Shown: one piece after another, positions 1 to 64,000 of the stretch
Layout of the letters: the number at the start of each line of letters is the position of its first letter
Numbering within the stretch: the first letter of the stretch is position 1
Assembly (NCBI GenBank): GCA_032768795.1
Contig: CP136490.1
Coordinates: 5,642,001 to 5,706,000, forward strand
Source: Tremella fuciformis
Taxonomy: Eukaryota; Basidiomycota; Tremellomycetes; Tremellales; Tremellaceae
Reading direction: 5' to 3'
DNA: 64,000 nucleotides
Translations under genes and position numbers: made by a program
Notes under the pieces: generated by a model
Seen by the model: only the letters and a program-made list of their open reading frames with translations
Database searches by the model: none
What the model was told of the DNA's origin: nothing

Positions 1-3000
1 CAGCTCTTATATCTTTATGTCTGGATCTGGCGCAGTGGGCAGTGGACCCGTGCCGAGACTCTGCGCCCGGTCACGTCGGCCCTGCCCGGGCTCAAAACGG
101 TGAACAGGAGAGGGGATCCGGTGGAGCAGGTGACGCGACTGCCCTGCGCCTGTCGCACGCACCGCTCATTACTCTCTTTGAGTCATTCACTGCACGTTGT
201 CACATGCGACGGACTCAGGGCGATCCGATGCTCAGCGACTCTGATGTCTGTCAAGCCGATCAGCATCCGAAGCGGGTGGGGTGTCGCAATGATCTTCCTC
301 TTCCTGCGATCCTGCAGCAGCAGTCAAATGCACGGGGGCGGGGCGTGATCCTTTGCTTTTGACTTTGACTTTGCCGGCGGGGACGACTCCGAGGCGAGGC
401 GATGTCTCGATCTCCCTGATCGCCTGGATTCTTGATCCTGTGATTAATGAATGTCAAAGGAGGTGAGGAGCACGTCAGCGGATCGACACAGTTCCTCGAG
501 AGATGAGCAGGCTGGTCATACTATCCACCTTGATGCGTCGCCTGGTCGCAGAGTGGTCGGCAGCGAGAGAGGTGGAATGCAATACCTTCCTCACCTCCAC
601 AACGCTCATGCCTCCTCGCTCTCCTGCCACAGTCTAGACAGACGCGCTGATCCGTCCTTTATTTACCCTGTGTGTGTGTGCGCTGTCCCACAAAGGCATC
701 ATCAAGCGACCCTCGACACCTAATGGCTGTGTTATGAGACGAGGGTACTGTACTCATCGATCACATCCCGCCGCCGGTGATCCCGGAGGCATCAGCCGGG
801 CCTCCTTTGAGGACGGTGAGTCCCACACACACATGCACACAAGTGGGTCACGAGTAAAGGCCACGAGCCCAGCTGGCTCGACGAGTGATTGATTGATTGA
901 TTGATGTAGATCCTGATCCGCCCTCTCGGCCGGGAACCTGCTGTGCTGTCTGTCCGCTGTGCATCTGTCCTCTTGCGTGACTGTACTGCGTAAATGTCGC
1001 GTACCGAGCTCGCCATGACCATCGATCGATCGGCCGAGGCAGCTCAGTACTGAGCTCTCTCTCTACATTGGCCCTGCTCTCTATCGTCCGTCAAACCCGA
1101 TGGACCATGAGTGGGGCACATTGTCAGCAATGCCACCATGACTACTGCCAATTCGGTCAGTTTGCAGGTCCCACATCGTCAGTGATCCGTGGGTCAGACT
1201 CCAGGTCCAGAGGCACCATCTCAGATCCAATCCAGCCGCCGGCGTCGCGGGTTATCAAGGTGTGGTGAGACGCATCGCCTCAACACCACCCCACATCCAC
1301 GGTAGGACGGGTACCTGTGGTTTTTCCGCCTGCGAGCGAGGAACCGGGAGCCGCGACGCCTTTGACGACACGATGTCGCGATGCCATGGCAGCGGTCGGC
1401 GCATCCCATGCCATGCCACGGGGCCCACGTTTGCTCGATATCACGACCCCATTGCAACGACAACGTCAACGTCAACCTGATCCAGATCCAGACTTTTGAG
1501 ACCCGGGATCGTTGGGTTGAGTTGGGACCTGCCGGCGGCGCTGACGCCGGCATGGCGGACCTGATGCTGACGGCCCGCGGGCCGACGCCGTGGCGTCGCG
1601 GAAGGGGCCGCCAAGCCGTACAGCAGCGCGGCTCTCCCATCGACGCGATGCATCGCGAGTGTGACGTGGGTGCGAGCGAGCCAGCGAGCGCAGCGAGGCG
1701 ATCTTGGTGCCACATGCCACAGTCCTTGTTCGACGTGCAGAATCACTCGCAATATCGGTTAGATGGTATCCGCCTGGCGCACTAGTGACCAGCTGGGTTA
1801 CGGCCGGTCGGTGGACTAAACCATGGCGAACCCAAAACGCTGACGCCTCTTCCAGCAAGGCCCAACCGCAAACCGGGCCGCAGGGATGACGCCCAGTGAC
1901 GCCATGACCACCATACCATGACCGCGAGATCCGTGTGCCCATGCTCGGTCGACAGCGCAGCGACGACCAGTGGGCAGTGGCTTCGGGGAGGCGGACGGCA
2001 TCTGCGGAGCGATCGGGTGACAGCGAGGGGGAAGAAGGCAGAAGGCCAGGACGACGAGGGCCTTCACGAAGAACCCCCATCCAGGCACGAACAGAATTGG
2101 GTCCAGTGAAGGATGGCTTGGGCACGAGGCACGGGACACGGGCCACGGGACACGGGGCGCCCACTTTCTCTCTGACACTGTCTGGCATACATCGACGAAA
2201 AGCAATTTGTGGCGACTTGCCAACCCCACTCTCGCCTTGTACACGCTTGTCCGACTGTTCTGCTGCAAAGTGGGACTGCCAAGCGATCGGTCGGAAGGCA
2301 TCTGCGCCTCTTGACGACGATGAGCGCCACCTCACTGCTCACCGCCACCGCATGACCAAGCCCAAGCCCACCAAGGCGGGGGTCCTGGCTTGGCCAACAA
2401 TCGCCACCCCAGGCTCGCTGTACAGCAGAGAGACCGACTCGCCGAAGAGGCCGGCAATAACCCCCGGGTCTGAGGGTGTCTCGGAGAATCGAGCGAGGTT
2501 CGAGACCCTGAGAGCCTCTCCACTTATGCGCTGTTCCCTTGTGCTTCTTTCGTGTTCAAGGGTGCGTGCGACGTCTAGACGATCGACACATGATGCGATC
2601 GTCTGCCTGTTGGACGGCAAAGGCTCCGCCTCCTCTCCCTTTGCGTGCAGAGATGAAACCTGCTCCGTGAAGACCCGTGCGGCCCTCGTTCTTCCTGGCT
2701 GTGCATGACGACTGCGTAGTCGGTGTGCGCGTGGTCGAGGCACCCACGTCCCCTTTCGTCACCGTTGTCACCGGGAGTAACTTGTCCCCATCTCAACCTG
2801 CTGGCAAGGGCGTGGTCGCCGCGAGCTCTAAAGCCAAAAGCCCTTAACGCTCCAGAAAAGCCAAAGCCAAAGCCAAAGCCAGACGGGATATCCAGGTCCA
2901 AGACCTCGACGGCCGCTCAGTCAGTTTCTGGCGCGAACGAGGTCACACAGGACAGGCACGCAAAGTGGGGTCTCTTTTTTCCTCCATCTCGTTTCTCCCT

Positions 3001-3258
3001 ACAGTAGTCGAGGCGCAGAAAGCCAGAGGGGACAAGACGGAAAAACGCCGAACGGGGGAACCTCTCTGTCGGCCAGTCGGTCGGTCGGGCGGCTTCAGTG
3101 GGCTCTGTGCTGGGCGCTGCAGCCAGCGACGACACCGCAAAGCAAAAGCACGCAACAAGGTCCGGAAGCCGACGCCACTCACCCAACCATCTGCATCATT
3201 TCACCCGTCTGTCTCTCTGCGCATCTCGCATCGATCCCTCGTCACATATCACACCTTG
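1..3258. other. long gene-free region upstream of the repeat-peptide gene
   Basis: I find no supportable gene here on either strand. Open frames are short, start mostly at non-ATG codons, resemble no family and do not join through plausible splice sites. Short simple repeats are visible: a GATT run near 885-905, GATC runs near 1020-1032, a CAACGT run near 1463-1478 and an AAAGCC run near 2860-2880. With the leader this makes about 3.7 kb before the next start codon, much longer than most gaps in this window. It could be an extended promoter, a non-coding transcript or decayed sequence. Confidence 0.5.
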
Positions 3259-3260
3259 GC

Positions 3261-3270
3261 TATATATACT
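3261..3270 (+). promoter_or_regulatory. TATA-like box upstream of the peptide gene
   Basis: The run TATATATACT is the clearest TATA-like element before the secreted peptide gene, about 505 bases upstream of its ATG. The stretch between is pyrimidine-rich (many TC and CCCGT words), as in transcribed leaders of highly expressed fungal genes. The implied leader is long and could contain an intron. The assignment is inferred from position and sequence only. Confidence 0.4.
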
Positions 3271-3772
3271 TCCGATTCCCCCTCCCCCCTTGGTCAAGAC
3301 GGCCGCTCCTCAACCCAACTTTCAGCCTCCCGTAGTCTTGGCTCCAGGCCCTCGTGCTCCTTCTTTTCGTCACCCGTAACCGTACCCGTGCACCCGTGAC
3401 CCACTCGTCACCCGTCGCCCATCCCCGGCCTCTCTTTTTCTTGCATCGCAAACGCCCTCGCCTCCTTGCGTGCCAAATACGTTAAAGCCGCCGCCTTCCC
3501 GGTCGACGTCGATCCTTTCACCAATCCATTCTCCACACCTGTTCGACACTAGTCGAACTCGTCCATTCTCGTCTGTCTTCCAATAGACCGAGACCGTCTC
3601 ACCGTCGCATCACCAGTCGACACGAGCTAGCCCCTTTCGGTCATCATCATTGACGCATTCGGTCGGACCTGACTGTCTCGCGCTCATCGCATCAACACAT
3701 CGTTACATCACAAACCTTCATATTCCACCTACATTCACCCTTCACCCCTTCAAACTCCAACTCTCGAACAAC

Positions 3773-4318
3773 ATGAAGCTCTCTATCCTCTTCGGCGCGG
3801 TCCTCGCCACTATCGCCATCGCGGCCCCGGTCGCTCAGCCCTCTGGCGCTACACCCGACGGCTGGGGCGGTGGCGCCAACGGCTGGAAACGCGAGGCTGC
3901 CCCTGCACCTTCGGCTTCTGGCGCCACTGCCAACGGATGGGGCGGTGGTGCGAACGGCTGGAAGCGTGAGGCCGCACCCGAACCCTCCGCCTCTGGCGCT
4001 TCAGCAAACGGCTGGGGCGGTGGTGCCAACGGCTGGAAGCGTGACGCTGCTCCCGAACCCTCCGCCTCTGGCGCATCAGCAAACGGCTGGGGCGGTGGTG
4101 CCAACGGTTGGAAGCGTGCTGCTGCAGCTGAGCCCTCCGCCTCTGGCGCGTCTGCAAACGGCTGGGGCGGTGGCGCCAACGGTTGGAAGCGCGAGGCTGC
4201 GCCTGCGCCTGAACCTTCCGCCTCTGGCGCATCGGCAAACGGCTGGGGTGGCGGTGAGTCTCCTGCACATCGCATCGCATAACGCACGGGCTGACAGTCA
4301 GGCGCCAACGGCTGGTAA
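3773..4318 (+). CDS. secreted Kex2-processed tandem-repeat peptide precursor (pheromone- or quorum-peptide-like)
   Basis: Predicted 165-aa secreted precursor with one intron (4254-4301, 48 nt). Residues 1-17 form a signal peptide with an A-x-A cleavage site. Six copies of a glycine/tryptophan peptide ending ANGWGGGANGW follow (the first copy starts PDGW). The first five are each followed by Lys-Arg, a Kex2 site, and the sixth ends in Trp directly at the stop codon. The spacers (E/D/A)AAPxP-SA consist of X-Ala and X-Pro dipeptides, suiting Ste13-type dipeptidyl aminopeptidase trimming. The predicted product is SGASANGWGGGANGW or close variants. The layout matches ascomycete alpha-pheromone precursors; the Trp end and Gly content also recall the Cryptococcus Qsp1 peptide, but I claim no homology. 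No Cys and no CAAX box occur. The ATG at 3773 is chosen because the signal peptide starts there. Function is unknown. Confidence 0.88.
3824..4315 (+). repeat. six tandem peptide-coding units, 75-nt period
   Basis: The Lys-Arg codons start at 3887, 3962, 4037, 4112 and 4187, an exact 75-nt spacing. The first unit follows the signal peptide and has its own spacer. The sixth unit has one extra Ala-Pro dipeptide and is interrupted by the intron. Differences between units are mostly synonymous or fall in the spacer, whereas the GWGGGANGW part is invariant in protein. That suggests selection on the peptide, recent unit duplication, or both. Confidence 0.9.
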
Positions 4319-4894
4319 ACAATGATCTGCATGTGTCTGTCTGCATGACCGCCCGCCCGAACCCTGCCGCACCCCGACCCGATCGATCGTCTGTCTCGTC
4401 CGAAACACATGTCGATCGCCCTCCCTCCCTCCCCTACACACAGACACACCTATCCACCTAGATGCCTGGCTTTTCTCGACTCGTCTGTCGACCACCCATC
4501 GACATCTAGAACATACCGCCCCGCAGCACCCGCTCCACCCGCCACCCACCGCCGTGATCTCATAGGAAAGGAACAAAGGATAATTGCCCAATCTCATATC
4601 TATCTACTTTCGTGTCGTGTATCACAAACAGAAACCTTTGTCTTTTCGTCACATGTGTCATGCATCTCGCATCGCTCATGGCTGTCAACATTGGCACGTG
4701 TCCATGTCATTCATTTCATTTTACACTGATAACTGATGTCTCGGATCGGTCGCGAGCGGGTCCTTCGGACATGTTTCAGATCTCATAGCGGAAAGGCGGG
4801 GGTGGCTACCGGTCCCGCAGGCGTCCTCCATATCAGATTACAGGCCCCATGCATCGCAGCCTACACCTGAGAAGGCAAGAGGAACGAGCAAAGA
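4319..4894. other. intergenic region between convergent genes
   Basis: This holds the 3' flank of the peptide gene (plus strand) and of the CLASP-like gene (minus strand). It is CT-rich and I see no gene. Small open frames here are antisense or readthrough shadows of the repeat gene. Confidence 0.5.
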
Positions 4895-7800
4895 CTAGCT
4901 CGACGCGATGCGCGAGCCTCGCGCCATCAAGTCGGTCATTTCTCCCATGACGCCGCTCGCAGCGCCATCTTCGGGACTCAAGAGACCGTTCTTGTCCATG
5001 AGATACGTCGCCAGGTCCTTCTGCCCCGCGTTGAGTTCTGAGAAGAGCGCAAGCGTCGCCTGAGCATCCCGAAGCACGCATTGGATGGCCAAAATCAGTG
5101 TGTTGGCAGCTTGGCGAGTGGTCGTAGTGGGCGACATCATGGCCTGACGTTGAGCGGACTTCGAAATGCGCAAGAAACCCGAAACTCACAGCCATTACAA
5201 GAGGACCGAGATGCGCCGCCTCGTTCTTCACCACCTCTCTGGGCATCTTGAGAATACACATACCCATCGCGTTCAGCCCAAACAGAAAGCCAGACGCGCG
5301 CGCATGCTCGCCCGTGCACACGCTGCTCGACCCAGAATCGTCCTTCCTTGAATTGGTTGAGGACACGAGACTCAGCTCGCCCGTTGACGCAGATAGCGAC
5401 TCGTCCGCGTGTTGCTGGATATAGCTGTCAAGAGCAGTTCGAAGTTCGGTGAACAGGAACACGGGATCCGACACTTCAGCCAGAAGGGAGATGAGCGAGT
5501 TTGTCGATTCAAGAATAATCGAACTTCGGCAGGTCCGCAGGCGGAAGAGCACTGAGCAAAGGCCGCTGCTGTACTCGTCGAAGAGCGACCACTGATGCTG
5601 GACCAGTTCCCAAAGAATGACGAGACCTTGTTCAAGGAGGTCGAATGACTGCGTCGGCTGCAGAAATGATGCGAGGCCATTGTATAGCTGCTCGAACAAC
5701 TGGTCCTCCTCCCATATCCTCCTCTCTTCCGCAATGTCGTCTGCTTCGATGGCGGCTGACGGTATAGATATTGGGTGCGATGACGAGAAAAGTGCCAGTT
5801 TCTGCAGGTGCCGCATGTCTGGTGTGCCTTCTTGCAGCGCACGTAGATCATCATAAATGGCAGACGCCGGTGACGGCGAAGAGGATTTTAACGGACTGGC
5901 TTTGTCCAAAACTGTGGGTCAACCCCTGCCAAACCCGCCACACAGTGCCACTCACGCTGTTGCCGCTTCAGCCACCAACTGCGCTCATGCCGCCTCTCTT
6001 TGAGTTTGTCCAGAATAAGGGGGGTCAAAGCCTCGGGCCTGGGCGAGTCATCCCAGATGTTTCGTCCCCTCCCATTCACGGGAGTTCTCAGTAGTTGAGA
6101 TGCTGACGCAGAGGAGCCAAGTGGCCGCACAGGCGTCAAGGGAGCTTGAGATGACTCGCCGGAAATTGGCAAGCTTTCCAGGTGCTTCACGGCGGCTTCT
6201 GCCTCTGCGATTTTCCTTTGCTGGTCCGGAGTCAGCTGTTGGTCTGAGTCTGAGTGACCGTTGATACCCAACCCCACTGGGGACCGGCTAAGCGATGTCG
6301 GAAGGGGCTTGCGGGATAAAGTCGGGGTCTGCAGAAGCGGACCGCCCGAGGTCGAGCTGCTGGAAGATGGCGAGGTGATCGTCTCGGTGATATTGTGGTT
6401 CGAGCGAAGCGGTGATGCGCGACCGATCGGTGATCCACGGGAAGACGGAGGGCTGTTCGACATGGCGCGGGAAAGAGCGCCCTGCCGCGTCCTAGCAGGT
6501 ATTGACCGTGTGGAAGCGGAAGAGGATACTGCAACTGGGGTTGGACTGGGAGCCGGTGACTCCCCTGATGGATGCACCGAGTGTGAAGATGGACCCGGAA
6601 CGACGCTATTGGCGACATCTGTGGAAGAAGCAGATCGCGGCAGGCCTTGCGGTATCGACGGTGAAGCGGGGACCGGGGACGACACCACTCTCGGAGTATC
6701 TTGGCCTTTGCCAGCTGCGAGCTCGGCCGCTCGAGCTTTTCGCTTCTCAGCCAGGAGTTGGCTCATCGCTGACGACGCTCTTGGAGCGGCCGGAGGCTTG
6801 GCGTTCGGGACTAGGCCGTTCGAAGAGCCTGTCCTAGCTTTATCGAGCTGCTTCCTGGCCATGCTGTCCATCGAATTCATGACGGCCGTCGCGCGCGAGG
6901 TCCACAAGGCATGAAAACTCCAGAAGGCCGACCGCGCGAGATCGCGGACTTGTGGATTGACATCAACGATGCCCTTTTTCAAAGCCTCCTCGATTTGCTC
7001 TTCCAGGCCAGGTGCGGAGTCGATTTGGGCTTTGGCGTTGGCACCGTGCGTGTCGAGGTAGGTTTTGAGATGTCCAGCGCAGGCATGACGGGTCTGGACG
7101 TTTTTGTCATGTATGCCTGCCGAAATGTGCGAGATGAGGATGCGAGGTTGCGCAGAAGAATGTATGATGATAGCGGATACGGCCTTTTGAGACTTTTCAG
7201 CGATGATCTTCTTCGTGAAGCCGCTTCAGAATCAGCGCCAGATGCTGAAAGGCGGGACCTATTCGACCTACGCCATCTTCCCCAGCACTCCTAGCAGATG
7301 TTCCACGAACGGATCCAGAGCAGTCTTGAGATGCTCCGCCAGCTCTTGTACAACAGCGCAAGATTGTTGGGCGACCGTCGTCCGCAAGCTGAGGAGCTGT
7401 GAAAGTCAGCCTGATCTCACTATCTGCACGACGCGAGATCTTACAGTCCTGGAAATGCCGTCCATCATTCCGCCTTTGAGACCAGCAACGAATGCCTCGG
7501 GGTACTTCTCGAAGGCTTTCCCTCTCAGCATGCCTCTGATGCGGACAATTGCCTTCTCTCGTGGAGCCCAATTGTGCTCGTTCTCCTTCCCCTGGGAGAT
7601 AAGCCCGTGTTCAACAGCAGACGATGAACACCTACAGCGAAATGTGGCAGCATTTTCGCGAATTCGCTCTCAACATCGCGACTTATGGCAATCTAGGCGG
7701 TATCAGAGGCTGCCCAGTGTACTTGAAAGCGCTCACGTATACAGGGTCAACATCATCGACTGCTGGAGTTGCAGCTCCCGAGCGATGTCCATTTGTCGAT

Positions 7801-8736
7801 GAAGCCCCGTCATCAGCTCCGGTATCCTCGACACCTGAAGTTGTCGGGCCGGCAAAGATCCGCGCGGTTATCGAGTCAGATATTGTCTTGCGAACATTGC
7901 GGGCGGCCAGTAGCTTCGTCAATTCAGACCTAGCCGCAGGAGGTGTATTTGCTGGTGAGAGCAGGGCCACTACACTCTGCGACTCGTTCAGCACCAGCGT
8001 CATATAGATAGACGTAACTTGCCTCTTTGGCCTGTTCTCGTACATTGCTGTCCCCATCCTCCAGCAGACCAACCAGAGGTGGCAACCACGGCTTGAGCGG
8101 TAGCTTTGAGCCCATGTCGGCCCTCATGTTCAACAACACCTTCATTCCTTCCACCTTCGCTCTCCAGCCTTTTCCCGAGAGAATGTCTTTGATCCCCCTT
8201 TCCCATATCTCGACCAGCCCTTCTCTCGCTTTTCCTTTGTTCGAGGATGTTCCGAGGGCTCCCGGATCGGCTTCATAGCATTTCTTCCCAAGCAAAGCCA
8301 GGGCTGAAGCCGCTGCCGAGTGCACTCTCTCTTTTGGATCATTGAGCTTTTCGAGCAGCAGGGGCAGGACTTGCAGGAGAGCTAGGCGCAGATGTGGCGC
8401 AGGAGGGTCGGCGGGGAGATGTGGTAGAAAGAAGGGTATCAAGGAGGTCAAAGTCGCCGCGATGAGCAGGTGCGATGTGGACTTGAGCAATGTCGGAAGT
8501 TGAAGGATCAAGGGGTCGAGGGTTGACTCGGGCAGCTACACTTTGAGCTCGCCATTGCTCTGTGATCCCGTCTGGCTCACTTCTGTTGTGTCCTCGAGTT
8601 GAAGGCCGAAGAATTGTACATGATCTACCTTTTTGTCGGCGTCTCCAGGTCAGCTTGCCCGAACATGTGAAGATCCAATCTCACCTGCCGTCTTGAGCTT
8701 GGACAGGAACGCCTCGACATCTACCTCGGTCACCAT
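4895..8736 (-). CDS. stu1: CLASP/Stu1-family microtubule-associated protein
   Basis: CLASP proteins bind microtubules through TOG/HEAT arrays, promote rescue and polymerisation, and act at spindle and kinetochores. The spliced product starts at the ATG at 8736 ([15 protein letters not shown]), with introns after KTA and after LEDTTE. Next come HEAT-like repeats ([36 protein letters not shown], then a second TOG-like block with [19 protein letters not shown] and [16 protein letters not shown]). A Ser/Pro-rich, basic low-complexity stretch follows (about 6000-6800), as in CLASP microtubule-binding linkers. The C-terminal helical domain ends with [11 protein letters not shown]. Several introns of about 50 nt interrupt it. 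It converges with the peptide gene. Exact exon borders in the middle are approximate. Confidence 0.8.
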
Positions 8737-9202
8737 GGCGGGCAGATGTTCTCAGCAAAGTCGGCCCGAGCAATGCCTGGATGCTGACTTGGGCGCTCCC
8801 GACGCAGGGTGGCCCCAGATGGGATAGAAGAGAGTCGCGACAAAAGTTCAGAATGTTCATCCAGGTGGACCAAGTTGACAGTCTTAGTCGCGTGGTGAGG
8901 GATCCGAGCGGAGTGGAGGCGCGATTTGCCTCTTCCGTCGGAACCAATTCATCCCAGCTCGGACTGCTTCTGATGCATTCTCGCGGTAACTACACGACCC
9001 CTCGCGATGGTGAAACGGTAGTAGAGTCGAGCTTGGAGCATGCCGGGTGTCTCGCCGAGACTGTTGCCTCGATGCGCAGGGACCCTTGACGACAGGGCCG
9101 AGCATGTGCAGAAACGGCTGGATGGTCTGACGCCCTCTCATGAATAAAGCTAGCTCCCGCTACTGACCAGCGGGTTAGGCCCCGACAGAAGCATAATACA
9201 CA
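8737..9202. other. divergent intergenic region
   Basis: This gap separates the CLASP-like gene (minus) from the orphan membrane-protein gene (plus) and must hold both promoters. I see no clear TATA box and no coding sequence I can support. Confidence 0.4.
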
Positions 9203-9951
9203 ATGTCGATAGATCAGCACGAGACAGTCTCTCAAGTGTCAAGCTCCCGCGCATCCACCGCCACTGCCATCACTCCCGTTCCGGGCGCCGAATACCCAGG
9301 TTTGCACCGAGACGACAATCTGGACGCACCGATACAGTCGCATCCCGCGGACCATCAGCTAGGCGAGCCACCACCAGCACTACAGACCGAGCCGTGGAGC
9401 AAACCGACTCTGTCACATGTCATCTCGCGGAATCGCAAGGATGTCGCATTGCTGTCCGCACTCGTCCTACTCTTCGGCGGCATGTTGAGCGGCTGGATCG
9501 TTTTCATCGTCCTCAAGACAAAGACATTGTCACAAAGCGACGGAGGAAGCCAAATTGCTCTGATTGTAGATGCGGCATTCATCCTGCTGTCGGTCTTAGT
9601 CGTACTTGGTGCGGCCTCCAACTCACCGGCAGGCTCCTAATAGACATTGTCCTAATTTTGCGAAAGCTTTTCTATCTTCGCCAATACTTTCAGCCGCCCA
9701 AAGACACCCCCTCTACGTTACCTGGATGGCTACTACCACGTCTTCCAAGTTATGTGGATGCTGTCGGGAGGAGCGAAGCGACAGGCGATGTGGAGGACCG
9801 GTGGATTGTGGGGGAGTCACTGCCGAAGTACGGAGACAATCGAGGCAGCACTCTCCTGCTGAGGTCGTTGTCGAGAGGAGGGGCTCCCAGTCAGAACAAT
9901 AGGGACCGGGACGGGTCTGAAGCGGTCCAGCATTTCGAGAGTGCATCATGA
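9203..9951 (+). CDS. orphan basidiomycete membrane protein with a PxYGxxRGSTLLL-type tail
   Basis: Not assigned to a named family. The product starts at a good ATG (MSIDQHETVSQV), has a polar Ser/Pro-rich N-terminus of about 75 residues, and then two hydrophobic segments (near VALLSALVLLFGGMLSGWIV and LIVDAAFILLSVLVVL). The second half lies in another frame and reads ILRKLFYLRQYFQPP, LPSYVDAVGRSEATGDVEDR, then LPKYGDNRGSTLLL. I remember similar TGDVED and YGxxRGS motifs in hypothetical membrane proteins of basidiomycetes. The frames can be joined by a 35-nt intron (9609-9643), which is unusually short, so a frameshift or sequencing error is the alternative. The stop is at 9949-9951. Confidence 0.55.
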
Positions 9952-10656
9952 AGCCCAACCTCGAAGCACGATTGACTCCTTTGACAGAGTACCTCAGTCC
10001 TTCCTGACCATCGTAAGGTTATTCACATAATCGCCTAACTCTATTGACGAGATCTTCAAGTTCACTTGGTCACGTCGCCCCCTTCTGAGTGCGCGCCAAG
10101 GATGTCAACTTACGTAGTTAATGCCTCGGGTGGGCATGACCATTGACAACAAGCACGGCGAGAATTGCTCGGCGAAGGTTGCATCAGGTCAGGCGACGGA
10201 GGGATGAGGTCAGTTGTACAGACGGAATGAGCAGGAATGAACCTGATGGCAGCTTGTTAGATGGGCTATGTCCTTGACGTCCTACCTGTCTGTTATTGAT
10301 TCTCCACATTCATTTTTCCATTCATCTTCCAAGCTCCCTCGTCGGGTTCGACCGAGCTGCCACGGTCGGTCACTTGGTCAGGTTCCCACACGGCCTCACT
10401 GAACAGACGAACGAGATCTTCGTGACGGTACCGCACCACACCAGTCAGGTATGTCATCATACAGATCAGACAGAAGAACAGTCCTTCTCAAGGCAGTATG
10501 TTCAAAAACAAGTGCATACCTCACCTATCGAAATCATATCTCTGGACATTGGTTAAAAGACGCGCCCGTATCTGCTGATCCGCCTGAGCACACTCTCCCC
10601 GCTCCTGCCTCTTTCCCCTTTTCTTCTTCGCCGACTCAGCTTCGCGCCAAGCTCCG
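9952..10656. other. intergenic region between convergent genes
   Basis: I find no supportable gene between the orphan membrane protein and the orphan secreted protein. Two short words near 9978-9985 and 10001-10014 recur around 12863 and 12909 in the gene-poor stretch further right. Confidence 0.4.
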
Positions 10657-11508
10657 CTACGACTCCCTTGCCAGTGTGACAAGGACCTCATTTGCTTCCG
10701 ACATGGAGAGGGAGAAAGCTGTGTTGATCGCCGCGGCCGACTCGCCGCCATATAGCACGTAGACGTCAGGGTCGATGGGGTAGAGATACATCTTATACGC
10801 TGTGGCACCCAACGCATATCTCATTGCGATGTAATTGCCGGACGAGTCGAAGTCGGAAAGGTCCCAGATGGGAGAATCGGCTGTCGCTGTATAAGTGGAA
10901 GTGAATGTGGTCGAGCTGCGAGGATCAGTGAGTCCTTTGTGCAGCGAGCGAGCTCTGAACGTACGAGCCACTTTTATCTTTCCTGGATACTGTGAAAAAC
11001 CCGGTGTATTGCCCAGAATACGTGGTAAGCACCGCATCGGTCGCAGGCACATTGTCCGGTGCATAGAACAGGTCGGCGTCACCAATCGCCTGTGCGGGCA
11101 TTCAGCTGTGCCGAAGGAATGCGAGGTATGGATGGGCCAGCTCACCGTCCACAACGCCATAGCACCCGCTGCCGCCATCCTCGCTCCAAGCCACCCGATG
11201 ACAGTATTGGGGTCGCTGGCGTAGGCGACCTCGGCAAAGTAAGGAGTCGAGGGCGTGTTGCTCGTTCGTGGCGCTAGCACACGTGAGGCATTGTACAGCT
11301 CCCGGGGCCGCCGCGGGCCGAGTCCGCGCTGGAACCGCGCGGCATTGGACAGACTAGCCTCGACTTCGGGCGCGAGCGAGGATTCGGAACCCTCGACCAT
11401 CGCCGGCGTGGTCTGAGTTGGCGTCGGCGGAGGTATAGCGCTCGCAAGGCCCGGCACGGCTGCCAGGAGCATCGTAACCGCAAGTAATACGGACCGGAAG
11501 TAACGCAT
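10657..11508 (-). CDS. orphan secreted protein of a basidiomycete-type family
   Basis: No named function. The ATG at 11508 opens MRYFRSVLLAVTMLLAAVPGLASA, a strong signal peptide. The mature part has NAARFQRGLGPRRPRELYN, a pattern I associate with secreted hypothetical proteins of basidiomycetes (xxARxxRGLxPxxPxxLY). A compact region follows with SSTTFTSTYTATADSPIWDL and YKMYLYPIDPDVYVLYGG. Two introns are needed: one after GAMALWT (GTGAGC to CCCGCACAG) and one after KDKSGS (GTACGT to CCTCGCAG). No membrane anchor is visible after the signal peptide. It may be an extracellular or wall-associated protein. Its gene converges with the orphan membrane gene. Confidence 0.65.
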   Translation of the reverse strand: MRYFRSVLLAVTMLLAAVPGLASAIPPPTPTQTTPAMVEGSESSLAPEVEASLSNAARFQRGLGPRRPRELYNASRVLAPRTSNTPSTPYFAEVAYASDPNTVIGWLGARMAAAGAMALWTVSWPIHTSHSFGTAECPHRRLVTPTCSMHRTMCLRPMRCLPRILGNTPGFSQYPGKIKVARTFRARSLHKGLTDPRSSTTFTSTYTATADSPIWDLSDFDSSGNYIAMRYALGATAYKMYLYPIDPDVYVLYGGESAAAINTAFSLSMSEANEVLVTLARES

Positions 11509-13811
11509 CTTGCGACGAATACTAGTTCGAAGACAATGCGCGAGTGACAAGGTGAGGTGATGGTGGTCAACTGGTTCTTGAGCAGAAGAACGTCCCAGGG
11601 AGGCGAGGGTCTCTCATATCAGTAGGATATTTCGTGCTGAAGCTCCTTGAGAAGGCCTTTGTTGGCCGTGTTGACGCCTGCCACCTTCGCATGGCTTGGA
11701 ACGCGAAGAACGAGCAGAGACTGGGTTGAGATACACAGTGAGGCAGTGTGCGAGTGGAGACGGCGACGGCAGGTTACTCCGCTGGCGGACACAGCCAGGA
11801 CCGTGTTCTGGTATCAGCCCAGTCGACATAGATCATCCGATCAGCCTCCGGGTCGACAACTGCAGAATCATACTCAGGAGGCGTCAGAAGTAGAGCGTGT
11901 GGATTGAAGGACGCAGACGTAGTCTATCCAGGCTTGGCATCCGCAGAACGGAGCACAGAATTTCCGGGGAGCGGGTGTCTCCCATCCATCATATCATGTC
12001 GAGACTGCCGGATGAGATTCCTTCGGGACCGAAGCGTTGCCCGCGACTTGTCTATCGGATGGGGAGAAAACGTTTCACGGCGTTCCTCGCGTTGTTTCTA
12101 CTGCGGATGGCTCAAGATTCCACAGAACCGGCACTATGAGGCAGTCGGCTGATGCCATGGCTTCTGGGTTCATGCGCTCAAGAGCCGTGGATGAAACACG
12201 GTCCATCGCACTCGAACGAAACCTTACCTCCACAGTACGTGTGGTCGTTCATCTCAAATGCATGTAGGGTATATCGCCCACGTGAAACTCGACTCGGCTC
12301 GCGCAAGATGTAGTGCGCATCAGCAGGGCCACCCCTGTGTCAGAATGCAGAGCTTGATCTATCAGGTTGTAGCCTACGGCAATCAGTACCGCAATCTCGC
12401 AGCGCTGAAGCCGGTGCCCAGCAAGTCTGTCGGGCCGTGTGATGATCGGTCGCCGTCGATGTTGAGCTCAGCCGAGCCTAGCCGCATCAGACAGCAATGC
12501 GAAACGCAGATTGAATGTCGACCCGGGGGAGAAGTGCTGTGGCTCGAGGTCCTCAGAAATGGCACGCGCTGAGACCGACTCCGGCATTGGATCGTTGAAA
12601 AGCTGTTCAGACATGAGCAGGGCGCTCGACTCGGGTAACTAATTGCCACGTATGCTGCAGATACCTGAGCTCAAGTCACACTCAACCGTTCGGTCCAGCC
12701 GACGCTCGTCAAGCTTGGCTCGCGGGGCTCGGCAACGCATTTGTCCTCGTCTTAGCGGAGCTTGTCCTCGCCCTTGGCCTCGTCGTCACGATAGGTTTTG
12801 CAGCCGACGAAGAGCTTGACGCAAACCACGCCCAGCTCGCGCACAGTCTACAGCCGATGACCCCTTTGACGGGGTACAGTAATTCTATATTTCCCCCGTA
12901 TCCAAGCGTTCCTGACCATCGTCTAAATTACTCTCCAGTGCCACTTTGCCACTCTGCTTAGCTGGGAGTGGAGGCAAACGACTCAGGGTCCAAAGCGACC
13001 GCGAGCGAGCGTTGGGCAGCGACCACCACTTTAGCGCCGTTCAGACATATCCTCTGACGTGAAGGCTCCTCGTCCTTGTTCACTTCGGCATACTATATCC
13101 CTCCGACAGCCCCAACGATACCCTCCTACCCTCTCCTCCTCGCAGTCTGGACTGCCCTGACTCGCGTGCAGGCGATCGACCCGATACCAGCTGTGCGCTG
13201 TGTGTCACACTCGGAGGCCGGGCCGTATCCCCTTCTCCTCTTCCTTCCACCTCTTATCGTTGCGCGCCCGTCAATCATTCGCAACGCTCTATGAGATTAC
13301 CGAGGCACAGCATGACGCGGCGGTGTTGCAATGCGGCCTGACAGCCGTTGTGCGCCGTCCGCATTGCCAACTCACTCAAGAGGTGAGTCCCGAGGTTAGG
13401 AACCATCGACCGACCCGCCGGTTGATGGAACATGGCTGATCCCATCTCATCAGCCACACAACCCCACAGTCTCAAGGTCAGCACGTGTCGGCAACTGCGC
13501 GCAGCCTTCAAAGCCTCACAGCGTTGTGAACACGCGATCGCGAGGCCAAAGCCATACGTCCAGTGCCATCCTCATCCTTTGATCACGCATCGACTTGTCC
13601 GTTCACTGCAACACATCTCTTGAGATCGAGGCGAAGTCGTAGAGGCGACACCGGTCATTGGAGGAGGCTCTTCGGGGTGCTCTCGGAGAGCCCCTACCCC
13701 ATCCGGGAAAGGCTCTGAAACGGGCGACCTGCATCTCCGTGCGTGTCTTACAATTGCCATCGAGACTCCATGGATCCCCCCCACTGACGCTCAGTGGGCG
13801 AGTGTGCAAAC
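11509..13811. other. gene-poor stretch left of rim15
   Basis: This 2.3 kb lies between the secreted orphan and the rim15 start codon. Open frames are short and lack recognisable motifs. The only stretch with protein-like character is a hydrophobic frame at about 12625-12961, listed separately. Part of the right end must be the rim15 promoter. Confidence 0.4.
12625..12961 (+). pseudogene. possible remnant of a membrane-protein gene
   Basis: One frame, open to the TAG at 12959-12961, encodes a strongly hydrophobic segment (LGNAFVLVLAELVLALGLVVTIGF) after a Trp and before an acidic turn. The tail reads MTPLTGYSNSIFPPYPS. I cannot find a convincing start codon or upstream exon. Short words at its end (CCTTTGAC and TTCCTGACCATCGT) also occur just after the orphan membrane gene at 9978-10014, hinting at an old duplication. 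It may be a decayed paralogue or chance. Confidence 0.22.
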
Positions 13812-16800
13812 ATGTCCGGCATCTTCGATCTTGACGAAGATCGTGAGGACCTTTCGCCAAAGAAGACTTCGCCTTCTCGCCGCACCTCTCCCACTGCGGA
13901 GACGACTCCCTTCGTACCGACAACATCTCCAGGTCGGCCAGCAGTGCAAATCCCGCCACCGCCTCCTACCAGCCAAGGACTTTTGCAGCCGCAGCCTTAC
14001 GCCGGGGGAGCGCCTCACCACCGCAAGAACGCCGCGTCCTTCGCTGCCACCCCGTCCTTCCCATCGCCTTTAGCCCAGGCCACAGTTCCTTATCATTCCG
14101 ACAATTCGTCTTCCTCTTCCCACTCATCCCCTCATAACTCGGACGGTGAAGATGAGGGGAAACATCCGAGTCATGACTCTCCTCGATCGCAGTCCAGCGG
14201 CACCCCTCGTCGACCACCTGACGGCATTCCTCGAGCTCGTACCGCTAGTCCAAATACGACTCGGTCGGCCTCTCCTGCATCAACTCAAAAGTCATCCTCG
14301 CGCCCTCCCAGTCCCTCTTCTAGCAAAGCTACGGTCCCTGCCACAATACTCATGAGAAAGCGGAGATCAGGAAGTAGTGGTGCACTCAGCGCTACATTGT
14401 CAATGCCCGCGCCACCCGAGAGCCCAGCTCGAAAGCAAGACTTCACATTTCCCACCTCACAAAAAACAAGGGCAGACTCCTCGAATCTAGACAGACCGCG
14501 CACCGCCAGTCAGAGTAGCAGTCTTGGAGTGCCATACAGCGCGAGCAGCGTATCCGGTTCGAGTCCGTTGGCTTTCGGAAGCCCGGAACTCGAACCATTA
14601 CCTGACTCCTCGTCCCGCCGAGGATCCATGACTGGCTTATCGGAAGGGGCTAAGGACCTCCTTGGATTGGGATTGAGCACAAATTGGGACTCGACTTCTG
14701 GGACGAGCTCGTCGTTCGGCAGTAGTCTAGGGCAGAACCGAGACAAGGGGAAGGCAAGGGACACCATGACGCCTCCGAGCCCACGACGGGAGAAGGACAA
14801 GCCTCTTTCCAGTGCCGCCGTACCTATTGCCAGGTGAGCATATTCTGGAATCTCATGACATTCCTAATGCAACCAGCCCACCTAGACAGCGGAGGCCTTC
14901 CGAGTTTCTGAATCCCTCATCCCTGGATGCCAGAAAGATGCCGTCGATGGGTTCAAGGGGGCTTATGGCCGGTCCGGTGGCCACTTTGTCGACTTCTGCT
15001 TCAATGATATCACCTTTGAACCCTCTTCCCTCACCGTGGTCGTCATCGTCCGATGACAATGGTGGTCTGTCGGCCAGCCTCTCAAGCGACATCTCCAGGA
15101 CGGGAGGATCTTCCACCCAAGGCCCGAGTGCCATCCGGTTGACTCGTGTCCCTACAAGCGTAAGAATGGCGGCCGACCTAATCAAGAACCCCTCGGCGAT
15201 CCCGCCACTGAGCAGTACCCCTGTGTCTATCGGCTCGGCTACATTGGCGGGTACTTCAGAGCCTTCTCCAACGACGACCTCCTCCGCTCCGCCATTCGGA
15301 TCGATGAGTCCGCCACCTGTGCCTTCTCCCGCCCATCACGCCACACTGCCCGCGCCGAGTGCTCGCTTGGGTCACATCGATCTGGGAAAGGGACGACCAA
15401 ATTTGGCAGTGTCTAGCCAGTCGATCCTTCCCCCATCAAGAGACATCTCGCCCCTGCAATTCCGGGTGCCAGAATCTCCTTCCGAGAAGAGGTCCGTATC
15501 CGATGGCACTGTTGCCCCTCCGTCTGCCTTCAAGACGCCAGCTTTACCTGCGTCAGTGAGAAACAGGCCGTCCGCGCCTCCGGCAATGGACGCCAAGGCA
15601 GATACCTTTTCAGGATCCGCGAAACATCATCGCTACCGAACCTCGATGCACGAGGCGACATTCAAGCCTTCGATATTGTTGTCCGACATCACTGATTCAC
15701 CACCTTCATGGTCAACGAGCTCCAGATCTGGCAGCGCTCCTGTCAGCAGTCAGGACGCTACGTTCGGTCTCGGGCTACACCTGCCGCCGACGTCAGCCGC
15801 ACTGGCCTCAGAAGCGTCCGGGTCAAGAACGCCCGGCGTTCCTGGAGAACGTCCACGACTGCGTTCCGTTACAGGTCAGGCGTTGCAGATGGACTTGGCA
15901 GGCGTCGGTTCCTTGGGAGATGCTGCGAGTCACGCAAGTATGATTATGCAGAGTCGGCAGGCCAAATTGCAGAGGTGGCGACCAAACAGCTCTGGCAATG
16001 TGGGTGCTGCCCCGCTTGGTTAATCCTTACTGATCCGTCCAGGTCACGGGAGAGCAGACTCGATTGCCGCCTGCCTTCAACCGTTCGACGACCACTGGTG
16101 CTCCAGCTATGCTCGCTGGTCCTCGCATGGATCGGCAAGCGCAATGGGGCCTTCGGGATAGTCCGCCTCACCCTACACACTCGCTGTCTGTCGGCACGAC
16201 GAATCTCGTGCCTTCCACATCTCTGCAGATGATGAACTTGACCCCGATGACAGGAACACTGCCGCTGCCTCCGGTCAACGACACGACTGCAGCCCCCCTG
16301 AACTCCAACGCGGGTCCTTCTAGGTTCACTGCGGCTACCGCTGGCGGGCTCGGCATGGAGCGAGTGGGCAGTGCAACGGGCATGGTTGGCGGGATTGAAT
16401 GGGTCGACTGGCTGGATTGCTACAAGAGATACAAAGAGGAAAAGATCCGGGCAGAAACTGAGGCCGCGGCTGCCACAGCCAGGGACAGCTCGACCGACCG
16501 CCTCTCGCCTTTGGCAAGATCTGCCTCTCGGCACAGTCCCCAAGAAATCGATCTCAGTTCGAGCATTGAGAACAGCAGTGCTTTAGCCTTGTCGCCTACG
16601 ACATCCCGCGATGAAGTAGGGGCTGTAGATCCACGACTGCGCAAAAGGTCGCTGTCGATCCGGTCGACTCTCTCCAATCTCGATCTCTCTCGATCCCCTT
16701 CCCAGAAGCGAATGAGCTTTTTGGATCGTCCCAGGCAAGCTTCTGGCGGATCTGTGCGGTCCACCGATACTGCCAGTGGTGCGGCGGTCAAAAAGAAGAA

Positions 16801-19800
16801 GAATCTGGTCAACAAGATGGAAGGGTGGTGGAACTCCGTCAAGAGCAACTTCACACCCGAAAGCACTGTTCACCGAGGCCCAATTGGTTTGCCACGCGCA
16901 CGCATCCCTTCCGCTCCGACAAGCCGCCGCGGTTCCGACAAAGACTTTTCGCTTCCGGGCAGCCGACGAGGGAGTGACAAGGATAAGAATGTAATCGCTG
17001 CTCCTGCAGCCGCACTTCTGGCACCCCAGCCGATACGCAAAGATTCCTTCCAGTCGCTCCGGAGAAAGCTATCGAATCTAGACCTGGGTCGCTCCGGAAC
17101 AGTGCACGATGCTCAATCGCTACAGGATGCCGCGGACATCTTTGATCCCGAGCGTGCCACAATCAGACATTTGCCCTCCTTGAGTCCTTCGGTCCGCACT
17201 GAGCTTTCCGACATCGCTTCTTCTCGAGCGGCCCCTTCTCCTGGTGCAGCGCCCAGGTTAAACAGTGGTTTGGATACGCGCCGCAAACAGCCGGGACTTC
17301 GACTGGAGTTGGAACCTTCAGTGTTAACTCGTGGGCCCATAGTTCGGACCGAGACAGGAGGAAGTTCGCAAAGCCCAGCATCTCAGAGGCCTAGCGATTT
17401 CTCATCTCGGTCCACATCATACGCTGTATCGCTTGGTCCGGGTCTCACGCCCGGGACTGTTCCCAGATGGGACCAAACGCCTTCTCCTCTCGTGATGATC
17501 GGAGACAAGCAAGGTGACCCAAAGGAAAGCCAGCCAGTTGCTCCAGGCGCCGATCTGACAGTGGCATCGGTCCGAAGGCACGTCAAGCATCGTCTCAATG
17601 CGGCGAAGGATGCGTGCGACAGTACGCTCAAAAAGACCATTGATGCCATGACCAGGTTCGCGGACGAGCAAAGGCGTATCGCCGACGAAGAGCAGCTTCG
17701 TTTGGCGGACTCCACTGAACCGCGGGATTACTTTGAAGGTGCCAATGAGTCCCCTTTGATCGATGTGGACGATAGCGAGAGCGAAGGAGGCGACCGCTTC
17801 GATCGCACCGGGGGCAGCTCAAGAGCAGTCTCGTCATCTCGAGGTCCAAGTCGACGTCCCTCGATCTCAAGACCTGGAGGCGTTCCGACAAGTCCGACTG
17901 CTCGTCGCATGTCAATTCTGCCTTCGAGTCCTAGTCGCGTACGCCGTCGACCCAGCGCTGCTCCGAAACAGTTCGCTAGCCGGGAACGCCAAATTGCCCG
18001 AAACCTCAGCCTGTCGCTCGAGAAAACCAAGTCCAACAGCAGTTCTCGCTCCACCTCCAGATCCCGGTCCCCAATGCCGCCCATGCGTAGTCTGCTTCCG
18101 GGTCTGGCCAGTCTGGAGAACCAGCAGATCCTCGCCTTGCTACAAGAGCTTATTGTCATTGCCACTGATGTGCTCGAACTGAGTGTCAATACTCTCATCT
18201 CAAAGCCATCCGCTTGCCGCGAGATGATTCCGAAGCTTCAAGCGATTGGTCACAGATGGGATGATCACGTCGATTGGCCGGGCCGGGATTGGTACGTTGA
18301 AATCCTCCTCGCCGTCGCCTCCTTGAATCGAGTGCTGGATTGGTGGGAGGCTGAGAAAGGCTTCTGGAACTTCGATGACGAAGGGGATCATGAGCCGCTC
18401 GTCTTTGTCCTCAAGCCGACGAAAGAGGAGTCCAGATTCGATCAGGAGTTCAAGGCGGCTCTGCCTGCTCATATCTCTCCAGCCGCCTCGATTCTTCAGG
18501 TCGCGGAGCCTACGTCGGCTGTCAGCCTCGAATTGCCTTCACCTGAAGGTTTGTCGGGCTCAGGCTCGGGGACCTTCACTGGTCGGACGGCCGTTGGTGC
18601 CGTCGTCGGCACGCCTCGTGCGCAGGCAATCGATGATCTGCGGTACCTTGCAGAGCATGCCAAGAGCGTCAACATTGTCATGGAGCTCAGTCTGCAAGGG
18701 GAGGAGATCCTGTATGTTAGTGACGCGATCTCAGAGGTTATTGGGTTAGTATTGCTACGCCTCCAGAGCTACAATCGCTGATGTTTGCAGGCAAGATCCC
18801 GATGAGGTCATGGAGAAATCAATCACCGACTTGGTCGCCCCGGCCGATGCTGGCATCTTCAGCGAGGCGTCTCGCAAGCTCCAAGAGGACGACAACAACA
18901 CTGTTCAGCTGCGAGTCCGGTTCGAGGCGCATCGCAAAATGGGCGAAGGTGATCAAGTCCGCTACCCTGGACTGATTTACATAGAACTCGAAGGAGTCGG
19001 CATGCTCATGCGCGAGGATAACGAGCCCTCGCACACCATGTGGGTGCTGAAACCAGTAACGGCGACTGCGGGCGATCAAATCGCCGATGCCAGCTTTCCC
19101 CAAGGGGCGATGCTGTCCAACGAGAATGTTCTTTGCAGGATTTGCGAGCGCGAAATCGTCATCTGGTTCTTCGAGAAGCACAACGAGACTTGCGATGCCG
19201 TGCATCGACTAGACGCGGAGATTTCGACTTGCAACGAGTGCCTGCACGACTTAATCCAAACAATTTCCACTCTCAGGGACGATCTGCAGAGGACCGAGAC
19301 TTCGCAGTATCAGGGGGTTGTTTTCTACACATTACCAGAGTCAGTCATAACCGGCGATGATGACCAGCCGGCCAGCCCCCAAGGAGTCGAAATTCGTAAA
19401 CTTGCCGACGCGCACCTCGAGGGAGTGATCGAAATGTTGAAGACCGCAGAACAGATCGACACCCCGTCAGTTCAGGAAGACGAAGCGGATCTGGACTTTA
19501 ACGTGCAACGCTATCTGCCGCGAGACGACGAGGACAAGCTGCTTGCCGTCACGCGATGGCAGAAGCCGCAAACCACAGACAGGGCACTCACGCTCCTCTT
19601 GACCCATGTCGAGGAGCAGATGCGACGGAAGCAAAAGGCTGTAGCAAGGATGCAGAGCACCATCCGATACTCCGAGAAGACCCGCCACGAATGGGAAGAC
19701 AAGGTCAACCAACTTCTGGGAGGGTTGCAGGAAAGTGAAACATCAGAGAGTGGCTCGGATGGAGGGGATGTTGCACCAGCTTCTTCGCCTGTCGAGCAAA

Positions 19801-22678
19801 TCCCGTCTTCCAACTCGGCCCCGGAGATCTCGCCTCCGACGTATCGCAAGATTGCGCCGAAAGCTCGACTGCCGATCACTCAGGGTCACTCTCAACGACC
19901 GGCGACGTCTCACGCTGAGAGCACTGTCCCTTCAGCGACCGTGCCATCTACTCCGCTACCCCCCACGATCGGTGCAAGGATGCCTCTGCCCCTGTCGTCT
20001 CTCACTGGACTTGTTCCGCCGGCATCGGCGCCGCCTATCGCGGCGGTCAGTACACATTTACAGCCACCCAAGAAGGTGTCGACGGACTCCACTTCGCCGC
20101 TACAGATTCCAGCAGACCACATGCGCCATGCCCGGAGAGTCTCGACATCCCTGAGTATGGGAACCGCCCCCTTGTCGCCGCGCATCCCGTCGGCGGCGCT
20201 GCCAACTCGTCTTCCTCCTCAATCAATCAAGGACTTCGAGGTGATCAAACCCATCAGCCGTGGCGCGTTCGGGCACGTCTATCTAGCCAAGAAAAAGACG
20301 ACCGGCGACTATTATGCCGTAAAGGCGCTCAAGAAGTCCGACATGATCGCGAAGAATCAAATCACCAATGTCAAAGCGGAGCGCACCATCCTGATGAATC
20401 AGGCTTCCTCGCCGTATGTGGTCAAGCTGTTCTTTTCCTTCCAGAGCAAGGATTACTTGTACCTCGTCATGGAGTATCTGAACGGCGGCGACTGTGCCAC
20501 TCTCATCAAACAGCTCGGCGGCATACCGGAAGAATGGGCCCGAAATTACATCGCCGAAGTCACGCTTGGCCTCGAGTATCTACACGCGAGGAACATCGTC
20601 CACCGTGATATCAAACCGGACAACCTGCTTATCGATGCCAAGGGTCACCTAAAGCTCACCGACTTTGGTCTCTCCAAGATAGGCCTGCTCAATCGACAAG
20701 TCGGAGGACCGCGCCCGCCCTTCCGCCGCGGCTCGTCACTGCGAAGCTCGCGGCCAAACCGACAGCCTTTCATGCGGTCAACATCAGGATCGTCCAATGA
20801 CTCGCCTGGAATGTCGCCAGAGCTACTGCCCGTTGTGCCTTCCAGCCTCAGTCAATCGTACTTTGCGGGAGTGACCGAACTCGGTTCGGCCGACGAGTCA
20901 AGCGAGTCAGAATCTGCCGGTATCGTGGCCGAGCATCTGCGTCAGATCAACCTCACAACGACGCAAACTTCGTCTCGCAGCGGTACCCCATCGGTGGCTC
21001 CTCGCGAGAGTCCACGATTTGCCGGCACCCCAGACTATCTCGCGCCAGAGAGTATTCTCGGCATTGGCACAGATGATCGGATGGTCGATTGGTGGGCATT
21101 GGGAGTTGTATTGTACGAATTCGTCTACGGCTTCCCGCCATTCCATGCGGACACGCCGGAGAAGGTCTTTGACAATGTGGTCTCGAGACGCATTGAATGG
21201 CACGAGGACGACGTCGACGTCTCGCCACCGTGTCGAGATCTCATGGACCGTCTGATGTGCTCAGATCCCTCGCAGCGACTAGGTGCTCGTGGAGCCGAAG
21301 AGGTTAAACGTCATGCCTTCTTCGCTGGGATCAACTGGGACACCGTCACCACTTCGGAAGCGGGCTTCGTACCGGAGATTAATGATCCCGAGTCAACCGA
21401 CTACTTCGATGCTCGTGGTGCGGTTCATGGTTTCCACGACGAGGATCCGGTCCCTCAGATCCTGAAGCCTGACGCCGGCGGCAAAGTGGACCGTGCAGCG
21501 ACTGAGTTGACGGCGGTCCTGCACGATATGGCCAACTCGGATGAATTTGGTACCTTCAACTTCAAGAATTATCCCGTTCTCAAGCAGGCCAATGACGATG
21601 TCATTCGCAAACTGCGTGTTGACTCGCTGGCTCCCATTGGTGCCGCCCTCGACTTGCAGCCGAAGAAACGAACGCGCAGTCTGTCCACCAGAAATCGACA
21701 TGGCAAAGTTAGGCAACCAGCCGATCTGATCAACGATGGACCACCTTCGCCTTCCGAGTCCACCTCTTCCACCGCTTCTACGCCTTCCCGGGCCAGCATT
21801 CCTCCTTCGACGCCTGGAACGGCGGCCATCATTCCGCAGCATTTCCGTCGGCCATCGGAGCTCAACGCCTTGGATCGCGTGAAGAGCTTGGATGAAGGTG
21901 AGAGATTGCGTCGCAAGTCAGATCCGAGTCGGACGCGAGCGGGATCGGGATCGAGCATGAGCGATAGGAGCACTGGCATGGAGCTCTGGCGACAGAAACG
22001 GCAAGCGTCGCTTCAGACTGAAATCACGCCTCCTCCAGTTACCACTCTTATACCGCCGATGGACAGTCCTGAGGCTCGCCCGACACACACCAGCTCGGAT
22101 CGGACCCTGGACGTGCTGATCGCCGAGGACAATCCGATTTCGCAAAAGGTGAGCCGGGAGCCTGGGTTTGGGGTCGAGCTGACAACCTTCAGATATTGGA
22201 AACTCTGTTGACGAGAATGGGTTGTCGATGTATCTGCGTGGAAGATGGGCCTGCTGCCCTGGCTGCGTGTATGGGTCACATACGTGCGTTTGCCTCACTT
22301 CTGTTTGGGGTTCCGAGCTGAGATCACCAGGATTCGACGTCATCATCTGCGACATCCACATGCCCGTGGTCTCTGGCGAGCAGGTCGCTCGTATGATACG
22401 ATCAACGAACAATCAGAATCAAGATACCCCTAGTGAGGCTCCACTTGAGAAGCCGGGGGGGACGTCGCTAATGCCCAGTCATCGCGGCCACCTCGTATGA
22501 GCAGCATCAGTCCATCACCGAAGAAGGCACAGTCTTCTCGGCCGTCCTGGCCAAACCAGTATCGAAAGCCGATCTGTTCAAGTGCTTTGCCAAGCTCGGC
22601 TTTGAGCTCTCTACAAGTGACAAGGACAAGCCCTCCGAGACGTCCTCTGCTCCTCTCAGCGCCCATCCCTCTGCTTGA
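13812..22678 (+). CDS. rim15: Rim15-type serine/threonine kinase with PAS, zinc-finger and receiver domains
   Basis: Rim15 is the nutrient-controlled kinase (PKA, TOR, Sch9) that drives quiescence entry and stress programmes through Greatwall-like substrates. The spliced protein is about 2,880 residues. It has a long Ser/Pro-rich N-terminus, a PAS-like domain (ILYVSDAISEVIGQDPDE), a Cys-rich finger (CRICEREIVIWFFEKHNETC) and a kinase domain from IKDFEVIKPISRGAFGHVY. VHRDIKPDNLL and DFGLSKIG are intact. An insert of about 115 residues follows before GTPDYLAPES, typical of Greatwall/Rim15. The C-terminal receiver domain has AEDNPISQK, phospho-acceptor Asp in VIICDIHMPV, and Lys in LAKPV. Introns: 14835-14876, 15999-16042, about 18746-18789, and three short ones in the receiver part (near 22149, 22272 and 22431). 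Confidence 0.95.
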
Positions 22679-23174
22679 CTTGCGTGAACCGTCTGTCTAC
22701 CCTCTCCTCGATTTGTGTCTACCCTGTATCATACATTCACCCGCACCCTCAATACGCCAAAATGCTCATAGCTTACACCACCTGCACCTCACGGTCAAAC
22801 GTCTATTGTGTGTATAATTAGTCGGTCTCGCTTCACTGTATCTCTCACTGCAATCGTTCAGTTGTTGCAATGCATGGTATCTGGTTGGTTAATTGGTCTG
22901 CCGGAGATGGTCTGCGAGCGAATTTGTGCTGCTGGATATCCTCTTGGGCCGGTGAACCACGGTCGACGGCCTTAGGTAGATACATACCGCGCAGCATACT
23001 TGATTTTATGACCTATAGAATACCTTTCTATCCCTCTGTGCACAGAGGGCGACTTCCCCTCCGAGTCTCCACGCCGCATGAACAAAAGACCCAAATAGCA
23101 AGCTGAAGCTGAAGCTGAACATGAACAGGCCGGGACGGGACGAGCGAAATCATCTACAGGGATAGGGTGGGGGA
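22679..23174. other. intergenic region between convergent rim15 and OPT transporter genes
   Basis: This holds the 3' flanks of both genes. I see no gene. A short repeat (AAGCTG three times, near 23100-23117) and a TGTGCACA palindrome (23038-23045) are the only notable words. Confidence 0.4.
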
Positions 23175-26100
23175 CTAGACTTTCCACGTATCCGGGCCGA
23201 AGTAGCCCTTTTCAGGAATGGTGCGGTACGCTACGCCATTATAATCGCCCGCTGAGTCATCAGCACCGACTCTCTGGACAGCGAGGAAGAGGGACGCACT
23301 GTTCTGGTACACCGTGTTGCCCCACCAGTTGACGTTGATCTTGGCGAGGCCAAAGACGAGGAAGAGCACGAGGGCGCTGAGCGCGGTGCCGACTTCGAGA
23401 GCGGCAGAGAGGACGTAGTTGTACTTTGACCACCAGGCGAAACGGCGCCTGCGAACCCAGAACTGGAAGATGAACGACGTGACGAGCCACGCGGCGTAGT
23501 TGATGCCGGTGGCGGGCGGAATGGAGAGGGCGCCGTTGAAGATGACGGCGAGGTTGACGTTGCGAAGCACAGAGTCGCGGTACTTGCGCGTCCAGAGCCA
23601 GACGGGGATGGGGAGGACGGCCCCGGCGAGAATGGCCCACAGCTGAGGGTGGTAGAGAGCGCCCTTGGAGAAGAGACGGGCTGGACCGACGAGCGACCTG
23701 ACACAACGTTAGCCGACACGCCTGAATGGGAAAGGGTGGGACTGACCAGATGATGCTCGAGGTGTAGAACACGCGAGCATTAGAACAGTTCAGCAGGTTC
23801 GCCTGTCCAGAGTGGCAGATATCCGGTACGGTGGCGAAGAGAAGTTCTTTGGTGCCGATCTGGATCAGACCAGCGACGATAGTGGCGGACAGCTGGGCAA
23901 TGAAGGTTGAGCGAGGCGGAATCTTCATGTAGTGACCAAGTTTCTGGTCCGACACAAAGTAGAGCGCTTCGTACAAAGTGTAGACTGAGAACGACTTGGA
24001 CACCTAGCTTGTCAGCGCGTGTCTTTGCATCCCCGGTCCGTTGAACTGACCATGCCGGCAATCGTCTTGCCCTGAAAGAGGTAACCGGGGATGAGCTCGG
24101 CAAGCAGGTTGATGGCGACCGTCTGATTGGTCATGGCATAGATGAAGGCAGCGGGAATGAGATAGATGAGAGGCAGGAGGACCGATATGATGTATCCCCA
24201 AACGGGCAACTCGGTCTTGTACTTCTCGATGATCGCCACAGCCATGATGAAAGTCGCACCGAGCAGGATGAGGAACCACCAGTCGGGTACTTCTGGGTAC
24301 TTGCGCATGAGCTTCATGTGAATGTCCTCGATCTCGGTGCGCATGTTCCGGATCGTCTTCCAGATACGTGGACCGTGGAACAGAAGCGTGTGCATGAGCA
24401 GCGCAGTCGAAAGGGCAAAGGCGAGCATGAACGTCATGGAGAACGAGGCGGACAAGTACACCGGCGAGTACTCGGCGTAGGCCGTCTCGTTGAGCTGCAA
24501 GTCGGCAGTGACGATGGCCGAAGTCTCATAAATGTCACCGAAGCGGTCGGCGGCTTGGACAGTGCTGATCGGGATGTAGCTGAACTCCCAAACCTGGATG
24601 TCAGATACACCAACAATCAGCATGACTGCACTCACATTGGTGTAGTACAGGATCGGAGTGATGATCCAGTAAAACAGAACAAAACCAATGGCGATGTTGG
24701 CAGCGGCCCACCAAGGGGTGGTGAGGGGACTGCCAATGTAGGCAATTTGCACCCAATCGAATGTGAGGATCCCCATGCCAAGCCCCGTGGAGACACCAAA
24801 GAGCTGGTTGACAACGATGTTGTCCGGCACAATCCAGCAGGCATACGAGAAGTATGAGAGAGCGGTGAACAGATATCCTGTCTGTTCAGCTTAGGCCAAT
24901 CAGCCGGCAAGGAAGCTGACCTGGAAGGAAATACCAAGCAAAGGCAGCCCCACCAGCGACGAGCAAGAACTTGAGGCGACTCATGCCACCGTGGAATCCA
25001 TCTTCTTCGGCATGGAATGCGTTCAAGTTGGTCGCAATGACAAGGTTTCCAGGCCAAATCATACTTGCGGGGAAAACGACGAATCGCCTGGCGAGACCAG
25101 CAAAGGCGAAGCCGGTAAGCTGGGTGGAGAGCAGGAAGAAGATGTTGAAGGCGATGCCAAGAGGGTGCTCGTACCATTTCTCGAGGGAGACGATTGCGTA
25201 CATGGCGTATGCCGGCGCCAGACCGACGTTGGCCATCATGACGATGATCGTGTGCTCCTTGATGTTGAAGGGGCCGGGGTTCAGGGAAAAAGACCGGCCG
25301 GTCAACCAGCTCGGCAGGTAGAACGTGCGGATGGGCAACAGCCAAGCGAAGAACTTGCCGACAGGGTATGCGGCGACCTGAACCAGGAGAGGGGAGATGT
25401 AGGGCGAGGGGAAGCGGAGGAAGAAGAAAGTGTTGAGAGCCGTGCCGAGGATGGTGAAGATCATGCCAATGACGAATGCTCGAATGGTGAGGGCTGGGCG
25501 TAAGCAAGACGTAGAGAACATCGTGCGGACGTTGCTCACCAGGCATATCCGGGTCATCAATGTTGGAGACTGAGGCTCGCACTTCAGCATACGGACTGTC
25601 CTCCTCTGCCATGTCAAAGTCGACGACGGCTTCTTCGCCGACCTCGCTGTCCTTTGCGATCCCTCCCATACCATCTCCCCAGGTAGTCTTGCCATCGGGA
25701 ACGGTCATGTCGCCCGTCAACTCGGTCATGCCATAACTGCCTCGACTCATGCCACGCCTTGTGCCGGTGCCGGTGCCAGATTCGCTGGTGAGGGCAGTCT
25801 CACTGTCTGCGCCAGAGATGAGAGGTTGTGACGAGCGCATGCGACGGGTGGCATTGGTAGGTCGTGTGGTGGGTCCTTCTCCGCTGGCATACGATCCAGT
25901 TTCCGACATTGCCTCAGACTCGAAGGATGTTCGCGAGTCTTCGGTGGTGGTGAAGTGAGAAGTGCCGGTCATGGCGGTGGTCGCGGTGCCCATCTTCCTC
26001 CTCTGCATGCGATTAAAGAGCGAGCGTCCGGTCTGGGGCCTGGACGGCCCGCTCGACGCGGAAGCCGCCGCATTGTCTCTCGCTTGACGGGCGTTGATAG

Positions 26101-26707
26101 CGAAGGCGAAAGCGGAGTTGTTTGGGTTCTGCCTGCCACTGAAAGGCGGGGGATTGTTGATGTCGTAAGCCAACTCTGGGATATGACCACCGACATCGAC
26201 GGCACCGGGAGGGGTGAGTCCAGTACTGCCTCGCCTGACGCCGGGGATGACCGGTGACGCGACGCCCTGACCGCCAAATCCAAAGGTTCCTCCCGTCACA
26301 TGTGTGCCAGCTGTCGTCGGGGCGGGGTAGGCGCTTGTCCCCGCCGTGGTCGGCATATGGCTGGTACCAGGGGCCGAGGTGGTGTAGTCGGAGAAGCCAG
26401 CATTGGGTACGGCCGAAGTGGCTGGGCGTTCGAAGGCAAAGACATCCTTGTCCGGCTCCTCGTCATCAAACTCGTCGTCTTCGTCAAAGTCATCGCCTTC
26501 TGGGTAGAATTGCTGGTCGGGAAGGTCGCCGAGTCCTTCCAGGGGAGTGGCTACGCGCTTTGTATTAGGCCTTCGGACGCCGGTGCGCGGACGACGCGCA
26601 GAGGTGGGCCGATTCGCGTCTGTCGGGGCTGACGAGCCCGCTTCTGGCTCGACTGGCGCGGGTGCGGGTTCCGAGAAGGCGGACGTGGGGGGTTTCCCCT
26701 CGCCCAT
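23175..26707 (-). CDS. OPT-family oligopeptide transporter
   Basis: OPT proteins are proton-coupled plasma-membrane importers of tetra- to hexapeptides and longer peptides. The ATG at 26707 sits in a strong context (GCCACCATGG). A polar N-terminus of about 370 residues precedes roughly 14 to 16 hydrophobic segments. Family signatures are present: NPGPFNIKEH near the first segments, and KIPPR in GHYMKIPPRSTFIAQL. The C-terminus reads RTIPEKGYFGPDTWKV. Several introns interrupt it, including ones near 23697-23748, 24003-24051, 24600-24637, 24880-24920 and 25495-25540. The long acidic and Thr-rich N-terminus (FDEDDEFDDEEPDKDVFAFE) is probably cytosolic and regulatory. A Cryptococcus OPT protein imports the Qsp1 quorum peptide, so this gene is worth pairing with the repeat-peptide gene, but only as a hypothesis. 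Confidence 0.92.
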
Positions 26708-28750
26708 GGTGGCGGTGACGCGAGGGTGACTACACCCGCACTACTGCGACAGGCGTCAGCAAACGCATTCGAAATGGTGAGAGTGAAAAAGGTGGAAGTG
26801 GGAGGAAGGAAAAAGAGTGTTGGATTTAGTGAGCGGCTAGTGTCAGGGGGAGGACCGGGATCTGTTGAAGGTGCACGGACTTGTGACGCTGGTGATCGAG
26901 AAATCCGACACGGGTACTCACGAGACGAGGTGGAAAGAGTCGCGTTGTCCGCGAGGGAATGTCTATCGGTTCTTGACTTTGCTGATCCAGATTGAGACAG
27001 AAGAAGAGAGGAAAAAGATGAAGAAGCAGGGAGAGTGAGTGGGCGGGTGTGAAAGATTGGGAAAATGAATGAACGAGGATGTGCTTGGTAGGGGGCGGCG
27101 AGATCTTGGCGGTACTGTCCTACGACTCTTTCAGGTATCCTTTGGGAGGTCAAGGCGGGGCGGGCCGGGGTCCTGGTAGCACGAGGTGGCAGTCAGAGGG
27201 CGACGCCCTGGTCGTCGTGTATTTGTATTTGCGACGATCCAATTCTATCCTTGGCAGCAGCGGCGGCAGCAGCAGCAACAGCAGGGCTTTATCCTGTTCT
27301 CCCAGGGGGATCCGCGCTCCTGTCGGCGTCCGGTGATGGTCGTCGTCGCGTCGTGACGAGTTGTCGAGGGGGTCCGGTTGGCGGTGTCCAACGACGGCGT
27401 CGACGGCGACGGGCAAGGAAGCAATAATGTAGAACGAGGACCCAAGAATCTGGGATGTGATGAGGACGGACGGGGCTGGCTTGAGGATGCGGAAAGGGAG
27501 GCAAGGTAGGAGCAGGCAAGGGAGCAGAGGAGAGAGTAATTCAGGGGACAGGATGTGTGTCAGAGAGGGCGAGGGCTGGATCTTGGGCTCGTGCGGTGTT
27601 CCTGGATGGGCACCTCCGACTGACCCGTCCGTCTGTCCGATCAATGATCCTACCGACGACGACAAGACAAAGTGACAAGAGAACAACAAGACACGACAGA
27701 CGATGCATACCATAATTCTCCACGATGATCCTCCGACAACGGAACTGCGTTCCTCTCGGGTCCGCGGAGTGGGTGGGCTTGGAGCGGAATGTCGCGTCAA
27801 AACGATGAATTCGCGCAACCGGGTGACAGACCCGCGACAGTGGTCCAAAGGCTGGGCTGGAGCTTTTCTATTCAGACGCAGTTGTGTACGTGTCGTACGC
27901 TCGTACGTATGTCTGTCTCTCTAATCCGACCGCGCATTTCCGCGGGTCTCGCGTGAGTTGCTGTACCAGCGCTGATCAGATTAGACGGACTTGGTCAAAA
28001 GGATTAATTACTGCCTATCGAGTGGCTGACCCGTGGTAGCTAGAGACGAGGGTGAGGTGCTGCAGCAGCAAGGGAAACAGAGAGGATATACCGGGTCCCT
28101 GGGTCCAGCCCTTTCTTCATTCGTCATACTGCACTGCAGCTCTTCGTCGACGCAGCTTTGCCTTGCGAGCCCGAGCTGTTTTTAAACGCAAACGCAGAGC
28201 GTTCACAGTTTGCAGGACCGACGTGCCTGAGTCGGAACCTTTTTCTCTCTCGGTGCTGCTGACATGGTATGCGGTCGATGCTGAGTGTCGTGCGGAGCTG
28301 TGAGATGTCTGGCGGCTTCGAGCGATGCGAGACGCACATATATATATATCTGCAGCATTCGACCGCTGGGGTGGGGCTGTGGGCGCATGGGCGGGCAGCT
28401 GGGGTAGAAGATGGCTGGTGGTAGTGCGTTTCTCCGTGCCCTGTAGCGTTCTGCTCGGAGAACTCCCGCTTTCTCTGCGGCTGCGCATGATGCTTCGGAG
28501 GCAGACTACGAGTGTCCACCCTCTCTCAACACGTCCCACATCCTCACGGCTCAAGATGCGGTCTACATAGCGGCGTGGTCCGATGGAAGACTCAGCGATA
28601 GAAGACTCGACGGAAAGACTTCCGACGCGTTCTAGTGAATGTTTACGTAAACAGGATCACCGCTCATCAGTTTGGGCGACTGCATGCATCTGTCTGTCCA
28701 CCCATATCGCCGTAACCCAGATACTGGCCACCCGTCACATCTCCAACAGG
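26708..28750. other. long divergent promoter region between OPT transporter and sfh1
   Basis: About 2 kb with no supportable gene. A likely 5'-leader intron of the OPT transcript lies on the minus strand around 26863-26921 (GTGAGTACC to CAACAG). A CAG/CGG-rich run at about 27253-27285 and an AT run (about 28338-28350, ATATATATATAT) are the main low-complexity features. A 232-codon minus frame at 27150-27848 is low-complexity and lacks domains, so it is not annotated. Confidence 0.4.
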
Positions 28751-30846
28751 ATGTACACCCCGCAGGAGGGTCCTCGACGACGAGGCAGGCCGCCTCGAAA
28801 CCCGCAACCGCCGCCGAATGCCGGGGTCTCCGTCCCCCAGTTACCGGGGCAGCAGTACGCGTATGGGCAACGAGGTGAGTCGCATCGCATCACAGCGCAC
28901 TGAGCATGGTCCATCGTGCACGATCCTTGTCCCTCTTTGCCCCTGTAGCCCTCACCCTCGTGGTCAAGCTAAATATGCGGCCTACTACATGCGGACGAGA
29001 GCTGACTACGATCTCATTGCTTCTTGACTACCTTCACCATCTGCAACATGACACATGCTCGTCGCACAACAGGCGCCCAGCCGTCCTCTTACAACGCCCA
29101 GTACCGCCCGCCTGGCGCCGGCGGGCCCAGCTCGCATCCCTACGGCCACAATGCCGCCCCAGGAGCGATGAACAGCCGGCCCGTCTACCGACACCCCCAA
29201 ACGCACCCACCCGGCGCTCTGCCATTCTTCGTGCCGCCCCCGGGACAGACGACGTTGGACCCATCGTTGTCCAACCCGCCAGACAGCCAAGGCTTCTACT
29301 CGACCTACGCCTCGCGCTTGCGCACAGGCGTGACTGGCCTCATTCAGCCGGACAATATCTCCGGCGGGCCCCGCGAGAGGGAGTACTTCTTGGCCGAGAT
29401 GGAGAGGGAGATGGTGCAGGTCAGGTCGGGCTCGGGGACGTCCACACCGCGCTTCGAGAGCCCAGCGCCATTCACGAGTGGCCGGGGCAGTCGGGCGGCA
29501 GCGGCGGCATCGACTTTGTCTGGCCGCCGCAGCCGAGTGGTCAACTATGCCGAGAAGGCTAGTGATGATGAGGCCGATGAGGAGAGCAGCGAGGAAGAGA
29601 GCGACGAGGTCATTGGCGAGGCGGCGAGCGATCCGGATGATACGGATTACGGGAGCAAGAAGAAGGCCAAGGTCGAGAAGGATCGTTCGGCCGGAGCTTT
29701 GCTCGCACAGCAACAGCAGTCCACTCAGACCCAGGGGCTGGATGCGCAGACGGCTATGCGCGTGGGCAGGCTCAGGAAGAAGAAAGAAGAGCTGGATAGG
29801 GGCTGGACGTGGTTGGGCGACAGGGTGCCCGGGGATCGCGTCCGGAGCAAGCGCGTCATGCCCACCAAGCACATTTACATGTGAGTCGGACCAAAGCGAC
29901 ATTCGTAACCGCGAGTGCATACACTTACGTGCAGCTCTGAGGAACTGCTCGAGCGCGAGGCGGAAAAGCCCGAGCTTCTAGTGCCCATCACCATCGACCT
30001 GGAGGTACCGTCCGACACACCAGACGCACCTGGCATGCAAGGCCAGGGGATCAAGATCAAAGACCGCTTCTTGTGGAACATCAACGAGCCATTCATCTCC
30101 CCGAATCTGTTCGCCCAGATCTTCTGCGACGACCTGGACATCTCGCCCAGGACGTATGCGCCGCTCATCGCCGAGCTCATCTCGAATCAGGTCGAAGAGG
30201 CCCAGGGCATTGCCGAGATCGACGTGGTCGACGAGGAGGTGACAGAGGAAGATGTGGTGTGGAGCGACGAGGAGGTCGAAGATGTCATGGAGGTCGACGA
30301 GAACGGCGACGAGTATATCGTGGAGAAGGTGTGGGCAGAGTCGGACTGCCGCGTCACCCTCAACGTATGTCCTTTGCAATCCGCTAGAGGAATCAGCGCT
30401 GACTACAGCTCGACATACAAATATACACCCACCTCCTGCGCGACCGTATCGAGTGGGACCTCTCGTCCACACTGTCCCCATACATCTTCGCCAAGTCGTA
30501 CGCGGCCGACCTGGGCCTCACAGGCGAAGCGATCCCGCTCATAGCTCACGCCCTCACGGAGGAGATCCTCAAACACAAGAAAGACGCACTGGATCTAGAG
30601 CTCTTCGCGCAGGCTCATCCAGACGAGCAAGGCCGCTGGGAGCGATCCCTGCCCTTGCCGCGGGTGACGAATCGCAAAGGCTCTCAGCGGCTCGCGGGGG
30701 TTTGGCGCGACTGGTGGGAGCGGGAAGAGTACGGGCCTGTCATGGTCGAACTGACGCTGGAGGAGATGGAGAAGCGAGAGCTGGAGCGCATGCGCGAGGC
30801 CAGGCGGGTCATGCGTACACTGACGGGCATCAAACGGCGCCGATGA
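28751..30846 (+). CDS. sfh1: SNF5/SMARCB1-family chromatin-remodelling subunit (Sfh1/Snf5)
   Basis: Snf5-family proteins are core subunits of RSC or SWI/SNF. The ATG at 28751 opens MYTPQEGPRRRGRPPRNP, an AT-hook-like motif. A 198-nt intron (28875-29072) joins it to a Gln/Pro/Gly-rich stretch. After an acidic segment (SDDEADEESSEEESDE) comes MPTKHIYISEELLE, then the SNF5 domain: LVPITIDLEVPSDT, IKIKDRFLWNINEPFISP, FAQIFCDDLDISP. The second SNF5 repeat includes CRVTLNLDIQIYTHLLRDRIEWDLSS and YAADLGLTGEAIPLIAHALTEEIL. Further introns: about 29881-29935 and 30366-30408. The C-terminal Trp-rich stretch and basic tail fit Sfh1. Sfh1 against Snf5 proper cannot be decided from sequence alone. Confidence 0.88.
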
Positions 30847-30973
30847 AAAGAAACCCTCGCAAGCGATCATCAGGATACATGGGGCATGCATGTCGCATAT
30901 ATTTTGTTTTAGCCTAACTTGTTGTATACAATTCCCCACTCCCTTGCAACTCCCTCCATTCCTCTCGCCGCTC

Positions 30974-32287
30974 TTACTTCCTCGGACTCCTGCTGTCGCT
31001 CGGCGTGTAGCTCTTGCGCCGCCTGGGCGGGCTTCTGCTCCTGCTTCTGCTGCGCGAATCCATCGACACGCTCCGATCTCTCCTCTTCGGCGGGGGACTC
31101 CTGCTCCTGCGCGGGCTGGGACTGCGCGACTCGCTCGTGTACCTCCGTCGGCGCACGGGGCTGCGCGAGCGCGAGCGGGAATAGCTGCGCGCGCTCCTGG
31201 GGCTCCTGCTCCGACTGAGACTGCGGCTGCGCGACGGACTCCTTCGCGCGCCGTAGCTCGGGCTGGGCCGTCTGGGCCTGCGGTCGGGCGAACGGGACCT
31301 GCCTGGTCCATAGCGACCTGCGCCGGGCGGGCCATAGCCCTCAGGCCCACCTGGTCCACCTGGTCCACTGGGCCCAGAATCGTAGTAGTTCCTATACCCC
31401 GGCCCACCACCGCGAGGCGGGCCGTACCCCCCTCTCCCGCGATACCCCCCGCCGTACCCGCCTCGCTGGGGTCCGCCGGGATAGTACGAGTCCCCAGCGC
31501 CGCCGCCTGGTCCGCCGCGCGGAGGAGGGCCGCGAGGAGGGGGACCGCGAGCGTCGCGGTATCGCGGCGGAGAGTGCGAGCGGGATCTGTATCGCCGTCC
31601 GCCGCCGCGAGGCGATGGCGAGCGGGAGTACGAGGGAGACCGGCGTCGTTTTGGCGGAGGGGAGCGCGAGCGGGAGTACGAGCGACGTCGGATAGGCGGG
31701 GCGGGGCGGACGGGCGAGGGGGGCTGAGGGGCGGGCAGGGGGTGCTCGGAGATCTGCTCGTCAGCGTGGTCGGGCTGGAAGGGAGAGAGGTAGCTCACTT
31801 GGACAGAGAGGAAGGACCCGTCCAGCTGACCGCCGTCCATGTGCTTAACCGCCTTCTCCGCCTGGCTGGGCGTCTCAAATTCCAATGCTGCTTTGCCGCG
31901 ATTCAACCCAGCTGCATTCCCGTCAGCCACCATCAACGAGAAATAGAAAGACCGGGTCAACGCACAGACTTTGAACAGAGGCAAGTCCAGCCCCGTCACA
32001 CGGCCGTACTCCCCGAAGATCTCCTCGAGGTGTGCGCGCTGGACGTTTTTCGTCAAACCGGAGACAACGATGACTCGGAAACCCTTCTCGTCGGAGGCTG
32101 CAGCGTGACCATTACCGTTCGCGCGGTTAGGCGGCGAGCGCGAGCGTGACCGAGAGGGCGAGGGAGGTCGTCGCGCGGGCGAAGCGGACATGGAGACATC
32201 TCTCGCGTCATCCCGCTTGCGAGGCGAAGGCGACTTGGAAAGCGGTTTCGGCGACCGCGAGCGGCCTCTAGGTGGTGATGAAGCCAT
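30974..32287 (-). CDS. RNPS1-like SR/RGG protein with one RRM
   Basis: RNPS1 is an SR-related splicing activator and peripheral exon-junction-complex component. The ATG at 32287 opens MASSPPRGRSRSPKPLSKS, an RS-rich N-terminus of about 65 residues. A single RRM follows (FRVIVVSGLTKNVQRAHLEE, IFGEYGRVTGLDLPLFKV, GKAALEFETPSQAEKAVKHM). The GLTKNV and acidic EIFGEYG positions match RNPS1 better than classical SR proteins. The C-terminal half is Arg-Ser-Pro and Gly-rich. One intron of 54 nt (31912-31965) is in frame, so retention would leave the reading frame open. It lies tandem to, and downstream of, the DNAJC8-like gene. Confidence 0.8.
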   Translation of the reverse strand: MASSPPRGRSRSPKPLSKSPSPRKRDDARDVSMSASPARRPPSPSRSRSRSPPNRANGNGHAAASDEKGFRVIVVSGLTKNVQRAHLEEIFGEYGRVTGLDLPLFKVCALTRSFYFSLMVADGNAAGLNRGKAALEFETPSQAEKAVKHMDGGQLDGSFLSVQVSYLSPFQPDHADEQISEHPLPAPQPPSPVRPAPPIRRRSYSRSRSPPPKRRRSPSYSRSPSPRGGGRRYRSRSHSPPRYRDARGPPPRGPPPRGGPGGGAGDSYYPGGPQRGGYGGGYRGRGGYGPPRGGGPGYRNYYDSGPSGPGGPGGPEGYGPPGAGRYGPGRSRSPDRRPRRPSPSYGARRSPSRSRSLSRSRSPRSARSYSRSRSRSPVRRRRYTSESRSPSPRRSRSPPPKRRDRSVSMDSRSRSRSRSPPRRRKSYTPSDSRSPRK

Positions 32288-32581
32288 GTCGCAGAGGTGA
32301 TGAATTCAGTCTGAACAGAAATCTCGAGAACATAGGAACAGTCTCCTACAGATGACCGGCGTCGGCCGGCGGAAATTCATTGGCAATCGGGAGTGTGGCA
32401 CCTTCGTCTGTACCATCTCTGCCGCCCATATCAATCGCATGCAAAATGCATACGAGTATCCAGTAATCAAGAATGGAGATATACAACATACTACGCGGTG
32501 ACCAGGCTCGATCATGCACAGCGCGCGCAAAACGGATGGAAAATGAGGACGAACCGGCGATCACAACCAACCGATATCGAT

Positions 32582-33762
32582 CTAGCCCAGGACATGTATG
32601 TTCTTCTTCGACTTTTTCGACTTCTTCGCGCTGAAATCTCGCCAGTGATCGATGCGTTCTTCGCGACGTTCTGTTGTGTCAGATATGGTCATAGCAGATA
32701 AGAGAATGCAGAGGAGGAAGGAAAGATAGATGTGGGATAGGGAGGGAAGGGGGAAATGCGTGTCAGTACGTGCTCCCGTGGACAAGCACAAGGAAAGGGG
32801 ATAGGGCAAAGCCGCGTGCCGACGCTCAGCACATTTGGGGCGGTCCTGCTTGCAGGGGTCGTAAGAGAAGACCTCTCAACGTTCAAAGGGACCAGAAAAA
32901 ATGCTCACCTTCCCATTTTTGATGTGCTTCCTGTTTCCTCTTCCGCTCATTCACCTCGTGCTCGGCTTTCGCTTTTTCCGCCCCCTCGTTCGCATAGGCA
33001 ACCTTTTGCTTCCTGCATGATCAGCAGCTGCGACGTTGTGAATTGACATGACTCACCGCCGGCGATCTATCTCGTCCTGGACCAAAATCTCCTTTGCCTT
33101 ATTTCTCACTTGTTCTTCGAATGGAGGTTTGAGGTTGGCTAATCTCGGATCGCTGTCTTCGACCTTTGTCGAGAATCCACTGCCCAGTATTCTGCCCGTC
33201 AGGATATGCCCAGGGCCATGACATTGCGAGAAAGACTTACGATTTCAGTACTTGAGTACGTGAGTGGTTCATGATAGCGTCAATTTCTACACGTTTGCCT
33301 TTATCTGAAAGGTGTGCCTCAGCCTAGAAGGAATCAGTTCATACTCTCGGTAAAAAAGCAGTGTGGTGGGCTAACCTTTTTCAGAAAGTCAAATGCCTGT
33401 ACACCGCCGAAGCGGCCTCGTCAGCACTGTCTCTGGGCAGATGGAAGAGAGAGGCGCACCTGTTCTGCGTGCTCATGCTTGAACTTGTCGGGATGCATCA
33501 GCAATGATTTCTTCCGGTATTGCTTTTTCACTTCCGCCTCGCTCGCAGTCACAGGAAGATCGAGGATGTCATAGGGGCTGTACGCGTCAGCTTCGTGATG
33601 ATAGACATGGCGAGGAATGACTCACTTCAACTTGAATGCCTTCATGATCCTCTGCACCTGCTTTGTCAACATCCGTTCGTTTCGGTCCCCAGGCTATTCA
33701 CTCACCTCTATCTCCCTCGCCAGATCATTCGCATTGCGCGACAGTAGTGCGTCTACAGACAT
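32582..33762 (-). CDS. DNAJC8/Spf31-like J-domain protein
   Basis: DNAJC8 (fission yeast Spf31) associates with the spliceosome. The ATG at 33762 opens [19 protein letters not shown]. The J domain reads [20 protein letters not shown] followed by [20 protein letters not shown], with the HPD motif intact. The rest is charged and helical ([20 protein letters not shown]), then [20 protein letters not shown] and a basic Lys-rich end, typical of DNAJC8. Seven introns are required. Six are 40-65 nt and the last is 238 nt (32671-32908), the longest seen in this gene. Its upstream neighbour is divergent tfg1 (256 bp away). Confidence 0.88.
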
Positions 33763-34018
33763 GTCGATAAACGATTACTGCGGAGTCGAGATAGAGTGAA
33801 AGAGACAGATGACTGGGCGGCAAAACAGGTCGCGGTCGTCGCCCCCTGGGCGCCGGCGCTCGGCGTTTCAGCCGGGTGGCAATCAGCCGAGAGTCCATTT
33901 CACGCCTCGCCTTTGGCTGTACTTTGTCGCTTCCTTGGTACTCGACACTCATTAGAGCTAACATGTCCTCATGACCGACCAGTGAGCGAGGCGACTGGCC
34001 TCCGACCCACTCAGCAGC

Positions 34019-36349
34019 ATGGCCGAATTTCTGCGGAAGCGCAAGGACAAGCAGCGGCGCGTGCCGTCTGCTCGACCTGCCGTCGGTCCTTCAGTTGCGA
34101 AAGCAGAGCCGCCGAGTACGCTGCCAACTGCTGTCGCGCCATCTCGCGCTGCGGACCCCGCGAATGTGGTCGAGATCAAGCTGTTCTCTGCTGCGCCCGA
34201 CGATGTGACGAGGTTCAACCTGATGAAGTTCAATCATCCCAAAGACTTCGACCCTTTGGCCATACAACACCCCCGGCTTACACGAAAGCAACCTGGGGAG
34301 AAGACCGTGCCGATGATCGCGCTCGATGACGACGGACATATCCTCGGAAGATACGTGTACGACAATGATGGGGAGCTGCTCTTTGGCGCAGATGGTCGAC
34401 CGGTCATTGAGGAGAGCGAGGGCATGGACATGAGCCTTGTGGGTCAGGCCCCCGGACAGCCGAAGCGCCGGCAGAAGAATATGGTCCGAGAGGTTGGAGA
34501 TCAGGATCTCGAGGTCATCCGACTGAGAAGAGAAGAGGCGCTTCCCTGGGTTCTTGAGGCCAAAGAACAGTCGACCATGAAGAACGGCCGCAGTAGTGGC
34601 AGCGCAAGCCAAGGTGCTCAACCAGAACAATGGATCGGAAGGATGGTAGAGAGCTCGACTCTGCCTATGGTCCTATTCGTCAACGAGGGCAAAGGCGAAG
34701 GGTTCGAGGTTGTCCCGCTCAGTCGGACTTATAAGTTCAACCCCGAGCGCCCGTTCAAGGTTCTCGACGCGGATATGGCCAACAAGATGGTGGGTTGGAT
34801 GCAAGCAACAGAGCATTGTTTTGCTGACTGGATCAGTTCGAGTTCCAGGCGAAGAACAAGTACGTCGACCGATGGGCTCAGCGTCCGGATGGACCCTTTG
34901 CCATTCCCACAGCCAGCGTCAAGACGGAGAGAGATGATCGGGCTGCTCAATTTGAGAGAAGGGTTTTGCAGCGCAATGGAAGCGGCGGCATCAACATCCC
35001 GCGGGTGAAACAAGAGCGGTACGAGGATGACTACCTGCGTGAAGGCCGGGGCGCTCAGCGGGTGCGTCCTGACGTGCTGCAACACCAACAAAGCTGATCC
35101 GCAGGGCATGGAAGGTGGTATCGATGAGGACCTAGACTTTGACGAGAACGAGCATTTCCAGGATGACGACGACAACAATGACTTTCATCGGAACGAGGAG
35201 GAAGAGGAAGAGGCAAAGCTACAAGAGGTAAGCTGTCTGTTGATGATCGGATGGTAGCTCACGAATCAGGAACGCCTCAAGAAGGAGTTCAGATTGGCGA
35301 ACGCCAATGTTGGCGACAGACCTCAGATCGGGTCCGACAAGGAAGAGGACGACCTGTTTGGCGACAGGGAGCACGAGCTGACGAAGGATGGGAAGAAGAT
35401 GCGCAAGTTGATGCGCAAGCGGGCTGCCGATGGCGAGGAGGATCTTTGGGGATCATCAGAGTCTGATGATGACGATTCCGATACTGCATCAGTCAAGACG
35501 AACAAGACCGAAAAGAAGGACGAGACGGAGAAGGAGAAGGAGCGAGAGAGATCTGCCCCTCCATCTGCAGAGAAAGATCGGTCGCGTGCTGGATCGAGGC
35601 AGCCGCCAAATGGTCGCAGTACCGCTTCTCCATCTCGCGCGTATACTCCGAGCGCCTCCCAGCCAGGCTCGGGCTCGGCTCTTCTAGCACAAAGAGCAAC
35701 GGCGCAGGACTCGCCTCGCAAAGCCCGCGGACAGAGTCCGGGAGGGCGATCGAGGACCTCTCCCGAAGGCCGCAGTGTCTCGCCTACACCTCGTGCTGGC
35801 AGCCCATCGCTCGGTCGGTCTGGCTCTCCGGGTGCCGCAGCTGGGTCGACATCACCGCCTGTCCGGCCGACGCAGAAGAACCGAAATACGACATCGGAGA
35901 GCCAGTCTCCACTACGAGACGGCACATCAACCTCGACACCCGCATCCACTTCATCAACGCCCACTCCCGGCGCCAGTGGACCCAGCGCCAGCGGCTCAAA
36001 CAAGCGTAAGAACTCTCCGGCACCCTCATCATCAATGTCTGGTCCCAGCGACAATCGGCTCAACAAGAAGAAGAAACGATCCTCCGCTACACCCACTCCT
36101 ACACCTGGCCCGCCGGACATCGCGCCCTTCGACGGCATGATCACTGCGCGCGACGTGGTCGATTGGTTCCGCCAAAAAGGCAAGGTGACCAACGGCGCCG
36201 AGATGCAGGAGCTCGTGAATGCTTTCAAGCCCCGCATCGTTGCTGTTCCGGACAAGAAGGACGACCAGCAGAAGTTGTTCTTGGCGGCTGTCAAAGAGGT
36301 CTCGGAGAGGGCGGGGACAAAAATGGTAGTGAGGCAGCAGTATCGGTAG
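34019..36349 (+). CDS. tfg1: TFIIF alpha subunit (RAP74/Tfg1)
   Basis: This is the large subunit of TFIIF, which binds RNA polymerase II during initiation and elongation. The ATG at 34019 opens MAEFLRKRKDKQRR. The N-terminal dimerisation part includes VEIKLFSAAPDDVTRFNLMK, PWVLEAKEQS and YKFNPERPFKVLDADMANKM, continuing after an intron with FEFQAKNKYVDRWAQR. The middle is acidic, then Ser/Pro-rich and disordered. The C-terminal winged helix reads ITARDVVDWFRQKGKVTNGA and ends MVVRQQYR. Three introns of about 40-50 nt lie near 34790-34835, 35060-35103 and 35229-35271. The two ends are well conserved and the middle is not, as expected for this family. Confidence 0.9.
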
Positions 36350-36561
36350 TCTAGCGAAGGCGACATGGGCCAGACTGTATACCGTATGTCACCTCATGAA
36401 TATAAGTGAAATGGGCCGGCCAGCATCATGAACAGAAGGCAAGAGTGTGATCAGACGAGGCGCATGGATCTCATCACCCTATGCTAGGTACAAAACTGCA
36501 TGTGACCCTCTGTCGTCCACAAGTCGAGTCGGATCGCCAGTGCTCAATGAAAGCGAGACAA

Positions 36562-37280
36562 TCATGACGACTCGGCCTTGACCTTCTTGACGGCGGCGCC
36601 GCCCTCGCGGAAGCCGTTCTTGAATCGGCGGCTGACGGATTTGAGGTGGGCCATGCGGCCGGTACCGCTGACAGAATCAGCTTGTCTGCCGCACTAAACC
36701 AGCTGAGTGGGGACGCACGTCGTCTTTCTCCTCTTGGCCTTGAGACCCCAGTTGAAGCTGCGGGTCTTAGCAGCCGGGTAGCCACACTGGGCACATTCTG
36801 AGGATCAGTATGGCTTGTCCCGCTTGTGTCCTCCTCGGTTTATCCATCTCCCATCCCCTCCTCTTCCCTCTCCATCAGACAGCGAGGTCGTCGACATCAT
36901 TCGCGCACGCCATTATCGTTGAACTCATTCCAGCAGCACCCCTGCCCTCGTCTCCCCCTTCCTCAAAATTTCGCCCATCCGAGAAGGATGGCCGCGCGAC
37001 TCACGGTGGTGCTGCTTGTGGAAGGAGCGGTTGCCGCACCGCCTGCACAGCGTGTGCGACTTGGAGTGGCGTTTACCACTGCCCCGTCAGCTTATGTGTG
37101 CATCGCTCCGCCGGGGACACTCACAAAGAAGGAGTACCCTGTATACCGAACAGACCAGGTCAACCAACGGGGGACCTTCCGTCAGCCTTTTCAAGGCGGA
37201 GCATGATGCCAGGCATCGTTACTGACCTTACCCTGTCACTGTCAGCTGTGGCCTCTACGGTGCGACGGGGCACGTACCAT
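36562..37280 (-). CDS. rpl37: 60S ribosomal protein eL37
   Basis: eL37 is a zinc-ribbon protein of the large ribosomal subunit. The spliced product is 93 residues: [58 protein letters not shown], then [20 protein letters not shown]. The four zinc cysteines (CRRC and CAQC) are present. Exons are 37278-37280 (ATG alone), 37227-37232 (6 nt, GGTAAG), 37125-37138, 37005-37078, 36719-36797 and 36562-36667. They total 282 nt and keep one frame. Introns are 45, 88, 46, 207 and 51 nt, all GT-AG. Without the 6-nt exon the conserved Gly-Lys of MGKGTPSF would be missing. Confidence 0.93.
37227..37232 (-). other. 6-nt microexon of rpl37 (GGTAAG, Gly-Lys)
   Basis: The six bases GGTAAG are preceded by AG and followed by GT on the minus strand. 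They encode exactly the two residues (GK) missing between the lone ATG exon and the GTPSFG exon. The exon is inferred from the conserved eL37 N-terminus and the splice-site fit, not from transcript data. Confidence 0.75.
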
Positions 37281-37575
37281 GTTGGCGTGTTCTGTTGAAG
37301 GCTGAAGAGAACGACGCTGACGGCGAGGGAAGAATTGTCGCTGGGCGGGAGGAGAAATTGCCGGCGGGGGAAGTTTCGGAGGTGAATGTGGCACTTCTTT
37401 CCACGTCATATTTCTTCCCCTCCAGATCTCTGATAAACAACCCGCGACACGTGGTGCATTTGAAGCTTCTTTCTGCCTCAGCCAGGCGTTGTAAGGTGCA
37501 GGTAGGGGAGGTGAAGACGGGCCACTGGTCTAGGCGAGCAAGTCAGAGCACGACTGTGCGACCCGCTCAGCTACG

Positions 37576-38414
37576 ATGTCCTCGCTGGACCCGACGCGAG
37601 CGCTGCCGCCGCTGCCCGAGCTCAAATCCTTCGCCCTCACGCACATCCTGTACGACCCCTCGCACCCACTGTCCATCCCGCTCACGCTCTTCTCCCTCAC
37701 GCCAATCTTCATCTTCGTCTCGTACCTCACTCTCGCCCTCTTCACTCGGCGCCTGACCGTCGTCATTCTCGCTGCAGGACAAATAGGCAACGAGGTGCTC
37801 AACCTTCTTCTGAAACGGCTATGGAAGGGAGATCGGCCATACAAGGGGTACGGTGAGGTCGGACATGGATGGGGCATGCCCAGCAGTCATTCTCAAGCAG
37901 CCGGCTTCACTTTCGCATGGGCAGTGGGATATGCTCTGACTGCGAGTCGGCGCTATCCTTTGGGAAGCGAGACGGCTATTGGCAGGGTGAGGCGGTGGGT
38001 GTATCTGGCAGGGTGTGGGGTTTGGAGCGCTCTCGTTGCGTACTCGAGGTGAGCTTGCTGTAGGAGCCCGGGATCTTCGAAGAGCTGACAGACAGATGGC
38101 ACCTGCACTACCATACGCCATACCAAGTCGTGGCAGGCTACAGCGTCGGCTTCGCCACCGGCAGCCTGTACTTTCTCATCACCGAATGGATGCCTTTGTC
38201 GTATCCCGCCTCCCCGCCTGGCCAACTACGCGCGTGGGTGGAACGCCTGTGGACTCTCATCGGCGGTATCGGGGGGTACTCGCTCGGCGGGGCAGAAGGA
38301 GGATGGGGCGAGCCAAGTCCAGGCTCCCAGACGCAAGCACCTTCGCGCAACGCACCGAGCGGACCGGCTTCCGAGTACGAAAGCCGACGTAGAGGGAAAG
38401 TCAAAAGCAGCTAG
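37576..38414 (+). CDS. cax4: dolichyl-diphosphatase (Cax4, PAP2 family)
   Basis: Cax4/DOLPP1 removes a phosphate from dolichyl diphosphate on the lumenal ER face so that dolichol phosphate can be recycled for N-glycosylation. The ATG at 37576 opens MSSLDPTRALPPLPELKSFA. PAP2 phosphatase motifs are complete: KRLWKGDRP (KxxxxxxRP type), GMPSSHSQ (PSGH type), and SRWHLHYHTPYQVVAGYSVG (SRxxxxxHxxxD-like, with Gln-Val in place of the Asp region). Several hydrophobic segments fit an ER membrane enzyme. One intron at about 38049-38094 lies within the Ser-Arg-Trp codons. It is divergent from rpl37 (about 295 bp apart). Confidence 0.9.
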
Positions 38415-39149
38415 AAGTGTTGTACGCGTTGCGGCGGGAGAAGATGAAACGTACATCGACGCTTTTGTCGTATGCCACATACTTCTGACCGAGTTGTGCC
38501 ACTGCCGCCTCGACTTGATCGCTGATCACTGAGCAGACTGACGTAAGTCTATTTTAAGAAACGTCCGTCTTCAGGAACGGTTTTACCCCCCTTTGTCCCC
38601 CCTTGTCCGCCGAACCCTTCTCACAGCACAGCAAGCGTGACACGTCTTGCCGGCCGGCGGTAACGCTTCAAGTGCCAGCTGAGGTGGTCGTCGTCGACGG
38701 CGCAAGGAGTGGGGACCGCTGCGGTCCGACCGACGATGATCCCGCCAGCGCGGCCGGGCCCGGCTGGTTTGCGGAATCATCTCAATCTTCCACCCCTCCT
38801 TTTGTCGTCCTTGGCGACGGTCAAAGGGGTATGACGCACCTCGGAGATCCGAGCGCCCTTGAGAACAGGGGCGGGAGAAAGGGGGAGGGGGGATTGTGCC
38901 GTCATTACCCGGCGACGCACCCTACTCTCTCCCCGCATTCAACTTGCAACGTGGAGGCATTTCCGCAGCCTCATTACCTCGCACACGGGTGGGGCATAGG
39001 GCCAATCAGGCGGTGCAACCCACGGCCAAAACGTATATATACCCCCTCGACGATCGACCTCTCCCTCTTCACCACCTCTCTTGCTTTCTTCACTTTGACG
39101 ACTTTACGACCACCCACCTCTACACCACCACTTATTTATACTTGACAAA
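38415..39149. promoter_or_regulatory. promoter region of the CipC-like gene
   Basis: A canonical TATA run (TATATATA, 39034-39041) lies about 110 bp upstream of the ATG, and a CCAAT word sits at 39003-39007. Between about 38580 and 38900 there are several CCCCT/AGGGG words on both strands, resembling stress-response elements bound by Msn2-type factors. No gene is visible. The stress-element reading is an inference. Confidence 0.5.
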
Positions 39150-39718
39150 ATGGGTCTCTTCGACTACTTCAACAACGACGCCTCTGGCCGCAACGAGGTC
39201 TAGTGAGTCTCCTTCCGCTATCCTCACATCGATCCACCTGCACCGTCGCCCTTTCCCCTTCAGCACACCACCTGCCGTCGTCCACCAGCTGACCACCAGC
39301 GGCCTCGACGCCAACAACCAGGAGCACAAGGCCAAGCTCTCCCACGAGCTCATCGGGTACGCCCATCCCCATCCCGCCCGCTGTGCCGCACTGACCTCCA
39401 GCGGTGCCGCCGGCTTCGAGGCCATGAAGGCCTACGAGCAGCACTGCGCAGCCAACGGCCAGCCCCCCAACGTGAGCATTGTGCTGCCCCCTTCTGATCC
39501 GCCTGTTGACGTACAGCACGCTCTCGCCAAGGAGATCCTTGCCGGCTTCGCTTCGGCCGAGGTCGACCGTCTCTTCGAGACCAAGGGTGAGCAAGCTGCT
39601 TCTTTCGCGCATTTGTCTCCACTGACGCACAGGCCTTGACATGTACGACCGCGAGCAGGTCAAGTACCACGCCCGCTACCAGGCCGAGCAGGCTCTCCAG
39701 CAATCCGGCCAGTTCTGA
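39150..39718 (+). CDS. CipC-like protein (DUF3759)
   Basis: CipC-like proteins are small soluble fungal proteins, often strongly induced by stress, antibiotics or host contact. Their molecular function is unknown. The spliced product is about 118 residues: MGLFDYFNNDASGRNEVY, then KAKLSHELIGGAAGFEAMKA YEQH region, HALAKEILAGFASAEVDRLF, and ends YQAEQALQQSGQF. The SHELIGGAAGFEAMKAYE core is the family signature. Four introns: 39203-39263, about 39358-39402, about 39472-39516 and about 39585-39632. A strong TATA box in the promoter suggests inducible or high expression. Confidence 0.85.
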
Positions 39719-39862
39719 GCGTCTCGTCCCTTCGACGACACTCCGCGAGGGTCTGAGAAGAATGAGGAGGGAAGAAGATGAGCCAAGGAGAACGAACGAC
39801 GTAGTGTAGATAGAGGAAGACAAAATGATGCAACGAAGTGATGACGAAGCGTTCTGGTCTTG

Positions 39863-41183
39863 TTACTGACGAACGGGCAGTGGTGCTCCGCCTCCCCTAT
39901 CGTCTCTGAATCGCTTCGCGCCTGGTGGACCGCTTCCATCGCTCGGTCGTTTGGGCGGCCTCGGACCTCCTTGGCCCGCGCCAGGTGGATGGCCGTAGCC
40001 CATGCTAGGCGGACCGCCTCGTCCGCGGCCTCCACCGCCCATCCCGTAGCCTCCTCGTGGTGGTGGGCCTCCTCGTCCTCTTCCCGCCCCGAATCCGCCC
40101 CTGTATGGCTGCCCCCTGGGAGGCCCACCTCTGAAACCGCCTGGTGCCCCGCGGCCGGGTCCGAACTGACCAGGACCGGAGAAGCTCATCCGTGGTCGTT
40201 GGGGAGGGGCAACGGGTGCGAGCGGCGTTTGAGGAGACTCCAGTCCCGGAGAGCTGATGTTCGGTGGATGGAGATCTGGGGCCAGCGAAGCAGAATGTCG
40301 AGCGGCTCTAGCCTGCCACAGCTCAGCCCAGCCTGTGAACGTGAGAGAGCTGAACATACCTTTCGTTTCTCTTCTGCCTCTCGTACACCGGCCTTCTCCT
40401 TCCCACCGTAGCCTTCTTGCTTCAAGCCAACTTCGAGGCGGGCTGCGGCAAAAAATTCAGCAGGATGAACGAGAATGTCGTCTTCTGCTAAGCCGAGCGG
40501 CGGTTGAGGAGGATGCAGAAAGTCCGGAATGAGGGGAAGGAGATGAGGGACCTTGGCTTTCTCTCCTAGGGGCGTCGGATCTACCGTCAGACAAATCCCT
40601 TGCGTCTCTTCGACTGCGAGCCCGGGGAGACTGGAGCCCGAATGTCGCACGACTAGGCCCGGATGTTGACCCACCTATGCAGTCCTCCAGGAGCTCCGTG
40701 TACCCCTTCTGCAGCCTGGCTCGCTTTTTCTTCTTGCCTCTTGGTTTGCCCTTGGGCCCTCCCATCATATCATCATCGTCCGACCCGCCCTCTCCATCGC
40801 CGCCCGCGTGCCCGTCGCCCGTCTCGCCTATCGGATCCGCAAATGGGCGGACGTAAGTATTGTAGAGCCCATCGAGGTGAAGAAGGGAGATGAGGTCGAG
40901 GGAGGAATGAAGGTGTTTTTGCGGCGGTACTACAGGTCAGCTCACTCCGTCCACCTCGTCCGATCCAGCTGGCCAGTATTTGCTAGCTGGATCAACTGAT
41001 TCAGATGTTGAACTCACCGTCCCAATCCGGCAAGATCAGGCGTGCTTTGCCCTTGCCATTGGGCTTCAGTGACTCGTCGCCATTCGTCAAGGTCCCAATA
41101 GGATAGCTGGAGGGTTCATGCTTGATCTGCGCAGTATAAGTTGATGGCGACCGGCTGCTCTCGCCATTTTGCACTGGCTCCAT
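39863..41183 (-). CDS. Mediator subunit Med19/Rox3-like protein with RGG-rich tail
   Basis: Med19 is a head-associated Mediator subunit. The ATG at 41183 opens MEPVQNGESSRSPSTYTAQI. After the first intron the sequence SLDLISLLHLDGLYNTYVRP FADP region resembles the DLISLY-L core of fungal Rox3 proteins. A Lys-rich stretch (GKKKKRARLQKGYTELLEDC) matches the following K-x-Y-x-x-x-L segment. The third part (KVPHLLPLIPDFLHPPQPPL) is Pro-rich. The C-terminus is Gly/Arg-rich (RGG and GGR repeats) and ends APLPVRQ. Introns lie near 40935-41025, 40596-40668 and 40305-40360. The match is recalled from family patterns. An unrelated RGG protein is possible. Confidence 0.5.
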
Positions 41184-41614
41184 CGAACCCGGCGAAGCTA
41201 TCTGAAGCGGTATAGATACGTCGAGACTCGTCACCGTAGGCTCGATATCGATGGCGGTGTGGCTTCGGACCCAAGCTCAATCGTGTTTGAGAGCTCCTGA
41301 TGGCTTTTGATGACTGGATCTTGCGTGTATACAAGCAGATGAGAACGTATATATCGTCTTAGGAAGAGATGTCTTTGTCCTCGCCTAGAATGGGAAGCGG
41401 CGATCGCCGAGACCTATCAGGCGCGCCCCTGAGGTCACCCGCGACTTCTTTCTTGCTCACTCTTGCCATCAACCGAGACCAGCTGTACACAACAGCATAA
41501 GTCAAGTGACCACTTCATCTCATCAGTCCATCACCCACATAAATCACTCGCATTAGTGGTGGCAAACCCGAGTCATCGGCTGTGGTCGGGCTCATCGCTT
41601 CACGCAGCTCCGAC
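41184..41614. other. divergent promoter region
   Basis: This 431-bp gap holds the promoters of the Med19-like gene (minus) and alpha-actinin (plus). I see no gene and no clear TATA pair. Confidence 0.4.
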
Positions 41615-44445
41615 ATGTCCACCTCGCTCGACCGTAGGGGCTCGGCGCATTCCTTGGGGCTCAACTCGGCACCCATGAGTCCCGTCTCGCATGGCCGAAA
41701 CAAGTCGCTGGGGAATGCTATGGGAATGGCAGTCGGTGGATCTGGCGGTGTCCCTATGAGCCCGCACGGCTCGCTGGGCTCTCCGCAGCTGGGCGCAGAC
41801 TTTGAATGGGCGGATATCCAGGCAAGGTGAATTCCAAGCCCCGCATGCAGATTGAGACCATCGGCTGATGTGCAGGACTTTCTGCAGATGGTGAATGACA
41901 AAGCCCCACCCAGTACATCCGGACTGACCTGGCAGGCTCAACACAAAGCTCGAGAGTCAGGGTCTGGATCCTATGACGGACCTCGTCCGAGACTTCTCGA
42001 ACGGAGTGAAGTTGATCGAGGTGAGCTTCGCTGTCTCTGTGCACCGGCTTTGAAGCTGAAGGTATAGCTTCTTGTATGACCAAATCATTGAGAGCCAGGG
42101 ACGCGCTCATCAAACAGGAGATCATGTCCGAGACGAGCTTAGGGCGGTACAACAAGAAGCCAACGATGCGCGTGCAAAAGGCGGAGGTTGGCCCTCACCT
42201 GGATGTTAGAGTGCGCTGAGACTGTCAGAATGCCTCAAAGGCCCTGCAGTTCATACGCGACCGAGGTGTCAAATTGACGAATATCGGTTAGCTCGACGAC
42301 CCATCTGGCCAGAGTTGATGTGCAGGTCCTGAGGATATCGTCGACGGCAACCTCAAGCTGATCCTGGGCATGGTGAGTCTGCTCCTCTCCTGCTGAGACT
42401 GACTCCGCAGATCTGGACCCTCATTCTCCGGTTCACCATTGCTGGCATCACGTAAGTTATTCCGACACACTTGCACCTTAGCTGACAGCACAGAGAGGAG
42501 GGGCTATCCGCTCGGGATGGACTGCTGCTCTGGTGCCAGCGCAAGACCCAGCCTTACCCCGAGGTCAATGTGCAGGACTTCAAGAAAAGCTGGTCTGATG
42601 GTCTTGCCCTGTGGGTCAGGTTTTATATCAATTGGCCAGTCACTCATGTACAGGTGTGCTATCATTCACCGACATCGCCCAGAGTTGATCGACTGGGATG
42701 GCCTGAACAAGGAGGACAGGCGTACAAACACGGAGCTAGCGTTCAAGGTCGCTGAAGAATCGCTGGGAATTCCGGTTGGTGGACTACGTAGTGTGCCGGG
42801 ACACGGATCTAATGTGCAGCGCCTGCTGGAAGTCAAGGATCTTTGCGATGTCGAGGTCCCTGACGAGCGTTCCGTCATGACCTATGTGGCCGAGTTCTTC
42901 CACAAATTCTCTTCAGAAGGTTCGTGGCGTCGCTTTCAAGAATTGCCAGCTCATACGGCAGACAAGGCAGAGACGGGCGCCCGACGTGTCGAGAAGTTTG
43001 CCGAGCTGATGCAGGGCATCTGGCTCAACAAGAACGACTTCGAACGTCGGATGACCATACTTCTCGATGCTATCCATTCGACCCAGTCGACGTGGCAGAG
43101 GGCACCGCAACCAACAGCATATCCCGAAGCGATTGCGCATCTCGCCGCGTTCGCCGAGTACAAGAAGACCAGCAAACGCTCTTGGGTCAGAGAGAGGCAA
43201 GAGCTCGCCGCCTTGTACAGCAATATCCAGACTAAGCTACGAACATACGCTCTCAGAGCATGGGAGCCTAGAGAGGGTTTGCGTTTAGAGGTGCGTCTTG
43301 GCAAGCTTACCTGGAGCTCACTTCAAGGACTTGGATCGAAACTGGACCGCCTTCCTGGATGCAGAGCGGTCGCGCAGTCGAGCCATCAACGCTCGAATAC
43401 GAGAGTGAGCCTTGGGTGCTGTGTTGGAAATGAGGCTAATGAGCAGTATCAAAGAATCTTTGCGGAAAGAATTCGCACGGCTAGCCGAGGACTTCATGTC
43501 TCGCTTGCAACGAATCGAGCAGGCAATCGGAACTCTACGTGGTGCTCTACCCGAGCAGAAGCAGACCTTGCAGCACCTCACATCCGAACTTCCGGCTTTA
43601 CGGTCTCATCTGACCTCTGAAATCTCCGCGATCAATCAAAGCTGTCTGGAAGCCAAGGTCGAGGAGAACGACTACACGGTGCTGACTTATGACGATTTGG
43701 AATACGAACTGGGTTTGGCGGAGGCGAGCATCCGCAAGAAGCTAGCATTCGTGGATAATCAGGTGAGCCAAAGTGTACAAAGACAGTCCGGTCGCTGACT
43801 TGGTAGATGGTCTCGGCAACGCACACAAATCTCACTCCAGCGAAACTCGAGGAGTTCGAAGCGACATTCAAGCATTTCGACAAGGATGACACCAACGTGA
43901 GACTCAGCGAAAGCTTGAGAATCCACCTGACTGCCAGACGCTCACCTTGTGGGAGATGCATTCAGCCTTGGCCAGTCTCGGCATCGTATATGCCGTGTGT
44001 CTGATAGAATTGGATGAAGAATACGGCTGACTGCAGGATGAGGAAAGCGAAGTCATCTACCAGCAGCTGGAGGCCGACTTTGGTGCCGTCACATACGAAG
44101 CGTTCCTCGCACTGCTTGTGAGCTGTCTTCGTCTTGTACGCAAAGCTGACTCGGCCAGACGGACATCACAAAAGACGATTCGTCTTCCGCTGACCAACTT
44201 CGGGAGGCGTTCCGCGGCATTGCATCGGATAAGCCTTTTATCACCGACCTGGACTTCAAGCTTGCGTCGCTGCCAGCGGAGACCATCAAGTATCTATCGG
44301 AGGCCATGCCTGAGGCGGAGGCGGACGATGCTCAGGGCGGTACACCAAGCAAACGGTACGATTGTGAGTACCTTGGCGCGACGAGAAGGCATCCCGACTA
44401 ACAATGTCAGATCACGCTTTCCTCGCCTCGTCTTTCGCACGGTGA
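41615..44445 (+). CDS. ain1: alpha-actinin (fungal Ain1 type)
   Basis: Alpha-actinin cross-links actin filaments in the contractile ring. The ATG at 41615 opens [17 protein letters not shown], an N-terminal extension. Two calponin-homology domains follow: [57 protein letters not shown], then [20 protein letters not shown] and [21 protein letters not shown] short helical rod of spectrin-repeat type comes next, as in fungi. The C-terminus has an EF-hand whose loop reads DKDDTNTLTLWE, which keeps acidic positions 1, 3 and 12. It ends [13 protein letters not shown]. About eighteen introns of 38-50 nt split it, the densest intron load in the window. Confidence 0.92.
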
Positions 44446-44759
44446 TCCACTGTACTTGCCCTTGATATCATACATGTGCAACTCTACGACCTTGTACTTT
44501 TACTCTTGCATTGAGAAACGACCATTGACGCACGATTTAATGCCCACACCATGCATCTGTGATTTGTACGAAGCGAAGTGCCACAAACAAGTCAGTCGCG
44601 AACTTCCGAGCTGCTCGAGGCGTGGTTCGGCTCATTCAGGGTCTTCCCCACCCTCGCCAATGCGTCACTTCCACCACCGCCACCTCTCGTCTTGATATCA
44701 GCATTGCAACAGCTCGTCAGACTCGTAGAACAAGCATCAGAGCATCAATCCGGCCGAAT
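44446..44759. other. intergenic region between alpha-actinin and cofilin genes
   Basis: This 314-bp gap lies between two plus-strand genes for actin-binding proteins. It should hold the alpha-actinin terminator and the cofilin promoter. I see no additional gene. Confidence 0.4.
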
Positions 44760-45660
44760 ATGGTGAGCAGCTTTCATTAGGGTGGCCGAAGCTGACGACG
44801 TGTAGTCTTCCGGCGTCCAACCCGTGAGTCCGAGACGGGGGATCAGTGGAGGGAAGAGGAATGTGCTGATGCTCGTCTTTCGTTAACGGATCCTCCCCTT
44901 CCAACGCCTCGCCTCATCGTGTCACTCTCTCATCCTACGAATCGTCCTCGATACCCGCCTCAACGTCCATCTGACCCGTCGCACTCGATACTCGCCCTTG
45001 AAACTTCCACGGCCTATCTCAACACCTCGTCGCTGCGATCGCCCACTTACGATCATGCGCACTGCAGACCCCCGAGTGCATCGAGAAATACCAAGAGCTC
45101 AAAGCCGGCAAGAAGCTCACCTACGTCATCTACGGCCTGTCGGACGACAAAAAGTCCATCGTCGTCCTGAAAGAGTCGTCCGACAAGGACTACGACGCCT
45201 TTGTGGGGGAGCTGCCGGAGAAGGAGTGTCGTTGGGCTGTGTACGACTTTGAGTTTTCTTTGTCGAGCGGGGAGGGTATCCGGAACAAGTTGACCTTTAT
45301 CGCTTGGTGCGTGGCCGGTTCCCGTTCTCCCACAGCTCGAATGCCAACCACATCCATCCCCTGTTTCCCCTTTTTCCCTCTGGCGAGTGGGGAATGTGTG
45401 GCTGACATCACGTAGGACCCCCGATGAGGCGCCCGTCAAGGCCAAGATGATCTCTGCGTCGTCGAAAGATGCCTTGCGCCGACGTCTCGACGGTGAGCTA
45501 GCCCGCAGAATACCATTTGACAGAGCTCATGTCCAGGCATCCAGATTGAAATCCAGGCGACCGACTTTAGCGAGGTCACCAAAGAGGCTGGTGAGCTATC
45601 TGGGCCGGCGGATAAAAGGCAAGCTGACATTCAGTCCTCGAGAAGGCTACCCGCCGATAG
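44760..45660 (+). CDS. cof1: cofilin (actin-depolymerising factor)
   Basis: Cofilin severs and depolymerises actin filaments. The spliced product is 138 residues. It opens MSSGVQPTPECIEKYQELKA, continues GKKLTYVIYGLSDDKKSIVV and DYDAFVGELPEKECRWAVYD, and carries the actin-binding helix region DEAPVKAKMISASSKDALRR. It ends EVTKEAVLEKATRR. Exons: 44760-44762 (ATG alone), 44806-44823 (18 nt), 45068-45306, 45416-45492, 45537-45590 and 45635-45660. They total 417 nt in one frame. The second intron (44824-45067) is 244 nt. The small first exons are forced by the conserved MSSGV start. Length and motifs are those of canonical cofilins. Confidence 0.93.
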
Positions 45661-46282
45661 ATGCCCGCTCGTCCATACCCGTTGTCTATGCAGCTAGACG
45701 GCGCGAAATCGCACATATACCTTCCTCTCTTCGCTCTACATGTGGTCTCCAGCCTGTCGCAGGAAATGCAGCCTGCTGCTGCCCGAATCCGTTCGAGCTT
45801 GGTGCTCCTGTGCTGATCTGCCCACTGAGGCGGTGCGGATCAGCATCTTCGATCTGGGATCTGCCCACCTAACCTACACTCGATGCCGCTACTGAGCCCC
45901 AGTCTTGCAGCAAGTGACGCACGAGTCATCTCACCCTCGACTGATCGCGCAAGTCATCCATTCAGCAACAATTCACCCTCGATAGGGAACATCCCATTCA
46001 CCTGCGCCTCCAAATAGTACGGGTCAGATGAAGACCAAGAAAGGAATGCGGAGCATGTCTCCACCACAGCATGAAAGGGACCTATAAGGATCGACAGCCT
46101 CTCCCAATGGCTTGGGACGATGGGAAAGGAAGGACAGTTGTTCGAAATGCGGCACGCAGGAAAACATATTGCGGCCAGGGGGGTTTCTCACCCCTTCTCG
46201 GCTTTCCCAGCTTGGGAAAGCGTCGCGGTCATCACTGATCCTAAAGTATTGACCGTATTGACTTTCACTCTCACCAGGGGAC
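45661..46282. other. intergenic region
   Basis: About 620 bp downstream of cofilin and upstream of an unrecognised plus-strand gene. I see no supportable gene or RNA. Confidence 0.4.
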
Positions 46283-47608
46283 ATGCCACCAGCTAGGAAA
46301 GACCGGCCCTATCGACCGCGTGTTCTCCCTCAACCCTTTGCCAGGCCAGCTCAGGCTCCCCCGACGACTTCGCGCAATGATGTACATAATGGCGTTCGGC
46401 CTCTGCCGTGTAACCAGCTGGACAAGGGCGAAATCGACCTGGACTACATCCGGACATGCGAGTCGGACCCCTTGGCCCTCCGCCATGCCCTCGAGGTGAG
46501 TCATTGCTCACCGGACCTTCTGGCCCAAGGAAGAAGATTGTCACTCTACTCAGGGGTAACAAGCTCATGCCAGACTCGCGCGGCGCGTCTTAGGCATATC
46601 AATCCCGAACTCGTCCGCAACGCGATATACGCGCTCCTCGCCGGCCCACCCCAGACGTACTCCCACTCCGCCCTCGAGGTTGTGCATCGTGCTGTCCGCC
46701 TCCCTCCACCGCCCCCTACCGACCCGCTGGACACTTGGGGCAATCCATGGTCTTTAGGGGTACTGGTATGGCTCGACGTCATTCTGGTCCTGTACCGACC
46801 TGTCTCCGGCGCCCCTCTCCCTTGCACAACCTCGCCGCCGACTCTACCGACATCGTCAGCGATCTCGAGCTCAGCCGGTCCACGTGGCCCAGGGGCGCGA
46901 GAGGGGATAGCAGAAACGGATCGCAGGGTATTCGGCGCCCTCACAGCGACGTCTCTGGCTGCTCGCGTGCTCATCTTCATCCCGCACGCGCACGAGAGCG
47001 TCCTGCGGGGTATGTGGGTCGCCCTCCTCTGGCTTGGCCTGGGGTACGCGGGCAGCAAGCGCGGGATAGCGGTGGATTTCTTGCTGGAGCGCTTGGCGCA
47101 GGAGTGGGAGGTCAGGGAGCAGAAGCGCAGGGGCAGGTCGGGCTCGGCGGGACAGGACCAAGACTCGCGCACAGCGACGATGCCCGCAGATGGGTGGTTG
47201 GACAGGATGAAGGAGGTTGAGAGGCGGAGATTGGAAGGGCGTCTGACTGTTGCTGAGGCATGGGAGATCTTGGTGGGCAGCGCGAGCACGAGCACCCGGT
47301 CTGTGACTGCTTGCGAGCCGCCCTCACCTGCGCCTATCTCCTCTTCTCTCCCACTAACACCTACGCCCGCGTGGGCTCAGCAACAGCAGCAGGAGCATCA
47401 TTCGCTGCTCGAGATACCGTCATCCTGGGGACCGCGCGACCGGCCCGACGAGCCGAGCCCACTGTCGTTTGTTCACCTTGTGCAGCCCATGCGACGACCG
47501 CACATGTGTGCGGAGGACCCAGCTGTGCCCCGCCGGATGGACGGATGCCAGTCTGAACCGTCGCTTTTGAATGCAGATGCACCGCATCGACGAGGTGACT
47601 GTTGGTGA
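46283..47608 (+). CDS. unrecognised protein with one hydrophobic segment
   Basis: I do not recognise a family. The ATG at 46283 opens MPPARKDRPYRPRVLPQPF, with a Pro-rich N-terminus. An intron of about 78 nt (near 46496-46573, GTGAGT to TGCCAG) probably separates RTCESDPLALRHALE from TRAARLRHINPELVRNAIYA. The middle reads EVVHRAVRLPPPPPTDPLDT and WGNPWSLGVLVWLDVILVLY, then one hydrophobic stretch (LRGMWVALLWLGLGYAGSK). A charged helical region follows (LLERLAQEWEVREQKRRGR), and the C-terminus is Ser/Pro/Gln-rich. The Pfam-free look and good codon use suggest a real, lineage-restricted gene. The intron length is a multiple of three, so retention keeps the frame. Confidence 0.6.
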   Translation: MPPARKDRPYRPRVLPQPFARPAQAPPTTSRNDVHNGVRPLPCNQLDKGEIDLDYIRTCESDPLALRHALEVSHCSPDLLAQGRRLSLYSGVTSSCQTRAARLRHINPELVRNAIYALLAGPPQTYSHSALEVVHRAVRLPPPPPTDPLDTWGNPWSLGVLVWLDVILVLYRPVSGAPLPCTTSPPTLPTSSAISSSAGPRGPGAREGIAETDRRVFGALTATSLAARVLIFIPHAHESVLRGMWVALLWLGLGYAGSKRGIAVDFLLERLAQEWEVREQKRRGRSGSAGQDQDSRTATMPADGWLDRMKEVERRRLEGRLTVAEAWEILVGSASTSTRSVTACEPPSPAPISSSLPLTPTPAWAQQQQQEHHSLLEIPSSWGPRDRPDEPSPLSFVHLVQPMRRPHMCAEDPAVPRRMDGCQSEPSLLNADAPHRRGDCW

Positions 47609-47641
47609 TGCGCAGCGCAGCGTATGCATGAAGATGAATGA

Positions 47642-48328
47642 ACTAGGTAGATCGTGCAGGAAAGTGCGCGATAGGGCGTAGCTCGTTATTTCAATTCTTT
47701 TTTAGCTCTGAATTTCTAATCAGGTATTCAAGTTATTGGTTCTCAGGCAATTTGGAAAACCTAATGCAATTCCTTGTTCTTTGGTTCCGTTAGACATGGG
47801 GGGGTGGGACACCCCCCCAAGACCCCCCCTTGCGCCTAGCGGCGCAGCCATCGCAGCCCTTACGGGTCAAGCATCCGGCAAAGCCGGATGTACTGTAGAA
47901 CATTGATTAGTTGCAAGCTAAAGCACTTCATCAAGAGATGCGCAAGTGCTTGTTGGGCATGCTAGGCTGATCAGATGATCATAGGCATGCCAAGCTGGTC
48001 ACAGGGGCTATGTCACAGCTGCCACCTGGCAAGCCTATTGCAGTCTTGTCAGACTTGCGCTATTGTAACCATTTTGGTGCAATGATAGGGCAGGGTATGG
48101 CAGTAGCTATGTAGGCGATTGGTTCTGCTACAGAGATCATTCCATGCATCAGCCTCATGCATAGATCTTTATTCTCTGATGAAAGGCAATTTGGCAAGGA
48201 CACAATGCATATTAGGATTGTGCTGATGAAATCAGAATGGCCGGAATTTTCTTATTTAATTCCCCCATTTACCGTTTTCGTTCCAGGGACACCCGCAGAA
48301 ATTCGCCCCGTAAGAGCTACGCTGATGA
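47642..48328 (+). repeat. 687-bp direct repeat, copy A (mobile-element-like)
   Basis: This block recurs in the same orientation at 52585-53271. I see no mismatch by reading, and the constant offset of 4943 at both ends excludes net indels. Base composition is visibly less GC-rich than the neighbouring genes. It carries five consecutive perfect hairpins at 47798-47991. I see no protein of a transposase or reverse transcriptase. The ends are not TG...CA, so it is not an obvious LTR. An 8-bp GATGAATG occurs just before (47632-47639) and overlapping the 3' end (48324-48331) of copy A, a weak target-duplication candidate not matched at copy B. It lies 632 bp upstream of the PDK1 start. Confidence 0.9.
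47798..47991. other. array of five perfect hairpins inside repeat copy A
   Basis: In order: GGGGGGGT (47798-47805) pairs with ACCCCCCC (47811-47818). TGCGCC (47831-47836) pairs with GGCGCA (47841-47846). CATCCGGC (47872-47879) pairs with GCCGGATG (47883-47890). AAGCACTT (47921-47928) pairs with AAGTGCTT (47944-47951). GGCATGC (47956-47962) pairs with GCATGCC (47985-47991). The same array recurs 4943 bases further right. Five perfect stems in under 200 bases suggest a structured RNA or transposon-end structure. Confidence 0.8.
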
Positions 48329-48960
48329 ATGCTGGAAGCAGTGTCGTGTCACATGGGTGAGACTGGAGATCTACGTTCAGGGATTCTCGGTGGGTTTAGA
48401 CTGGTTTCTGGTTTCTCGACTGCGGCTGTGGGCTGGTGGGCCTGGGCTGGGCTACTCGTATCATTCAAAATCAACGGTGGAGTCTCTTTTCTCGCACTGT
48501 ACATAGACTCCATCACCATCCCCATCACCATCACCACCCTTTGAGATCGGTACGCCGGCCGCGCCTTCCGGGTCGAGACCCGGCCATTCGTTGCATCGCA
48601 CCACCACCCTCACTCACCAGCCGGATCTCCCCGAACCCAAGAAAGCCAAATCTTTCTTTCGCCTTGGCCTTCGCTTCGCGCATCCGTCTTCGACATGTCG
48701 AGCACCGCGGTACGACCGCCGCTGTAGCTCGGCGACCACGTCAGCCACTGACCGACTGCGTTGGTGTGTCAGCGTGCGAGCGACCCTCCGACCGCTACTC
48801 GAGTACGGCGGGAGAGAAAGGAGGTCCTCCCTTGCGTTGGTTGCTCCCAGTTCCGACCGACCGAGCACCGAGCCGCCAGTGCCCAGGCCAGATCGATCTG
48901 CACTTGCCTCTATCCACCTTTGCATCGACCGACCCCTAATACACTAACACCCTCGCCAAG
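48329..48960. other. upstream region of the PDK1-like kinase gene
   Basis: This 632-bp stretch lies between repeat copy A and the kinase start. It becomes CT-rich and then CG-rich toward the start codon, as expected for promoter and leader. No supportable gene. Confidence 0.4.
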
Positions 48961-51900
48961 ATGGCCACGGCCATCCACCCCTCGCCGGTCCCGACACCAT
49001 CGGCCGGCCCGCCCACCCCGCCCAAGGCGTACCCCAACTTCCCCCGTATACCCCAGGGAGCCCACAGCGCCCACGGCTCGGCGTCCGGCTCGGGCTCGTC
49101 GCCCTCGTCGCCGCACCCCTCCGTGCAGCGCAACGCCTCGACCTCGTCCTCGCGCTCCAACACCACCACCTCGTCCACCTCGTCGCTCCTCGCTGCCCCC
49201 ATCCGCCCGCCGCCCATCGAGACCCGCACGGCGGCCACCACCACCCCTGTCAACCTCCCCTCCCGGCCCAGCTCGACAGACGCGTCGTTTGTCAGCCCCG
49301 TGAATGGCGCCGGGAACGGCTACGGCTATGCAAACGGCGGGAGCGGCCACAATTCGGATGTCGAACCCCCTGTAGGGCTCTATGGCGGCCGCGGATTTTC
49401 GCGAAACGGGCCGCGCACGGCGAGACAGGCAACGACGCCCTTACCGCCTGCAATCGTCACATATCCTCATCAGCCCCATCGTGGCGAGACGTACGGTGGG
49501 CTTCCATCGGTTCCGTATCCGCCTTTATCCCCCACGACACCAAGAGCCCTCCACACGCCTTGGTATGCCAATGAAGATCTGCGGCCTGATACGCCGGAGC
49601 AGCGCGGACCGGTTACGGTCACAGTATCGCTCGACGATGTCACGCCGCCTATGGCTGGGCCGTCCAGAGGCCGGTCGGGTATCGGCAGCACACCCGCGTC
49701 GCCTATTGCGCGAGCGCAGCGAAATCTCAGTGTTGATGGGCGGAGGCCCAGCACTGCAGATGGGACGATGAGCGACCGCGAGAGGAGGCAGAGTGTAGCC
49801 AGTCAGGGCAGCGCGTCGGGCCAAAGAAAGCACTCGTTGCGAGATTATGTTCTCGGCGAGGAGCTTGGTCGTGGAAGCTATAGCACTGTAAGCCATCCGT
49901 GCGATTCTTGAGATACTTGCTGAACTGTGAGGTCGTACAAGCCACTCTGGCCGCTCAGACGCACTCGCCTACCTCCCCTCGACCCCCACGGCAGTTTGCC
50001 ATAAAGATCATCAGCCAGTCTCACCTCGTCGCCGAAAAGAAGGCAAAATACGCCAAGATCGAGCGCGATGCCCTCATTCGGCTGGCAACTCCTCGTCAGT
50101 CGGCCACTTCGCCCACTTCAGCAAAGGGCCACAGGCGCGGCATGTCCAGCTCCTCGTCCGCCGGTATCCCGTCAGCTGTCGTACACGCCGGTGGCGGCAA
50201 GAGACGGTCGTCGACCAGTTTGGCAGGTGCCCCTGCGTCTTCGGCCCGCAGAGATAGCGCAAATGTCGCTGCCCTGCCTATCCCGCAATCGGCGGCACGG
50301 GATCGCCTCTCCGTGGTCACGACTCTTACCGACAGTACCAGTTCTGGCGGGACGTACGCCACCTCGCCTTTGAGCTCTGTGAGCAATGTGCCTCTCTCGC
50401 CGACTCTGATGGCCGGACGAAGACCCAGTAGGTCGGCGGATCCGCCCGAAGTAGTTCCCGAGAGATCGGAGGACGGCCATTCGACCATCATTGATCTAGG
50501 CATTCGCTCAAGGCCACCATCGCCGGTCAAGGAGGAAGCGTCGCCGGAAAAGATTGTCAATGTGTTGCCCCCTGATGGGTCAAACCTGCAAGGCGTCGAA
50601 GAGAAGCTACTGCCGACTCCAGCGCCATCCAAGACGTCCTTCGACATCTCCCGCTCACCGGATCTATCGCGAGATGGTTTCGTTGGTCCTCGCGAGCGAC
50701 ATGCGAACGACCGCCAGACGCCTCGAAAGCGCCGTCAGTCCCTTGCACCGTCCGAGAAGTCCGTCAAGAGCGGTCGCATACCTCTTGGTCACCCGGGTGT
50801 CATCCGACTTCACTCCACCTTCAACGACGATACGAGCTTGTACTTCGTCCTTGATCTCGCGAAGAATGGTGAATTGCTCAGCTGGATCCGCAAGTACGGT
50901 TCGTTTGATCTCGACTCCGCGCGTTACTATACTGCCCAGCTTGTCGATACAGTCGAATTCATGCACGACAAGGGCGTCATCCATCGCGATCTCAAGCCGG
51001 AGAACATATTGCTCGACGGCGACATGCGGACGAAAATTACGGACTTCGGTAGCGCCAAGCTTCTCTTCCAAGAGGGACCAGGACCCATGTCTGCTCAAGA
51101 GGATGGGAAGAAGCGCTCCTTCGTTGGCTCGGCGGACTTTGTCAGCCCAGAGGTCTTGCGAAACGAGGTCGCGGTTCCTGCTTCGGACATCTGGGCTATC
51201 GGCTGTATCCTGTATCACTTGATCGTTGGCAAGCCGCCATTCCGCGGCGCCACAGATTACCTCACTTTCCAGAAGATCCTGAAGAAGGACATGTCTTTCC
51301 CTCCAGAGTTCGACCCGGACGCTCAGGCTCTCGTTGAGCTGATCTTGAATCTCGACCCGACTAAGCGACCGTCAATTTCCGAGATCAAGTCTCACCCCTT
51401 CTTTGCGACGGTCGACTGGTCGACCCTTTGGACGTGCCCCGCCCCGATCTTGCACACCGGTCTCAACAAACCAGTCACGACGCTGGCGACAGTGGACCCG
51501 AACAGTGACATATGGGCGGTGTTTGATGACGAGGTCTCTGACGGAGGCTTCGAGTATGACGATGGGCCGTCGTCGTCTGCTCCGTCTGCCCCTCAGTCTC
51601 CGACGATCCCCCAAGATCTGTCACGCGAGCCGAGGCTGGATCAAAGGGCCGCCGCACAGGCTCTGCAGACGACCAACACGGAGTTGTTCGCACAGGCTCA
51701 CGAAGCGGGTAGCGACCTGGAGAACAGTGCGTATGGAGATCTAGAGCCTCCACGCCGAGCATGGATGGGCGGAACGAGAAGTGCCAGGACGAGCTCGAGC
51801 AGCAGCGGGAATCGCATGGCCCTCACGGGTCTGCTGGAAAGTATGCGGCTGCAGTCCCCGATCTTCAATGGCAGTCCTGCGACGCGAGGTGGGAGCAGCC

Positions 51901-52455
51901 GGACGAGCAGGACCAGTGTGCGCAGCGATGAGATGAGGATCATGATGGGTCCGGGGCAGAAGGACCGGTCGGCTGTTGGCGGCGACTTGTCCAAGTGGTA
52001 TGTCTATTCGCTTCACTTCTGCGGCGAAGAGGCTCACGCACAGGCAACCGCTGCTGCTTGCCAACGAGAGGATCGTGCACACTTCGCACATCCTCGTCCG
52101 GCCCCCTTCGACGCACATCCCTTCGTTCCTCCTTACCGTCAAGCACCGTCAGCTCATCCTGACCGACTTTCCACGGCTCATCACGGTCAAGGAAGAGACA
52201 TCCGCCCCGGGCGGCTTGCAGATCAAGAACGAATGCGTTTTCGTCTCGCAGCCCAGTGCGGCGTCTGGTTGGTCGCGCAACTCGAGAGGGGAAGTAGTGG
52301 GCACGGCCACCATACCTAATCGGGTGATGGACGTGCAGGACCGAGGGAGGAATGGGTTTCTGGTGCAGACTGCCGCGAATGCCTATCATTTTGTGGCGGA
52401 CACCGAGGAGGAGAAGGACAAGTGGATGGTCCATCTCCGCAGGGTTGTTGCGTAG
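48961..52455 (+). CDS. PDK1/Pkh-type protein kinase with C-terminal PH-like domain
   Basis: PDK1-family kinases phosphorylate activation loops of AGC kinases (Ypk, Sch9, Pkc1) and act in sphingolipid, wall-integrity and growth signalling. The ATG at 48961 opens MATAIHPSPVPTPSAGPPTP, a Ser/Pro-rich N-terminus of about 290 residues. The kinase domain starts YVLGEELGRGSYSTVVQA, with AIKII as the catalytic Lys. An insert of about 230 Ser-rich residues follows RDALIRLATP before HPGVIRLHSTF. Then come VIHRDLKPENILLDG, DFGSAKLLF and SFVGSADFVSPEVL, the PDK1-type activation loop. The C-terminus (LANERIVHTSHILVRPPSTH onward, ending WMVHLRRVVA) is a PH-like fold. Introns: 49888-49932 and about 51998-52046. 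It lies between the two 687-bp repeats. Confidence 0.92.
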
Positions 52456-52584
52456 TGCTGGAGATGCGTAGGGGAGATGAGTTGCGTAGGGAAGAGGACG
52501 TGAGGCGAGGAGTTGTAATGATGACCGAGAGTAATGTGCATATACGAGGCATGCATCGGGCAATGCTAGTACCGTAATTTTACC

Positions 52585-53271
52585 ACTAGGTAGATCGTGC
52601 AGGAAAGTGCGCGATAGGGCGTAGCTCGTTATTTCAATTCTTTTTTAGCTCTGAATTTCTAATCAGGTATTCAAGTTATTGGTTCTCAGGCAATTTGGAA
52701 AACCTAATGCAATTCCTTGTTCTTTGGTTCCGTTAGACATGGGGGGGTGGGACACCCCCCCAAGACCCCCCCTTGCGCCTAGCGGCGCAGCCATCGCAGC
52801 CCTTACGGGTCAAGCATCCGGCAAAGCCGGATGTACTGTAGAACATTGATTAGTTGCAAGCTAAAGCACTTCATCAAGAGATGCGCAAGTGCTTGTTGGG
52901 CATGCTAGGCTGATCAGATGATCATAGGCATGCCAAGCTGGTCACAGGGGCTATGTCACAGCTGCCACCTGGCAAGCCTATTGCAGTCTTGTCAGACTTG
53001 CGCTATTGTAACCATTTTGGTGCAATGATAGGGCAGGGTATGGCAGTAGCTATGTAGGCGATTGGTTCTGCTACAGAGATCATTCCATGCATCAGCCTCA
53101 TGCATAGATCTTTATTCTCTGATGAAAGGCAATTTGGCAAGGACACAATGCATATTAGGATTGTGCTGATGAAATCAGAATGGCCGGAATTTTCTTATTT
53201 AATTCCCCCATTTACCGTTTTCGTTCCAGGGACACCCGCAGAAATTCGCCCCGTAAGAGCTACGCTGATGA
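52585..53271 (+). repeat. 687-bp direct repeat, copy B (mobile-element-like)
   Basis: Second copy of the block at 47642-48328, same orientation, with the same hairpin array (52741-52934). It begins 130 bp after the PDK1 stop codon and ends 121 bp before the ATG of the Med9-like gene, so it probably supplies that gene's promoter or leader. Its flanks (TTTTACC before, GTGTCTG after) show no target duplication. The absence of duplications at copy B could reflect recombination between elements after insertion. Confidence 0.9.
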
Positions 53272-53392
53272 GTGTCTGCCGACCGAGCTTGTCATCAGCC
53301 AGCAACGGAGTGGAGGCTGTCCCAAGCCTTCCAAGTTGAAGACCGGTCTTTCTCCTATCGTCGTATCTTTCCTCTTGCGACAGGCAACTGGC

Positions 53393-54039
53393 ATGAGCAT
53401 CGCTCCTGCTCCTCCTGGTCCTGGAGACGCTGGTCCGTCCACCCAAGCGAACGGCACGTCCAACGGCCAAACGTCCGATGCAGCCGCAGACCCACCCCTA
53501 GCGGCATTCCAATCGGTCTTACCCCTCGTCGACGACCTCTTGCACCTTGTTGCCGCCCAGGCGGCCGGTACCGAGCCCGCCGACGGGATCATAGCCAAGG
53601 TGAGCCCGTTATCACCTCTCACATCACATGTTACACCCGCAGGACGTAGCTCGTTGCATGCCAGGAGCGTGCACCCGAATCAGTCGCATCGCTGGCCCGC
53701 TCTTTCGCTGGTCATTTTGCTGACTCCTTAGGCGCGCCAGCTCAATGTCGCCCTGGAGAGCATGAAGAACGCTGCTCTGTCCCTTCCCGGCGGATCGATC
53801 TCTACTGCGCGCTTGATGGAAGTCGAGGGTATACTTGCCATCGAGGCTGAGCGACGGAGGTGAGTAAACCTCCTTCCTTTTCTCTTCTCGTGGCTGAGAG
53901 GCGATGGCTGAAGCGCAGATCGACACTGCGGGCATTCGCTGCCACCCTTACGCCCGCCGCGGACGGCTTAGGAGATACTGGGGATGCAGGCGAGGAGAGC
54001 CGACTACCATCCCCCGCCCCGAAGCTGGACACCCAATGA
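53393..54039 (+). CDS. Mediator Med9-like small helical protein
   Basis: The tentative identity rests on size and pattern. The ATG at 53393 opens MSIAPAPPGPGDAGPSTQAN. After a Pro/Ser/Gly-rich leader come ADPPLAAFQSVLPLVDDLLH and LVAAQAAGTEPADGIIAK. An intron of about 130 nt leads to ARQLNVALESMKNAALSLPG and GSISTARLMEVEGILAIEAE RR. A second intron near 53861-53919 joins STLRAFAATLTPAADGLGD. The total is about 150 residues, with two predicted helices and LPG between them, as in Med9/Cse2. No catalytic motif is visible. Repeat copy B lies immediately upstream. Confidence 0.42.
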
Positions 54040-54239
54040 ACGCGCTCTTGGCATCCATATACCCGGCACAGTCATACCCCTCACATGTACTGTACTCGTA
54101 GCAACATTGTAGAGTGGTGCATTCTTTCTCAATTCCCAAATAGCCTCCTCTCACACACACGAGCAGATGATCTATGGCCACTCCTCACGCCTGTAGCCTA
54201 TAATTGTCCCTCCCTCGCCATCTCAGTCCCCGCCGACGC

Positions 54240-54924
54240 CTACTCGGCGGCAGTCTCGCCTCCCTCGCTCGCGGGCGGTTTGCGCGAGATGATGCTCATG
54301 CGTTCTGCTGGTCAGATACTCAATCAGTCGGCGGACGAGGAGGACGTACGGTGTCGCAGCAGAGCGCGGTCTGGCAAGGGCCTGCCGTCCGAGGTCTGGC
54401 CGTCACTTGGGCGCATCTCAAGCTCGGCCTCGACGTAGACGGTAGAGCTGTCATCAGCATCCTCTCTACTTTGTCCCCATTCAGATTCCTGAGCTCACCC
54501 TTTGCCGGCGCGCGCGAGCTGCTCGTGCGTAGCCTCGTTGAATGCGAACACGGTGTGCCAGCTGGTCTGCGGGACTTGTGCTGCAACGTCAGCTCAGATG
54601 ATTCACCCCAACGGCAAGAACGTACTGCCGTCCTCCTTCTGCACGGGCGCGCCGACGGCGGTAGCTACGGGGTAGGTGTAGTATGGCTTTCCTGAAGTCG
54701 TCTGCGAGTCAGCCCAGTCTACCTAAGAGCTCTCCTGACTCACGGTAAGCTTCTGTGGGTCGGCACCGAGGCGGCCGATGAGGGTGACCTTGGACAAGTC
54801 GGCAGCAGCGCGGGAAGTGCTGAAAGCCTAGGACATCAGCTGAACGTTTGCTCTACAGGACCTGCTAGCTGACCCGGGCCGAGATGGGCAGCACCACGGC
54901 GCGAGAACGAATGGCGGAGAGCAT
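54240..54924 (-). CDS. rim1: mitochondrial single-stranded DNA-binding protein
   Basis: Rim1/mtSSB coats single-stranded mitochondrial DNA during replication. The ATG at 54924 opens MLSAIRSRAVVLPISAR, a basic, amphipathic presequence. After an intron comes AFSTSRAAADLSKVTLIGRL GADPQKLT, the first strand of the OB fold. Further exons give GKPYYTYPVATAVGAPVQKE, then SWHTVFAFNEATHEQLARAG KGSTVYVEAELEMRPSDGQ. The conserved SWHTVFAFN-KGSTVYVEAELE core is clear. The short tail is mildly acidic and ends EGGETAAE. At least five short introns. The penultimate acceptor is probably the downstream CAGCAG copy, since the alternative gives an early stop. It converges with the Med9-like gene. Confidence 0.86.
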
Positions 54925-55286
54925 GGTGAGTTGCGAAGTGAGCTGGTGGTAGAGATGAGGTTGATGGGTCAGTCGGGTGGCGCTGGGTTTGTGTATACTT
55001 TCGAGCTCTTTCGCTGAAACGCAGAGCGGCGAGAGAACAACAGGCTTTCTTGAAGTAGTTGTGACTGCAGGGGGAGAGGAGCGCAGGAGGAGAGGTGGAC
55101 GGCGACGGGACCGGGCATGGTGGCGACGCGCTCTTGATGCCACATGGCCCGGAAATCCGGCGATATATGACTTTGCCACCCATCCCTAATCCCCTGGTGT
55201 CCACCTTTGATTTCTGAACGAACCGTTGAAGAGTGGCTACACTGTATCTCGTGACTCGACGTGCTCCCATCCATGTCGCCGGCAAG
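54925..55286. other. divergent promoter region with an upstream ORF ending on the next start codon
   Basis: The gap between rim1 (minus) and the TFIIB-like gene (plus) is 362 bp. A six-codon plus-strand upstream ORF begins at 55273 (ATGTCGCCGGCAAGATGA). Its stop TGA (55288-55290) overlaps the main ATG (55287-55289) in an ATGA arrangement, which favours termination-reinitiation. I see no other gene. Confidence 0.6.
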
Positions 55287-57893
55287 ATGACCCTGCTGGC
55301 AGGTGTCGACACCTGCAAGCCGTGCTTCATCAAATACCGCCGCTCCATCCCGCTGCAGATCAACGAGTACGACGTCGCCTGCCCAGAATGCGGGACCATT
55401 GACGCCAATGCCACCGCGTCGCATAGCCACGTCTCGGTCGCCGTTGATCGCGGCGCCGTCCTGGACGAGGACGCTGTGGCCAACACGTACGAAGGATCAT
55501 GGGACGACCCGAGCTCCGCGGCCGAGCGCGCGTTCCGTGGCGATGTGGACGTCATGATCACCTTCCACCTCAGGATATGGGCGCACGAGCACCACACGGG
55601 TTTGCGCAATACGGCCCGCAACCGATTCCGACAGATCACGCTCGCCGACCTGAAGCCCCCGTACAGGCGCAAGCCCACCACGAATCGCGATGCCCGCCGG
55701 CTGCCTTACCTGGTGGCGGTTGCGGTCAAGATGGCGCTTCAGGAGAACGGTATCGCCGTGCTGGATCGCAAGCTGCAGCGCGAGAAGCAGAATCAAGGTG
55801 GCCCGTCTGTTGTCGCGTCAGATGAAGCGGTTCAGATGCCGTCTCTGAGCGAGATGTTCGTGAGTGCCTGGTCGCTCAAGCCAATCAAGCAACTCGCTAA
55901 CCGGCAGGAAAAGTGCAGTGGCGCCGCTGCGACCCGCAACAGGGCAGGCATCGCCACGCTGGACAGTCTGTCATACCTCAGCCTCCTCCACGACCGCTAT
56001 AGCAAGCTCTTCGGCAACGCCGTCTCTGAAGGCGATGCGGTGCTCTGTCTCATGCGCCGCTTCATCGACAAAATGCGGTCTTTCTCGCGGATGAACAAAA
56101 TGGAACTCGATGCTTACACCAAAACCGACCCTCAGCAAGGTGCCAAATCGGACGACCGGCGATGGGAGATATCGGACTGGGAGTTCTTCAGGCGTATTCG
56201 GGACTGGGACGAGGTGCTTAAAGTCGCGCAAGGGATCTACGATGCACAAGAGTGCGTGGGGCTATTCGGGCCTCGATCCCGTATACCCGTCGCCGCAGCT
56301 ATCACGCTGGCATCTGTCGAGGCGATCAACGGCGAAGTCACCCCTCAGACATCGAACATTCTGCGCGAACTCTGCGCTCAGTTCGGGCAGACGGCATACA
56401 ACGCATCGAGTGTTCGTGCCGTCCTTCGCCGCTTCTTCGTTGCGTGGTCTACAAGCTTCGATGATGCTGGCGTGCCGTTCCCGCGCATCGAGATGACGGC
56501 CAAAGGCAATATCGGAGATGGGACTATGGGATATGGAAGTGACAAGAGGCGGGGGATACCCGAGCCGTTCATCGCCGCCAAAGTCGCTCGAACAGTCGCT
56601 GAGAACTGGCCGAAGATCGTCGAGGCAAGGTTGCAACGCGACGCCGTGATGCCTTTCGACAAAGAACTCGAACTCGCCAGAGTCATCTTTGCCAAGCATG
56701 CTGTCCGACCTGGTGCCATCCGCCCAATACCGTCCTTGGAGCATGTGATCGTTCGAAAGGCCAGTGTGGAGCTGGACAAGAATCCAGCGGCGACACCGGA
56801 AAGTATGCCTTCTACGCCCCATCCGAACGACCTGCCTGTGGCAGCTGCAACGGCCGCTCCAGCACCATCGTCTCCGGAACACCAGCGACCGATCCCCAAG
56901 CCAAGTGCGACTGACATTGAGCAGTTGCTCGCTATGCCGGATGACTCGTCCGACGAAGGAGATGCCGATGGGAGATCAGAATACAGCGGTGATGAGAATT
57001 GGGTCGATTTCGATCAGACTCAGCATCCTCGACTGGTATCCTCGCTGCTTCGAGACAAGAATCCTGTCACAAGCCCCGTGGCTCGATCTCGTTTCGAATT
57101 CACGATCGGTCCTCAGACTTTATCGTTCGGAAACACTTCAACGCGCCCAAAACAACAGCCAGGGACGATCTCGCCTGATGTCTCGAGATGGAGGCATGAC
57201 GTGCCGCGCATAATCGGACCTGTCGCGGAAAGGAGCAAAGAGGGTGCAGGTCGAACGGCTGCATATCCCCCCTCGCCCTCGCCGACGCCATCAGATCGTA
57301 CTCTGGTCTCAAACAACTCTCGGGCAGCGCCTAGTGTTCCAGGCTCACCCGCATTGTCCGCGACGACATCTCAGCACGCTCGAGGGACTGCTACGCCTCT
57401 TACGGTGATGTCCGACATTCCACCACTGTATGACGATGTGGAGCCTCAAGACCAAGCTGTCGCGCAAGAGCTCCCGGCCGAGCAAGACCCAAAGCGCAAG
57501 CATGTCAACTGTTTGGCACGAGAGAGGGATGTCCTCGTTGGTCGTCAAGTGAGGAGGGCGACAACAGCGAGGCTGCAGGCCGCGAAGAAGGCCGAGAGAG
57601 CGGCAAAAGGTGCTGGGTCTCGGAAAACAGCTCAGGCCCCAGTCGATCCGGATCCGCAGGCAGTGGTCGTGGACACGCAAGTGGTTGAGTTGCCCTCGGT
57701 CGCACCTCCAGTCACTGGAAAGCGCAAGCCTGGTAGACCGAGAAAGGTACCCAGCGACAGTCAGCCCAAAGCGAAGAAGCCGGCCAAGCCGAAAGAACCT
57801 CGGGAACCGAAGAGGCCCAAGATTGTCAAGGAGAACCGGGTCAATCATGCTGCACTCCAAAGCGCTCTGGAGGGTGTAGGCGGTCCAGAATGA
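55287..57893 (+). CDS. divergent TFIIB/Brf-like zinc-ribbon and cyclin-fold protein with AT-hook
   Basis: No firm orthologue recognised. The ATG at 55287 opens MTLLAGVDTCKPCFIKYRRS. Cys10 and Cys13 (CKPC) and Cys32 and Cys35 (CPEC) form a zinc ribbon as in TFIIB and Brf. Two helical regions follow, the second (SRIPVAAAITLASVEAINGE, TSNILRELCAQFGQTAYNAS) resembling a TFIIB-type cyclin repeat (R-x-P-A-x-x-L-A). The C-terminal third is Ser/Pro-rich, then has an AT-hook (KRKPGRPRK) and Lys/Pro-rich basic runs. An in-frame 48-nt intron is likely at 55860-55907. About 850 residues. It could be a divergent Brf1 or another TFIIB-family factor. Brf1 function is not supported by the visible motifs alone. 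Confidence 0.55.
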   Translation: MTLLAGVDTCKPCFIKYRRSIPLQINEYDVACPECGTIDANATASHSHVSVAVDRGAVLDEDAVANTYEGSWDDPSSAAERAFRGDVDVMITFHLRIWAHEHHTGLRNTARNRFRQITLADLKPPYRRKPTTNRDARRLPYLVAVAVKMALQENGIAVLDRKLQREKQNQGGPSVVASDEAVQMPSLSEMFVSAWSLKPIKQLANRQEKCSGAAATRNRAGIATLDSLSYLSLLHDRYSKLFGNAVSEGDAVLCLMRRFIDKMRSFSRMNKMELDAYTKTDPQQGAKSDDRRWEISDWEFFRRIRDWDEVLKVAQGIYDAQECVGLFGPRSRIPVAAAITLASVEAINGEVTPQTSNILRELCAQFGQTAYNASSVRAVLRRFFVAWSTSFDDAGVPFPRIEMTAKGNIGDGTMGYGSDKRRGIPEPFIAAKVARTVAENWPKIVEARLQRDAVMPFDKELELARVIFAKHAVRPGAIRPIPSLEHVIVRKASVELDKNPAATPESMPSTPHPNDLPVAAATAAPAPSSPEHQRPIPKPSATDIEQLLAMPDDSSDEGDADGRSEYSGDENWVDFDQTQHPRLVSSLLRDKNPVTSPVARSRFEFTIGPQTLSFGNTSTRPKQQPGTISPDVSRWRHDVPRIIGPVAERSKEGAGRTAAYPPSPSPTPSDRTLVSNNSRAAPSVPGSPALSATTSQHARGTATPLTVMSDIPPLYDDVEPQDQAVAQELPAEQDPKRKHVNCLARERDVLVGRQVRRATTARLQAAKKAERAAKGAGSRKTAQAPVDPDPQAVVVDTQVVELPSVAPPVTGKRKPGRPRKVPSDSQPKAKKPAKPKEPREPKRPKIVKENRVNHAALQSALEGVGGPE

Positions 57894-58136
57894 GCGGCCA
57901 ATGTCATCATCACCATATGTATCGTACAGTCTTGTAGACATCGTCAAGTTGCATCAAATAGCATGCTATCGTAGATGATCACTGTGTCAGCTGCTCCCAT
58001 GGTGCCTGAATTGACCTGGAATTCCAGGTCCGTGGGCAGGTGTTGAATTACGTCTTCTTTCTCAACTGTACAACTATCAACCACCATGTCTCTGGCCGCC
58101 TGTGAGTGAGCTCGGCGAGAGTCGAGATGCACGGCC

Positions 58137-58780
58137 ATGCCCAGACTGAGCTTCGCAGACTTGCCGCCCGTCCCTGCGGGCGGGGGCGTCCTGCCCTACT
58201 GGATGCTGTTCACGGCCGCTGCGAGTGTGTACAACTTTGGCCAGGCGTACTTTGCAGACTGGCAGTCGCGCGAGGTGTACGCGGGCAAGGAGGAGCAGAG
58301 TGAGCGTCTCTCCAATGAACATGAATTCCATACACCTAGTCGGGAGGGGAAGGCGCTGACGGCAGTGACGCCGCTGGCTTCGAGGTTGTTTGGGACGTGG
58401 ACGATGTTGGCTGCTGCGATCCGCTTCAAGGCCGCTTATGACATTACGAACCCGTCGTGAGTCTCTCGCTTCCCTCTGTTCCCGCCGGCCCTCCCTCTCC
58501 CGGGGCTCGCCTATCTGACTCTTTGGCGTAACGAAGAGGGGCTGACCTGCAGCGTGTACGACCTCGCCTGCTTCAAGTTTGGCCTGGCGGCTTTCCACTT
58601 CTGGGTCGAGATGCTCGTGTACGGCACGGTCAAGCCGAACCGCGCGTCCATCGGTCCGCTCCTCATCGGCAGTGCGTCTCCGTCCCCATGATTCACAAAA
58701 TACAAGGAGGGAAGACTGACGAGCAGCCGGGAGCCTCGTGTGGTCGCTCACGCAGCGCAGCTACTACCTCGGCTTATAGA
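58137..58780 (+). CDS. erg28: Erg28 ergosterol-biosynthesis scaffold protein
   Basis: Erg28 is an ER membrane protein that tethers the C-4 demethylation enzymes Erg25, Erg26 and Erg27. The ATG at 58137 opens MPRLSFADLPPVPAGGGVLP. The first membrane segment reads YWMLFTAAASVYNFGQAYF. Later exons give TPLASRLFGTWTMLAAAIRF KAAYDITNPSVYDLACFKFG LAAFHFWVEMLVYGT, then GSLVWSLTQRSYYLGL. The FGTWTxLxxxxRFxAAY core is the family signature. Three introns. The first most likely ends at CAG before TGACGCCG. Two upstream ATGs exist. The one at 58086 opens an 8-codon ORF (to 58109) and cannot be spliced into the main frame, so it is a likely uORF. Confidence 0.88.
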
Positions 58781-58869
58781 GCATCGATCTTAGACAGTAG
58801 ATAGCATATACAACACACATACACATGTCGTGCGCATGAACGACCCTCGGTTCTGCCCAGACGAGCCCG

Positions 58870-59856
58870 CTACAGCTTTGCTTTTGTCTCTCCCCCGCGT
58901 ATCCGCTTGAAGAACGCCGCGGCTTCTTGGGGCGGGAAGAGGACGGGCCGTTCGGACTTTGAAGCGTCCAGCACGTCGTGATACACCCCAGCCTGCGCTC
59001 AGCCCCAGTCCCTGGCAAACGAGACACAAAGGCGCACCTTGATCATGCCCCACGGACCAGGGGCCACCTTGACCCCCTCCCTCTGCCCAATCTCCACCGC
59101 GCAGCTGACGACCGCGTCCGCCCCGCCCGCCTCGACGATCTCGTCTATAATCCCCGCGGCGAGAGCTTGGGACTGCGTCCACCGCCGCCCGAGGAGCGTG
59201 TCGCGCAGATGGGGCGGGTGGGGTATGCGCAGTTTGAGGAAGGCCGCGAATGAGTTTGGCAGCGGCGACGAGAAGCTGATCTGTCGCGTTAGACTCCACA
59301 TCCACTTTCGCACTGCGCGTTTGTTGAGCAGACTCGCCTCGTTCATGCACAACAGGCCCTTGCCGGAGGTCATCACGCGATAGTCGCAACACAGGGCGAG
59401 GACCATTCCGCCCGCAAAGGCGTGCCCGGTGATGGCTGCCACAGTCACCAAGGGAAACGTGAGCAGGCGCCACATGACGGGGTCGTACACGCCTGCAGAG
59501 GTCAGCGCATCCGACAGCGACATGTTTTTGCCTTTCCGGCACACGCAGGAGCAGTCGAGGTGGAGAAGAGGCTCACGCTCAAAGAACTTGTCCACCTTCA
59601 TGGCGTTGTCATAGTCCAGCCCGTTGGAGAAGAACCGCTCCACCCCGCTGGTCAGCACCACCGCCCCTGCCCCTCTCGCCCCGCGCTTCTTGGCGCTCGT
59701 CTCGCCTCCCCCGCTCTCGCGCCATTCCGCCTCGATTGTATCGAGATGCCCGGCCAGCGTGGAGAGCAGGTCGGGGGTGAGGCGATTATCGGGCGGCGCG
59801 TTGAGCGTGAGTTGCCAGATGCCTTCGCGGGGCCGGGACAGGTGTACGAGGGGCAT
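58870..59856 (-). CDS. peroxisomal enoyl-CoA isomerase/hydratase-family protein
   Basis: Crotonase-fold enzyme, most like delta3,delta2-enoyl-CoA isomerases of unsaturated fatty-acid beta-oxidation. The ATG at 59856 opens MPLVHLSRPREGIWQLTLNA. FFSNGLDYDN and ITGHAFAGGMVLALCCDYRV are the family's substrate and oxyanion-hole regions. LCMNE then continues ISFSSPLPNSFAAFLKLRIP. The C-terminus is FFKRIRGGETKAKL, ending AKL, a type-1 peroxisomal targeting signal. The introns near 59495-59577 and 58991-59040 are GT-AG. A third of 57 nt (59281-59337) has a GC donor, removal of which restores the family alignment. Retention would insert 19 residues in frame. Confidence 0.8.
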
Positions 59857-60063
59857 CGCGCGAGCCGGCTGTGATGCTGCGTAGCTTGGAGAGACGACTG
59901 AAGAGATGGTGGACAGCTGACGGGCAAGTGGACAAAGAAGCCAAGAACCGGCTTCCTGTGTTACCGAAATCTCACCTGACGACCGTAGGGCACCGAGGCT
60001 TGGCATCAACAGGAACTCGTAACTATGGCTACAATGGAATGACACAGCTTGGCACTACACTAG

Positions 60064-61797
60064 CTACTCCTGAGGTAGCAAGAACTCTCCCACCTGCCGC
60101 TGCAGATCCGTGTGATCCAGCTGACGCCGCCGGACAAGCTGCTCGTCGACCCAGAATGGCATCTCGGCTATCTGCTCTCCTGCCGCTGCCCCGCGCGTGG
60201 CTGCACTCGTCGTCAGAGTCGTCAGACAGGCATAGCATAGCTGAGAGTCGAGCATCTCCCTTGACGGTGACTGCTCGTTGTTTGTGTCTGATACCACGGG
60301 CCGAAGTGAGGTCAAAGCCGTCCGAGATTTCCAGTCTTTCGCACCCCTGTCCACTGGGCTGGCCGAGTCAGCCTTTGCCCAGAAACGGGAATCTAGGAGA
60401 GGCGGACTGACAATTGACACAAGGGACAGGTTCCCGCAGCGGCATTCCCTGGGAAGACGAGTTTGTCGCCTGTCCGATTGATGGTCGATACCGTTGACGG
60501 ATGAGTGACGCTTAGGCCGGCGATAAATTCTGTAGCAATCAGCTGCAGTCGACATGATCAAAGAGGTCCTCACGCTCGGTCAAACCCTCAATGCTACCTG
60601 CGCCCCCTTTCGCCCGTCCACCCCTGTCCCTCGGGCCGACTGAACCCCAGCCACGGTGATTGACAGTAGTGATGCCGTGTATGCGACACCACATGCTGAC
60701 TTCTTCCACTGACAGCTCCTTCATCGGCTTCATTCGCAACACCTTCCTCTCCCTCTGTGTCGGCAAGTCATATGCCGGCGAAAGGTCGAGTGGCAAAGAC
60801 CACCCACGGCCTAGGGCAGTACCGGAAATGATGCGCTGGGCCTGGCGCGTGGACGTCTCGCCCACCAGCAGGTGTGACACATTTGGCAGGCAGTTTGCCG
60901 TGAGGGTGAGCAGGTGGTCGAGGATGTGGGAAAGCAGGGCGGGGCGGGACGCCGGCGGCAGCGAAGTAAGCAGGGTCTGCAAGCGATCTAGGGGCGTCGC
61001 CGTGGATGTAGAGGGCCCGTCGACGATAGGCAGATCTGCAATGTCAGCGTCTGATTAGTGCGGAGTAGATACGGGACTCGCCTGCTCCCGCGAGATCTAC
61101 GCGCAGTGTGGTCGCTTCGGTCGATCCGAGCTCGCGTCCAAGTCTGGCCCGCAGCGCCGGGTCGAAGACGTCCTCTGCTCGCAGGCCCACAAAGTCGAGG
61201 CTGCATCGTCGAGCGAGCAGCTCCATCTCCTGCATCCTGTCCGGCATGTCGGTCACACTTGCAAACTCGACGTAGACCATGGTGCCCTTATCCCACGTCG
61301 GGTCTTTCTCGCCCTTTGTGAGATCCACCTGGGTGCCTCTGCCCTTGCCGATGTACTCCCTGCCGATGAGGATGTCGAGCATCGCCATGCTTCCCGCTCC
61401 GCCACTGACTGCGATGAGCGCATCACCGGTCTGCTTCGGAGGGCGGTAGGAGGTCATGGCGGACCGAGCGACGCCGGGGCGAAGGGGCGGGTTGAATTGC
61501 CGCACGAAGCGGCCGTAGATGCTTATTTCGAAGCATGCCCTGGAGGCTTGAGCACACAGCCAGCATGCAAGTACTGAGGCTCACGCGCAATATACAGCCT
61601 GCCTGAAGATGTAGAGACTTCTTGACTTTTTGCACCGCTGACACTGGCTCTTCTCCTTGTCGCCCCTTCTCAATTGCCGCCGCTCTGGACATCAGCATGC
61701 ATGTGCTCGATTCTCAGTTCATGTATGGTGACTCACTAGGCATCAGCGCCTCTGCCTGGTCATCGCCGCCTTGTCCCTCCTCTGTCCCGCATGACAT
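60064..61797 (-). CDS. ncs2: cytoplasmic tRNA 2-thiolation protein Ctu2/Ncs2
   Basis: Ncs2/Ctu2 pairs with Ncs6/Ctu1 for 2-thiolation of wobble uridine in tRNA, using Urm1 sulfur. The ATG at 61797 opens MSCGTEEGQGGDDQAEALMP. A zinc cluster follows: QCQRCKKSRSLYIFRQAVYC AACF. The ATPase-like part reads DALIAVSGGAGSMAMLDIL, a PP-loop-type SGG site, then a long middle and LNP-like REFIAG region: QFIAGLSVTHPSTVSTINRT. The C-terminal zinc site is CPLC (GTCPLCQFPVD) with CYAC (QLCYACLTTL). It ends QRQVGEFLLPQE. Six introns. It lies tandem to the isomerase-like gene and divergent from the Zn2Cys6 gene. Confidence 0.9.
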
Positions 61798-62152
61798 GTC
61801 CAACTGCCTCTTGCCGATGTATACGGTGTACTCGACGTGGTACAAATTTCCAGGCTGGCTGACGCAAGGTGGAGGGGAGAGATCCTAGTCGCGTGGCAAA
61901 GCAGCTCGGCATCGGGACGAGGTTGTGGTTCGGCGACTTCGGTCCGGTGTGGTCCGTCATTTCCTAATCTCCATTAGCCAACTTGTCTAATCAAATACCT
62001 TGTCGGTTCCTATCGACGCACGCCGCCCGGTCCGGACGCCCAGGAACCGACGCCGTGCTCCTCTCAATGGGCCCCTTCTCTTTCCCCCTCCCCTATGCAT
62101 ACTGCCCCGCTTTTCTGTCCTTCTCTGTATCTTGTGTCCCGCCAGCGCAGCC
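61798..62152. other. divergent promoter region
   Basis: 355-bp gap between ncs2 (minus) and the zinc-cluster transcription factor (plus). It should hold both promoters. I see no additional gene. Confidence 0.4.
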
Positions 62153-64000
62153 ATGCCATCTGTCGTGCTGGACCCGGTGCTGGCAGCGTTCGACGACCAG
62201 AAGGGGGACTCGTCCTCCGGCAGCACGCCGCTCAAGAGGCGACGCATCACGGTGAGCCAATGGCCATCATCGCTTTGGTCCGAAGGGTGGGAATGGGCAT
62301 GCTAATATCTGCAGAGAGCGTGCGACAGGTGTCATCGCGGCGGCATAAAGGTCAGTTATGCACGCCACAAGTGTGAGAAGAGCTGACACGTAGTGCTCGC
62401 CCAGTGGGAGTCCCAACGCCTGTGCACCGTGTGTAGCATTCGGCACCCCATGCACATATGACCGGCCGGTCAAACGCAGAGGGGTGAGTGCGCTGGCCCG
62501 ACCGGGCACTGTGTCGTCCTGCCGCTGGCTGACATCTTCAGCCCCCCGCTCGCTCCAGGGATCGCAGAGGCTCGTCGGATCAGTCTGCACCCCTTAACGG
62601 CTCGCGGCATGAGGAGTCAACAGATGGATCCTGGTCGTATCACGAGCTCGCAGCCCCGTCAACGGTCGAGCGCCTGGTGGAGGGATTCCAGTCCATATGC
62701 TATCCTATGTGCGCACACAACTGCCCCACACACAGGCCCGAGCGCTGATCACAAGCCATCCGTACTTCCACTGGCCGAGTTTCTGGGGCAGAGTTCGGGC
62801 GCAGCACTACAAGCACGACCGGGCGTTCTATATCGTGGTGTACGGCATGTGCTCCATGACTCTTGCCCGTATACGAGACGGCGCTTCCCTGCCGTCGACA
62901 CAGCCGCTCACTCCCGACAGCGTCAAGGAAGGCTCAACGTCGGAAGAGTTCTACCAGGCTGCAATGCGGGCGTACCCGACCGACCTGACCATCTGCGCGG
63001 ACTTCAACTACAAACGCGCCCTGGCGATCATGGCTACTATTGCCATTCAGTTTGGTCAGGTGCGGGCGCTCTTGTCGCACCTCGGGGCGTACATGACTTT
63101 GGTGTCGATGGACGGGTTTCACAATGAGGCGAGGTGGCCCCCGAATCTCACAGAGCCGGAGATACAAGAAAGGCGCAGACTTGTGAGCCGGCTGAGCCGA
63201 CTGGTCGCAGAGCTTATGTCAGTTCTGGTCCTTGTATCAGCTCGATGTGTACGTGGCTATCACCTGGGGTGGGATCATTCGGCAACGAGAGCTGCAGTCT
63301 ACGGTTCAATATCCCGCCGAGGTGTTCGATGACGAGGATATCACCGACGACGGGATCACCCTCCACCCGCCGTACCCGGGTGCGGTCTCCTTCCTCAAAG
63401 GGTGGAACTTTGTCGTCGACCTCTATCGCATTCTCGAACATGCCGTGGGGCACTTGCGCGAGAGGCAGCAAGTTCTACCGGAAGACCCTCTGACCCCGGT
63501 CACAACGCTTTTCGCCAGACATACTGGACCGTCACCGTCAGAAGTCCTAGCCGTCGTGGCGGATCTGTACCAAAAGCTACCTGCCGAGTTCAAGGGGGCA
63601 AATGCAATGACTGGCAATCTCATGGATGATCGCATCGGCTTCCAATGTGAGTCTTCGTCGTGGAACTCCTGGGTACGAGTTGATGCGCAGCGGCGAACAT
63701 CATCATTACGATGCAGACCGTCAAGATGGTCTTGGCGGGAACCGAGGACTCGAGTGTGCAGCAGCGGTGCGCGATTGCTGGTGATCTGCTGGATGCCTTG
63801 GCTTCTGTGCCGACTGCGTACATACAAACATGCTCAGCTCCCATGGTGGGTCTTTTCCCTCCCTACAATGCGCGATCTAGTCTTAACGGCCAGTTGCAAC
63901 ACCTTGCAGGTGTTGGCCATCTGCTTGGAAGCGTCATCCAGCGCCCGTTGTCTCAGTGGACGTATTTGCAGGTCCGCAATGTCTTGTTGGCAATGGCAGA
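62153..64000 (+). CDS. Zn2Cys6 transcription factor with fungal-specific domain (partial, runs off the window)
   Basis: Binuclear zinc-cluster regulator. The ATG at 62153 opens MPSVVLDPVLAAFDDQKGDS, then LKRRRIT. After a short intron comes RACDRCHRGGIK and, after another, CSPSGSPNACAPCVAFGTPC. The spacing is C-x2-C-x6-C-x8-C-x2-C-x6-C, as in Zn2Cys6 clusters. After RPVKRRG and a further intron, a middle region reads YFHWPSFWGRVRAQHYKHDR AFYIVVYGMCSMTLARIRDG, like the middle homology region of fungal transcription factors. At least five introns. The 3' end lies outside the window, so the C-terminus and target genes are unknown. Confidence 0.85.

Follow-up and report, generated by a model that had tools for sequence, protein, structure and literature searches.

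A tandem-repeat precursor of alpha-factor type and its sister gene in an apparent basidiomycete: candidate sources of a non-mating peptide signal

Alpha-factor precursors possess a long pro-region ahead of copy 1, and the alpha peptides of filamentous ascomycetes often begin and end near Trp. The form expected of a basidiomycete pheromone is a tandem precursor with CAAX ends. In the tremellomycete Cryptococcus, the secreted quorum peptide Qsp1 is Gly/Ala-rich, ends in Trp, derives from a single-copy precursor and acts after uptake by Opt1, an OPT transporter.

Kex2-processed repeat proteins (KEPs) are defined in the main text of Le Marquer et al. 2019 (PMC6339444) by a signal peptide without a further membrane segment, by repeats covering no less than 15% of the protein, and by KR/RR cutting into at least four fragments, at least three of them similar. 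A subset carries a STE13 signature, in which XA/XP dipeptides, often repeated, come directly after the Kex2 site; Ste13-type dipeptidyl aminopeptidases act on X-Ala/X-Pro dipeptides (PMC6339444). According to the same text, the mating pheromones of basidiomycetes are regarded as exclusively a-type and lipid-modified, yet some of these fungi retain alpha-factor-like precursors. Basidiomycete KEPs with STE13 signatures are described there, including a Trichosporon oleaginosus KEP whose peptide, QSWGGCGGRGTPCW, ends in Trp. STE13-signature KEPs are argued to be good hormone candidates, with an effector role kept open, and the signature is given as missing from cyclic-peptide precursors and from Ustilago Rep1, a basidiomycete KEP with 37-aa peptides that controls hyphal wall properties (PMC6339444).

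The precursor gene described here (gene 1) lies in a stretch of 64,000 nucleotides, hereafter the window (C1:5642001-5706000), of a 28.14-Mb genome in 11 contigs. The original prediction placed at 3773..4318 a precursor with six peptide copies, KR after the first five and a Trp-stop end, all of which spliced translation confirms. The spliced CDS (3773-4253 + 4302-4318) encodes 165 aa with a signal-peptide-like start, six copies, KR after copies 1-5 and a sixth copy that closes with GGGANGW-stop. The features, with spacers and cores as read from the translation, are as follows.

3773..4318, plus strand: precursor gene 1
3773..3823, plus strand: predicted signal peptide MKLSILFGAVLATIAIA, from a hydropathy proxy, with a putative cleavage between AIA and AP placed by the Ala-X-Ala rule for signal peptidase
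3824..3841, plus strand: spacer 1, AP-VA-QP, all X-Ala/X-Pro, its start set by the putative signal-peptidase site
3842..3886, plus strand: core copy 1, SGATPDGWGGGANGW; KR at 3887-3892
3893..3961, plus strand: spacer EA-AP-AP-SA and core copy 2, SGATANGWGGGANGW; KR at 3962-3967
3968..4036, plus strand: spacer EA-AP-EP-SA and core copy 3, SGASANGWGGGANGW; KR at 4037-4042
4043..4111, plus strand: spacer DA-AP-EP-SA and core copy 4, SGASANGWGGGANGW; KR at 4112-4117
4118..4186, plus strand: spacer AA-AA-EP-SA and core copy 5, SGASANGWGGGANGW; KR at 4187-4192
4193..4318, plus strand: spacer EA-AP-AP-EP-SA (one dipeptide more) and core copy 6, SGASANGWGGGANGW, split by an intron and with KR absent; stop at 4316-4318
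4254..4301, plus strand: predicted 48-nt GT..AG intron (GTGAGT...CAG) inside copy 6, whose splicing rebuilds the repeat exactly

Copy 6 hinges on this splice, since the unspliced frame meets a stop at 4282, and we infer the removal of 4254-4301 from the exact repair of the repeat. The 75-nt repeat of gene 1 scores 500 in TRF, the highest of 6 rows in the window, the remaining rows scoring 50-59. Among the 15 pairs of gene 1 cores, the coding frame has a pS of 0.394 vs a pN of 0.036, a roughly elevenfold excess; copies 3-6 show zero amino-acid changes at a pS of 0.343, and the KR codons after copies 1-5 vary by silent changes only. The other two forward frames have a pS of 0.062 each, with pN of 0.174 and 0.165. 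The antisense frames give pS/pN of 0.053/0.161, 0.276/0.087 and 0.015/0.172, so that in one of the three pS likewise exceeds pN, by roughly threefold, a weaker version of the coding-frame pattern. Judged by this sequence evidence, the array varies as coding DNA does and the gene is real. The signal peptide named in the original prediction stands as far as a hydropathy proxy reaches: the peak hydropathy of the N-terminal 25 residues is matched or exceeded by 4 of 238 window ATG ORFs of at least 60 aa, a set that appears to include gene 1. By inspection, a TATA-like stretch lies at window 3261-3268, ~0.5 kb 5' of the start codon.

All six gene 1 spacers (APVAQP, EAAPAPSA, EAAPEPSA, DAAPEPSA, AAAAEPSA and EAAPAPEPSA) are of even length with Ala or Pro at each second residue and split without remainder up to Ser-Gly, and spacer length varies just once among copies 2-6, by a complete dipeptide. 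Each of the five KR sites is followed by 4 or 5 X-Ala/X-Pro dipeptides, as in the STE13 signature. Because the spacers are rich in Ala and Pro, the dipeptide arrangement has a P of 0.07-0.21 per spacer given composition; these values are not to be multiplied since the copies are related, and a six-spacer product of 3.9e-6 was dropped as a P value because of that shared descent. The spacers correspond to the alpha-factor "STE13 signature" and predict a 15-mer, SGASANGWGGGANGW, plus two single variants: the three core forms are SGASANGWGGGANGW in four copies and SGATPDGWGGGANGW and SGATANGWGGGANGW in one each. The main 15-mer is uncharged, hydrophilic on average (GRAVY -0.49) and, judged by eye, not amphipathic; across the gene 1 15-mers the charge is 0 or -1 and Cys is absent. 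An internal ANGW-GGG-ANGW doublet had been proposed as the peptide itself, and it is exact in five of the six copies, copy 1 reading PDGW-GGG-ANGW.

A second gene was found by a whole-genome protein search on the same contig, 383 kb from gene 1 and on the opposite strand.

L002:1369-1992, minus strand: sister precursor (gene 2), 207 aa, a frame without an intron
Peptide forms besides the gene 1 15-mers: EWSGWGSGAKGW and QWGGWGTGAKGW

The sister product has a signal-peptide-like start, six GWGxGAKGW copies, five KR sites and one RR site, and a C-terminal tail, EELALDQ, after the last KR. Its copies are of two alternating kinds, EWSGWGSGAKGW (three) and (L/Q/R)WGGWGTGAKGW (three), which alternate with short and long spacers that are acidic at their start. 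The two precursors are 47% identical in a MAFFT alignment, a figure raised by the repeats. A GWGxGAxGW codon pattern has 11 matches in the 28.1-Mb genome, five in gene 1 and six in the sister, and none outside the two genes, and the reversed pattern has none; gene 1 contributes five rather than six because its sixth core is split by the intron. The feature common to both genes is, on these sequences, GWGxGAxGW and not the exact ANGW doublet. The A(N/K)GWK(R/S) codon pattern likewise has 11 matches genome-wide, five per gene and a single isolated one at C1:6308820-6308836, which we take as chance. A Trp-Lys-Arg triplet pattern gave three overlapping matches, all in gene 1, with none in the control, and missed the sister since its site spacing is beyond the pattern range. 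Within 700 bases, the promoter words common to the two genes amount to one 10-mer and none longer; a TATA-like stretch was seen by inspection ~0.29 kb 5' of the sister start codon (upstream of L002:1992).

Processing appears to divide the pair. After all six sister cleavage sites the next two residues are something other than X-Ala/X-Pro (DN, DD, DD, DE, DD and EE), so the STE13 signature is absent, and Ste13 trimming after Kex2 is therefore predicted for gene 1 only and not family-wide. Right after its signal peptide the sister does carry APIAAPVA, which splits as AP-IA-AP-VA. A dipeptide stretch in that position is thus not special to copy 1 of gene 1, and the copy 1 spacer is, as sequence evidence for Ste13 trimming, weaker than the other five. 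The dipeptide spacers, and the retention of the core and of cleavage sites in the sister, strengthen the case for an alpha-type tandem precursor.

By the KEP definition, KR cutting of gene 1 gives six fragments with the core in each, and cores account for 54.5% of gene 1 and 34.8% of the sister. Gene 1 does not have the form of a CAAX pheromone, ending in NGW-stop and starting like a signal peptide. By homology it does not fall among the alpha-pheromones either: a Pfam scan (E up to 10) gave no alpha-factor match and returned DUF6199 alone, at a chance-level E of 4.5. The sister had no Pfam match, and PDB sequence searches found 0 matches for either precursor. The core-plus-KR pattern had 0 matches in viral and 0 in prokaryote contigs, as expected of a fungal gene and uninformative on fungi. 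A genome census of KR-Asp/Glu triplets gave four matches, all in one C10 repeat, vs three in the reversed control; it is insensitive and silent on KEP number, since it missed both known genes. The C10 repeat is a 57-bp tandem repeat at C10:163391-163683 with copies identical where shown.

Gene 1 resembles ascomycete alpha-factor of the MFalpha1 type in its predicted signal peptide, KR-separated copies, Ste13 spacers and KR-less C-terminal copy. Unlike alpha-factor, it has a different peptide sequence and no Pfam alpha-factor match, in a genome where STE2 went undetected in an uncontrolled search; a long pro-region before copy 1 is also lacking. Like Qsp1, the predicted product is a Gly/Ala-rich peptide of secreted type with a final Trp, but gene 1 is multi-copy whereas the Qsp1 precursor is single-copy. 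The T. oleaginosus peptide shares Trp-Gly-Gly and the final Trp with SGASANGWGGGANGW, in which Cys is absent; unlike the T. oleaginosus KEP as described in the main text of PMC6339444, gene 1 comes with a sister gene that has no signature after its cleavage sites. The term "unreported", as applied to this class in the original prediction, was too strong given the basidiomycete STE13-signature KEPs of Le Marquer et al. 2019 (PMC6339444). The string ANGW does not occur in the main text of that paper, and the same peptide may stand in its Table S2. The layout is already known in basidiomycetes; what is new here is an added member with a sister gene, and the sister gene is the freshest element of the finding.

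Rep1 offers one alternative, in which the Gly/Trp-rich peptides would serve to cover or order the cell wall and not as a signal. Like Rep1, gene 1 would be a basidiomycete KEP, Rep1 governs hyphal wall properties (PMC6339444), the main 15-mer is uncharged, and a six-copy layout would fit bulk supply. Rep1 as described there, however, lacks the STE13 signature and yields peptides of 37 aa, vs 15 aa here, and the gene 1 peptide is hydrophilic on average and not visibly amphipathic. We regard a structural or surface role as rather unlikely.

The genome encodes enzymes that could carry out the predicted processing. In the profile searches, in which the best candidates were scored so that locus counts are lower bounds, a Kex2 gene was recognised at C3:1.058-1.060 Mb, where Peptidase_S8 and P-domain exons lie together, and at least one PF00930 (DPPIV_N) locus was found at C4:1.311 Mb. 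In exon 1 of the latter the domain is preceded, by eye, by a basic stretch and by a hydrophobic segment, and the enzyme is apparently membrane-anchored; this is the topology of Ste13/Dap2. As processing enzymes are near-universal, with 15 of 250 catalogues lacking at least one of them according to the main text of PMC6339444, these genes are weak evidence. Thymidylate synthase exon 1, searched against the PDB, scored highest with 2aaz (288 bits), followed by 1ci7 (241), among the best 60 of 117 matches. As 2aaz is a Cryptococcus neoformans entry, the genome is likely that of a tremellomycete.

The STE3 model identified at least two loci, one at C8:0.794 Mb and one at C2:1.207 Mb. A pheromone precursor candidate lies next to the first.

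C8:790801-790971 (L023:6801-6971), minus strand: CAAX pheromone precursor candidate with two tandem units, each ending in CVIA, ~3 kb from the STE3 gene

This candidate is an ORF pattern match chosen by eye from two fitting ORFs in 30 kb of sequence surrounding both STE3 loci; the other, L024:1945-2016 (ending in CSSV), was dropped by eye. No CAAX-pattern ORF was found at the C2 STE3 locus. The claim that an apparent basidiomycete carries alpha-pheromone architecture is upheld by the KR repeats and dipeptide spacers of gene 1 in a genome with at least two STE3 loci and a CAAX candidate. A rival reading of this architecture is a true alpha-type mating pheromone that would act through a STE2-like or another pheromone receptor. 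Gene 1 agrees with alpha-factor in its predicted signal peptide, its repeats with KR sites, its dipeptide spacers and its KR-less last copy, and Trp near both ends is common in filamentous ascomycete alpha peptides. Against this, the STE2 Pfam model had 0 matches in the genome, vs two loci for STE3 by the same method (the STE2 controls were prokaryotic and none matched either), a CAAX candidate sits ~3 kb from a STE3 gene, and gene 1 is on C1 whereas the STE3/CAAX locus is on C8. A mating role is accordingly highly improbable.

From its sequence, gene 1 would be an alpha-factor-type KEP whose peptides are probably an extracellular signal other than a mating pheromone, which is the most likely of the explanations considered. 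A non-mating signal is favoured because a CAAX pheromone candidate and STE3 receptors are already present in this genome.

The surroundings of gene 1 bear on two further alternatives. Pfam neighbour scans covered 17 of the window's 73 stop-to-stop ORFs of at least 180 aa, along with 5 of 15 (L026) and 5 of 13 (L025) ORFs of at least 150 aa. A CLASP/HEAT gene lies near gene 1 on the minus strand. Four of the five L026 upstream ORFs had no Pfam match, and the fifth had a sub-threshold match. The two neighbours relevant here are listed below.

L026:3684-4514, ~9 kb upstream of gene 1: 2OG-Fe(II) oxygenase sub-threshold match (23.5 bits, cut-off 31.2)
23355-25491 of the window, minus strand, 19 kb downstream of gene 1: OPT oligopeptide transporter gene (profile match)

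The oxygenase would be a possible but unconvincing tailoring enzyme for a secreted peptide aimed at other organisms, whether antimicrobial or directed at a host or competitor, and an effector role is left open for such KEPs in the main text of PMC6339444. The gene 1 15-mers, however, have a charge of 0 or -1 and no Cys, the 10 window and 5 upstream ORFs first scanned contained no further tailoring-type Pfam match, and the UstYa-family model had 0 matches in the genome in a search without a positive control. We consider a target outside the species distinctly unlikely. A dikaritin-type cyclic RiPP reading was set aside as weak on the same uncontrolled UstYa result.

The OPT gene suggests a special case of the favoured non-mating signal, namely a quorum-type peptide imported by OPT with the gene 19 kb away as its partner. 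The genome has at least four OPT loci; were there just four, one would fall within 19 kb with a probability of ~0.5%, a figure that more loci would raise, and Qsp1, too, is Gly/Ala-rich and Trp-ended. The proximity was noticed post hoc, however, and the OPT count is a lower bound. Other ORFs intervene across the 19 kb, the sister has no nearby OPT gene (the nearest found is ~0.4 Mb off), and a peptide of 15 residues is long for an OPT substrate. By analogy with Qsp1, import through this transporter is conceivable though unlikely, and its link to the precursor is speculative.

Under the favoured explanation, in which gene 1 encodes a non-mating extracellular signal, the precursor would enter the secretory pathway, and Kex2 would cut after each of the five Lys-Arg, as the sites and the Kex2 gene suggest. 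Kex1-type removal of Lys-Arg belongs to the known pathway; a carboxypeptidase of this type would trim the cut copies, and copy 6 would need no such step. A Ste13-type dipeptidyl aminopeptidase, to which the spacers and the DPAP gene point, would then remove three to five X-Ala/X-Pro dipeptides and stop at Ser-Gly, leaving six near-identical 15-mers, mostly SGASANGWGGGANGW. The sister would give related GWGxGAKGW peptides via Kex2, its cleavage sites being followed by no dipeptides of the Ste13 type. The peptides may be sensed via some receptor or, as for the Cryptococcus quorum peptide, taken up.

More tentatively, the two genes may form a Trp-Gly peptide family that serves as a second, non-mating signalling channel in a tremellomycete-like yeast, with gene 1 processed via Kex2/Kex1/Ste13, the sister via Kex2 without Ste13, and the signal received by an undescribed receptor or through nearby OPT import. 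If this possibility were true, two genes would yield differently trimmed peptides, and one message could be tunable by the protease set. A defined 15-mer and a sister gene, in a genome with STE3 and a CAAX candidate, make the non-mating role directly testable by synthesis and deletion.
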